64,000 nt of DNA, from positions 985,501 through 1,049,500 of the forward strand of contig JAQGDQ010000029.1 in NCBI GenBank assembly GCA_030141605.1, read 5' to 3'. This DNA comes from Tubiluchus corallicola. Taxonomy: Eukaryota; Priapulida; Priapulimorpha; Priapulimorphida; Tubiluchidae. The translations under genes and the position numbers were made by a program. The notes beneath the pieces are model-generated. The model ran no database searches, had not been told where the DNA came from, and saw only the letters and a list, made by a program, of their open reading frames with translations. Every line of letters begins with the position of its first letter. Position 1 is the stretch's first letter. This document shows positions 1-64,000 of the stretch, in pieces.

Positions 1-21
1 TTTTCAAAAATTACCTACGTG

Positions 22-425
22 AAAGAATTATTACCACACAAACGCAATTTCGTGTTCACTGCACTAGTTATTCACTGTTACGTACATTTCGCCATTCGCT
101 CGTAAGACGGGAACTAGCGCCTGCGTTTCGGAAACGCGCTAAAAAAGTGATGTACCTCTCAGTTCAATGGTGTTCGTTCGTGACGTACTGTACACATTCG
201 ACAGCACATGCGTGAGGACAACGGTAAATTTGAAATTTGAATTTTTATCTTAAAACTTGCCCAGTTTTAGTTCAGCACAATGGATCTCTTATATTAGCTT
301 CAATTTTCACTTTTGCGAACACGTGCAAAAAGCTCGGCTTATGGAATGTTTTTGCTGTTGAAAATTAAGTTCGTTTGTAACGCCATCAATAGTTGATCTC
401 GCCCTTCGTTAATTAAGATTTTAAA
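22..425 (+). repeat. Dispersed repeat, copy 1
   Basis: Several blocks match 54392-54610 in the same order and strand: attattaccacaca, gaatttttatc, aaaacttgcc, tggaatgttttt and ttaattaagatttta. This copy has about 150 extra bp (roughly 55-210) absent from copy 2, with a CGTG at both edges. The family is not identified. Confidence 0.75.
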
Positions 426-2961
426 TGCACAATTTTTATTGTACCTAAAATAGTGAATAAAAAAATCAGTCTTCCTTAAGCTTAAATGCCTTTTCCGATG
501 TAATGACGTCATGCGTTCATAAATTAATAATTGGATTAATGTAATGGAACTCTGACCGTGCATCCGAACTGGAACACTGCTAAGCCAGCAGGGGACTTAG
601 ATCTAGGAAATCAGAACGTGTCTCGTAGCCGATTTCCGATTCTGATTAGGCTTGCCAGCTGTAGCTAAACTGATTATACTTCTTGTGAGTTTTCCAGCAA
701 TAGAGAAAGATCAAGCATAGCAAGAGTAGGTTTTGCTCGGGGGTCAGAGCAGGCCCATAATTATGCTGTGACTTGCGAAAAACTTGTCATTTATTTTTAG
801 TGGCACGCTTAGTGGAAAAAGTGGGTATAAGCTTTTAATATTTAACATTCTTCTTCTTCTTCTGTTGGTCTAAACATCTATTGTAGACATTGAGCCTCTA
901 AGAGTCTATCTTTTATTAGAGCACCACACTGTTTCCTGTCTGCAGTTAAAATTTTCAACTCCTATTATGCTATTGTTAAATTTGATATTAGACTTTTGAT
1001 ATTCAGCCGGTTGTAACAAAAAATGTGGAATACAATGCGGCAATCACCAATTGTTTACTAGTCAACTAAGTCCTTTATATTATGTAGCCTATGATGTCAT
1101 ACTAAATATCACAAATAACTTGTACCAGATGATTATTAATAGAGCAATAATACTAGTTTTCTGGACATTGCGAACCTTTGCGGCTCGAGGTCTTTCATGT
1201 GCAGCCGGATGGCGTCATAAATGCCAATGGCGAGAACAAGATGAAGCCATGTGATTATTATCATCCTTTGTTTTACATGGAAATGAGATATCACCGCATT
1301 TCGAGCTGAGCAAAAACGACAAACTGATAAACTTGGTCTTATTATTCGCCTTTGCTTTTATCAACATTAATGTACACAACAGACCAGACAGACAAAGAGC
1401 CTAAAATTAAGCCCATACAATAAATTAATGTAATGAGCGGTGTGAAGAGATCTTTAATTATAAAGCATTGTGAAATTGGCGGGCTTAGGAAGAACTTATC
1501 ATTAAAGGTTTCTCTTAACTTTCCACAACTGGCAGTTATTAATTTCCGAATTTAAAATGATTGCTTTCCTTATTTGTCTTGTCATTTACAGATTAACTGG
1601 ACGATGGATGTTAGGCGTTCGGGGTTTTGTAAGCGACTTCAGTAGTAGCTATCGTATTATTGCCGTCTCTAGCTTGATCTTATTATTAGCTCCACAAGAC
1701 CAAATCAAATTATATATGCTTTATAGTGCATGTTGCTAACATTATTCGTAGTTAATAATTCAAACTCGTGTCTTTGTGGTTTGAGCTGCTGCTTGCAGTC
1801 TAGGGCAGATGTTTAGCTCAATGTAAAACAGTGCTGATGCCGTTGTACGTAAGCATCATTTTCTAAATACAAATCATTACATTTATTTGTTAAATCATAA
1901 CGCTTATTGTTCATATTCAATAAATGGCTTCTCGTTCGGTATATTTCAGGAATTCCAGAATATGTGAACAGTAGGTATCTTTGTTTTCTACCTCTGTGTT
2001 AGGGACTTTGAACATAGGGCATGGTTGACGGTTGTTTTATGAAACTTAGGATAATTTTCGGTAGTATTCGAGATGTACCTAACTAGGCCTGCTTGGTGCT
2101 AGACACGCAAAAGAATTACGAAATTGACACTTTAGGGGTTTTATCTCGTTGGCTTCATCCTCCTTCCCGTTTCCCAATGTCCTGACGGTTCCCCTTGCAC
2201 GTGTGTTGACGGCAACGCTGAAGCATGAGGTCCATGGATCATGCAACTTCACAGCATCGCTAAGGAAATAGGGTCGTTGCATGTGTGATGTGTGTACGTT
2301 TTCCTTCCTGTCTTGTGTGGTCAGGATGTTTGTTTCTTGTGCTGGCCTTGTAGTTACGTAAAACGCAAATTATTTCATAAAAATTCGCAAAATTTGTTTA
2401 AAACGTAGCAGTCTTTAATGAGCAGTGTGGATCCAGCGTATACACAAGCAAGGTAGGATTGTATAGACCTGTAAAGCTGTAGAATCTCTTGTATTCAAAA
2501 GTTGTTACTTTTACATATCGAAAATTGGTTTTACATCCAACTATGAGTAAACCTGGTGGCTTAGTCATTGATGCATTCAAATTTTAATTTTTTGCCAGTC
2601 GGTCTTCACCAACTTATAGGCGATATGATAGTTTGCAACTTCAAACCAGGCCTACAGTAACCATAGCTAATTTTGAGAGTTCAGACTTGACACTTTGATA
2701 ATTAACTAAGTGAATTTTCTTAGTGACAGCATTAGGTTTTAGAGTTTTTCGTATTAATGTCGTTTTATGATTTTAATCATTAAACTTATTCTGCAAGCCG
2801 CAGCACCATATGGCTCATATTTCATATGGCTTATCATACAGGAATAGGCCTATATTGCCGTATGTAAAGTACTGATTTTATAATCAGTGCTGTAGCTTTC
2901 TTACGTGTATTGATTTTGATTGAAATCAGATCGGTACCTGGTGTAAGTTTAGTACACATAT

Positions 2962-3061
2962 AACATGACATGGCTGGCATGACATGACATGACATAGCAT
3001 AACATAACATAACATAACATAATGCAATGTAACGTAACATAACATATCATAACGTAACATA
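2962..3061. repeat. Pentanucleotide (AACAT/GACAT) array
   Basis: Imperfect repeats of aacat, gacat and agcat run up to and into the 141-bp tandem duplication. Confidence 0.85.
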
Positions 3062-3315
3062 AGCATAGCATAAAGTTTATTGGTCAAAATGTACTGTGAA
3101 TTAAGCATTATTTCTTTTTGAAGAATGTGCATTTAAATTATAAAGTACGAGGTCAGCTAATTGTAAATGAATATGTAACATAACATATCATAACGTAACA
3201 TAAACATAGCATAAAGTTTATTGGTCAAAATGTACTGTGAATTAAGCATTATTTCTTTTTGAAGAATGTGCATTTAAATTATAAAGTACGAGGTCAGCTA
3301 ATTGTAAATGCATAT
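3034..3315. repeat. 141-bp tandem duplication, two nearly identical units
   Basis: Unit 1 is 3034-3174 and unit 2 is 3175-3315. By eye they differ at about two positions (agcatag versus aacatag; aatgaat versus aatgcat). Each starts in the pentanucleotide array and ends in unique sequence, so slippage or unequal exchange at the array is a plausible origin. Confidence 0.93.
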
Positions 3316-4408
3316 GTAATATCGACCTGGCACTAATAATTCTTATAGCCCTAATTAATACCCATAAATCTGGTTCTCAGAACTTTCAGGCTTCTTGAAG
3401 CATCATATTCACCAGTGCAAATTAATTAATTATGCATGCATGCATGGCATGTATAGGATTCTCATTGTCTTAGTCACTTGGGTAGACTTTTATGGACGAC
3501 TGCAGCTTTTCTGTATGGCATTAATTCTTATGCATCTACTCTCATATACGTACAGTAACAATGACTGTCTATATAAGATCTGCTGTATTTCTACTACTGA
3601 GGTTCTACATTTACAGTCACATATTCGACTCCGGGACGTTATCTAGGAAATGTCTTAAATAATTACTAACTTTTAAGCTTGTTTGATTTCTTGGAGGCTT
3701 TCTTAAAGGCTTCACAAAACTCCAGCACGCATGCGAGTCATTTTCTCAAGACTCAGGACCACGAGAAAATTCCCACGCCTTTTCTTTGACCCTAGGTTTC
3801 TTCCTGTAGTGACTTTCGACTTATCATGTTTTTTCATTCTGACACTGTGGTATGATTGAGCAATGAGCACCTATATTAAAGTATTAAAAGGCTTAGGCAA
3901 GATTATCATAGATACACTGTGTAATTCATTGGGTAAGCCAAATGTTTCATTTCACTTTACATATGAATGTCTGGACGGAATGGCATCTTAACAGCAGACA
4001 TTTCCAAAAAAAAACTGTAAAATAAAATCATTAGCCACGGCCGTGAGTTACAATACATGCATTTTTTGCTTTCGTTTGCAAGTCATGGGAAACGCGGGCA
4101 CATAAGATGTACACATACACAGTCTGCTGTATCTCATCATGAGTCAGTGGAAAGAGATTCGGCAAGTGTTTTGTAATCTAACTCAGCCGTTTGGTGTTGT
4201 GTTATACGATTGCTCATCTTGAGACGATTCCGTATCGTGTTGTGATGTTCCGCACCCCTCAACTCCAAACGGTGCACACCCCGTCGTGCTTTCGGCTTTC
4301 TGACAGGCAGCAGTCCGAAATTTTAATATACATAAGTTTCTGTATAGATCTCAAACAGTTTCAAACACTCGTGTCACGTTTGCTTCTTTGCAACCTAACT
4401 TAAATCTG

Positions 4409-4490
4409 GTTCTCTCGTTCTCTCCCTCTCTCTCGTTCTCCCCTCACTCATTCTCTTTCTCTCTCTTTCTTTCTCTCTCTCTCTCCCTCG

Positions 4491-4541
<51 letters not shown>
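4409..4541. repeat. CT-rich polypyrimidine microsatellite
   Basis: About 130 bp of almost pure pyrimidine on the + strand, largely (CT)n with TTC/CCC interruptions. The Ser/Leu-repeat ORF over it is an artefact. Confidence 0.95.
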
Positions 4542-7249
4542 ACTTGTTTGAAGTTAGAATGATATGGGACAGTGGGTAAACCATGAAGATCGCTGAGCTG
4601 GCAAAGTGAACAGACTCAGACGGAATCACGATAAGCCCCATGTTTGTTGTTATTGGAGGTTAAGCCTCCTGTAGCATCTCGTTATCTCTGCTGCCGGCGC
4701 ACTGCGTTTATGGGTGAAGTGCCGTTAAGCCTTCATAAAAATCTCACGTGTCAGAAACATTTTTTTGCGTCCACAATTTCAAATCGAGTTACTGAGCCGT
4801 GTGCTGTCTGTAACCGTTATACAGAGAAATAATGAAACTCCTAAATAAAGCTCTCTTAAAAATAAAAACGTGCTTATGTGTTTGAGGGTCTTATATTCAT
4901 TCTTGTCTCATTTTTTTAAAATTATTGTTCATAAAATAAAAAGATACCCTATTAATATTTTGATTCATTTAGAATGAACATCAGAGTCACAAGCTTAACA
5001 GTGATAAGTAGCAAGAACTTCGTCTATGAAAAGTAACAAGAGCATTAAATTAATGATGAGTACAGAAAATCAAATCATTGCTAAGTAACAAGAACATGAC
5101 ATTAATATTAAATAGAAAGAACTTCAATTCAATGATAAGAAGCAAAAACATCAAAAACAACAATGCAAAGCACCAGTGGTAAAAAATCATCAAGTCGATG
5201 ATAAGCAGTTGAAACTTCAAGAAAAGCATCATGAAAGAGAAGAGGAAGTAGAAGAATAAAGAGAACCAGTGAATTGTAAAACCGTTGGCAACAGTTAGAT
5301 ATCTCCATTGGCTAATCAGAGTGTATATTTGCTAAAAGTTCTGCGTACATTTCGTCTCAGAGCGTACAGTAAACTATGTTTTCTTTAAGCAGTTTATTAA
5401 CAGATTTTCTCGTATTTTTACTCTGCTGTGTGAGTTTGTTTACTCTTTTGAAAATAAAACTCCTGTTAAAACTACTCACGGTTTTGACGTATTCGGCTTG
5501 CTGCCTGCTACCAGACGGTTCTTCAATTAAGATTGACATTTGAGACATTACTTACACGCGGTTGCAGTAAATGTTCTCTTTCTCGCTGAAATTAACTGCT
5601 TCTTGTTTCGCCAAAGATACCAGCTCTTATTAAAAATTTATGCTTTTGAGAATTTTGCTCTTTAACTGAGGGTTCTTGTGATGTTACATACACAGAAAAA
5701 GAATCTCTCGTGTAATCATCAAGCTTTGCGTTTTTGCGGTAATTATATATCTAGCAGAATTAATTTTGAAAGACCTATGCGTTTCTGAGAAACAAAATTT
5801 CCACTAATAGCGAAAATTATAGTGGCTGTATATGAGTCTATAATATGACGCCAAAACCAAACTCTTGCATGGTGGAATGGTATAATATAGGAACAGAAAC
5901 AGAACGGCGCAATGGTGTATGTTTACTCCAGCGACCGAAGATAAGTAGCACTGAGGCTGCCCAGTAGATTAATGGGTGATCGCCAGCTTCAGTACTCGTT
6001 CAAGCTGTGTTACTATTTACTTTGTACTGGGAGAACATATTCTTATCCACACGGGCCAAGACTATTCTGCCACTTTAGGGCCTCATCTTAGAGGATTAGC
6101 CTTACCATTGAGCCGGATTCCAGTCCCACTGCAACCACCCACATTAGCTAGGCACACCACTGAGTGATAGATTCCAGTTTGCATACTGCATCTTGCTTAA
6201 AAAAGAACTAAATGAGCAAGTGCATTTCAGTTCACTGAATTTCATTTCACAGACTGAACCCAAACTGAACTGAAACACGGAACAGCTAGAATTATTCAAC
6301 AGAAACTGTGAAATCTAAGAATTCTGGATATATGATGTTTTAGTTAGCATTAATAAGTAAATGTTGATACACAATTTTCACCGACCGACAAAGCAATTTG
6401 CTATGGTGATTTTGCTCAGTCGCAGTATTAATTACAGTAACGTAAATAAGTATGTATCTTATACATTAAATTACCCGTACTACTTCACTTTATTAATTTT
6501 TCAGTCTGTTTATTCGTCAACGGTTCATTCGTAACCTCTGTGTTTCAAGGTTCTTGATGTTTGTTTATTTACTTTTGTTTGTTGGCGGCACGTTTCAGAA
6601 CCAAGCAAACAAAACATCGAAAGTTACGAAATTTTACAGGGTAGTCAGCGTCACATGATATGATTCTAGCGCTAAACTTCCATATTATACTTTTCTAAAC
6701 CTCAGATTCATTAAGTTTAAGAAAAGAGATAATCTATTCTTTGCTTTGACAGTATGCAATAATTTCCTTTATTATTATAGACAAAAGATATAGGCGTGTT
6801 GAAGTACACGTAATTGCATTATTAAATACCAGCAAGTGAAATTGCATTTAACTGCTAGACGTATACCTGATAAAAATTAGTGTCACCTACTCCCCTTTTC
6901 TTCCCGTGTGTTTCATCCCCTGCAGCTTGTTTCATGTTGATTACATCAACGTCATTATTACCTATATAGCTCAAATGCTGAGTTAATTAAAACGCGCCGA
7001 TAATTCTTCGGCTGAAATTGCATCCTTCCGGAAGAGTGCTCGTAGAAGCCTGTGAGATACCGCACGGATCGTAAAACAGACAAGTTCATATTTTTATTAC
7101 AATGTTTGCTAGTTGCACAGCAGAGAAGTGTTTTATTCTTGGAAGCTACGTTCATCAGAATGCATTTTCTTGGAAAATGCCGTTTAAAGTTTTGCGCTGT
7201 TATTATACAGTATGTATATAAATTCCGAAATAGTATATATCAGTCGAAA

Positions 7250-7320
7250 CTAAACTTGGCTTTGAACCACGAACCCTCGAATTACAAGAATAATGTCTTG
7301 ACCACTAGACCGTGCAGTCC
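7250..7320 (-). mobile_element. tRNA-like element, probable SINE head
   Basis: On the minus strand, a box-A-like TAGTGGTCAAG (7307-7297) and a box-B GGTTCAAAGCC (7268-7258) have tRNA-like spacing. A cloverleaf is not convincing, so I read this as a tRNA-derived SINE or tRNA pseudogene. The 118-codon ORF crossing it is not credible. Confidence 0.45.
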
Positions 7321-7437
7321 CTTGTCAGGATATATTAACTCATCCTCTGTTTTTAAACTTGCTTTGGTAAAAATTGGCGTTAGATTAAATAGTGGGAACT
7401 TTTTATAAATTACTGCAGGCTATGGCAATTCTAAATA

Positions 7438-7605
7438 GATTACAAAATTAATCCAATTACTTTTTAATTTCTCTAGTGAAAATAAACTAGCGGTTCAGAA
7501 AGTCGGCGGGTTTAAAAATTTCAAATTGATTACAAAGTTAATCTAATTAGTTTGAAATTACTCTAGCGTGTAGAAATTATAGCGCTTGGAAAAGTTGGGT
7601 GGTAT
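7438..7605. repeat. Diverged 90-bp tandem duplication
   Basis: The blocks gattacaaaattaat and ctctag, then agcg, recur 90 bp later as gattacaaagttaat and ctctagcg. The units are about 7438-7527 and 7528-7605. Confidence 0.6.
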
Positions 7606-10600
7606 GGTGAGCTGTTGCATAAAACGTCTCTGGTTCATGGTAATTGCCTACTACTTCTTGCTCCTCTTTTTAGACCTGCAAATTTTGTTAGAAATTAACC
7701 CCAAAAAATGTTAGGTTGACGTCATTTATCTGTTTGCCCTAGATTACCTCATAAGTAAACTAAAAAATAGTGCTTAAGCACCAAGCTTAAACTAAAAAAA
7801 AATTCAGACATAAAAAATGGCCCTTCAGAATAATTGGATCATTTGAATCAATTAACGCAGATTAATTCTTATTGACTGGAACAGTGACTGTGAATAAAAA
7901 ATCCCACAATTAAAAGCACAAGGAAAAGGAGAGCCAATGCAACATTCATAAGGAATTACTAGAACTACTAAACTAGCTCACTTTTGTGAGTTTTTTGTTT
8001 ATATTATTAGCATAAAAGGATATTACACCAAAAGACTACAAGCACGTAGAAAAATGTAGAAGCACGTTAGTTAAAAACATAAAGGGGCAACACAAAAGCC
8101 TAAAATCAGTAACCACAATCACAGAATAGAGCACAACAAAAATTAACGTTTTAACATTGTAATCAATTAGCATTATGACACCTACGAGCCAGTTTTAATA
8201 TAACGTTAACGTCGGTGAATTCTGACCTCTTCTGCTGATTGTTCGTAAAGATATTAAAACGAATAAGGCCCGCAAATACACTGTGATTAGCCCTGCAGGT
8301 AGTATAGAAGCCTATATAGAAGCCTGACAATGCAATTTAATAACTCGCATGATGGTAACGAACTTTCGGGTTATTGTGACTGTGTGACTATGACGGTAAT
8401 GATGACTGTGGCGAGTTGGTCACATGTGCATGCAGGAAAGATAATTAGCGTCATTATCTGTTAATCAGATTCTGCGTGCGTTGCCACTGTTGCGTTGCCA
8501 TTCCGTAATCTAATTCGGTCTATACATGATTAGTTACCGCCAACTACAGACAGCAAAGGCTTCATTAGACATTTCTTCATAGAACTTCTTGCATGTAAGG
8601 TCTCTTCGAAGGTCAGATCCAGCAAACAAGTGAACTATTTGAGGGTATAATTTGCAAAAAACTTTTTGTTTCAGATTGTTTGCGCACAATTGTTGATGCA
8701 AATAATATATTAAACTGCTTATGCGCTGAGATTATCTTTTGCGTCATCTTCGGTATGGAAAACTGCAACGGTGTTTAAAGCAGATTATTAAAAATTTTCT
8801 ATCTGTGGTATAAAGTGTTTACGGACAATCCAAGTTCCAACAATCTAACATCTTCATCCGGCATTTCAGTTGTCATAAAAACATTATTTAAACTTGTTTT
8901 GTTTTGGACAGCTTCTGAAATTTCCAGCCATTTGCTCTTTGACGCTATTTTTATAGATGAGATGATAAACACTGAAATCACTAAATTAGTACGATTAATT
9001 TTCATTGCGTTTTCCATAACTGTTTCAAGAAAAGCACATTTAGAAAATCAATTTTCTATAAAATGGTGTCGTTGTGTTACGACGTTCATAAACCGATTCG
9101 ACTGCAATGTAATATTCAAGCAAAATTTGCTTCGCTATTGTTAAATGCAAAGTGTGTAATGGGCCCACGTAAGCTGTATGGGCAGTAATTATTTCTTATT
9201 AATTTCAGTATACATTATTAATTTCTTATTTCTTGCCAATATAACTTTTAGTAGACCTTTTTTAATAAACATTCACTTTTTGAGGCGTGAAAATCTTGTG
9301 CAAACTGTAAACTAATCTTGCATGGAGCGATTGCAGTGACTCGACTGAAAACTAATTACATTGCAGCACTTTTAACGTAAAATTGCTGAACTTGTGCTAT
9401 TAGCGTTGTGTGTGACATAAACTTTATTACATATTTTTTTATCAAACATACATTATATACTTACGTATCGCCAGTGAGAATATCATCTACTTTTTAGCTT
9501 TTTAGTCTTACACTAATTTAGACTGGTAACAACTGTAAACTGTGCTATCGTTAATACAGCAACTACTTTTATTAGGCATTTTCGTATGTTACGTTGTTCT
9601 GAGTGTGGTTTCACATTACACGTGGGTATTGTACTAAGTATAGAATGAATGAATAAATGAATTTGTGTAGCAACCGCGCAGAAATTCTTAGTCTTTTGGA
9701 ATTCTCTCGGGTAACTATTATTGCTTTGCACTGAAGAAATCTTGTGGAAGAAAGTGTAAGATTCTCAAAATAGAATGTTGCAAATCTACATGTGGCTTAA
9801 CAGCCTTGTGATATTTTTGTGTAACTGTCCCCTGTGTTTTATTTTTAGTAATGCTTATGTTAGCCACGTATTGAACAGGTGTATGCATGCGAACCAATTA
9901 TGTGTCTCCTGGGATTTCGTGGGAAATAGACATGTAGGATGATTAGATGTGGTGGCGTTGTCATAAGAGGTGGAAGTCGTTATCTTAATGCAAATTGCAC
10001 AAGGTACAGTAATACTGGGAATACTATCAATGGTACATTAATCCCGGGAATACTATAATGCTGAGAACCTAAAGTCAGGTTTGTTTGCGTATCAATGCAA
10101 CTGGCAATCTATGAACCTCTTTTAAAGCAATCAAAAACTTTCCATTATAGAACATTTTCTAGAATTCGACAGAACTGTAACTTACAATTCTCTATTTAGA
10201 TTCAATGGTTTTGTTCTTTCTGCGTCGTCACTAGATGGCTCTGTACCACAATGTGGTGAGCATAGATGGTAGTGAACTCTCGTACGCTGTAGGCGGCCAG
10301 AGAGATTTATTCTTTTCAAAACTCGATGTGCGTGCGTCAAAAACGTAGGGTTTAGTCTAGGTAATTGTCTGTTGCATAAATGCAAACACCTAGAAATGCT
10401 TTTTCCTGCATGTTACGTTTGCATGGTAGCGATTTTCCCATTTTAGATGTGTTTGTAAGTATTTCAGCAAAAAGATGTTAAAATTTGCCTTACTAACTTG
10501 CCACAAAAACTCTCTCAAAAAGGAGATCATTACGAATTTTGGCAGCACAATCATTGATAATTTTCCCATCGAACCGCGTAAAATTTCGAGTCATAATTTG

Positions 10601-10869
10601 AACATGTCTGTTTTCATAGAATAAACCCTATGTCGCAGACATAAAATTTATAAAAAAAAGCAAAATACCCCGCTAGTGACTTAAGTTGAATCATACAATT
10701 TAGGCAACTGTGGCAGGGGAAATGAACTTGCCACCCACTGTGTGATCTTATGACTTATGAGTACGTTATAGTAATTGTCGGGTTCCCGCGTGTATGTAGA
10801 CACATAATTGCATACCGTTGATACATAATTGCATACTGCCTACATATTATTAAATGGGAAACTGTAGGT

Positions 10870-11125
10870 GTATGTCCAATGGTCCATATATCTTTGAGCT
10901 AGCAAGACAATAGAGCAATTTTATAAATCAAAAGAAATACAAACAGGTATGTTCAGGCCTGGGGTTCGAATCCTGCGTGAGTTAGGTTCTACGCCTTTAT
11001 AGGGGTGTTTCATGTTATGTGATAATGCCACTGTATTGCTGTTCTGTTGAGTAAATTTTTGATAAGTTGTTGTTGTTAGATTATATTGAATAAATGTGAT
11101 TTGAAATTGAAATTGAAATAAAAAA
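10870..11125 (+). mobile_element. Probable tRNA-derived SINE with simple-repeat tail
   Basis: A perfect box B (GGTTCGAATCC at 10963-10973) is followed by about 125 bp of body and an (ATTGAA)n-type tail at 11088-11125 ending in AAAAAA. The box A region is degraded. Boundaries are approximate; no target-site duplication was confirmed. Confidence 0.45.
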
Positions 11126-12018
11126 GTAAAAAACAGTTTGTCAATGCCTATACGTTATCTTGCATTTTACGAAGGTTAAACAAAAATAAAAGCTATAATT
11201 GTTCCTTTAAAAGATATTAAATAGAACAATGATCTCAATGATCTTCGTTAGGAATAGATATATTACTCCTGTGCATATATAGTTTTTCATAAGAACTTTT
11301 TTCACCTTAATTTCTAAGCGGACACTTTAATTCTAATTGGGCTATTCAAATAAACTCCCCTGAGTGTTTCAAATTTGTTTCTTATCGCTGAATAGATTTC
11401 ATCTATGTTGTTGTAAGCCAGTAATCTCATGCTCCCACAGTACGCTGACCCATGTATGCGAACCTCTCATTCATTGTACCTAGACTTTTTCTTTTGAAAG
11501 ATTACAACTTCGGATAAGTGGTTTAGTTTTTATAAAGCTTTTTGACATATTTAGTACTGTACCTATAATGTTAACCTCAGAAATTTTTACATTTTTTATT
11601 ATTTTGCCATTTTGCTAACATAATGAATTGTAACATTGAAGCGATTGTCAAATACTGGAAAGTTCCAGGCGTGTGTGTAAGTGAATGTGTGCGTGCGTGC
11701 ATGCGCACTTATCTTTATGTCTTCAAGGCAATTGAAGGTCCAATCCATTGAAATTTGCCCATGTAAGAGTCATAATCTAGGAGAATTTTACTAAGATTCG
11801 AAAATACACCGAATTAGGGGGAATTTTACTATGACACATTTTAAAATACACCGAATTTGCTTCGAAATTCATTTGTGTCATATATTAGAGAACACCGTGG
11901 TGTTTTTAAAATGCCTAAATGTATTGAAAAGCTGTGATATTGTTAATCGTATTCACCATGGCGCATGATGCACATTTGTTTAATATTTTCTATGTTACTT
12001 ATATTTATTTAATAAGGT

Positions 12019-12498
12019 ATGAATTTATCAAAATGTGGGGGCGTTGTAGGCTTATGTATGATACTTCATGTTACGTATCAACGGCCTAGGCGTAATTCTG
12101 TACTCACATTTACACGCATACTTATTTGGGCAAATTTCATGACGTTTTCGCTTACACTATACTTCATAAAGGAAGCACACGTAAGTACCCTCAAACACTT
12201 GCTCCAGATTTCTATACAGACATATTTTATAATTTTAACTAGACAATGTATAAAATGTGACATTCAAGCCTTAACTTTTACATGTTATTTTATATTACGC
12301 TCAAGGGTGACCGTTTCATACGTACAATTGCTTGTGGATTCGCCTTTATCTGTAAGAGGCAAAAGTCCAATCTTAGCTATAAACAATTTTCGTGATAGCT
12401 ACATTACGAAGTTTATACTTGTGCTTATAGTGACGTGTTTTATACCTCAGATTAGATTTATACGTCTATACAGGATCTATTTAAAACCACATACTTAA
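12019..12498 (+). other. Unrecognised 159-codon ORF
   Basis: This ATG-initiated ORF is unusually long for AT-rich non-coding DNA. The translation has several hydrophobic stretches and many Ile, Leu, Thr and Arg. I recognise no domain or homologue, and no splice context stands out. It could be chance, a small membrane protein or a decayed element. Confidence 0.15.
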
Positions 12499-14957
12499 GT
12501 TAGCTTGTGAGCACTTAAACTGCATTTCCTATAGTCATACGCAATGTAGAAAATAAATTTAATCTAAAGAGTGAGTCTGTATAAAAAGCCAAGCTGTTGA
12601 AGTTTTTCTCGAAGTCGTAAGTACAGTTCTTAGTTTTTGCCGTTATAGCTAAGCTAAGCCTTGGTTGTTAGTGCAGTTTTTCTTACAAATACACATTACA
12701 AATAAACTAAATATCGTTCAATTCAATTTTTACTTTAAAGCGTGTCGGTTATGCTTTAACAATAATTTCTTGTATACAAGTATTTATTTACATTTCAGTA
12801 AATCAAACGCATAAAATGTGTTAACCTGCAATGAGCTATTTAATTGCGCTACTTGTTAATTCATATGAGACTTCAACTAGTTTGGTTTGGCAAATTGAAT
12901 TTGTTTGCAACGTCGTCGTTAGTCGTAAAATTAAATAGCCTTATCCACATCGTGAACACATGATTGCTGTACCTTTAAATTTGTTTACAGTGTTTACAAG
13001 CCTTACATCTTTGCAAGAAATGACTAAACCTGTGCTTATTTGATCTTACTTATGAAACAAAATAATATATCATATATTATACACAAATTAAACTAACAAT
13101 TTTTTTAGAAATCTAGTACAGGGAATTTGTAGCAAGTTAGAATAGATATATTAGTTTCCGAAATTATATGTAATTTACGTATCAACTCGAATGTCTTTAC
13201 TCTTGCATGTAAGACGATCAAAACGCATGACCAATGACTCTTCAACCGAGTTACGGAGAGTAGCTTATGATTTCGTCTTTTATCACACGTGCAAATTTTT
13301 TTGGAGCATGATCCCGAATAGCTCGTACACAAGTGTCCTGTAAAACTGATATTTAGTGACTCACATTGTCACATAAAAGTAGTCAGTGGAATATCATGCT
13401 GTATATATAGAACTAATTATCATTATCGTCTTGTTCTTGTCTGGTATTATGTAAATACATGTGCGAAATCATCAGGTGTGCAAATAGAATAATGATATAC
13501 GGCTAATAGGCGTGTATCTGGTATGCACCTTGCAAAATACATATAGCTGCGTGTTTTGTAACACCACATGACTGGAAACTTAGAAGTTTAACAAAAAAGC
13601 TTAATGTTTTATAGAATTATGGGTAACGGATATAATTAAGAAAAAGTTTAAAGCATAGGCATGACATTTAAAGCGTCTCTATGGGCTATAGAACAGGTCA
13701 TAGACATATACAAGTCATTGAGACGTATTGAATAATTAATACCTTATCCTAAGGGATAGCGAGGGTTCATACTCTGAACTATACAAATTGTAGAGATCTC
13801 TTGAGAGTGTGAGTAGGCGCGGTTCAAAATTATCTTCCATCTTACTGATTGGACCTACCCAAAGTTCCTTGTGCATCCCGAAGGCTTACACTCTTCTGCA
13901 GCGTGTCTGGTTTCGTTGACTTCTCCAAACTTCTATTATCTCTTAGCAAACCATTACTGGAATCTTATCCCGCAAGCAAAATGCTTTGTTTGCTGAGCAC
14001 ACAAAACCACAGAAGTTCATTTGAGTGACATTGTGAGCAGGTCCTGGGGATTAGAAAAAGTCACAGTGCGGGATTATTAACTTTTCCGTGGTATGATACT
14101 TGTGGATCTTAGGCAGGTACCTGTGGCTTGGGGGATTTGCGTGAATCAAAGTTAAAAGCACGGACACTCAACAATGCATTGCAAGGAAAGAATGGACTGA
14201 ATCCCCGGATCTAATGCAAAAAAGTGTTATGAAAACAAGGTTGCAAGATAGAAGGATGAATTTCCTAAAATGAGTTAAGCTTTGTGTAGATTCATTGAAA
14301 AAATTGCCGACTATATGGAGTTTTTGGTTTCAAGAGTAAGTTTTTCTTCGATTGCATGTCGAAAATCTCAAAGAATTTTTGCCAGTTAAGCGAAATATTT
14401 AACTGTATGGACCAAGTCTATTCTACTGTGTTGTACTTTGTTGGTAGAGAAAAACGCTTCTTCACATACAAACACATTTCCTGGGTGTTAAGACATTAGT
14501 CATCTCAAAGTCTTTAACCTTGTTTTAGTCTATGGCAGCAATTTTTGCTTACTTTAAACTTTCTTCTTCACTACCTAGTTAAAACGCTGTCTCTATTACT
14601 CAGGTTGTAACAACAGTTAGTTCTGTGGCAGCGCAGTGAAGCATTACCATCCATTTCATGCCTGCTGAGATGAGCCCAGGTCAGCGGTCCACACTCTTCA
14701 CTGGCAACCACCTCTTTAGCGGTTAACTGTGCTCTACGGTGTAGCTCTCGCCTGCAGTTTCGCATTTTTTACAGCAAATGATTGTGCTCATATCTTGTGC
14801 TTTTTGAGTCTTTAGTCAGGTTGTGATTAACAGATGGAAATTACAAGTCTTAGCATGTTTTTCTTGATTATCTGTGGTTAATGAGGAACGCCTTAAGCTA
14901 CAACTAACAGGAAGATGTAGCCAGCAGGTTTTGTTGTTGAAGCTATCAACATCAACC

Positions 14958-15088
14958 ATGGTGGTGACGCTTGTGATGTGGGCCGCTGTTGGCGTTTATT
15001 GTGCCGTGGTTGCTCTGATATGGGGATACATTCTGAAAAATAGGAGAATGTTGGGAGGGTATGGTTGCGGAGGCGATTCTGAGCACAG
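14958..15088 (+). CDS. RAP1GAP: RapGAP coding exon 1: membrane-anchor-like N-terminus
   Basis: The ATG lies in a good context (CAACCATGG). Residues 2-26 form one hydrophobic stretch (for example [15 protein letters not shown], then [10 protein letters not shown]), directly followed by KNRR. By the positive-inside rule this reads as an N-out signal anchor that would leave the GAP in the cytosol. The exon ends CACAG|GTAATG in phase 2, which matches the single base that opens the next exon. A GTG-initiated frame extends further upstream but has no ATG. No such segment is part of the RAP1GAP proteins I remember, so assignment to this gene rests on phase and order and needs transcript proof. Confidence 0.5.
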
Positions 15089-18000
15089 GTAATGAGGAGC
15101 AGAAGAAGGCACTAAAACATTGCAGTATTCTTGGACACAACTCCACACACAACCTTGGGATCAATTTATAATTTTAAAGTTCAGAATGTTTCGTGTTATT
15201 ACTGAAACACAATATCGTACTATTCTTACATGTAAATTGACATACTACTTTTGCATCGTGTTTGCATTCCTGATATGCATTCTTTAAGAGGCGCCATTAT
15301 GTTTAATGAGGACCCACTAATGATTGTATAATAGAATTTATGTTGACTTCATATAGGTTTTGCGTTACAAGCCGCTAGTCGTAACCAAATGCAGCTTTAT
15401 TGTAATTTTGTTCTAGCTCACTTACAAAGTTTGTGGACATCATACGTTTTTGTCACAATTATAAAGTCAAGTCAAATCGACACCCCATTTTTGTATGACT
15501 TGCATAATGCTCTTAAGTAATTTTGTCTTTAAATAAGACAGGGAGGTGTGAGAAACACTCACACGTGTGCACTAGGAACATTACAATAGAAATCACTGTG
15601 GGAACAAATAATTAATAACCGTGTCGCCTCTGCTGTGCTTTTGACGCCTTGTCATTGCTATTACTGTTGAAGATATACCTACTGCTGAAGAAATATGTGG
15701 TGTTACGTAATAATGATACCACGTGATGTTATGTAATATCATCTTAATAACGACATTCTTTTTTTAATTACAGAAAGCAAGGAATGGATGGGCAGCTCTA
15801 CTGTGAGTCCCACGAATCCATGGCACCTCTGGAGAAAGAGCAGAAGAATGAGAAGAAAACAGGACAGGTAAAGGCAATTTAGTTTTAGTTTCTTTCTCTT
15901 AACGTTAAATTAATCATGCTAGTTTAGTTATAACAAGATTATGAGGGTGTAGCTACGCCATCAGAGAACACAAACACAAAATTGCTTAAATGTGAAGATT
16001 TCAAACGTTTCTAATCGTCATTGTTTCATACCGTGAATTCATTATTTCAGATTTCTAATAACTGCTTCAACAGTGTATTCATGATAAGGAAAGAGTGATG
16101 ATTTAAGAGAGATGAAACGTCATAACTGGCCGAGTTTTGGTTGTTGATGTTTTCTCGGATCACTCACACTGTTGAGCTTAATTTCCAGTTGACGTGAAAC
16201 TCGCTAATACGATATTTTCTCAGAAAACTATATTAAAAATTTCTTTCTTGCTAAAATTGTCTCATTTAAACAAAGGACACTCTAACCAGGGCTGCTTAAA
16301 TTTTCTGTTTAATGTGACGGGATTCCTTCAAAGTCTTTGGGAATTTGCCGTGTTTAGGGCGAGATTTCTGAGATGGGACTGTAGATATCCACGCCCATCG
16401 GTCTTCAAATGTTTAATAAACTGGCAATGAACGAATTGAGCACATAGCACATGCCACAGTAATATTTTTTGTTTGTTTAGCTGTCTTTTTGGTTAGTAAA
16501 ATACCTTCGCGAGAAGACACCGACTTGTTGGCTGGTAATTAATGACCTTTCTGCACCTTACACTGATTCTTTATGAGCTAGCTAACTAATCAGCGCTAAT
16601 AAATAGTATATGCGTATAATTATTTTCCTCTGTGTATAATGCGCATAGGTGTTCGTGCAGTTTTACCGGATGGCTTATACATTTCTATACGGCTGAAACT
16701 TCCTTTGGGCGATTTTAATGAGATCTACTCCAGGTGGTAACTAATATACTGAAACGACAAGCCGCAATTTATGTATTGAGGTTAAACCTTATAGAAGCAT
16801 TGTCCAAGAGCGCACTAGTACGCATTTATTGCTCTACTTTGTCAACTTTGCGCGTGCTTTAATGTACGTGGCAAGGCTACTCACAATTTTAGGGAGGTGC
16901 TAAAACTCATAACGAGAATAAAATGTTCGGAGTAAAAGTAGTTAAAAGACTCTTTTTTAAAACAAATTATGGTATCTGCATACGAAGCAAAACGTAACGA
17001 TATGAAACTTTACGCTTTTGCAAGGCTTTGATCCTACTTAAAGCTTATTGATACATAAAATCGCCAAACAATTCCAAATAAGTCAACAAATAAAGAGCCT
17101 TGACTCGTTGTTCACAGTTGATATCACAGGAGAAGTTGCGTGGCCTTGCTGGAAGTTGCTGCACGTAAAAATGTGTCTAAAGTTGACGTATCTACTAAAA
17201 ATGTGTCTAATGAGCATGACCGCTGCAGACTTTCACAGATCTTATGCATGTTAAGTTATCCAAACGCAGACAGGCGTAACGAAAATGCAAGTCCACTTGC
17301 AAATGTCAGTGTTCTATGCTTTAGTGTTGCATCCAAAAAACAAAATGTTTGTGTTTTCTAATTTGTGTCAGTCAGTTATCAGTAATTGGTCACCCCTGTT
17401 AAGGTCTCAATGTTTATGTGTCTAATTGTGTTTATTGTTTAATAAAAAACTCTGTACATCGACCTTTTTGCAGTCACATGCAATATAATGAACATTTGCA
17501 CTTTCATTTTTAAATGGATGAAAATATCGTTTTGTTTTGTCTACTCCTTAATGACTGGTCTGTTAGTTAAGACTTTATTAATCATTACTTTTGTATTTAT
17601 AGTTTGTATCGGTAGTAATTTACCATTTTGCCGGGTTACTTACGTATGGTATAGTTTTGTTTTGCATTTTTGCCTTCATGTACTCATTTTTCAACAAATG
17701 GCATGCAATTACTTACACATTGTATGTCCATTATTAATATAAATCACTTTTTAATAGTTGTCTATGGCTTTACCTTAAGATATTTAAGTGATCTTTTCTT
17801 TATGTTCATTTCTAAAATTGAACTTCATTAAAGACTCGAACTTGGAACTGCTGGAGGTCCATGACTTTTATCTAGCCGCTGACTTTCAGTTAAAACCGAA
17901 GGAGACGAATTAAAATTTATTTCTATTCTAAAGTGGACATTGACGTCATAGCTTCGTCCGTTTGTCAGTCGAATGACAGGAATAGCATTGAATTCGCTGA

Positions 18001-21000
18001 TTCCACTCACAAAAACATCAAATATACAAAAGGGTTGATAGTGCATGTTTTAATCCTACTCGTAAAATTTTTACTCGGAAATGCTTTTAAGCTCTTTGCT
18101 TCAAGTTGATTTACATGATTATATCCCTGTGCGCAAGCTGTGTGTTTGTGAAGCGGGTTGTTTACGCTGAGGATGTTTTTGTTTACGTTTGAAGGCGTAA
18201 AGGCTTTTCGTTGCCAGAATCTGGGTTTTGAATACACCGGCTTCATAATGTTCTCACCAGGCGCATGTAATTGATCGCTAATTTGATAAGAAATTACCTA
18301 GCCTAAAAAGTGTGAAGGCGGCAACATGAACGAGAATACCAGAGTAGCTTGTACCGTATTCTGCCAATACGTGTACGCTTGATACTGTATTTATAAAATT
18401 TTATCCATGCCTTACGTAATTTGTTGTAAACATTTTACTGATTCCAAATTGCTGGTATACCCTTTACTAGAAAAGTTGATATAATTGTTAAAATTTACGG
18501 TTTCGGTTATTATTGGAGGCCTGGTGTTAGCAAATATATTTACTGCGATGTTTTCGTGCTAACTGAGAATAGGAGATTTATATTTTTCTACGTCTACCCT
18601 TTCTGAGCCCACTTTTGTTATATGAAACAAGGAAGGTGTAAAATATTATTTTCAAAATAACAAAATTTGAACTTCATTTGCTTGTTTCAGTTTCTAGGTG
18701 GTAAGTGTCCTGACCTTTCTGTTTTGATTTCCGTAAATGCACGATGATGGTAATGATAACGGCGATGACGACGATTATAGTTATGATTATAATTACTGTT
18801 ATGTGTAAAACTACAGGTGGAACATAGTAATAACACTGCTTAGATATTTAGATAACTGACAAATTAGCGAAATTACAACTCGATACAGTTTCGTGTACTA
18901 GAAACACCTTTTAAATATTTTTGGGGAATGTACCTTTGGTTTAGATGTGCTGTCTTTATAGTTCCAAATTTGACCTCAAGACGAAAGGTTGCAAAGTATA
19001 AATTAATGTCTGTGGCCCTTTGCTTGCATGGTAATTAGGTACCAAACTTTAACCGTGTCAGTAATATGTGGGGCAAGGTGAGGTAAGGTTTGTTGTGTAG
19101 CGAGAATACACAGACATTACTGCTCAAGTGTTGTAAGCCTGTATTAACGCTACCTCATGGCCCTAATCTGTTTGGTTTTGATTAGTATTTTAGTAAGTAA
19201 TGGTAGTTGTAATGAGAATATGATAAGGTATTTTAGTATAAGAGAATTGGGCATATGGTCTCTTGATTTGGCACTATGTGCCGTACTGTGTCGTTGTTGG
19301 CGATTTGGTATAGCTACAGATGCATGTGAACGTAATTTGTTTTTGGTGATATGGTGTGCTGTTCACATGTAAGCACTGAATGAAAAATCGGCAATATGTA
19401 TCTTCTCCTTTTCTCCGGTTTAGCAGAAACGTACTTTTAACCCACATGGCAAATCAACAGGCCCTAGTACTGTGATAGTACTGTGAACAATGAAACATAC
19501 TCTCTTTCACTCTTTCTTGTGGTTGTAGATTAAACTAGTTACTATTACTACGTACACGATTACAAGTAAATGTGAACTTTATAGGAATTTGCTATGGTCA
19601 TAAAAATATAATGTGAAATAATGCAGAAAACCGTCTCGAAATCCAAAACAAGTTCAAGAAAGTTTGGGTGTTTTTATTGGACAGTATTGGATATCAGTAG
19701 ATGGACAAGTATGAGATTTCTCGGTGCTTTCACTTGGAGCATTTGTCAGTAAACTCATGACCTAGTTTGTCAGTTTGTCGGTGTCCACGACCACACAACC
19801 TCAGCATGCGAAAAGAGGAACATCAAATTGGCTCGTTTATTTTACGTAGAACCTTTGCCACGTGTGAACGCATCTTTAGCAAGCATTTCTAAAGCATTCA
19901 ACCTGCACAAGGCTGTGTTGACGAGCATCCAACATGCGTTTTCATTTCTAAAGTATCAGGACTCATTTGGTTTAACTGCAAAATTTAGCATTATTACAGG
20001 GTTGCATACATGGCAAGCAGCATGCTATTCAATCTCAAATTACGTATGTTTTCGAAAAATAACTATTGAAAATTTTTATTAGACATCCCCAACAAGTAGT
20101 TAGCGTCCTGGCTCTGACGTACTGTATCGATTTTAAGCTGTTTTCAGTAAGAGGACCAGAGGTGAAATAGGAACTGGTACATGATTGTGGCATTCGGGAA
20201 CATTGTGGAACATACAGGTCTATTGTTGTGGAAAAAATTTCCTTTCACGTGAAAAAACTGCCATTTTAAGGATAATATTTACTCAGTCTAGAGATTGTCT
20301 GAAGGCAACGTCCTTCGCCCGCACTAAGCTTTCATTTAGCCAGTTGTCAGATAATCATTATCGAGTAGGTAATGGGGTCTCTGTTCCTAGGTAATGGCCT
20401 GTTGTAAATAGACGCACCGTTTCAGTAAATCATTTATTTACCATCAGTATTATTTTCTACAGTGTTTAGCCAAAAGAAAATTTTGCAAGTAAACAAGTCT
20501 AAATAATTTGCAAACTCTTTTTTGGTTTCCTGCCAAAAAAAGAAACATCTTTACTTGCACTGCACATACCACTAATGTTAAGCTGTCTTCACAGGGCGAA
20601 TATATGCAATATTCAGTTCAGCAGATTCACTCGGTCCTTGTGCATACAAGATTCAAGTCACACATATTTTGGGTTTAGATTACACAGCTTCGTTATCACT
20701 CAGAGATTAGATTTTTAGAAGTTACTGTACAGCCCAAATGTTTATATAAGAATTGCAATTCAGAATCGTCGAACTAAAAGAACGGCTAAAGGAAAACAGC
20801 ATGTATACAACTCACCATTCTCTGTCTGACGTTACCATACATTTTTACTTCTAATCTTTGTTGCGGTAAAATGATGTCATTACTAATTAACCTTTAATAA
20901 AACATGAATAATGTTGAGCGGATACTATCATCATGAATTCGTTGGACTATTAACTCTTTGTTATCAGTTTGAAGCCTGTGTTACAATTTTTGTGTTGTCG

Positions 21001-24000
21001 TGCACTAGCAGCCCACGCACATTGTTTATTAAACTGTCAATAAGAAATTGTGTGTATTTATCTTACGGAAAAGCCAATTTAACACTGATTCACAAGTTTT
21101 GCTAAATGTCAACAACATTAGGTTATATTAGCCTGTTTACCGTTAATATATGTGATCGCTTAAGCGTGTAACTGATTCATTTTCGTTTAGTATGCCTATC
21201 GTGGGAGGTGGGTGTTTGCGGTTATGGGCACGTTGTAGCGATCATTATTTACGGGAGAGCCTTGATTTTTTATTGGTGTGTAACACTTGAGTATTATGCT
21301 GTTTTGTAAGGTTTTTGTGATGTATGGACTTGCGGTCATGCAGTTCTGGTTATTATTCGTCTTCGATTACCTAAATAGGCGTTTCTTTATGTGTCTGATG
21401 ATGTATATATTCATTACTATGTAAATTAGCAATAAGTGAGATGTGCAAAGTCGATATATTTCTTATGCGTAATATTATTGTAAGCATCGTTTAAATTTTC
21501 GATTAAAATTTGTCGTATAAACAGTCATGACAAGACGCTTTTGTGATGCGATTGAATATAGCGCGCATTTCAAGATTTTGTGGTTAGAAACTCTCATAAC
21601 GCGATTATTAAAAGCGCTACATTGCGTGAGTTTTAATGATCCGTGAGTTTATGCCCGAAGGTTTCTTTTTTCTATCATCAAGGCTGTTATGGTCATACGT
21701 TAATTTCACAATTATTTCGTAAGAATGCTCCGCCAAGGTTTATGGCTTGAGGAATGTTGAAAGGGACACGCAATTTTTAAATTTGTTACTACATTCTTAG
21801 AAATTGGTTTTTATCATGAGCTATTATTCAGATGACCGAAAAGTTACTAATGATAATGTTGTTAAAGTTTGTGGTCGACAACAGGGCATCACCAGAAGCG
21901 AAGATTGTCAAATTTTTCTACCAAGCCCCTTGTATGGAACTACTTTATTTTAAGAAGGTCACTAGAAATTCACTTTAGATGCACTAATTAGTTACTGCAC
22001 CGCTTCATGTCTTGAGCATTATACTTTAACCCTGGCGTAAATTATTTACACGGATTATTGCGTTTTACAGATTAGTACAGTCTGTAAATAAAATATTTTA
22101 TTTACGTAGTCAGTGTCATTTTAAAATATTAAAATATTAGATTGGTAAACATGATAATTTCGTGTATGCTGTACGCAGAGTTAAATGCGGACATTTTTGT
22201 CAATGTTAACAGTTATAATCTTAAACGACCGCGCGTTTTTCTGGTTGTTTATCGCCAAAAAATTCGCTTATGACTCAGCTCTGCTTCACTAAAAAATTAA
22301 GCATATAAAACCTAACTGCCAAGAAGTCGGGCTAAGTATATCGCCTGATCACTTTGCTATTCAAGCACTGGGTACTTGCATGGAAACTAAAGTTCAACAG
22401 TATTGATTATTAGAATCATATAACAACAACGGCGACACCGGCGGCGGCAATGGCAGTAGCAACAGCAACAACAACAATTATAATAATTACAGCAGCAGCA
22501 CAGAATCTTTAACCGGAAATCATTATCGCTTTAATTATTCGATGATTTATTAGCTGATTTAGTTTGTTGGCGTGTAGTTGTCTGACAGACTGGTTGCCTG
22601 CCTAATAGGCTGGTTAACTTATTGGCAGACCGAGATAATGATTCACGGAATATCACGGCGAATGTCTAATTAAGTAGTTAAAGTATATTCTATCTTAACC
22701 AGTGTGATAAATAAATGGCTTTTGACAAGTGTCCGACGTTAAAACATTCTGTGTTGCAGGGAGAGGAATTGTTTGACATACTAGAGCGAATGCAAGGTAG
22801 TCGTCTAGATGAACAAAGATGCAACCTTCCGGCATCCTTCTTCCAGGTAAGTTTACTAACTGTTTAACTTACCTGTATCAGCTTGCTGACAGAAGTTAAA
22901 GTAAAAATATTGTACATATCGTTATACAGCCATGATCAGGGGTTGACAAATTGTGCTCGTAAAAAAACCCATATTTTTCACAAATAATCATTAATATCAG
23001 TTTTAAGCTTCATAAGGTTATTTCAGAAATCATGATTTCAGATAAACCATTTCACTCATTCACTACCCTCACAAAAACGAATATTATGAAGTTGAAGGTA
23101 CTCTTTGAAAATTTTATTTGATGTCCTTGCTCTTTGAATAAAGAATTTGATTCAGAACTTTCTGACAAGAATTTTTTTCCTGGTCTGTGTCTTATAAACT
23201 TCAGTAAGATGAGCTCATTGTAGCAAATAAAATAAAATTTCGTAACAGAAAACCAACAGGTAGCACTAGCAACTGCAATTAGAAATTTTATATTATGTCC
23301 GTCAGAATAGGCTTATGTGAAAATGAAAGATTCGCTGTGTTTCAACGCAAACCTGGAGCAGAACAATTACATCACTGCCCTGGACTTTCACATTAGTAAT
23401 CTAATCCGCAGGATATATACGTTGCAGTAACTTGGGAGCCATTTAAAGTTAATGTCTCCCACGGGCGTACAAATATTGCCAACTCTGTCTCCCCAGTACT
23501 CCCCTGTGTAGAATACATCCTAATGGAATATGTGCGGATGACACTCGAGTGCCTGTTTTAAGGCTGGTCACGATTTTCTGAACTAAAACAATTATGGTTA
23601 GCGAGAAGCTTATGCTGGGAGCTCAGGAAACCACGTTTATTTTCCAGTTAAGCCATTCCGAGTGAAATGGTTCTGCTGTCATTCCTGGCCTCCCTCAATC
23701 CTATTACACGAAAAGAACCAATTTGAGGAGGCAGCGATTTAAGTGTGCTTTTTTCTGGTCATTATCCGAGAATTTGCATGGAGATATACATGAATCAGCA
23801 GAGGAAAATGATGGCAATAAGCCTTTTCACAGTTTCGTTGTGTGCACGCACAATTGCTGCAGATCAAGGGCTAAATGTACCACAGCAACGCGTCTTAACT
23901 ACAGCCGTCACGTGACACGTGGGTAAAACAAAGCCGTCTACTGCATCAGTTCAATAACTTCAGTTGTAGATGCATTAAGCTGTGCGTAGAGTGATTTACT

Positions 24001-27000
24001 AGCAGGATCTTGCTTGGGATCGAGAAAAAAAGAACTAAGTAAGGTTTTAGCTAGCTGTTAAAACTGCCACTATTACAGTAGCTAGGGCTGCGGGGCGTTG
24101 TCGAGTGTACACAAATGAGTTGTCTCGCACACTTAACCTTTTACCTTTTCACGATCATCATCATCGATTGCTGGAATTGTGAAAAGGCTTATTGAAAACA
24201 TGTATGCTGTCTTGTAATTTGAAGGCAAAAATAGACCTATGTGCGTTCAAATGGACAAAAATTTCAATGTTAAAATTATTTTCTTTGTTCTGAGTCTTAA
24301 AAAATCAGCTGATGTTTTTATTCCGGCATGTCTGCATGCACAGTATTCGCTTAATTTTTTACCATGAAATGGTTTTTGACGAAAATAGCGCATAATAATG
24401 AAAAAAGAGAGTCAAAATGAAACTGAAAAATGTTCAAAGTAAAAGAAGTGACATTTTGACCTCGTTTTTTGGACAAGCAATCTTGAAAAGTGAGGTTTCT
24501 TTCGACAGGCTTATTCATCATTGTCACTCAAACTGAGTTGAGAAAGTTCACGTGTAAAAAAAGCAAAAGGTCGTAACTGGTCACACAACTATATAATTTC
24601 ACACCTGAGGGCTACACGCAATTGACACAAGTTAGGGTATTTGAAAAACAATTAAGATTTTGGGTCAGCCCAATTTTGGAATCAATAGTTACCCTAATAA
24701 CTAATTATCGCCCTTAAATATGGATTTGTTTTGTGGAAATTGTGTAAATGATTTTCCAGTCAATGGCCATGCGCGTTATATAATACCATTTGTGCCATTT
24801 TTACGGTACCATTTTTCCCTGACACCAGACACATTAAGGTACACCTGGTGCTAGCTAGTAATGTTAGTTCAGTATTCATGTTAGTAGATGGCAATACCAG
24901 AGGTGTTTAATGCGGCGACAGAGATATATTTATCGAGGAATGAAGCATTATAAGCTGGTGCCGCTTTAGTTGTTAGCTAATTAACCATTTTTCATGTCTT
25001 TATCCATTTTGCTGTCTCTTTTTTCTTCCTGCTGCTTTTGCTCAGTCTTCGGAGTTTGTAGAGATGGTGCTGAAGTTTCAATGTCATAGACTAGACGAAC
25101 AGAGATGTCATTTGCCATTTCTTAGCGACCTGGTACTTTTCATTCCCTTTAAAATACAAAGATATTGAGTTAAAATTGAAAAAAAGAATTTGGATAGATA
25201 AGCACGTTTTAGCAATCCATTGTTTTTCATTAGAGGAGACGCTGTGCATGAGTTCATTTCTGCACAATATTTTTATTTGTGTGTTTGTCTAGCTATAGTT
25301 TGTGTATTTCGTGCCTAGAGTAATTTTTTCATGCGATTTACAGTGGGGAAAACTCATTCATTTACATAGACTGCTCTGAATCTATTTTAGCATTTTCGTA
25401 GATACCGGGACTTGGTCAATGCATTGATTAGCTTTCTCAGGTCTTTGTTTTATTCAACTGCGAAAAACGCAGCTAAAAGCACGCTAGCGTGAACTTTTGG
25501 CTTTTTTAGTTTTAACGGCAAGACTTTTCAGTGTGCACTAGGTTCTCGTGCAGTGCGAACAGTCTCTGTTTTGCAATGTAAATCGTGTGTGCGTTTATTC
25601 TCTTATTTATTTAAAATAACAAATCCCTTTTGTAATGTAAACCTGTAGTGATAAATACAATTCCGTGTATGATATGTCAGTTAATTTGTAGGTGCGAAGC
25701 TAATCCCAGTTTCAAAATTACGAATTGCAGATAAATGAACATGGATTTTTTTTTTTGAGAGTAAATCGTTATCACTCGTATAAATAGTAACGTGGTATAA
25801 ATAGTCATATAAATAAATCAATACAAACTTTTGGAACTTGATTTGATTTTAGCCAGGAACCATTGCTGATCGATAACAAAATCCAAAACTTAGCACTGTA
25901 GTTTCTTAGTTGTGGTAAATCGACTATCCGTGAAATATCTTTTGTTCAAATCCAGATCTTTTCAATGTTTGGTCCCAAAATTATAAGTGTTGTAGTGATG
26001 AGATGAATAAAACTGCTGGGTTTATGTTGTATAGAATTGTGTGTGCTTTGGTGGTTGCGAGGATGTTATTGTCTTCTGTAGTAGCATGCCATATGCGATT
26101 TTATTCCTAATTATTTTTTAACATTTTAATACTTAAACGTTTGTGGAACAAACATATGTACGTGTTTGAGCATGTGAATTTGTGGTCTGTATAACATGGA
26201 ATGTTAAGCTATAATGTGACTTCGGCAGGAAAAACAATGGAATCAGAGTTCCCACATTTGCCTTGTTTTCGTAAAGGATTGTCTCTGTGATGCCATTTTA
26301 GTTATCAAAGAATTGTAATGTTGTTTAACTGTAATTGATTTACTCAGGGCTGAAGTTTATACAGTTAATCTCGACTTTCAAAAGCATGTCTTTCAATTTT
26401 ACCATTCACTTTTTAGCAGAACGAGAAAAAGCCTGTTGCTCCCCGACGAAAGAAAGAGAGTCCAATGGCGACCACTGTCAGGGAGATCACGCAGAAGCCT
26501 GGGCCATATCCTATGATTATCCTTCCTCAGTCAGGCGGTTACTGGGCCGATGGATTAGATTCGGAGAGCAGTGGCGATTTTGGTAGTGGCCAAGTGGCAG
26601 CGCCATCAGCAAACACGGAGCAGTACAAGATCGAGATGAATGAGACTGCAAGGTGCTATCGGAATCTCTTCCTTGGGAAAGTAAGTCTTTACTAATACAA
26701 ATTTCTGCAGACAGAAAAACAGGCAATCTTACCACATAGTTTGATGTCTTCTGTAAATGGTCATGTCATGTGTCATGCATATTGTCAGGTACATGTGAGA
26801 ATGCCACCTGAGTCTAAGCATTGCGTAGAATTGCATGAATCTTAAGTGATCAAGGTCTGAGTGATATGAACTTACCAAGCAATGTGCATGCATTTTTCTG
26901 AGGACTTCATACTATTATGAAAACATAGTTCCATTTTATGTATGCTGTGTAAGTATTCAGTGAGGTCGTTATGACATCTGCCCCCATCTTATCCCATTAA

Positions 27001-30000
27001 ATGTAGAAAGGTCAGTCAGCGCCTCATTAGGATTGTGGCTGTGTAGCCAGATAATGGATTTATCTTGCAGCATGCTCAGTGAGTGATGTGACAGATTGCA
27101 AAACGTACAAAGCTTTAGTTTTTATTTTTGTAACATTTGTCACTTTTTCAATATCTAAAACATTTCTCGAGTGCTAAGCTCATTACAAAAAAACAAGTTA
27201 CCTAAAGCATGGTCCGTACATGATTGACGAAACCAAAGTAGTTCATGTAAATTGAATTTAAAAAAACCACTTGCCTCTGAAGTCATCCAAAATTACCCCG
27301 TTACTATTGTCCACAGTAAGAGTAATTTATGCTCATGAACTTTTACTCTTAAGTGGCATTTACGTAGCATAGGGATGCGTTTTCCTATGCGGAACAGCCT
27401 GCGGAAAAAATCTATAGGAAATAACTGCAGAAAAACAATAACGCATACCCAGGCTGCATAAACGGGTGCATTAAAAACGACATTAACCGATTCTATCTAT
27501 TTCGCACCCCCAAAAACCACACATATCACCATGCTACATAAACGCCACTTTACACTTATAAATTTGTAAAGACAGAGAAGGCTGAAGAACATTCTTAGTA
27601 CCTACATAATGACAAAATCTGATCAATGTTTTGTGGTTAAAGGAAAAACAGTCGTCATACTTTTTACTTGGAGGCTTTATCTATACAATATTAGAATAAA
27701 CTTGAAGATCCTATCATGCATTGACAAGGTATAATAAATGCTTTATAATTAAAAGAAAAAATACTCATCATAAAACCTTTTTTTACTATCATCTTTATTA
27801 TCAGTGTGTTCTTGATGTCTGTTTCTTGTTAATTATAAATGTTTTCTAGATTTATGGTGTAACACTGTAACCCTTATCCTTGCAATGTACATGCGCGTTT
27901 TCGTCTCTGTATCTGATTTATATGCATTTATGGTTTTCAATGCTGTTTATTATCTAGATTAAGATTTATAATGGGGCGCACATGACTGTGCTGCAGCTGT
28001 GCGACGAAAAGTTTATGTGCTGTTTTTCACGTTTTCCAGGAGCATTTTAACTTCTTCGCATTTGACGAAAATGTTGGGCCTGTTGTGTTGTCGGTAAAAA
28101 CGGAGAACTATTCCTCACAGGAGCAGACACGTCTCATAGTCAGGTATATGACAACCCAAGCAGATGGTTTTAAGATATGCCTACAAGTGAATTTTCATTA
28201 AGCAATAATTTAGCTTTGTGAAGAAATTTATTTATTTTGAATTCTGGTTCAGTTAAAGCTTTAAAAACAGTCAACTTGAACATTTCAAAAGAGTTTAACT
28301 TGCACTTGCATCTTTGGAGTTCTTGATGAAGCAGAAGTGTTGTTTGAATTTTTGCATCATACAAATTACTTGTTTTTTCACGGGTTCTATGAATGGTAAT
28401 TGATTCATTCAACCTTTAATTGTAATATTATATTCATCTGGATTTGAAAGGTTCCTTTAGAACTAAAATTTAAAGAAGTCAAAACTAATTTCAGGACGAA
28501 GCAGAGCACAGTTCATGAGTTAGTCATGTCAAGAACTTTGCAAGACTGTCCCAGTCCAGCTAGAATGGCCAAGCTTCTCTGTGACCAAATAACAACAGAG
28601 AAATTTAGCCCGGTACTTTTTCCAAAAGTAAGTAACCATTTGCTTGTTTGTCAAATATGCATCCAGTATATCTATATAATAACTTTGTAGGCTTTAAACG
28701 TTTAGTCTTACCAGAAAAGCTTTTCAGCTATTGTGACTATCTTAAATGCATGAAGAATTAGGTCAAACTTTGCTAAACTTGCAAAAGACAAAATATATTT
28801 AATGATTGTTCTATGCACAACTCTCCTACTTGTATTTTTTGAGCCATATTGAAATCTCATTTCTATGTTTTTTCAGGGCTCAGAGATGATCTGTGCATAT
28901 GATGAACACGTCCTAGTCAATACATTCAAATTCGGTATCTGCTACCAGCGGTTTGGGCAGGTAACGGAGGAGGAATTATTTGGAAACATAAACCACAGTC
29001 CAGCCATGGAAGAGTTTCTCCAGATGCTTGGTCAACGGGTCACTTTAAAAGACTTCAAAGGGTAATCATCATCTTACGAAGCAAATCTTGTTTCGATTTC
29101 ATTCTGTTTCATCACTAAAAGCAGATGCTAATTGATATTCTGCATAAGTTATGCAAACAGAAGCCACTAGATGAGGAAAAATTTTCCCACAGACAAAAGG
29201 GATGTTTTGAATAGTGCAGATAATAACTGGAATTCAAATTCAATACGTCAGACTAAATGGCTTTGTGAATGCACTCTGTTTTATCGTCATTTATTGATCA
29301 TTTGATGATATTTTGGGTAGATTATCTGAACATAAATTGTGCGTGCAGGAAAGCAAGTTTTAATTGCATGGTACCAACTGTGCAAAATTTTTTAGCAGCA
29401 GTTGAGTAGTTAATCTATATTAGAATGATAGTCTTTTCTATAGTATTGTGATTGCACGTGTATGTAGTATGGGAAAAGAGCAAATGCTCGCGGCATAATA
29501 TTGGCCTAATATTTGTGGGCAGGCTATTGTACCACTTACACATGCAAAATATATTTAAAAACACCAGAAGCTTAGTTTTAATTGGCTTTGCTACAAATTT
29601 ATGTATTAGTATTCAAAGAAATTGTTAAAGTCGTCAGTTAGTGTTTTTGTCTGTTATCTTTTACAATGGTGATGGCTATGGTTTTGGCAGTTGTTGCTGC
29701 CTAGACTACTTTCAATACATCAATTTAAACTATTCATTCTGTGTAAAATGTTAGCTGCAGTGTGATGTTTTGGATTTTTTAAATACACTGCTTTTTTCAT
29801 TTATATACCTTGAGACAGTATGGTACAGTCGCACATAGAATACTGTATGCTGCATTCTATTAACCATGTGGCGCTTTGTTTACAGGTATCGAGGAGGTCT
29901 TGATATTGTCCATGGACAGACCGGTGTCGAATCAGTTTACAAAAAATTTAAAGATCGAGAAATCATGTTCCACGTTTCAACACTTCTACCGTACAGTGAG

Positions 30001-33000
30001 GGTGATGCCCAGCAAGTAAGTAGATGAATGCTTTTATTTATGTGATATTAAATTTATGGATTTTTTTTTAAAAACTGTGACATGGTGTCCTGTTTTAGTT
30101 AAATTAGTATATGGACCATGCCATGCAGAACCAGACATAAATGAAAAGTGCTCACAGGACTTGTAAAAGACATTGTATTGCTTCAGTGATAAATTCTGTC
30201 AAATCACAAACTCTGCATTGTATTTTATAGCATTTTTAGTAAAAAGTTGATAATAGTAACAAATACACAACATAATTAACCGTGATCATACTACTTTATC
30301 AAGATTGAACTAGTATAAATCACATGGAATTTAATTTTTGTGAGGAGGGAAAAACCGTAGCACCTGTATTTTTGGTACTTTTGCAATGTAAATCATTAAT
30401 ACTGTAGTAGGTTTTATGCAGCTTTTCAAAAGAAGTACTGAGCTGCTGAGTATTTTTTGTATGATGATTTTGACAAACTGTTCCTGCTTTCATATATATA
30501 TATATATACTACTTTGTAGCATAAGAGAGCTTCAGGCACTTCGAATGCTAATTATTGTTTCATACTGATTTTATTTTTTGCAGTTACAAAGAAAGCGGCA
30601 CATAGGAAATGATATTGTCTCTATCATCTTCCAAGAAACAAACACGCCTTTCATCCCAGACATGATCGCTTCGAATTTCCTTCATGCATACATCATCATA
30701 CAGCCTCTCTCACCAAATACTGATAACACCATGTATCGGGTATGAGTTTCTTTGCACACATTTTTCTTTACCAACTAGTAAAATTGATTCAAAGTTATTG
30801 AACATATACTTGTATTATAGTTAGAAAAAAAGCAAGCAAATAATAGAGAGCAGCAGTCAGACATAAGCTAGACATTAGCTAGTATTTTACATTGTGCACA
30901 GCATCCTTACCTGTAGCTTTCTTAAGTATTTTTGACAACTTAAGTATTTCTTAAGTTTTAGTAACTGTTGTTATATGCATTAATGTAGGTATCAGTAACA
31001 GCTAGGGAAGACGTTCCATTTTTTGGACCAACGTTACCAAACCCGCCTATATTTCGCAAGGGTCCGGAGTTTCACGATTGGCTGTTGACCAAGCTGATCA
31101 ATGCCGAGAATGCCAGTTACAAAGCAGAACGTTTTGCTAAGTTGGAGGTAAGACTGTAAAATACAGTTTCTATTCTGTTGTATGGTAAATAGACCGAATG
31201 TTAGCTAGCCTATTCTCTAAAAATGTACCCGCATTTGTGATTTACTTGACTGATCTTTATCATAACAACTTTTTGTCACCATTAGCAAAATTTTCCAGCC
31301 TCTCGGTACTGTAGTTTTGGCAATGTCTCATACTGATTAGGCCAATTTAGATTTAACATGGTACTGTATAATATATTATTGATGCCAAATGAGTTTACGA
31401 ACTAAACTGGGCTTCAAGAAGAATTAATAATTATTAAACTTGAAATTGTGATGGGATGTGATCTATATTTACCTACTAGTAAAAAAATTAACTAACCTTC
31501 ATAAAATCGTTAAACTTAAAAGGGGTGAATTTTTCAGTTTGAAATAATCATTTGCACTACTATAATTTTTTATTTAGGAAAGAACGCGATCATCACTTCT
31601 TGATTCTTTGTTTGTGGACCTCCAACAGAAAACCGAAGAGATTTTTGCACAGCCCAATGCCCCTACGCCAAAATCTGAAAGCAGTAATTCATTTTTCGAC
31701 ACGTTACGAAAAGCTATTGGTACACGGATGACAACAGCGCGCAGCCAATCAGTAGACAGCAGCCTCTCATCAGCAGCCAACAGAAAATCAATGAATTTGG
31801 ATGCTTTGAATTCAAATGCTGAATCAGCTGTCTTTTCTGTACGTTTCCCATCATTTTGCTCACTAAATTTTAACACTGAAATTTGTTGTGTTGAAAATTG
31901 AAAGTGGATATTTTTTATCCAAATTTTTAACCATATAATATATTTTTGTTTCATGAATGGCATTGTCTCTTTTTCAGAATTCCAACAATAAGAGCAGCAG
32001 TCTGAAGCAATCATCAAATTCAAATGAAAATTCAAAGCGAAAAGAAAATGGTCAAGTTTCTTCTGATTCATCGTCTGGTACAGTAAAAATGTGAGTACGA
32101 GATCTTATTTTATCATATTTGTTTAATTTGATACACTTTCCTTAGAATTATAATTTCTATGATAATGATATCATTTATAGAATTTCTGATTTCAACAGTA
32201 ACTTTTTATAGCTTTCTTCGCCTCTGTGGCTAAACATCGTAGACAATCGGGTGTGGTTAAATTTCAGGGTACATCGAATGAGTAACAAAGTACTCGTGTT
32301 GTAAATTTATACATTTATTTCAATTTGCAGGAAGCCACGAAATTCTACTGAAAGCACTAGTAGTAGTGTGACACCAGCCTCTTACAAGACGGCGTCGCAG
32401 CCCAATTCACCTGTTTCTAGTCCTGAGACCAACACTGCACCAAAAACTAGGTAAAAATTACTAGTAGCAATAATTTCAGCAATTAAAGTGTTGCTTTACC
32501 AATTTTGGTTGGCAGTAGTGTCTGCTTGGAGATCATGATTTTATGTAAATTTTCCTTAAATTTGATTTAAACTTGTCTAATGTGTATGGATGTTTAGATT
32601 GCCTGTTGCCTAGAGTCTAGACAGTTGTCTGTGCAACTCAACACATTTCAGTGTTTCTAAATCTAAACTAAAATGCTTTTTTTAATTCGAGCTTAGAATG
32701 ATTTTCCAATTTTTTTGTTGTGATAACGTTTTTTTTTTAATTTTGTTTCACATAATACAAACTAAAGAAAATTACCTTAAAGCCATTTCTTTATTAATTT
32801 TAAATAATGAAATAATTATTATTTAATAGTTATTTATTAGTAAGTTGTTAGCCATTTATTTAAACAAACTGGGATTAGTCAGGCAAATTATTGACTGTTG
32901 GATATAAAAAATGTTGGAATAAGAAAACAAGTGTCAATTCTAGCAGAGCCAATAATGTGTTTGTAATAATTTCAGCAGAACTTTGGTAAATCTCAAAAAT

Positions 33001-35189
33001 ACATCCTCTGTGTCAACGGGCAGCATAAATTCTGTGGATGAGTGCAACAGTAATCATTGTAACAACCTGGAGGACTCTGACACTGGAATGGTATAATCAT
33101 TCACTTTAATGACACCTTTTTGTCTTTAAACAGCTTGTCTTGTTCTTTTAGCTTATAGATATTTTATTGTTTTAGCAGTAAATATCAAAACAGTGAAATT
33201 TGAAAAAAGTTTATTTGAACTTGCGCTTCTCAGAACGTAAGCATTCACTGAGCAATCATTTCAGCTGTAGCTTACTTGCTTGTATATCTGATATCTTGCT
33301 ACATGCTTTTATTTTAGGAAAGCATGTCTTCTGCAGAAACACCAAACAAACGGATGTCTATGTCTTGCAGTTTTTGTATGGAAGAAGGTGGCTGTACCAT
33401 GGCATATGAAACTGACGGTATGCTTCATTTTATAATGATGTAGCTTAGGTTTTGTTTCAAGTACTTAATATTTTGCTAAAGTACAAATCAACATATGGTA
33501 ATACAGATCAATTTGTTATGTCAAAGTGTTGCTGGTAGTAAAAAAATTATTATATCAAGGTATTATTGAGACTACAGAAAATCTATCACATCTTCAAAAT
33601 GTAGTATATAAGTTTTATGCGTCTCACACAGTCTACGATCTACGAGGGTATGATCTGAGCAGCCCTTAGAGAACTCAAGGTCCTCCAACAGATCTCGCAA
33701 TGGCTCGATCAATAATTGTGTGCTTGCAAACCAAAACCGTCCATAAGTAAGCATAGTTAAAACTACGTTATGATGCTTCAAATGAGAATGCACTAAAAAT
33801 TTGGTAAAATGTCAATTTTTCGTTTTTTATAAAATCAAATGCTACATATATTGGACTTTTATATTCTAGCATCAAATTATCAAAAAAATGTTCAAAAAAT
33901 ACTAAAAATTTAATTTTATAACCCAATTTTCTGTCTGGAAACTAGCACTGCAATTGTAAAAAACTCTTATTGCCAAACTCCGATATTAGCTCCTGGAAGC
34001 AATCATTTTGCTTTGGGTTTTTTCGCTTAACAAGCCCAGATCTTCATCAGGTAGAGCTATAAACTGAACTGCAATGCACTTTTGTAAAGTCCTAGCAACC
34101 ACACTTTCGTCCGGTTGCTTTGTAGCCACATGACAAAAAACAATAGCTAACTAACAACAATTTTCTCAAGATTACGTTTTTCAGTTGTTTTTTTTTCATC
34201 TTAACGTCTTCTCCGGGGGCTTTTACTATGGTTTTCTGCTATTTCAGACGATATTTTGATGTAATAAAATGTTCTATACTATTACTCGTTGTTTTTATAT
34301 CTCCTAAGAATAGGTTATGTACCAATCAGTGTATAATCTTTGAAGATGTTTATGTAATTTACTATGTTGTGTATATTAAACGTAGAACAAAATTTAGAAC
34401 TGTATGGCAGGTTAGAGACTTATATATCATTTTTATCTAGGCCTTAAAAAAATAAACAATTTACACTTTTTTGCTTATTGCAAATGACTGATTTGAAAAC
34501 AATTATAATCACTTATTTGTACTAAATTTAAATTTTGTTTAAACTATAAAAAAACTTTTCGTAATAAAAGATTTTTTATTCTACTCTACGTATCCTATGC
34601 AATAATTGTTTTGGTTTGGTTTGTCTTTTGGTTTATAATAATATGCTTTTATTATTTCACATTACTTCAATATATACTAACAATAAGTGCATAATAAATA
34701 AATATTTTTTACAGAAACTCTTTACCGACAGCTAGAGGCAAATAAACAAGAGGTTAACAAATTAAAATGTGACAAACTCGACTTAATTCGCCAGAATGTG
34801 GTGAGTTTAAAAAGTGATTGCAGTTTTACATTTAAGTTTAATTCAGCATTAGCTGTTGTTTTTGCAATTGACTTTATCAGTTGTGTTATGTTTTAATCTG
34901 ATGTTAATTCTCAGAGAAATTAAGAATGTGTATGTAAAAATTATTCAGATCCAAGTAGTTTATAATAGATTAAAGTGCACGTAAATTTCCTTGGAATAAC
35001 ATTTTGTTCTAATAATTTTTAGTCTGAATGAAAATTTACATTTGTTTATAGGCTTGTCAACGAGACATAAAAAAGCTAAAGGAAAGGGAATCTAAACTCG
35101 CGACTGACATTGAAACCCTACAAATGGAAATAGGGCAGTTGCGCTCAATATTACGGGATCGGGAGTCTCGCGTCATTGCGACTGTATAG
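14958..35189 (+). CDS. RAP1GAP: Rap1 GTPase-activating protein (RAP1GAP/RAP1GAP2 family), 18 coding exons
   Basis: The product stimulates GTP hydrolysis on Rap1/Rap2 and, through GoLoco motifs, is expected to bind GDP-bound G-alpha-i. Exons: 14958-15088, 15774-15867, 22760-22846, 25046-25132, 26420-26680, 28040-28143, 28495-28627, 28877-29061, 29886-30015, 30584-30739, 30989-31147, 31578-31838, 31978-32090, 32331-32450, 32976-33090, 33318-33417, 34715-34800, 35052-35189. All introns are GT-AG and all phases agree, giving 819 codons plus TAG. Visible parts: hydrophobic segment (2-26), GoLoco 1 (about 78-95), GoLoco 2 (about 107-124), PQSGGYW motif, RapGAP domain (about 300-500) with the catalytic asparagine thumb in HIGNDIV (Asn413), a Ser/Asn-rich linker (about 520-712), and a Leu/Glu/Lys coiled coil (about 746-812). 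Exons from 22760 on are certain family members. The first two are joined by phase and position only. Whether both GoLoco exons enter one mRNA is unknown. Confidence 0.93.
15774..15867 (+). CDS. RAP1GAP: RapGAP coding exon 2: charged linker
   Basis: A strong acceptor (tttttttaattacag) and donor (CAG|gtaaag) bound 94 nt that are open in the required frame. The first base completes an Arg codon with exon 1, and the exon ends in phase 0 as the GoLoco exons need. It encodes a short hydrophilic Glu/Lys-rich peptide ([13 protein letters not shown] at its end) with no recognisable domain. It would act as a spacer between the N-terminal hydrophobic segment and the first GoLoco motif. Confidence 0.6.
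18742..18803. repeat. GAT/GAC triplet-like array
   Basis: Imperfect gatgatggtaatgataacgg continuing with gatgacgacgattatag and similar, in RapGAP intron 2. Confidence 0.7.
22424..22500. repeat. AAC/GGC/AGC triplet array
   Basis: An imperfect trinucleotide array (aac, ggc, agc, aat units) ends 260 bp before GoLoco exon 1. The + frame would read an Asn/Gly/Ser-rich peptide but is closed on both sides within about 50 codons, so it is not treated as an exon. Confidence 0.8.
22760..22846 (+). CDS. RAP1GAP: RapGAP GoLoco exon 1
   Basis: This 87-nt exon, phase 0 at both ends, encodes a textbook GoLoco (GPR) motif: acidic/hydrophobic start [11 protein letters not shown], then [12 protein letters not shown]. 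The Asp/Glu-Gln-Arg triad that inserts into the nucleotide site of G-alpha-i is intact. As I recall it, vertebrate RAP1GAP has almost the same core. The donor gtaagt is consensus; the acceptor (tgtgttgcag) has only a short pyrimidine tract. Confidence 0.95.
22847..26416 (+). other. RapGAP introns around GoLoco exon 2
   Basis: Two introns of 2.2 kb and about 1.3 kb flank the second GoLoco exon. I see no other coding sequence in them; the 67-codon ORF at 23723 lacks splice support. Confidence 0.6.
25046..25132 (+). CDS. RAP1GAP: RapGAP GoLoco exon 2 (tandem exon copy)
   Basis: A second exon of exactly 87 nt and the same 0-0 phase lies 2.2 kb after the first and encodes another GoLoco: [12 protein letters not shown], then [12 protein letters not shown]. 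It is identical to the first copy at 11 of 29 residues, including the whole RLDEQRC block. Its SSEF start resembles RAP1GAP2 more than RAP1GAP, from memory. The acceptor has a long pyrimidine tract; the donor (CTG|gtactt) is weak, which fits regulated inclusion. It may be alternative to, or used together with, the first GoLoco exon. Confidence 0.85.
26411..26419 (+). promoter_or_regulatory. NAGNAG tandem acceptor
   Basis: The sequence ttttagcag offers two acceptors 3 nt apart before the PQSGGYW exon. The choice adds or omits one Gln without a frame change. Confidence 0.7.
26420..26680 (+). CDS. RAP1GAP: RapGAP exon: pre-catalytic region with PQSGGYW
   Basis: The exon encodes a basic start ([14 protein letters not shown]), then [14 protein letters not shown], an acidic Ser/Gly stretch and CYRNLFLGK. 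The PQxGGYW signature and the RxxFLGK end are standard just before the RapGAP fold in this family. The acceptor is a NAGNAG (tagcag), so the exon can also start at 26417, adding one Gln. The donor is AAA|gtaagt, phase 0. Confidence 0.95.
28040..28143 (+). CDS. RAP1GAP: RapGAP exon: start of the catalytic region
   Basis: It begins [13 protein letters not shown] and ends TRLIVR across the splice (phase 2). It follows the FLGK/EHFN junction seen in RAP1GAP and belongs to the dimerisation/N-terminal part of the catalytic region. Confidence 0.95.
28495..28627 (+). CDS. RAP1GAP: RapGAP exon
   Basis: It encodes [10 protein letters not shown], then [21 protein letters not shown], matching the family segment that ends in PVLYPK. 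The acceptor is tttcag and the donor AAA|gtaagt; the exon ends in phase 0. Confidence 0.95.
28877..29061 (+). CDS. RAP1GAP: RapGAP domain exon
   Basis: It contains [24 protein letters not shown] and [16 protein letters not shown], all hallmark RapGAP-domain blocks (FKFGVIYQ, EEELF, LxDFKGFRGGLD). It ends in phase 2 within a Gly codon. Confidence 0.97.
29886..30015 (+). CDS. RAP1GAP: RapGAP domain exon
   Basis: It encodes [18 protein letters not shown] and [19 protein letters not shown], near-identical to the family core before the catalytic helix. Phase 0 end at CAA|gtaagt. Confidence 0.97.
30491..30509. repeat. (TA)n dinucleotide repeat
   Basis: A short AT repeat in the RapGAP intron before the catalytic-Asn exon. 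Confidence 0.9.
30584..30739 (+). CDS. RAP1GAP: RapGAP domain exon carrying the catalytic asparagine
   Basis: It encodes [16 protein letters not shown] and [15 protein letters not shown]. The Asn in HIGNDIV is the catalytic 'Asn thumb' that replaces the arginine finger in RapGAPs (Asn290 in human RAP1GAP); here it is residue 413 of the assembled model. The site is intact, so the enzyme is predicted to be active. Confidence 0.98.
30989..31147 (+). CDS. RAP1GAP: RapGAP domain exon
   Basis: It encodes [39 protein letters not shown] and RFAKLE, closing the catalytic domain. Phase 0 at both ends. Confidence 0.97.
31578..31838 (+). CDS. RAP1GAP: RapGAP exon: post-catalytic helix and Ser-rich tail
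   Basis: [17 protein letters not shown] continues the family's RTRAALL helix. It is followed by [12 protein letters not shown] and [10 protein letters not shown], matching the FFESFKRVIRSRSQSMD region of vertebrate RAP1GAP, a known phosphorylated stretch. The donor is TCT|gtacgt. Confidence 0.95.
31978..32090 (+). CDS. RAP1GAP: RapGAP exon: Ser/Asn-rich linker
   Basis: Low-complexity Asn/Ser/Lys sequence ([20 protein letters not shown]) without a domain; probably disordered. It ends in phase 2 within a Met codon, with donor gtgagt. Confidence 0.88.
32331..32450 (+). CDS. RAP1GAP: RapGAP exon: Ser/Pro-rich linker
   Basis: It encodes [20 protein letters not shown] and [13 protein letters not shown] sites suggest proline-directed phosphorylation. 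Phase 1 in, phase 2 out (AG|gtaaaa). Confidence 0.85.
32971..32978 (+). promoter_or_regulatory. NAGNAG tandem acceptor
   Basis: ttcagcag before the exon starting at 32976 gives a choice between Ser-Arg and Arg at the junction. It is the second NAGNAG in the same gene. Confidence 0.7.
32976..33090 (+). CDS. RAP1GAP: RapGAP exon with NAGNAG acceptor
   Basis: It encodes [11 protein letters not shown] and [19 protein letters not shown]. The acceptor reads ttcagcag: starting at 32976 gives Ser-Arg-Thr at the junction, starting at 32979 gives Arg-Thr. Both keep frame. It resembles the acidic 'EDTGLES' part of the RAP1GAP tail. Confidence 0.82.
33318..33417 (+). CDS. RAP1GAP: RapGAP exon: Met/Cys-rich linker
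   Basis: It encodes [20 protein letters not shown], then [13 protein letters not shown]. Together with the previous exon, TGM|ESMSS parallels the TGLESVSS motif of vertebrate RAP1GAP, which supports the join. It ends in phase 1 (G|gtatgc). Confidence 0.85.
33418..34714 (+). other. RapGAP intron between linker and coiled-coil exons
   Basis: 1.3 kb, very AT-rich. A block near 33560-34140 is less AT-rich and carries a 73-codon minus ORF that I do not recognise; it may be an old insertion. No exon is supported. Confidence 0.45.
34715..34800 (+). CDS. RAP1GAP: RapGAP exon: coiled coil, first half
   Basis: It completes a Glu codon and encodes [20 protein letters not shown] and LDLIRQNV, with leucine/hydrophobic residues in heptad positions. 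Donor GTG|gtgagt, phase 0. Confidence 0.85.
35052..35189 (+). CDS. RAP1GAP: RapGAP last exon: coiled coil, second half and stop
   Basis: It encodes [20 protein letters not shown], then [14 protein letters not shown] and ends RVIATV-TAG. It continues the heptad pattern of the previous exon. The short vertebrate RAP1GAP isoforms I remember lack this coiled coil, so it may mark an isoform or lineage difference. The final four residues do not fit a class I PDZ ligand. Confidence 0.85.
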   Translation, partial: ACQRDIKKLKERESKLATDIETLQMEIGQLRSILRDRESRVIATV

Positions 35190-36131
35190 TGCTAGGTGAC
35201 ACTAGTGTTCACAACACGACAGAACATTGGTCTTAGACTGTGCATGTGTTGTGAAATTTTGACCCTTGTGACTAACTTTGTCAGAACTTTTATCACTTGT
35301 GAAACAGTGTGTAAGCTAACAGTAAGTGTCATCAAGTATTTTGTGAAAATCTTAAAAGAGTTTTACAATGAAGAAGCAATTGTATCGTTAATTACGAGGT
35401 TAATTGGCAGGCACATCATTGTGGCCAGTGTTACTACAGGACCACATAAGCAGCAAAACAACAAAATGACGTGCTCTTTTACCGAGTGACAATCAGTGAT
35501 TATACAGTGTTTATACCAAGAACAGGTCGCAAACCAGTGTATTGTTGGCTAAGAAAGTTTCATTCGTGAATCGTGTATTTATTTTTTTTTTGTAATGTAA
35601 ATGTTTGCACATACTGGATACTTACATATAAATACGTAGCGATATAAACTAGCAGAAATGGTTCTATACGTGTTAATCGTTGAAAATTGTACATTGAATT
35701 TTGTATGAAATTTGTGGTTTTATTATTTTTTTAACAAACATTTAACATTGCGAACAGTAGTATTGTATTAAAATGGCAGACTACATAGTGTTAAAATAGT
35801 TTATTTATGTTCCAGTAGACAGGCATGTGAAATTGTTACAGAAATGATCAGGCTATAATCTTAGCTACTATTTTCATTAATTTTTTTTGCTGGATTGAAA
35901 GTTACTAGAGTTTTCTTTAAAATTGAATGTATTAACATCTAAGCATTAATGCTGCATTGCTTAAAAATTGTCTTGAATTACCATATTGTTTATACCATTC
36001 TGATCTCTCTTCTCCTTGTCTATATTCGTTGCAGCTAGTTGTAGCATTGTATAAATCATTTACAATTTGATACTTATTGTAAAAAAGACGAAACTGTCCA
36101 CGTTACTTAAATACTTATTTAAAGGTGTTAC

Positions 36132-36137
36132 AATAAA
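36132..36137 (+). terminator. Candidate poly(A) signal for RapGAP
   Basis: An AATAAA hexamer lies about 940 bp after the RapGAP stop. Other A/T-rich variants occur nearer, so the true 3' end is uncertain. Confidence 0.25.
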
Positions 36138-36218
36138 AGTGGCTATTAAGAAAGAATGCTGTTGGCTTAATTACATAACCTGTCCAAAAGTAATACGAAA
36201 AATCAAACTATCACTTTG

Positions 36219-36572
36219 TTTAAAATCGTTAAATACATCTCATTTAGGATCGTTTAGGTAACAATTCACTAGACCAACTGTACAGTTTACGTATGTAAAA
36301 ATATTACAAAGACAAAAGTGGTAGGCACTACTCGAGTATTAACACAAACAGTTGTTTCAAGAACGTGCACACAAGTTTTCAGCAAACTGTAACACTTAGT
36401 TTAAAATCGTTAAATATATTTCATTTATAATTATTTTAGGAAGCAATTCACTAGAACAAGTGCACAATGTACATATGTAAAAATATTGCAAAGACAAAAG
36501 TGGTTGGCATTGCTCAAGTATTAACTCACATTCAGTCGTTTCAAGAACACGCACAAGTTTTTGGCAGAAGAC
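36219..36572. repeat. Diverged 181-bp tandem duplication
   Basis: The unit starting tttaaaatcgttaaata at 36219 recurs at 36400. Shared blocks include caattcactaga, atgtaaaaatatt, caaagacaaaagtgg and gtttcaagaac in the same order. Confidence 0.88.
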
Positions 36573-37548
36573 CAAATTGTCTGCATGTGTTATTACTGCC
36601 ACATGTTTGCATATAAATGTGCCGCACGTGCAATCTGACAATATCATAAAAATGCTACATTCCAAATTATTTACAACAAACTTAGTTTAATTAAAATATC
36701 ATGCTGAGTAAGATATGCTCTTATACATAATTTTATAAAATCTTATTACTGCCATTGCACTTTAACTAAATAACCTAATTCAAAAGTTCAAGTGAAGTTT
36801 AGGAAAGATGCATAATGAAGGAAACGTTAAATGATTGGTAATGTGATAGTCCAATTTTAAAGAAAACAAGAACGGAAAATTTACTAAGTATTTCTTCAAT
36901 TAATTTATGCCACACAAACAGGATTGATAAATTCATGAAAACTGCACAAAGTTATAAGCATTATCGTTTCAAATACAGATGGTCCGAATTACAAAACTAT
37001 TTTTATACCGTGAGAAAGCTCCAAACTTTTTGCTTAACAACCTATATGCGTTTAACTGTAGTAAAACCTAAAGAAATTTTACATAGAAAAAAATAGGTTA
37101 CAACAAACAGTTCTGTGCCATCACATCAAATTATTTAATCAACCATTGTGGATAAAGAATTTGTAGCAAACATTGACAAAACTGTGTTAAGTGTTAATAT
37201 CTTATATTGGATAAATTAGGCAATGAGCAAGCTACCAGTTTTAATACTACAGTACTTATTTAAAATTTTATGACAGGTGCAAGATTAAAAAATGACAATT
37301 GTAGGGACCGTACCGCAGTAGTAACGCTTAATTGCGTTATTTACATTCTATCTAATTTTTGTTTCAAACTAACACGTTTCCTGCTTACTAACTGCCTGCA
37401 TTTTTTTATAGCTGGAACACAATTTACGCTATCCCAATAAACATCTACAAAAAAATTGACTAGTACACACGCAAATGCTGCTATATGCAGGTGAAAAACA
37501 CAGGTTTAGATCAGATATTAGCACATATGTGCAATATACCGTGCCAAT

Positions 37549-37767
37549 ATGTGCACCTGCAATGGCTACAAATGTGTAAAACAATTATGCCTTACTAATT
37601 TTTGTGAAAATTGTCAATCAGCCTATGTTCACTGTTATGGCTGGACATGTACCTTAATTTTATTGCTTAACAGCCATATAGAAAAATCACCATGTAACTG
37701 GAAAGCGTCTGACTTGCTAAAAAACATGGCAAAACTTGTTAGTAAAACTAATGCACATTGTGTATGA
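37549..37767 (+). other. Cysteine-rich 72-codon ORF
   Basis: The ATG ORF encodes about 10 cysteines in 72 residues (MCTCNGYKC at the start, then CLTNFCENC and others). There is no signal peptide, known spacing or domain I can name. It lies antisense to the probable NADK 3' UTR. Chance is the default explanation. Confidence 0.15.
37659..37664 (-). terminator. Candidate poly(A) signal for NADK
   Basis: AATAAA on the minus strand (TTTATT on +) lies about 570 bp past the NADK stop. It is one of several A/T-rich candidates. Confidence 0.25.
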
Positions 37768-38228
37768 ACATCATAAGTGCCTACTCATCATCAAAAACCT
37801 ACATTATCATGCAATGTCAAGACTGTAAGTAGCATTCAGCCAACAAAACTTTTAGGTGAGTTGGTGGACCACTAAGCTGTTCTGCACATTGTATAATGTT
37901 TAATGAACTACAAGTATACTTGTAGTAGGTGGGTGAAATAACAGTATACTTGCAGTTTGCAGGAAATGTATGAATGAGTGGATGGCAAATATGTACCTAA
38001 TTGAGCCTGATTATATTACTCAGAAAGGTATTGCTTACCAGACTTTTAAAACTTGAATTGTTGGACAATTGGCAACAATGTACTCACAGAAGATGCAGAA
38101 ATGCTTCAGCACATCTAGCCAAGCTAGCTGGCATAGATGGAGAAACGTTCAACTTTCAGTAACTTGCGAAGTTCAAAGACATCACATTAACAAACTGAGA
38201 TGGGTCTAAATAACCGGGCATTTTGCAC

Positions 38229-38439
38229 TCAGTTGTCTACATTGTTGTCAGACTCATTAAAGCTAGAATTCCGCGACAGCAAAGGTGAGATATTATTGAC
38301 ACTGCCGATGCCTATGAATGGCTTTTGACGATGTCGCACGTTCCAATGCATGCACGTGCTGAGACAGTGAAACCAGTCACTTATTTGATCCTCACGGCAA
38401 ATGCAAGGCACTGGATAAATTGCAGTAGTGATTCGTAAC
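38229..38439 (-). CDS. NADK: NADK last exon
   Basis: It encodes [38 protein letters not shown] and a Ser/Asn-rich tail ending in TGA. DWFxSLxxCLHWNVR is the standard NADK C-terminus. The tail replaces the Glu-rich end of human NADK. Confidence 0.96.
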
Positions 38440-41400
38440 CTACAGCATAAAAATAGCACCATTACTAAATCATTAGACCAGAGTTTATACATTCACTGTT
38501 TTCATTCAGATTTCTGATGCTGAAACAAATCACAACAGCCACGGAGAAAAATAGCCATTTTTAGACATGCGGAGATTTAGTAGATGAAACACACTTAGTT
38601 ATGAAATGTCCACATTACCAGGATGACAGATTAATATTGCAAATTTGATCTTTGTATACAAGAGTAGCCAAGAATGTCACTTGCAAATTTATTTTAGTTT
38701 ATCTGGAATCATCCATTCATATTAAAAATCGTTTATTGTTTATGTAAAACCCAGATACATTTACATAAAAAGTTAATAATACTCTTTTACATATGTAACA
38801 TTGATGTGACATTCATCTTTATCGCCTATATGAATTAATTGTTATTTGTTCTGTGCACTCAAGCACCATATTTCGTATGTGACTATTGTTAAAATCTACT
38901 GCAAGTGCTCTGTAGATACTACGGAACTACGCAAAGGCTGTTGGGAAACAGCTGATACACTTTCTTACAATTTTTGCCTTCATGGTAATCTAGTCATCAA
39001 ACAGTCTCTTTAAGGAATTCCAAATATTGTAGTATTGAAGCCCTTTTTTGATAACAAATCTTTATCAGTCCTTTATCTTTTGTGGTGAAGACTATGACGT
39101 AAACTGATTGATTTCTTTATTGTTTTGCTGCCACAGATTTTGACCAAAAATTAAAAAAAACACTAAAGCTATAAACTCTAAAAACCACTAAAGTTAAAAG
39201 GAAGTGTACTGTAATGCCATATTGAGAAATTTCAACTTTTGTACGACACTTGCTTTTAATATCATTGTAGTCTAAACTTCGGAAAAAATTTTCTGTGCTA
39301 CCCGCCATATAAAACACTGTAGTCTTTTCTAGTTTTAGGCTGATGCATCAAGAATACTTGGTTTTCAGTGGCTATATTAAAAACTCACAACAACTCGTCA
39401 CATTTTTGTTTCTCAGGTACTTACACGTCACCTTGCCTTAGTTCTCGACGGTTTCTGCCATCAAAAGAAACCCAAGCCGATTGCCTTCCTTCAGGTGATA
39501 CCATAATCTGAAATTTCATTTAAGTTACATAGCTTAAAATATCTGTCATCATAAAAGAACAATTTTTGTGTTGTTACATTATACCATAGTTTCTATTACA
39601 GTGCACAAAACTATGATAGCTCTTATTTTAATAACAATGCTGTAACTAGGAAACAGGCTCAACGTAGGCTTCTACGGCTTTCAGGCTAAAATTTCGTACT
39701 GCAAACTGCCAACACAACTGATGAAAAAAATGGAAAAGAGGAGACACTGGATGAATAGAACACGTTCTGTACAATCATGCCTCTACCGAAGATCCTGCAA
39801 AACAGTTACTATTTTGTTTACTTATTCCTTAATGAATCCTTGCTTATTGATACCCAAAGAAAACTTCCATTTCTCAGTCAACCAACAACAAATTCCGACC
39901 ACGTCATCTTTAGTTAAAGGTCCATCTTTAAAATAAGTATCATTAAAGCCTGCCATCAAATTGACGAACTTGATGATACATCTTATCAGCATCGTAGGTT
40001 TAATTCCTCCACAGAAGCAATAGTTAATCAATAATATTAAATAATTTAAAGTTTAAACATCAAATAAGTATGTTATCATGCTGACATGGAAGACTATGAC
40101 CACACATATGACGTGTTAACACATTGTAATAATTTAAGTTTACAACAAAACTATTAGCTATTTCTATTCTTTACAATCATACCTTCACTTCCACTCCAGC
40201 TGGTACAACAATTGGCCTAAATGACAAAGAATGTGGACAAATGGGTGTTATCATAATAGCCGGTACACTAGGGTGTACCATTGAGGCACCGGCTGCAACC
40301 GCATAAGCAGTACTGCCTGTTGGAGTGGATATAATTAAACCTGCAAAATCAAAATAGGCCTATTATATATTACCCTCATTGATATCATGTTCCAAATGAT
40401 CATCAGTAACACAGAGTAAAAACTGTTCTATACTTTCATACTGCTACATGTACAAAAAATTTATAAGGCTGAAAGCCCTAACCAAGCAAAAGGAATCGAA
40501 TTACAGGAATAGCAACAAGTTCTCAAAATCATGTATAGTTTCAGTTTACATATGAAAATCTTACATATTCACTTACGAATGCCTTGCACTTTTAATTATG
40601 AATGCCTCATGTAAATAGACATTGCCACAAAAATGAACAAAACATCTGCAGACGGTTATTTTAAGATGCGAAAATGGTCTTTAATATGAGGTACTTACCA
40701 TCACCTTGGACGGATGTAATGTATTGACCTTCTATATACAAATCAATGTTGGACAGGTAAGGGCTTGGTCCTCTATCAACCACTATCTCATTTAGAATCT
40801 TAAAAGACAGAAATAATGCATCAGAACGTAGCATCATCAATTGGAAGCAAGCCTAAGATCAAGAAAGAGTGTGGCCAAAATTTAGATGGCTACTTTTTTG
40901 GATCTGGAGTCTTACAGAGAAAGTGTTGCAAAAAACAGCAAGAAGTACTTCTGCAATATATATTATTTGCTATTTAATTGGGTAGGCTTTATAATCCAGT
41001 TTTTTTCCTGGCTTTGCTATTAAAACAGCCAAATGGATAATTGCTTACCATGAAAGAACTTTGCTTCGAGTGGTCCAACTCTTTCACTGGTATTCGAGAA
41101 ACATCGGAACCTGCCTTGCTAATGGCACACTTTAATCGACTACGTAGCAACAACTTTGTGTTTCCTGGAACAAGGTGTCTGCATTTGTCAACATAACAGT
41201 CAAAGCTCCAAAATTGGTAATTCGCATAAAATGAGGCAAGAGATTAAATTCTGAGTAAAGAAAGCAATCAAACTACACTGGGTTTTTAGGAACGCATTAG
41301 GTGTCTAAAGACAAGTGCTAAAATATTCAAAAAATACTTTTATGTGATTAATGAAATAGGATTATCGAAACTTGAAATAAACTTCACCAAAAGGAGGGAA

Positions 41401-44400
41401 GCATGAAAATTGGAATCGAACCTGAATTTAAACCAAGGAACAATGATCATTAGACTGCATAATAATTCAAAATTTTAAAACTATGCCTTTGTTCAGGCAT
41501 TAAACAACAATCTTAGAATTAGGAGCATAAATAATTTTAATACTCGAGTGGATTTTTATTTACGTTTAATCCATACCTTGAAGAACAGCTTCAATTGTAT
41601 TTCTGTATGTTTCAGCATCTCCAACTTCAAATGGTGTAAGAAAACCTAAAGATCCTAAATGGAATGCTAAAACTGGTGGTACGCTTCGCTGAAAAAAATT
41701 ATAATTAGTAAAACCAAAGGCAATTAGTGTTTTATATATAACCAATAAATTAGTTAATTAAGGTATTTTTATGACCTCATCAATGCTCTGAACTTGGAAA
41801 TTTCAATTTTATATTTGGTTTGTATAACTGACTTCACACCTGCTAGAATCTCTACAAAAATAACTGTCATATTTCAAGATGATGTTATAAAAAGGCCCTT
41901 TTGGAATCGCTAATGTTTTTCTTTCGTACCTAACATTGCCTTTTATGGTACAATACTGTTTAACACTTTTCCATTTATTAATGAAATGTTTTAGTTATAT
42001 GTTTTAAGTTTATTTTATTTTTAATATACTATAGCTTAGACATGATTGTTGACTTTTGTATATATTTGCTCAACATTTGTCAACTTTTCATGCTTGTCAA
42101 AATTTTAAGGCATGCAATATACCTGAAATAAAGAAATACTACTACTACTCTGACTACTACGGCTATTGCCACTGGTACAACTACTACTGCGACTGTTGAT
42201 ATCATTTTGAATTTTCTGTGGGCATGGTATTACAAAAAATAATCAGCCTGAATACCTGAAAGAGTGAAGAAGCATATAGCAAAGTACCATCACCACCAAG
42301 ACAAATTATGAAGTCGATTTTATCAGTAAGGTCTTCTTGACCTAGAATAATAATAATTCATAACAATTAAAAAAAAATCAATCATAACATAAACAATATT
42401 ATGTAAATATCAGGACAGTTGCTAGACAAAAATATTTTCAGCAAAAAAGTTAACAAGAATCAAGAGTTATATTAGAATTTCTTGTTTCACTATTACATTG
42501 TCATCCCACAATAATAGTAAACTGGATTTTCATCCAAAAAATACCAAATTTTATGTATGGCAATACCTTCAACAAAAGGACGTAGCCTATTCTGCACTTT
42601 AACAAAGTCAATGTTTCGTTGTAAGTTTTCTTCCTGTAACACTGATGCTTCAACAAACACCACCATCTTCTTTTCCTGAGCAGAAAAATAAATCTTTCAT
42701 CTGATCATTTATTTTAAATTAGTTTGAGGTGTTTTGTATAGAAACTAGTAACCTAGCTACTTCCTGATGAGTATATTATGTGGTCTAGTAAAATTCCTGA
42801 AGGTTAACTAAGGCATCATATTCATCATTTTGTGACAAAAAGTGCCATCAGATGGATGTAAAGCCTAACATATAATATGGACATGTTTTGAAGGGTTCAG
42901 TTCCTCAGCGCACTTATGTCAGTGCCTAGCCAAGTAACTCACTACTAGAAAAAAAAACACCTAGGTCGCAAACATTTTACCAGACATTTTACTCTTAAGC
43001 CAACACATTTATTACAAGCTCACTATTGACATAATGCAACATTTTTTGTTAATTTTACTACATTAGAAATCAACAATAATAAAAGAAAATAGTGACATTA
43101 CAGTAGTGTCTAAAATAAAGGTTAATGCACACTGAGGTAAAGATGGCAAAACATGAAGGCTACACAGGCTGTTTAAAAAGTAAGACGTTTACTAAAAACA
43201 AACACATTGTAAATAAAGAGCAGTGATTGTCAAAAACGGTTAACAACATGTATTTGGCTACGCACTGTCATTTGCACCTAGCTGAGACAAAAAAATGAGA
43301 ATAATAGTAAGAGAAATTCATATTTCAGCACCAATATTAAAAGAAAAGATTATTTCAGAGAGTCTCATGAAGCTAGTTTTTTGGTAAAGCAATTAATGGA
43401 CACCAAAAGAAGGAGACAGTGTGCAAAGTACAAAAATGCAAAACACAAGTAGCACTAAATTCTAAATTAAACAAAGACTAGATGGCAGCACCATCTTATG
43501 CATTTAAATTATAGTGAATTTCTAACAACTTTATTTTTTAAAAGCTTATGAATCAGTTGTTTACATATAAGGGGCAAAAAGTTATTGCTAACTAGTAACT
43601 ATAATTCCCTTTACCAGTATAAGGTAGATGAGGACATCGACAAAATTTGCTATGATGCTGTCATCGTAAATTTTTTTTACCACCAGAACACTGACCGGTG
43701 TTTTGTACCATGTTAGTCGCAAACTTGCAGGATCTTGTATGGACCTGAAGAGAAAATTTAAATGTAATAACTATAAAGCAATTATTTTGATTCCTATAAC
43801 AGCCAAAATATGAAATAAATGGATATAAAAAGGCAGTGGGTGGAGCAGAGCTTCTTAACAATTTGGAGTGAGAAGGCAATGGAGTGGATTAAATAACGAT
43901 GGCTCAGGTGGCAGGCACCTGCCAGTTACCAAACTTACCATTGCCAGAATTGTAGCACTTGTCTGATATTTTGCATATATTTAGTTGCCACACACATGCA
44001 TCTGGCTTGATGTCAATATGTAGGCCTATAGTTTACTTTAAATAATTATGTCTGGTACGTTTGATCTGTATGTCCCAGATAAAAAGCAAAGCTATGCTTT
44101 ACTTATCATAATACTAAACAGTTTGTACTGTCTTGTAAATACATTTGAACATTCTGAACCTATATACGGTGCCTACAACAATCAATATACCAACAGCTAT
44201 GGATGTATGTGATAAGCGTTCTTAGGTTTCAAAAGCGAAATGCGACATATACTTACATGAGACCTGCTGAGTTCTTCAAAGTTCTTGCTTTTGGTCCAAA
44301 GTTGTACACCGGACTTGGTCCTGTTAGGGACCTAGCCCTCCTAAAATCAACAAAAAGCGACAAAGTGTCAGTTAATCAAATGAAAAAAATTATGAAACTC

Positions 44401-47400
44401 AGAATAAACCTTTATTTACTACACTTTTAACACCTAACTTTTGAAGTAACTTAACTCTTAAAATAGGATCAAGCAAAGTGGGTTATGTGAGTCTCATTAT
44501 AGATATCACAAATTAGTAAATAAAATTTGTGAATAAACAATTCAAACTGAATTACACATAATAAGTTGCACCACAGTCTCAAAAGAGTTTGTAGTAAAAT
44601 AAACAAATCACTTTTGCGGAAGCCGAATTCAAAGAAGTACAAAAAATAGCTCAATCAAACACTGTTAAGATAAAAATTCGCATATATGTTTACTAACCCT
44701 AAATGTACCCCAAAAGCAACTTTTTAAACAATTTGGCCTGGTCCCACTCGCACTAAGATTTATTACAATAACAATGTACCTTACAATTTAAGGTATCCGT
44801 GAATGATAACCAGCAACTACATACATAAAGAGGTACAGAGTGAGCTGAAATACTTGTATAAAATACTTTGTATTCAATAGAGTTAAACGTTGTGAATGAA
44901 AACAGCCATCCTTTAGTTTGTTTTAGTAATCTTCAGTGAGCTCTATTTTTATTTACAAAGTGATGCTAAGATCACGCGACAATCTCTGCTGCCTGATTTA
45001 AGAGATTACGTAATGCTTTACTTTAGTCGACTATGTAAAATTATAGATGAGCTTAAAAAACTCTATTAAGCTATCTCGCAGATAAAAATTGTGCTTTATC
45101 AACTGCCTACCTACAAATAATTCCCATACCTGCAGCTGCGTGCGGTACGGTAGAAAACCGAAACATCAATCACACTGAAAGTTCATCAGCTTCGCAATTT
45201 TAGTTGGGAAATTAACGGAAACATAAGAGCACAATTTGCTGCGTGCTCATAAAGCCATAAGGTAAAGGACCTTTATTCTCAATAAAAGGACATCTAATGC
45301 TCAAGCGTTACATTAACCAATCACAGAACGATCAATGTTATGAGTTACTACGACCTAAACAAAAGCAATCCCTGAGCAGTGGTATTACTGCACACGAGTT
45401 CCTTTAGTTGCAAACATTTTTGAGAAGAATATTTTTATTAATCATGATAGAAAGCAAAGAATCTATCGAAAAAATGCCGTTAACAAACGGAAAAAGCAAA
45501 GCTGTCGCGGGTCTGCAGGTAATGCAAACAGCGTATATCAACTAACATATGCAAATAAAGCAAAAATGCTGCTAATTTTTTGAGCTACGGAATTGTTAAT
45601 TAAACTATAGCTAGAAAACGTTAAACTAAAACAGTGCCTGCGTGAGAATGGTTCTTACGTTTGCAAAGCTGGTACATGAACTTCTTGCACTTATAGCCAC
45701 AAAAATTACTATTTTGTACAAAAATGTAAAGCAACAGACACAGCTGATCTCTGCGGATTTTTCCATTAAGAAAAATATGTTGTCCGTTTTACTATAGTAT
45801 TAAAAATTAAGCACACAGCAAACCAGACATTTTAAATTCACCATAAACTCACGTATGAGGTCAGACAAAATCCAAGACGTCAATCTTCATCAAGAGGGCG
45901 CGTATGTCCAAGTCAGAGGTTGCATAGCAAATTAAACATACTCTAATGCAATGATTATCAATAAATAACGAAAGTATGACGCAGAAGTGGTCTTACAGTG
46001 TTTTAACCTTTAGTGTTAAATAACCATTTGGCTAATACACACGTAACTATCATCAACGTTTTCCAACACTAAGATCATTATAAATACTAAACACGAAGCA
46101 TAGGCGCCCCACTAAACAAAACTAAGAAATCTGAATTCAAGGTTGAAATCTACAGCCGACTACCGTAATTACCTTTTAGAAAAGCAGACCCCACTGTTTG
46201 ACTACCATGAGCCTAGCGCCAAGCGATGATGCAGCAGAAAATAAAACGTGGTTCAGGTTTGTTCCTAACCAAAGCCACTCCATTTTTCAGATTCTATTCG
46301 AGGATGACGTAATGTTCTTCCATAATGCACATGCGGTGATATAATGTTATATTAAGATTAACAAGTCAGTGAAATGTTAATCAAAGGGAGCTTGATTAAG
46401 TGGAACATCTTATAGACACTGTGAAGCATGATTTAAAAAGATATTTTGTGCTCATTTGAACAACCGGAAACAGGTTGTGAATTACACCTGGCAGAAAATA
46501 ACGCTGGACAAAAACGAGCAAAAAACACTACGTATGCTTTGGATGAGGAACAGTAACAACTAGGAATAAGTACAACCGCATCCGGGTACCTGTAGCAGCA
46601 GCATAGCTTCGGCTGCCTAACGTTTGTGCGATTCGTTCTATGATATATACTTTTATCATTTTATTGTCAGCTATTTAGCTTTGTATAGTTCACTGACGGC
46701 CAGTTTTTACAGTAAACCAATCTCTGCATGCAGCAAAACTGACCATGCTAAAGAAAAGCATGGAAAACAAATAAATTAACCATCGAAACTGACAGGTAGT
46801 TAACGCAAAAATTTGTAAAATAAAAAAATTGTATTTATTTGTATTCCTCTAACTCAGTATAACTAGAAATACATTTTATCAGTTAGTATGTACGATTATA
46901 AAATAAAAAATAAATAGTTGATGCCTAACTAAAGTGTAACAAATTACTCATAGGTCTATTTATTTTAACAAAATCACCTTGTTGAATATAAAATCTCTTT
47001 GACAAGGGTAGTTTGCACACTAATTCCAAGGTTTTTGAAACAGAAAAATCGATAGTTTAATTTTTTTCCGTGTTCATTTCGTAAGAGATCCTATTCGTAC
47101 AAAACTTTTATATCATATTTTTCCTTGCCTACGAAAAAGCGCAGAGAACTATTAAGAATTAAGCTAATATCACGAAAGATACTGCTACGTGCGACAATCT
47201 ACGTATGTAGGCCTATATAGTTGCTACTGTGGTTAAACATCTTCCAAGCAAAGCTCATTAGATAATAGACTACATTTATTAAGACTAATTTTCTTCATCA
47301 CTAAATAAAACAGTTGGAAACCTGATAGCGCAAAAGGCATAATATCGCTAGAATTCTGTACATACGCCAAAAGGTGCATACAAACACTCAATGCTAATCC

Positions 47401-50400
47401 AAAACATAATGATACTGTCCAATCAATTTTAGAGCTTGAACTGCTTTGAAGTCTTATTTTGAATGTCGTAGGATGACTAGGAGACTAAAACACGGTTTAA
47501 AGTTAATCAAAGTCGTTTAAGTCAATTCATATGTCACACACATGTTATGCTATTATGCTATCCACAGAGTATCTATACAGTGCTTTATGATGCCTCGCGA
47601 AAACTGCAATAATGATTAATTTACTGATTCCTTGTACAATCATTAATCCTGTACTATCTAACACGTAGTAAACTGGCTACTGACCATACATTTCAGTTAC
47701 CAGCCTAAACACAAAATAATACAAATGAATAAACATACAGACTTATTTTTCGGAAAAAATAACCTACTTCTGAATTTAGTAGAAACTAGTCTAGTCAAAA
47801 TTATTCAAGTTCAACACCATTATCACTGTATTTTGTCTCGGATGGTAGTTTCTAAATAACAAAAATTCACAAAAGCACGCAACAACAATTTCGAAAAGAG
47901 ACGCTCAGCGGAAAAAAGAACGAGCATTAAAACATTCGTTGATGGAAAAGCCACACCTTGATAATAATTCTGCGCACATATGTGAAACTTGCAAGCGAGA
48001 CAAATGTATTTGTTCCTGGAAAACAGCTTCTAAAATGCGTCCAATCAACATTTCTGATAGCCAAACTACAAGTCAAAAATTGCCGTTCTATAATTTTCAG
48101 ACCTTCACGAATCGCTGGTTTGGGTACATTATTATGATACACGTCAGTTCGAATTACTGCAATAAACGTTTACTTAGAATTGTTGTAAACTTTGAAACAT
48201 GTATGTATAAATCTTTAAAACTGGGATATTAATATTTTGGCCTGTCCTTCAACTTCAGGCATTTTACCTTCAAATTCATCTTCTCGCATCAGCAAGAAAA
48301 TCTTTATACAGAAATCTCCATTTTAATTCAATGGAATCGATACCAGCAAAGCAACATTTTTGTAATAATTGCTATTTAAAAATTTCTCATATATAAATGC
48401 GGAGTAATCTTTAGCTTATTTTCGCAAATTCACATCTCAGAAAGGGGGTTTCTTCTGGATAGCGGTTATGCTCAATGTGAAACCTTAAAACTGTCCAGTA
48501 CATGGATGCGTGACTGCTACTAAACTATTATACATATCTGCGTGACATGTATGCTTCTGAAACGAAACAAAATATGCGTTCTTATTGGAGCGGCAAGTTC
48601 TAATCCGTAAAAATCAAAATGGTTTTTTTTTGCAATTCTTTGCAGAGCAACACGTTGCAGTCTAACTGCAAAATGTTGAAAAATAACGAAAACTACCCTC
48701 ACTAAATATTACTAAAAACATAAAAATGATTTCAGTTTTTCGTCATAGCAAATCGCCAATCAGACGTTAAAGCATCCAAGTAGCAGGGCTTGAAATTTAT
48801 GCTTAATATTATCATATTACGTGTGTACTTAATATTAACAAACTCTGACAACGCAATTAAAAAGCACTTTATTACATGCACATGTAACGCAACACTAACT
48901 TCTAAATGAGGTACGAGCATAACAATTTTCATCACGGGTTTCTTGCGTAGTTAAGTTTAGTTACAAACAAGTAATAAACTGCCAACACGCAAAGAAGAAG
49001 AAACCTATCAAAATAAAATCAGGATAATGAGCTATCAACAACTTTTTATTGCATTCGAGGCAGGTGCTGCCGTGCAGTGACCAAACAAGCTAATTACAAA
49101 TTCTTATCATGCGACACGCGCTACATATTAACTGCAAGTTTCTGGATGGAATTCGCATAGAAGACAAATCTGCGTGGCGAGCAGTGATGTACACTTTACC
49201 ACATAAAGTTTGCCAGTGAAAATCATAATAAAAGAGTCTATATTATAGGACGGGAAGTTATCAGAGTCAATGAATCTTTTTTCCCAGGCCAACAGAGGCA
49301 TTTATTATTGTTAGCGGTCAGCGTAAATCATGTTAATGTCAATCACTATTTGTTCTTGTTCACGAGCAAAAATTCAGGGTTAACTACGGCCAGAGGTAAT
49401 ATCGGTGCAACATTAACCACTGAAACTGAAAAGTTGAGACCTGCGTAGTTTCTTACCTGAGACCCTTCGGAGAGCCTTCAGCAGATGCAGATGACCAATT
49501 CATATTCACGCCCGCCATTCGAACCTCTCAGTTCATCCGTTGTAAATCGTAGTTCAGTAAAATAAACTTTTAATTCATAACTTTTAAAAACGTCTGCAGA
49601 TTCGAACAGTTTACATTTGCAGCGAAAAGGTTGTTCTGCATTGGCGCACAATAAATTAGCAAAATAAATAATATTTATATGAATGTACACAGCAGCGTCA
49701 AACGAATATTTCACAGATACGGAAAAATATCAAAATCCACGATTATAAGTTCTTGTAAATAAGCAAAAGAATTTTCAACCTGCATGTTAACCGATTTCAT
49801 GAAAGCTTGCGCACGAAATATCAAAATATGTAACGTCTAGAAAAGAAAATGAATTTTTTGCTGTAAGTTCATAAGCACCAGATGTTCTTGGTAAAAGATT
49901 CATGCCATTCGAAATTTTGGCGAGAATTGTGATCAACGCGAGAGAAATTCCTATGATAACATTCTACGCATATCGTACAAGCTATACTCCAAGTTTTGAA
50001 AGAAACTTGTGCGCAATGTTGTTACTATAAAGATAAAAAATTCTCGTGAGCCCGCGCGGCGAAACACTTTGAACACTATAGTTTTAGAAGTCATTCATTA
50101 TCTAACTGCAATTTTATAATTTCATTTCCAGCGACGTTCATTTGCCCGAGTAGAGAAGTACCTGGATGTAAGAATTGCAATATTGTACTTTATAAGGAAC
50201 AAGTTACAAAAGGTTATTCAGGCAACATCCGGTATATTTGCTATTTCGGTATTTCCTGACTCCATTTGGACAACCATCTCTTTACTTCAGCCAGAGATTA
50301 CGAAACGTTTTCAGTGTACATAAGATATGAATTCTTGATGCAGATGGACAACCGTAAGTCAACCATTCATTACATAAAAGAAACGTAAAACTAATAGTCA

Positions 50401-53400
50401 ACGCAACGCCAGAATCACGCGGAATTTTTTCTCATGCTATAGGAATAAAAGCATAATATCAGTCTTCGCTATTTAAATTTTTTATGTGTTGTTGCGTGTT
50501 ATACATTGCACTGAATTCAAATAAGACTATAATCTGTAGTTCTGTATAACTAATCAGACAGCTAGCTGACACTGCACAGCTAACTAAAAATCCACCTGTA
50601 GAGAAATGAAAATACGACGGTGCAACTCACAACTCCGAACTATCTTCAGGTTATAGGAAAAAAGAATAAAATAGGTGTACTCCAAAAACGATTAAAAGCA
50701 AAACTAATTTTTTCGATTCAAAAATACATCATAGTCACAGAGGTACATTTGTCAGTTACAGTTCTGCTTTAACTGTACAACACATTTAATTTCAATTAAT
50801 TAACTGTCAAATGTAACAGCCAAAATAATAATATCATACGTTAGTAACGACGTCCACAATGAACTTCACATACATGTATTTGATATGTACGTGAATTTCT
50901 GAACGATCAAAAACTATCTGTATTCTTTGCAGTGCGTCGCAGTTTTGATGTACATGTAAATGCATTGTCTATTTTATGGGACCAAATTGATTCATTTATT
51001 TGATTAAAAATCAATAGCTCCGCTTTATTTTCCGATTTACCTACGTCGGTTATGAACTACGCATGCGTGAGAACGTATATGTAGCATGCTCTATGACACA
51101 GTACCATTACCAAGCAAATTAGGTTAGGTCCAATTAATACAACTCAAGGAAAAAATGAGTTCATGGTTACACTATTAGGTCAATGAAACATGTCGCGTGC
51201 TGTCATGCAGTGAAACTGAAGCATTTTATGTCCACTGTCCACAGTAAAGCTTATAGATTAAAATAAATAAAAACTCAATTAGCCAAATTTAATTTATTCA
51301 TGAGTAAACGAGGTCTAGCATCTGGAGTTAACAGATTCATATGCCAAAAGAAGTACGATGATAGAAACGGGCTCAGCTTAACATTGTGACATTGAAATTT
51401 AGTTGGTTCTGATTGCAAATAACAAAACTTGTCAAGGTGCCAGTTTTATAAATATCAAAACCATGCAGATCATTTACAGGTAAAATTCTGAAGTCTCAAC
51501 TTATCCACTTTAAGTTACTGATTATTTAAATTAAAAACTCACTTACAGAGACATTCCCTATTAAGACGTCAACATTCATTGAACATCAGCATTTAAAATT
51601 TAGTGACAGTTAAACACATTAAAAATTCTATTCTGTAAAATGATAGTAAAATGATGGATCATAATTCACTGTAATTCAAATGCAGACTCCATAACCCTAG
51701 GTCCCACTTTTAATGTGATGTCCTATAATGAGCAAGAGAGAAAAAAATAATAACGATAGGTAAAATATTACCTAGCAACATCTGTAATGCCACTTATCAC
51801 AAGGTACTAGCATCACTAATTTACTATAAATTTAGTTGCAATTATTTGCGTTTTACATTGAAAATTAGACCTAGAGTGCTAAATGCCACAGATTATAATA
51901 AACCAATTATTCTGCAATTCGAATGTCGAGGTACATTAATTTAGTTTATTGATTATATTTTAACAATGTATTTTATTCTGTCTCTTAGCAGAATTTAAAG
52001 TCACAAGTACTAGACAACTGCTCTGCCTCTAAGCATCAGATAACCTAAAAATCGACGTCTGAATTTTACTAATTATTAAATGTCTCGACAATCATGCAAT
52101 TAACGTAATAGATGTTAACTAACCTACATTGAACTGCATACATAGGAGTCAATTCTCAAACTTGACGTTTCTCGCCAGAAATGCTATAAACAATCAAATT
52201 ACTAATTTTGGAGCCCAATTTATCTGAAAATTAATGAAATCACTCACATCAGTGGTTGATGAAAATTATCCAGGCCGTTGCATTTATGTGACATCATTAG
52301 TTATAAACCACAAACATGAAGACAATCACAACACTGCTATTTCTCATTGCAGTTTGCTAACTACAGAAACAACTTTCCAGTACAGCAAATGTGTCACGCA
52401 TGCCTCACGACCATGATAATGAATCGTGCGTCCTAAAATCTCCAACAGCGTAGATCTACCTTAAGATTACTATAATTTGCTCTTCTAGCATGCTTAGCTG
52501 CCTCAGGTAACTAGTACTAACTATTATAAATATAGTATGCAAAGTGCACTTTACTGATCAAGGAGATCAATGGCAAACACACAAACAGTATGTATATCTA
52601 AGTCAAACATAGCAGAAAATGAGCGTAATGAATTTTATTTTGATCTAAGCACTCAGCAATGACCTAATGGTAACAACATATAAATTTATGATAAACAAAT
52701 CTTAAATTTATTGCTATTTATTTAACTGCAGTTTAGATACAAATGAATTTACTAAATTATATATACAATTTCTACATCAGTTTATGTATAACTTGTATAT
52801 TCCACATTAAACTATATATTTAAAGGTCCTATGACTCTATTTTTTTATGTTATTTTCTTTTATAGCATGGGCGGAATTACATATTTCTTAACTTTTAAGA
52901 CAGTCATGATGCGTACTTATGTGATGTGATATTGTTACTTAAATTGTGCGCCCTGCGATGTGATATTGGCTCTGCGGCAAATATTACTGCCCGCCATGAC
53001 ACTCAATGCTCTGACGTCACGTTAGGGAGAGCTTACTGAGAAATACAGTAAGTTCCCCGATTTTGCTTTTTTCGCAAGATATCTGTAAGGCGCGAAATTT
53101 GAAGTGTTTCAATGCAAATCAGAGCAAAAGTTTATAAAGAAATGAACCTGTTTTTTTGAATCACGCTAATCAGTAGTAAATTTTGACAGCAAGTGCCTAC
53201 TAAGGTGTCTCAGGATCTTTAATGTACAGGCAATGAGGAAATACAGTATAAATTGCACTGTATATACGTCAAGAATTTTTTGAAAACAGCCTAGGAGAGT
53301 TTGTTTTTAATCTTTAGTGGCAGATATAGCAGTAGTCCTTTGAATCTTGTAGATACTTAGTTGACACTTTTCAAAAGTATGAAAGAGAGTGACGTTTGTT

Positions 53401-55923
53401 TTTCTCAATCCAGTGTAGGTCAAACTACCTCTCTTAGCAAAAACAGATAATACTATAGGAGGCTTCCTGCACTAAATGTCAGTAACATACTGTAGTTGTT
53501 AAGAAATCAATTTTTTACTAACCTTTTAGAAACCCATCCTATCATAGGATTTCACACCCTTTACAAAAAAATCCCTAACCACAAACAGGAATTGCCCAGA
53601 AATTACTTAGGGGCAGAGCATGTCCTTCATGTCTTAACTGTGAGTCCCACATTATTTTCTTTGCATGTTAAAGCATTCAGGAAATTGGAAAATGGGTTTA
53701 TATCCTGTCATAATTAATGTGGCTCGAAAACATCATGTTAAAAATTTAGCCAACATCACAGGAACTCAATGGACAAATGCCGAAATTTGTCATCCTGAGC
53801 CAATAATGAGCTGTATGCACAAAAACATATAAATTTACGAGAGGAAATTTTATGTTTTACGAGAGGAATTATATATTAAGTATACACTACAATTGTGATA
53901 CAAATTACCAAGCTACTGGAATTACAATTTTAGAAAAGAACTTCAGAAATACTAATATTCCTCCTTACTCAATATTCAGGGTGCCTATAACAATAGAATA
54001 AAAATGAGGAGAACGAAGGGAAGACAGAAAAGATAATTTGAAAGTTCAGGAAAAGGTACATATAGAGTGACATGGAGACATTCGGACAAGTCAGATACAT
54101 TTGCGATTTATTTAATGTCTTCTGACATCAGAATTTTGAATATATCTTTAAAGCGTTAACTGGACAGAATGCTTAAACAGGAAGAAAACGCAATGTTAAA
54201 CTATGTCCCAAAAAACTTTCCATCGAAAGTTTTATTACTTAACATTAGGCTTACCTGTCTCAAAGACTTATATAATTGGGAAAGAAAATTTTTAAACCAA
54301 AACCAGACCCAATGTTAAAATTTAGGTCAAAACAATCAATTCTTTAAAATATTGAAAAGAAACATACTATTTTTTAGAGAATGACTAGCATAAAGCAATT
54401 ATTACCACACATGCAATTTCGCAATTTCGTGAGTATAGCAGTAAATTTGAATTTTTATCGCAAAACTTGCCAAGTTTTATTACAACACACGGAATCTCTT
54501 ATAATAGCACTGTACTTAAATTTTTGCTTTTGCAAACAAGCTCATGGAATGTTTTTGATGTTGAAAATTATGTTAGTTTGGCTCCCCTGTTGTTAATTAA
54601 GATTTTAACCTATTGTTTAATTATCAGAAACGTTTTACTTTTTACCGTACTTGAAAATCAGGTAGTGTATGAAAAATCATCCTGTCTTCCTTTAACAATT
54701 TAAAATATCCGCACAATTGGTAAAATATTGCTGCTTCATCTTCCCAGTGTGCAACACTAACTAACCAGAAAACCTATTTTTAATCTTGTTGACAAAATAC
54801 AGCAATTTAAAATTTTGCTTTGTTAGTGTAGTGTGCACTAGAGTTATATTCGGATTATTTTTCAAACTTTCTTCAATGTTATCAAAACTTGTGTCACTTT
54901 ACTTATTGTCAAAACAGCTGCACCTGATGGTCATTGCGGGAGTTTAAATTTTCAAGTTTTATACAGTATTTGCTGCTAACATAAGCCCTGTACTCAATAA
55001 GACAACTTGTAATAGTATAATATCTCAAGACGAATTTGTAAGCTTTATGTAAGGGCTTTCTTGTGCTTTAGCAGATTTTGTGACCTGTAAAACTGACAAG
55101 TGCAAATTGACTAGTGACAGAGGGAGTCATACAACTGGCATGCTTGAAATTTGTAGTATTTTGCAAGCAGTTTTCTGTATATCATCTTAACAGTACAATA
55201 TATCAACTGTTTAAATTATAAACGTACCAGATGCAAAATTAAGTAAACATAAAATTTGACAGGCTACCAGAACAAAATAATTTGTACAAAGATATCCAGA
55301 ATTCATGTCGCATATAGGATAGAAATTATAATAAAAACTTGGCATGTTGGAACCTTGAAATCAACAGGCTGCAGTGAGTTATAATGTAAGAAACAGAGCC
55401 ATCTGGGTAGAAGTATACCTCAATCGAGGCTGTAATAGTAATTACCGAAAAATGAAAGCCTTTTAATGTACAATGAACAAAAATTTAAAACCTACCTATA
55501 CTGCCGTTCTGCTGCTGTGCTCTCTGGTACTAATTTTGCTGTTGTAAAAGGCTTATCCATGTTTGGGTCCTTGTGTCCATTTACGTAACTGGGTTGGCAA
55601 CATGTATTAACAACTAGTGAACGGGTTACCGTTGGCTTAGTACTGCATATATATTTGAGGGGAGATGTTGGATCAGATAAGTTTTGGCAGTCGCAGCACA
55701 TTGTATTACTATTGCCTTTGTCACTGTCTGTGTCTGATGCTCGAGCGCTTGCACTAGAAGAACTTACATAATCTTCGTGTTCGAAAACGTCCGACTCATG
55801 CGTTCCTAAGGCATCTGCCGCGAGCGTTAACTTTTCCATTCTGTTTGCAAATATTTCCACTTCATGTCCCAACTCCTCTAATAATTTTTGCTGCTCCTTG
55901 TCTGACTGTTGTAGTTCAGACAT
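38229..55923 (-). CDS. NADK: NAD kinase (ATP-NAD kinase), 11 coding exons
   Basis: The enzyme phosphorylates NAD+ to NADP+ using ATP and sets the cytosolic NADP(H) pool. Exons in transcript order: 55496-55923, 44257-44340, 43615-43744, 42567-42675, 42256-42341, 41577-41688, 41049-41164, 40699-40798, 40183-40340, 39425-39507, 38229-38439. All introns are GT-AG (the intron before the 40699-40798 exon ends AAG), phases agree, and the sum is 538 codons plus TGA. The catalytic GGDGT motif is residues 266-270; the second NADK signature STPTGSTAY is about 393-401; [19 protein letters not shown] follows. The core matches human NADK block by block. The first 142 residues are divergent and Ser/Asp-rich, as the N-terminus usually is in animal NADKs. 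It converges with RapGAP, with 3 kb between the stops. Confidence 0.96.
39425..39507 (-). CDS. NADK: NADK exon 10
   Basis: It encodes [20 protein letters not shown], then RELRQGD. It aligns with AWVSFDGR of human NADK. Phase 2 end, GT|gtaagt. Confidence 0.97.
40183..40340 (-). CDS. NADK: NADK exon 9: STPTGSTAY motif
   Basis: It encodes [20 protein letters not shown] and [19 protein letters not shown]. This is the second NADK signature and the most conserved part of the family. Confidence 0.98.
40699..40798 (-). CDS. NADK: NADK exon 8
   Basis: It encodes [20 protein letters not shown], then [13 protein letters not shown]. The LNExxIDRG and VQGDG blocks are NAD-binding signatures. The acceptor is ttttaag, a non-CAG but acceptable site. 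Confidence 0.97.
41049..41164 (-). CDS. NADK: NADK exon 7
   Basis: It encodes [12 protein letters not shown], then a linker ([20 protein letters not shown]). LRSRLK matches the family; the linker corresponds to the variable insertion of animal NADKs before LNEV(V/I)IDRG. Confidence 0.95.
41400..41465 (-). mobile_element. Degraded tRNA-like element in NADK intron
   Basis: On the minus strand there is a perfect box B (GGTTCGATTCC, 41422-41412) and a degraded box-A region near 41460-41441. It probably is a SINE remnant; length and ends are unclear. Confidence 0.35.
41577..41688 (-). CDS. NADK: NADK exon 6
   Basis: It encodes [20 protein letters not shown], a canonical NADK block, then a variable helix to VLQG. 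Acceptor tttttttcag; donor G|gtatgg. Confidence 0.97.
42137..42195. repeat. ACT triplet array
   Basis: Imperfect (ACT)n in an NADK intron. Confidence 0.75.
42256..42341 (-). CDS. NADK: NADK exon 5: GGDGT motif
   Basis: It encodes [20 protein letters not shown]. The GGDGT loop binds the nucleotide phosphate and includes the catalytic Asp. Donor CAG|gtattc. Confidence 0.98.
42567..42675 (-). CDS. NADK: NADK exon 4
   Basis: It encodes [20 protein letters not shown] and a less conserved helix ending RLRPFVE. It aligns with the ENMIVYVEKKVLED region of human NADK. Confidence 0.93.
43615..43744 (-). CDS. NADK: NADK exon 3
   Basis: It encodes [20 protein letters not shown], then [11 protein letters not shown]. 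The IQDPAS, LTW and VLVIKK blocks are NADK-specific. This is the first strand of the catalytic fold. Confidence 0.96.
44257..44340 (-). CDS. NADK: NADK exon 2
   Basis: It encodes [20 protein letters not shown], then LKNSAGL. This corresponds to the RTRSLHGPCPVTTFGPKA stretch before the kinase fold in human NADK. Phase 2 end, AT|gtaagt. Confidence 0.9.
47942..48232 (+). other. Unrecognised 96-codon ORF in NADK intron 1
   Basis: The ATG ORF starts MEKPHLDNN and has a Cys cluster ([13 protein letters not shown]); the frame is open upstream to 47849 with a Lys/Arg-rich stretch. The second half becomes hydrophobic and looks like read-through. It could be a small exon of an unannotated gene, or chance. 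Confidence 0.15.
54392..54610 (+). repeat. Dispersed repeat, copy 2
   Basis: It is the shorter counterpart of 22-425, inside the interval upstream of NADK exon 2. It contains a local duplication of gcaatttc. The 71- and 78-codon ORFs over it are by-products of the repeat. Confidence 0.75.
55496..55923 (-). CDS. NADK: NADK coding exon 1: divergent N-terminus
   Basis: The ATG at 55923-55921 has an in-frame TAA 24 nt upstream, which fixes the start. It encodes 142 residues: a short Leu/Glu helix ([20 protein letters not shown]), a Ser/Asp-rich stretch ([20 protein letters not shown]), a few Cys (MCCDCQN) and a basic end. It ends TAT AG|gtaggt, phase 2, and the next exon supplies a G to give Arg. 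This fit is why I place it in NADK across an 11-kb intron. No domain is recognised. An independent gene is the alternative. Confidence 0.75.
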
Positions 55924-56980
55924 ACTTACAGTACTACACACCTTTTACACAAAAATATCCAGAACAATAACGCCAATTACATTGCTTGTAAACTTAAAAA
56001 CTTGGCATTTTCAATTGTCAGACTGCTGCTTAGTAGTTACAACGCACTGAGTAAGCTACCATTTTATTAAAACTCAAGTGAGTGAAAACCAGGACGCACC
56101 GCGAGGTGGATCACGATAAGTAGTCTTGCACAGGCTACTTATGTGTTATTAAACATGTGTGTTATTAAAGTAAATGTGCGCTCTACACAGTCAGTTTAGA
56201 TTGTACAGAAACACAAAATAAACAGACAATTTAATTTACCTTCCGGGTTTCGAAATGATGTCACGAAAAAAGAAGTGGTTAAATAACTACGTTTTCGATT
56301 TGCAGCTATTAATGAAACATGCTAATTATTTAGGCTTTAATGTGAAAAGTAAAATTAGAAGCAGCTGTAGATACATAGTGATTGCAGTGTTTGTTTAGAA
56401 CAGTGTGCAAAAGCAAAAATTAAAGAAGCAAAAATGTGTTTTTACTCGAAAATACGATCACATTATCACAGGAGGATTGCATGACAAAAATTCATTAGAA
56501 TTAACTATTCTTGAAGTTGTGAATTCATGTTAAAAATCTTCCGTAATAAAAATGCTATATGCTATAATACACCCCTTATTTATTACTATTTAAAAAACTA
56601 TCCAAAGTCAGTTGCAATCGTGTCATGCATGTTCTGTGCTTAAAATAAATTCCGGCCTCATGTTTTACACAAGTTTTTTGCAGCAACAGCTACTATAATC
56701 AGACACAAGTAAGCTAAAATGCTAAACCGAGCTTAATTAAAATGCCATTATTCTGTAATGTTATGTTATTTTACGATAAATCACATTATCTAGTATGTAA
56801 CGAAAAACAGTTATCGATAGTAGAACAGTTACTGCATGATGTCATTCAAAGACTTGGGTAATAGTCAATGGCTGCCTAGCTGGTGGACTGGTGTTGGTCC
56901 AATAACCTTGCCTGAAAAAGAAAATTTGAGGACGCCATTTGGAAGAAAGGTCTAAAAGTTCGGTCAGTTTGTGATTAGAA

Positions 56981-57060
56981 GGGGTTGAATGGTCAAGTGT
57001 GGCTTATAAGCCTACTTCTTAAACAAAGGCCTGTGTTCAAATCCAGGCTCAGTTTCAGTT
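56981..57060 (+). mobile_element. tRNA-like element, probable SINE remnant
   Basis: Box-A-like TGGTCAAGTGT (56990-57000) and box-B-like TGTTCAAATCC (57034-57044) start 44 nt apart, as in a tRNA gene. GCCTG/CAGGC can pair around box B, but the loop is too long for a normal T-arm, so a working tRNA is unlikely. Confidence 0.4.
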
Positions 57061-57196
57061 TTTTCACGTAATTTTCCTTTGGTTGAAGATTTGTTTCAAA
57101 ATTAATTATAGCGGACAATTCAATTATTTAGACACGTTATTATTTTCATTTGAAGGTGACGTATCGTAAGGACTTTTCTTTATGTTTATACATGAG

Positions 57197-57217
57197 TATT
57201 TATTTATTTATTTTTAA
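57197..57217 (-). terminator. A/T repeat holding candidate poly(A) signals for the ENOSF1-like gene
   Basis: Overlapping AATAAA hexamers occur on the minus strand (TATTTATTTATTTATTTTTA on +), about 490 bp after the stop. Confidence 0.3.
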
Positions 57218-57701
57218 TAAATCTATGAATATTAGTCAAGAGATTTATATGTCTATTAAAAACATCGTCGACAATGTATAGAGAGTAAAACTACAGTTAT
57301 AAGTACAGAGTACATTAGTACAATATAAATACACAAATACGTGCAAATAAAATTTAAAAGTACAGGTAAAAAATTATAATTATAAATTTTATTATAATTA
57401 AAAAATTAATATGCCCACTGCTAGAATTTCAAGTTTCTATAGTTACCAGCGTACTGAGTCACAAGTCAATCTGGATTACCATGAGCAAATCGCAATGTAC
57501 ATGAACTAAATACTGATAATTTAATTTTTGCAGTAGTGCAATTTTGTGATACATCTGATTTGCAATGACTTCGAACGTATGCGTGTGGTTTGATGCTAGT
57601 GAACAAAAAATGTAAAATTCTAAACTGGAGTATTTTCCAACAAATTTGCAATAAACCCCAGAATTAAGCTGCTCGCCAACAATGACGTCAGTGATAATTT
57701 G

Positions 57702-59054
57702 TTAATAAGTAGGGACGAATTGACCTTCAAGGATAAGTTGACGCCAAATTTTACCTTCTGGATACTGATAATTTTCAAAAACTTCGGGTTTTAACTCAGT
57801 GGAGTAACCTGGCTTTGTGGGTAACACGTAGGTAGCATTGAATATCCTAACAGGATTGACAAAGTGTTCATGAAATTCTTCAATGTACTCAATAAGATGG
57901 TTCTCCATAGAACCATTAACATAGATATGGTTAAAGAATGCCATATGTTGTGCCATTTCGCCTAGCCCTACTCCTCCAGTGTGAGGACAGACTGGAATAT
58001 TAAATTTCTTTGCCATCAGCAAAACAGCAATAATTTCATTAGGCCCACCAAGACGTGCTGGGTCAATCTGGCAAAACTGCATTGCATTGGTCTGCAAAAA
58101 TTGCTTGAACATAATCCGATTATGGCAGTGTTCTCCAGTAGCAACTCCAATTCCATGTGGACTCAGAGCTTCAGCAATGGCTGCATGACCTAGAATATCA
58201 TCAGGGGATGTAGGTTCCTCAATCCACAAAGGTAGGAATTCTACCAGTGATTGCATGTGTTGTTTTGCCTCTTCAACATCCCACTTCTGATTTGCATCGA
58301 CCATTAATGTATTTTCTTCCCCTATCACCTTTCGCATGATCCCTACTCTGCGATGGTCATCTTTTATGTTGCGGCCTACTTTTATCTTAAACTTCGTCCA
58401 TCCAGCTGTCAATGCTTCTCGAGTCAACTGTTCTATCTTTTCTTCACTATGGCAACGCCACCCAACTGATGTAGTATAAGCCGTGTATCCATTTTTGGAC
58501 AAGTATTTAATCCTACACACTTTTGATGTCTCATTTTGCTTTAATATGTGAAGAGCTTCTTCAGGACAGAGAACGTCAGATATGTATCGAAAGTCAATTA
58601 AAGATACAATTTGTTCTGGACTCATATCAGCCAGCAGCTTCCACACTGGCTTATTCTCCATTTTGCCCCATAAATCCCACAAAGCATTCACAATGGCGGC
58701 TGTGGCTAGATGTATAACCCCTTTTTCAGGGCCAGTCCATCTCATTTGGCTGTCACTAGTAAGCTTCCTCCAAAAAGAAGCAAAGTTGGAGTAAATGTTA
58801 TTAACATCCTCTCCACGGAAAAGATACATCATTGACTCTATGGCTCTCACCACAATGAGTGTGCCGTCGCCAAGGGTAAATGTAAGACCACACCCTGTTT
58901 CCCCACTACTTGTAGTTAATAAAAGGTACGCGCATGACATCACATCAGTGTGAATAGCATCTGACATGCCATCCAGCCAAGTGGGAAATCTAATGTCAAA
59001 AACTGAAGCATCCTTTATAATACTAGACTTTGATACTTTATGTGATGAAGACAT
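57702..59054 (-). CDS. ENOSF1: ENOSF1-like L-fuconate dehydratase (enolase superfamily), single exon
   Basis: It is predicted to dehydrate L-fuconate to 2-keto-3-deoxy-L-fuconate, using Mg2+; the human protein is called mitochondrial enolase superfamily member 1. The 450 residues match the family length (443 in human). The N-terminal capping domain is about 10-150, with WTGPEKG and LATAAIVNALWDLW. The barrel holds the catalytic set: KFKIKVG (Lys221, Lys223), MVDANQKWD (Asp253, Asn255), WIEEPTSPDD (Glu279), GVATGEHCHNR (Glu308), QIDPARLGG (Asp331), CPHTGGVGLGE (His358) and GSMEN (Glu384). All expected catalytic residues are present. I chose the ATG at 59054; the frame stays open upstream to 59210 but has no ATG. 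The whole coding region has no intron, unlike the many-exon vertebrate gene. It shares orientation with NADK, 1.8 kb away. Confidence 0.97.
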   Translation of the reverse strand: MSSSHKVSKSSIIKDASVFDIRFPTWLDGMSDAIHTDVMSCAYLLLTTSSGETGCGLTFTLGDGTLIVVRAIESMMYLFRGEDVNNIYSNFASFWRKLTSDSQMRWTGPEKGVIHLATAAIVNALWDLWGKMENKPVWKLLADMSPEQIVSLIDFRYISDVLCPEEALHILKQNETSKVCRIKYLSKNGYTAYTTSVGWRCHSEEKIEQLTREALTAGWTKFKIKVGRNIKDDHRRVGIMRKVIGEENTLMVDANQKWDVEEAKQHMQSLVEFLPLWIEEPTSPDDILGHAAIAEALSPHGIGVATGEHCHNRIMFKQFLQTNAMQFCQIDPARLGGPNEIIAVLLMAKKFNIPVCPHTGGVGLGEMAQHMAFFNHIYVNGSMENHLIEYIEEFHEHFVNPVRIFNATYVLPTKPGYSTELKPEVFENYQYPEGKIWRQLILEGQFVPTY

Positions 59055-59136
59055 GATAATCAGGCTGCTGTAAATTATCTTAGACTTGTTGAGTAGACTA
59101 CGTATCAAAGTGCGTGATCGTTGTCGAAAACTGTTA

Positions 59137-59144
59137 TATTTATA
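59137..59144 (-). promoter_or_regulatory. Putative TATA box of the ENOSF1-like gene
   Basis: TATAAATA on the minus strand sits 83-90 nt before the chosen ATG. A start about 30 nt downstream, near 59113, would leave a 5' leader of roughly 58 nt. This supports the ATG at 59054 over any upstream extension. Confidence 0.45.
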
Positions 59145-59780
59145 ACCTTTCAGTAGAGAAATGATAATCCTGATTGCTACTGTAATTGATTGAAAACTCC
59201 GAGTCCAGGATCAAGTCAGCTTGAAGTCAAAAAACTGTAAAATACAGAAAAATCACACTAAGTAAAATGCACGTCTTTTCTTTTAGGGGAGTATTAACTA
59301 ATGAAACAGCTTGTTTGTGCATGTAAACTCTAATTGCACGAAAGAAAACACATAAAATCACCGTAACTCACCAAAAAATATTTGTTTTTGTAATAAAATC
59401 ACCTTATACGAGAAATTATAATGTAGTTATTGTCATCATTCATAGTGATGAGTATATTAAATTTTTTAGTTCTTGACGCTAGATTGGTCATTTTGATGTT
59501 GTTAGTGTACGGGACTAAACCTACTTACTTGAGGCTATTTGACACTCATTAAACGCAAAATTTCTGGATACTGAATATCCACATTACATTTACCCTAAAC
59601 ACAACACTTCACAATTTAAGAAGTATTTCACAACATTATGTGCTTCAGGTTCAAATACCCCTGAAGTTGGGCGTAAATTCGAGGCGCCATCAATAGAAAA
59701 GCAATTAGAGCCAAAATACGCATCTGATTGGCTACTACTAACTCATACACCCTTTGTTTAGAAGAACGTTACTATAAAGT

Positions 59781-59841
59781 CACAGTTTAAACAATAGTAT
59801 TACATAGTATATGTAAACATAATACTATTGTTTAAACTGTG
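59781..59841. repeat. Perfect 22-bp inverted repeat (hairpin)
   Basis: The arms 59781-59802 (starting CACAGTTTAAACAATAG) and 59820-59841 are perfect reverse complements around a 17-nt spacer. No larger element with these as termini was recognised. Confidence 0.95.
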
Positions 59842-60088
59842 GTAAAGTTAAAACATAGTATGACGCATGTTAAGTTCAGTAAAACGTGAAAAAGGTGTAA
59901 AATTAAAGTTTTGACAAAATTACCTCTTACTGTTACTGTTAGATCAATTACTTACTGCCTATAGCATTACTGTACAATATTTACTGTTACATCATAATGT
60001 TCACAATAAATTCATTAGTGCTTATAATTAATGTTCATAATCTCGCAGCCATCTTATTTGGTCTCTTCTGTTTCGCATGGGTCTATTG

Positions 60089-60295
60089 CTAGCAGGTTGT
60101 GTTGCATGGTTCTTGAAGCAGTTCAAATTCAAAATCTACGTTGAGGTCAGGCAGTTCTTCACAGTGGCACTTTAAAAGTTTGTGCACTTTTACCAGATTT
60201 GAAATGTTGAAGATCTTACCATTGTCGAATGACTCAGTTACGATGCACTTTAACGCTGCGGGATTCAGTCTCTTTTGGGTACGTGCACTGATTTC
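60089..60295 (-). pseudogene. Possible terminal exon or gene fragment, unidentified
   Basis: A minus-strand frame open for 68 codons to a TAG, without ATG, reads like real protein: RTQKRLNPAALKCIVTESF, KVHKLLKCHCEELPDLNVDF and EFELLQEP. The charge balance and composition differ from nearby chance frames. No good acceptor precedes it and no upstream exon was found, so a decayed gene or transposon fragment is likely. Confidence 0.25.
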
Positions 60296-61526
60296 TTAAT
60301 TCACATTTCTCATTACGTCTCCCGCGGCAAGAATGTAAGGCATGGCTCAACGATACAACTAATCTAAAAACCTGTTTACACGTTGTGTCAAAAACGCACC
60401 GTGTAAGCTGTACATGCGATGCGATTCTATGACCCATGCGTTAATTAGGCGCATGCACAATACGCATGTTCTTATTTCTTGAGACATTTCTTTCTAAGCA
60501 GGACGCAAAAATCATGCCAATGAGGCAAGTGAGATTAGGTCGCGTGTTCACTTCACAGAACGAAAAGAACAGTGTTAATGGACATCCAATAGGGCTTGCG
60601 GCAAAGCAATTGGACAACAATGACATTGATTAATCAGCATCGGATTGTGGGATTTAGCTTTAATTATATTAATTGTTTAAGTTTTGTTTTGCAAATCATT
60701 TAACAGGATTGAATAGCACCATTCTGATTTAAACTCCGCATTTAAAGCCTGATTTAAATTAATGAGAGTTTTTTAATTGATGCCAATTAGAGTGACGCCA
60801 ATTTACAATCAGGAAAATGGTCATTTAGAAATTGGTGAAGGAAATTGATTTCTGTTTTATGAAAGAATATGTAACTTTGTCAAGACAGTTTTTATTTCTT
60901 TGGCGTTCTTATTAGCGAAATTTAAAGCGTTTTTTATTAGCAACATTACTTTGCCGGTCTATCTACAAAGATACAACACATTGTAAGGCACACAGTGGAC
61001 AGATGGAAAAGAATTAAAAGATAATAAAAATGTTGTTACAAATGTCAAGAGTACTAGCAAAAAAGAGTAACTGAAGAGTAACCCAAGTTTATTTTACTAA
61101 AAATTTCTACTTTTGTTTTTTTAAATCCTGACTTTTTCCAATCCTATAATTCAAATCAAGATAGGGCGATCACATCTGTTGCCAAAGAATCGAAGGATCA
61201 AAGGCAAATGTTCGGCAGTAGAAAGTGAATCTCTCTTTAATTAAATGCCTTTTGGGGGCATATATAAGGCGCCCTAATGTTCAGGCCAGACGTCGGCAGC
61301 AATCTGGTTCTTTGAAGTACGCAGTATCTTTGAGCTACTAAATGAGCATGTCAACCCTTTGCCTCTCTTTGTATGATTAAACGTTCTGGGCTCGGACTAT
61401 AATTTGTCTTTTGGGTTGTTATTCATGTAGAATTTACTAAACACATTTTTACCTAAATGTGCTAAATTTGTCTAAATGTGTCAAATTTGACTATGTCAGA
61501 TAGGTCTTTGCTGTTGTCGGGTTACA

Positions 61527-61583
61527 ATATTATTATCATTAACATTACCATTATCATTATCATTACAATTCATAATCATTGAC
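61527..61583. repeat. ATT/CATTAT simple repeat
   Basis: Imperfect ATTATC units (attattatcattaacattac and onward). Confidence 0.8.
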
Positions 61584-62289
61584 AATTCTCAGTAGATTTA
61601 GTATTCGACTTCGTGAAATTCGTCTGTAGCTACATCTTTTAGTTTTCGTACAGTTAATTATTTATTTCTTCTCAGCAGGCATTTCGATTTATAACTCTTT
61701 AGGCTTGTAAGCTAGGGTCACGAAACTCACATGGTGGGTAACCCGGGGGAGGGGGGAAAGACAGCAGTGTGTTGACTTCTGGTCAAGGGATGAAGGGCAG
61801 TGGGCATTGGTCAATTTTTTTGTTAGGTCGTAACTCCTGTTAGGGCTTTCGGTCTTTTTCAATTTGGAAACCTGGATGGAAACCTGGGGTTCTAAAAGCT
61901 TGTCAACCTTTGAACTTCCGAGAAGGGGGGGGGGGCAAAATGCAAAATAAGGTTACCTCATTTGGTGACCTTTTAGATGCTCAGGGCTAGGGACACAAAA
62001 CTCAAACAGTACACTCTCAGGGTGAAGGGAACCATGTTTATATGTGATCGAAAATGCTGAGTCAGCGTCTTGGAGTGGGTGGCTTTTCATTTATTTTCTG
62101 TTATGTTCCATGTGGTCCTATAGTTTTCGAGCTAGGGCCTCAACTTTTTGTATGTGATCAGGTGGGCAAAGTTCTTTGGTATGGCTGAATATGAATCCTT
62201 TGGATAGTGGAAAAATGTGGATAGTGCTAAGGAGCAAAAACTGACAAATGAGGATCTGGAACAGAATAGAGTTCCGAGCAATAGTACTT

Positions 62290-62665
62290 TGTAGCATATC
62301 AAATGAAAGGTCTCGATGAGGCGAATTGTATGATATAGACTATCAGGAGATTGGTTAATCTGCGGCCCCACTAGGGGGCAATATGGAGCGGAGATGACAA
62401 ATGCCTTCCAGTGCCAACCGCAAGTAGCTTGTAGTATACCAAATAAAAGGTCCCAATGAGACAAATTGAATGGTATAAGTTGAAAGCCAAGATCAGTTAA
62501 TCCTATGCCCCCTAGGGGGCAAAATAGGCTTCGGTTAGACAAATGCCTTCCAGTGTCGACCGGACCTCTTTTGTAACACATCATATGAAAAGTCTGAATG
62601 AGACAAATTAATATGGTATAAGTTACACCGAGACTGGTTGATTATTGACCCACAGGTCACGGGTT
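62290..62665. repeat. Three-unit array with a period of about 140 bp
   Basis: Units begin at 62290, 62430 and 62572 with tgtagcatatcaaatgaaagg, tgtagtataccaaataaaagg and tgtaacacatcatatgaaaag. Each continues with an aatgagacaaatt-like block; the first two share an exact or near palindrome GCCCCCTAGGGGGC and acaaatgccttccagtg. The 150- and 112-codon minus ORFs over it derive from the repeat. Confidence 0.9.
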
Positions 62666-62882
62666 GAGAGTTACAAGTTGAGATTTCATTGTTAAGTGCA
62701 ATTCCCATGTAGTCAATCAATGTGATTTCAACAGACGTTGACGACTCTTTAGCGACATCTCCCAAAAACATATCTGAAGTATAAATCGACCCCAAAAATT
62801 TCACCTTAAAATCGCCTCCCAAAAATTCGACTTGTACATAAGTATATACGGTATTTAAAAACTTATATATCAAATTTTATAC

Positions 62883-62940
62883 ACACATATATATATATAT
62901 ATAATTACATACAAAATTACATAATTACATACAAATAAAA
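62883..62940. repeat. TA repeat and ATTACATAC repeats
   Basis: A short (AT)n run followed by repeated attacata/acaaa units. Confidence 0.8.
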
Positions 62941-63420
62941 CAAACAATTTTATTCACGTATAAAGTGAATATTATATACATTCATATAGATGTGCAGTCT
63001 AAGCATAAAAGTAAGTGTACGATATGGTAAGAATATTTTATTATTAACATTGTTAGGTTAATAACGAAAAATCAATCATCATAGTTAAGTTAATAATCAA
63101 AAAGTGTAAAGGACATTTGCCTAGAGTTTGAAAAAATAACTAAATTATTCGTAGTACACTGTTTGCTAGGTAAGCAAAAGCATTAATTAATTTATATTGT
63201 CAATAAATCTTGTTTTATTGGTGAGCCAGTGGTGTACACTCGGATGATGATACAATGACGTTTTATGAGGGGGGTACCAACTTGTTAAATTATTAAATAT
63301 TTTCTCTGCCAATTACATAAGTCTTTCAAACAGATAAGCATAATGTTAAGTAATGTAACTTTGTACAGAAAGTTTTTTGGGCATACTTTAAAGTTTCACT
63401 TTCTTCCCCTTTACACAGGT

Positions 63421-63620
63421 TTAAAATGAATATTATCAGGCCGTGGCACACTTTGAGGAAGATTCACACGAAACACATTCTTTTGCTCCAACACCATTAC
63501 TCCAATATCGAATCATTTATTTTGAAGTATGTAGGTGGAGCTAATCTTTGTGAAGAGTTTCCAGAATCTCCCAGCCTAGAAAATCACAAACTTTGTATTA
63601 GATCTCAGTCGCCTAAGTAA
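63421..63620 (+). CDS. Possible coding exon of a gene running off the right side
   Basis: A strong acceptor-like sequence (cactttcttcccctttacacag, ending at 63419) precedes TTTAAAATG and a 64-codon ORF. The translation (YVGGANLCEEFPESPSLENH near its end) looks plausibly proteinaceous, but it closes with TAA and no homologue is recognised. It may be a short last exon or chance. Confidence 0.2.
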
Positions 63621-64000
63621 AGCTCACTAATCACTCATAAAACCGAAATAGAAAATTGATTGACCCATCATCTGAATTTTAAGTGGTGGGTCAGTCAATG
63701 ATGGCGACGACTGCATTAACTTTGACACTGACAATAATGACGACAATAAAAAGTAATATTAGTTCATTATATTAGCTTGGAATGGTTCGTTACAGTGAAA
63801 AAACATGGAATGTCTTATCAGAAACAATTTTTAGACATCTCTGTGCACTATAAGCTTAGAATATAACACACTTATAATTGTAAATCGCAGCATGTCAGCT
63901 GTAACAGCAGGTGCCTGATCACTGATCAATGCCTGGTAAGTCTGCAGATAGCAAAGCTACTTTAACTGTCTCCTTATTGCTTCAGAGCCTTAACCTCTGG

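What the first reader, a model, noticed from the sequence alone, without database searches (positions are those of the whole stretch)
22760..25132. Two same-length, same-phase GoLoco exons in a RapGAP gene
Both exons are exactly 87 nt, phase 0-0, and keep the RLDEQRC core with the Gi-contacting Gln-Arg, yet share only 11 of 29 residues. Known RAP1GAP proteins have a single GoLoco, as far as I recall. Including both would make a protein able to bind two G-alpha-i molecules; choosing one would switch G-protein preference. The first copy looks RAP1GAP-like and the second RAP1GAP2-like, so one invertebrate gene may encode by splicing what vertebrates split between paralogs. The second exon has a weak donor (gtactt).
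Basis: partly seen in the sequence, partly recalled or inferred. Interest (0 to 1): 0.78.

Follow-up and report, generated by a model that had tools for sequence, protein, structure and literature searches.

The report
RapGAP gene with two GoLoco exons
An animal gene for a Rap-switching-off protein carries two old, differently evolved versions of the small exon that lets it grip G-alpha proteins, so splicing could choose how the protein listens to G-protein signals; which version is used is not yet shown.

Summary
Exons C (22760-22846) and D (25046-25132) are each 87 nt, phase 0-0, with AG/GT borders and 11 of 29 residues identical. Both pass Pfam's GoLoco cut-off (39.9 and 33.6 bits against 25.1), two of seven such matches found in the 343.5-Mb genome. 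They precede a RAP1GAP-type catalytic domain (220 bits). Synonymous sites between C and D look saturated (pS 0.75, only 18 sites) while the GoLoco core is conserved (pN 0.35), and a neutral simulation never kept RLDEQRC. D is therefore probably an old, selected exon. All four splice combinations (C, D, both, neither) stay open, so frame does not enforce exclusivity. My best reading is alternative, mostly one-at-a-time use, tuning which G-alpha or nucleotide state the RapGAP answers to. That is inferred; no transcripts or related genomes were available. The 'vertebrate paralogs in one gene' idea is not supported: D matches RAP1GAP2 at 10 of 23 and RAP1GAP at 11 of 23 (human letters recalled), and this genome holds a second RAP1GAP-type gene with one degenerate GoLoco. 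New variant of a known kind.

The parts
15774..15867 (+). candidate upstream coding exon (X), donor phase 0, [31 protein letters not shown]; looks like the end of a LIM domain
   Evidence: best-scoring upstream candidate with a phase-0 donor (12.7 bits, next 4.7); one match in the genome; no Pfam match alone; LIM only when joined to upstream exons; no counterpart recognised in the C543 gene
22760..22846 (+). exon C, GoLoco copy 1, 87 nt, phase 0-0, [29 protein letters not shown]
25046..25132 (+). exon D, GoLoco copy 2, 87 nt, phase 0-0, [29 protein letters not shown], weak donor GTACTT
26417..26680 (+). exon E, phase 0 at both ends; tandem acceptor TAGCAG allows a start at 26417 or 26420
   Evidence: sequence; borders; tblastn with recalled human proteins
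28040..31838 (+). exons F 28040-28143, G 28495-28627, H 28877-29061, I 29886-30015, J 30584-30739, K 30989-31147, L 31578-31838: catalytic region (L donor inferred, not verified; gene continues downstream, not modelled)
   Evidence: PF02145 220.2 bits on the joined exons H to K plus the start of L

Best explanation
This is a RAP1GAP-family gene whose single GoLoco exon was duplicated in tandem long ago. Both copies still encode a full GoLoco motif and are used alternatively, mostly one at a time, giving RapGAP isoforms with different G-alpha coupling. C is the default, RAP1GAP-like version (strongest of the 10 donors scored). D is a conditional version (weak donor, strong pyrimidine tract). 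The G-alpha-gripping core RLDEQRC is kept, while the flanking helix, the two residues between Gln and Arg (GS against CH) and the C-terminal tail (ASFFQ against FLSDL) have diverged, which would change affinity or choice of G-alpha or of its GDP/GTP state, and so where and when Rap1 is switched off. Shown: anatomy, frame, motif membership, signature of age and selection. Inferred: use of D in mRNA, exclusivity, altered coupling.
For: Both exons pass the GoLoco cut-off, lie 2,199 nt apart with equal length and phase, and precede a Rap_GAP domain. C against D: pS 0.749 and pN 0.441 overall, 0.781 and 0.346 in codons 2-24; 7 of the 11 shared residues are written with different codons. Neutral simulation to the same DNA identity gave no stop plus at least 11 identical residues in 0.17% and 0.08% of runs, and kept RLDEQRC in 0 of 20,000. 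The four tested combinations are open. In human Rap1GAP1 a truncation of the one GoLoco switches preference from G-alpha-o-GDP to G-alpha-o-GTP, so this spot is a known control point (PMC12329598; abstract, passages, sections 7 and 12). [quoted passage not shown]); that paper selects exclusive pairs, so it gives no base rate.
Against: No transcript or related genome was available. D's codon score is poor (-5.2, rank 18 of 28 stop-free AG-87-GT segments, against rank 3 for C). D's donor is weak; 12% of the intronic GTs score as well. Nothing found enforces exclusivity: frame allows both, the intron is long, and among the top four matches listed per intron pair none exceeds 13 nt exact or 14 nt with one mismatch. 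Only 18 synonymous sites underlie pS. D is as close to a C1349 GoLoco (10 of 23) as nearly to C (11 of 23).
Confidence: 0.55

Rival explanations
1. Both exons are included together, giving a RapGAP with two GoLoco motifs in tandem that could hold two G-alpha subunits.
For: X-C-D-E is open, 552 aa as modelled; Pfam finds two GoLoco stretches in the joined 58 aa (59.8 bits); multi-GoLoco proteins exist (GPSM2, two motifs in 4jhr).
Against: Core spacing would be 29 residues against 34 between the two GPSM2 motifs in 4jhr, leaving less room for a second G-alpha (inference); human Rap1GAP1 isoforms are described with one motif (PMC12329598); unequal donors suggest unequal use.
Confidence: 0.2
2. 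D is a declining or rarely used exon: selected in the past, now skipped or near loss.
For: Weak donor, poor codon score, 0 of the last 5 residues shared with C.
Against: Open frame, AG/GT borders, strong pyrimidine tract, GoLoco score over the cut-off; retention after apparent synonymous saturation.
Confidence: 0.15
3. D serves as a start exon: with a non-coding leader, translation begins at its Met7 (GAG-ATG-G context), giving a truncated GoLoco like human Rap1GAP1a, which prefers G-alpha-o-GTP, while C makes the full, GDP-preferring motif.
For: D has Met where the recalled human Rap1GAP1a begins (MIEKMQ), with G at -3 and +4; C has Ile there. Human truncation switches nucleotide preference (PMC12329598, sections 7 and 12).
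Against: D has a good acceptor, so it looks internal; the best upstream candidate exon is coding and joins it in frame; Met at this place also occurs in the recalled full-length human motifs.
Confidence: 0.06

Closest known systems
Human RAP1GAP (Rap1GAP1a/1b isoforms)
   Same: Rap_GAP domain with N-terminal GoLoco; exons E-L 52% identical over 419 aligned positions to letters recalled from memory; isoforms differ at the GoLoco (PMC12329598)
   Different: human isoforms truncate or extend one motif; here there are two complete homologous GoLoco exons
Human RAP1GAP2
   Same: Rap_GAP domain, 51% over 468 aligned positions to recalled letters; D shares the SSEF start
   Different: the recalled motif lacks the QRC end that D keeps; D is no closer to it than to RAP1GAP
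GPSM2/LGN multi-GoLoco proteins
   Same: several GoLoco motifs in one protein; the only solved structures listed for C and for D at E up to 10
   Different: motifs are together in one protein, 34 residues apart in 4jhr; no Rap_GAP domain (recalled)
Tandem duplicated, mutually exclusive exons (FYN in PMC9741552 section 12; SNAP25 in the listing)
   Same: adjacent homologous exons of equal length and phase with a conserved core
   Different: exclusivity not shown here; no GoLoco example in the papers listed
Second RAP1GAP-type gene of this genome (contig C543)
   Same: exons F-K 58-81% identical to the window gene, same exon order; GoLoco-like exon phase 0-0
   Different: one GoLoco-like exon found, 108 nt, conserved Gln lost, 12.2 bits, below the cut-off

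Membership tests
GoLoco motif | match to the Pfam GoLoco model over its cut-off | tested here: met
   C 39.9 and D 33.6 bits, cut-off 25.1
GoLoco motif | Gln and the D/E-Q-R triad with the Arg finger | tested here: met
   Q..RLDEQRC in both; Arg-finger role from PMC12329598 section 12; role of the first Gln recalled
GoLoco motif | binds G-alpha-i/o, inhibits GDP release | not testable with these tools
   needs protein
RAP1GAP family | Rap_GAP catalytic domain | tested here: met
   PF02145 220.2 bits, profile positions 2-184 of 185
RAP1GAP family | catalytic Asn in [10 protein letters not shown] | tested here: met
   [15 protein letters not shown] in exon J; that this Asn is catalytic is recalled
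RAP1GAP family | GoLoco N-terminal to the GAP domain | tested here: met
   order and phase
Mutually exclusive tandem exons | adjacent homologous exons, same length and phase | tested here: met
Mutually exclusive tandem exons | one of the two, not both, in mature mRNA | not testable with these tools
   no RNA data; frame allows both
Mutually exclusive tandem exons | a mechanism enforcing exclusivity (frame, short intron, paired introns) | tested here: inconclusive
   frame neutral, 2,199-nt intron; pairing looked for in one genome only, top four matches per pair, at most 13 nt exact or 14 nt with one mismatch

The most novel reading that the evidence does not exclude
An invertebrate RapGAP uses an ancient tandem GoLoco exon pair as a splice switch that rewires a Rap1 off-signal between G-alpha partners or between G-alpha-GDP and G-alpha-GTP, doing by exon choice what human Rap1GAP1 does by truncating its single motif.
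Probability: 0.3. Interest if true: 0.7.

Novelty: new variant of a known kind. Interest (0 to 1): 0.45.

Why it matters
Rap1GAP links heterotrimeric G proteins to Rap1, and which G-alpha state it answers to has been disputed (PMC12329598). Two natural, diverged GoLoco versions on one catalytic body would be a ready-made test of which GoLoco residues set G-alpha and nucleotide preference.

Tried and rejected
Vertebrate-paralog reading: rejected on identity counts and on the second gene in this genome. Third GoLoco copy: of the 14 matches listed only these two lie on the window's contig (weak matches can be missed). Second copy of D for allele evidence: one match only, itself. Intron repeats or pairing as an exclusivity device: nothing beyond 13 nt exact or 14 nt with one mismatch among the top four per pair. 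Mitochondrial COX1 to place the animal group: no match, which does not show absence. N-terminal RKRS..FG motif (recalled from human): no convincing match upstream in the window. Papers on duplicated GoLoco exons: none seen in the listings (1 paper each; 10 of 10; 30 of 202; 12 of 35; 8 of 8; 10 of 668); most were seen as title and start of abstract only, and the library is open-licence only. In some searches some exon borders were first guessed wrong; a further exon 'M' was dropped. C613 was fetched as a possible paralog; its matches to the recalled human proteins are weaker and I did not pursue it. Other Rap_GAP contigs (C859, C1056, C1360, C2211) were not examined.

Full report
What is there. 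The window (contig C2123:985501-1049500 of a 343.5-Mb genome) holds a RAP1GAP-type gene on the + strand. Exon C (22760-22846) and exon D (25046-25132) are both 87 nt, phase 0-0, bounded by AG and GT, and encode 29 residues each, 11 identical. Exon E (26417 or 26420 to 26680) follows in phase 0, and exons F-L (28040-31838) continue without a stop. PF02145 scores 220.2 bits over the joined exons H to K plus the start of L. L's donor and the exons beyond were not verified.

Is it more than chance? Length and borders alone are weak: 218 AG-87-GT segments lie on this strand, 28 of them stop-free. The motif is decisive: GoLoco 39.9 (C) and 33.6 bits (D), cut-off 25.1. The genome search gave 14 matches at E up to 10, 7 over the cut-off: three on C663, two on C1349, two here. 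D with its flanks has one match in the genome, itself.

Age and selection. Between C and D, pS is 0.749 on 18.25 synonymous sites and pN 0.441 on 68.75; for codons 2-24 they are 0.781 and 0.346. Seven of the 11 shared residues are written with different codons. Evolving either exon neutrally to the same DNA identity left no stop in 18% of runs, no stop plus at least 11 identical residues in 0.17% (from C) and 0.08% (from D), and RLDEQRC intact in 0 of 20,000. The test takes one exon as the ancestor and is small, but a long-neutral D is unlikely. Against: D's codon score is poor, rank 18 of 28, while C ranks 3 (1,052 training codons in the like script).

Splicing. C has the strongest of 10 donors (-11.8 kcal/mol with U1), D -4.1, with only L's unverified donor weaker; 12% of intronic GTs score as well as D's donor. 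D's pyrimidine fraction (0.82) ties for highest, C's is 0.53. X-C-E, X-D-E, X-C-D-E and X-E are all open, so splicing could also drop the GoLoco altogether. Nothing found enforces one-at-a-time use: frame is neutral, the intron between is 2,199 nt, and the best matches listed between flanking introns are 13 nt exact or 14 nt with one mismatch.

What it probably does. In human Rap1GAP1, the full GoLoco prefers G-alpha-o-GDP and a version lacking seven N-terminal residues prefers G-alpha-o-GTP, with effects on Rap1 at the membrane; how the truncation does this the authors call unclear (PMC12329598; abstract, passages, sections 7 and 12). So this exon position is a real control point. C and D keep the Arg-finger core and differ around it, in the helix and in the tail. 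I infer alternative use with different G-alpha coupling. A double GoLoco is possible in frame but its cores would be 29 residues apart, against 34 between the two GPSM2 motifs in 4jhr.

The paralog question. D is not RAP1GAP2-like: over 23 aligned residues D matches recalled RAP1GAP at 11, recalled RAP1GAP2 at 10, exon C at 11 and a C1349 GoLoco at 10. The genome has a second RAP1GAP-type gene on C543 (minus strand) with the same exon order; its GoLoco-like exon, C543:314846-314953, is 108 nt, phase 0-0, TDALFDAISRLSAERLDDQRHELYPRQLKPQTLEIE, 12.2 bits, below the cut-off. The eight aligned pieces of the two genes are 44-81% identical. Loss of one tandem exon in one gene copy is known elsewhere (PGM1/PGM5, FYN relatives; PMC9741552 section 12), but nothing here shows that C543 ever had two.

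The N-terminus. The best upstream candidate exon is 15774-15867. It resembles the end of a LIM domain. With a small exon at contig 984775-984816 and the end of a 191-codon open frame whose donor is at 938499, the splice-consistent join scores 24.0 bits for LIM, cut-off 22.9. Against: it needs an intron of 46,276 nt; none of the 115 LIM matches of the genome search lies on this contig; the pieces alone gave no Pfam match; no counterpart of exon X was recognised at C543. Tentative. It would make a LIM-GoLoco-RapGAP protein; no listing names one, titles and abstract starts only.

Other papers: PMC2447299 (abstract passage) reports that the C. elegans Rap1Gap orthologue interacts with a G-alpha, so the link exists in invertebrates. 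PMC2954821 and PMC4199127 were seen as passages only and add nothing specific.

Verdict. A real, probably functional tandem duplication of the GoLoco exon in a RAP1GAP-type gene; alternative use likely, consequence untested. New variant of a known kind, interest 0.45.

Noticed in passing
window 15774-15867; contig C2123 984775-984816 (L008) and 937924-938498 (L012, open frame ending at the donor): Three stretches on the same strand that, joined at consistent splice sites, give a LIM domain just over the Pfam cut-off upstream of the GoLoco exons: a possible LIM-GoLoco-RapGAP protein. Tentative: 46-kb intron, no LIM match listed on this contig.
   Followed up: partly
L005 3346-3453 (-) and L004-L005 (contig C543): Second RAP1GAP-type gene with one degenerate GoLoco exon that lost the conserved Gln; a LIM-like Cys/His stretch lies upstream at C543:337403 (-), no Pfam match.
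   Followed up: partly
window 26414-26419: Tandem acceptor TAGCAG before exon E, which would add or drop one Gln after the GoLoco.
   Followed up: no
window 57702-59210 (-): Stop-to-stop open frame of 502 aa that looks like an enolase-superfamily protein of the ENOSF1 kind in one exon (name recalled, not tested).
   Followed up: no
L002 (contig C1349) and L001 (contig C663): Two further multi-GoLoco loci, probably GPSM-like (not tested); one C1349 motif shares QCHRL with exon D.
   Followed up: no
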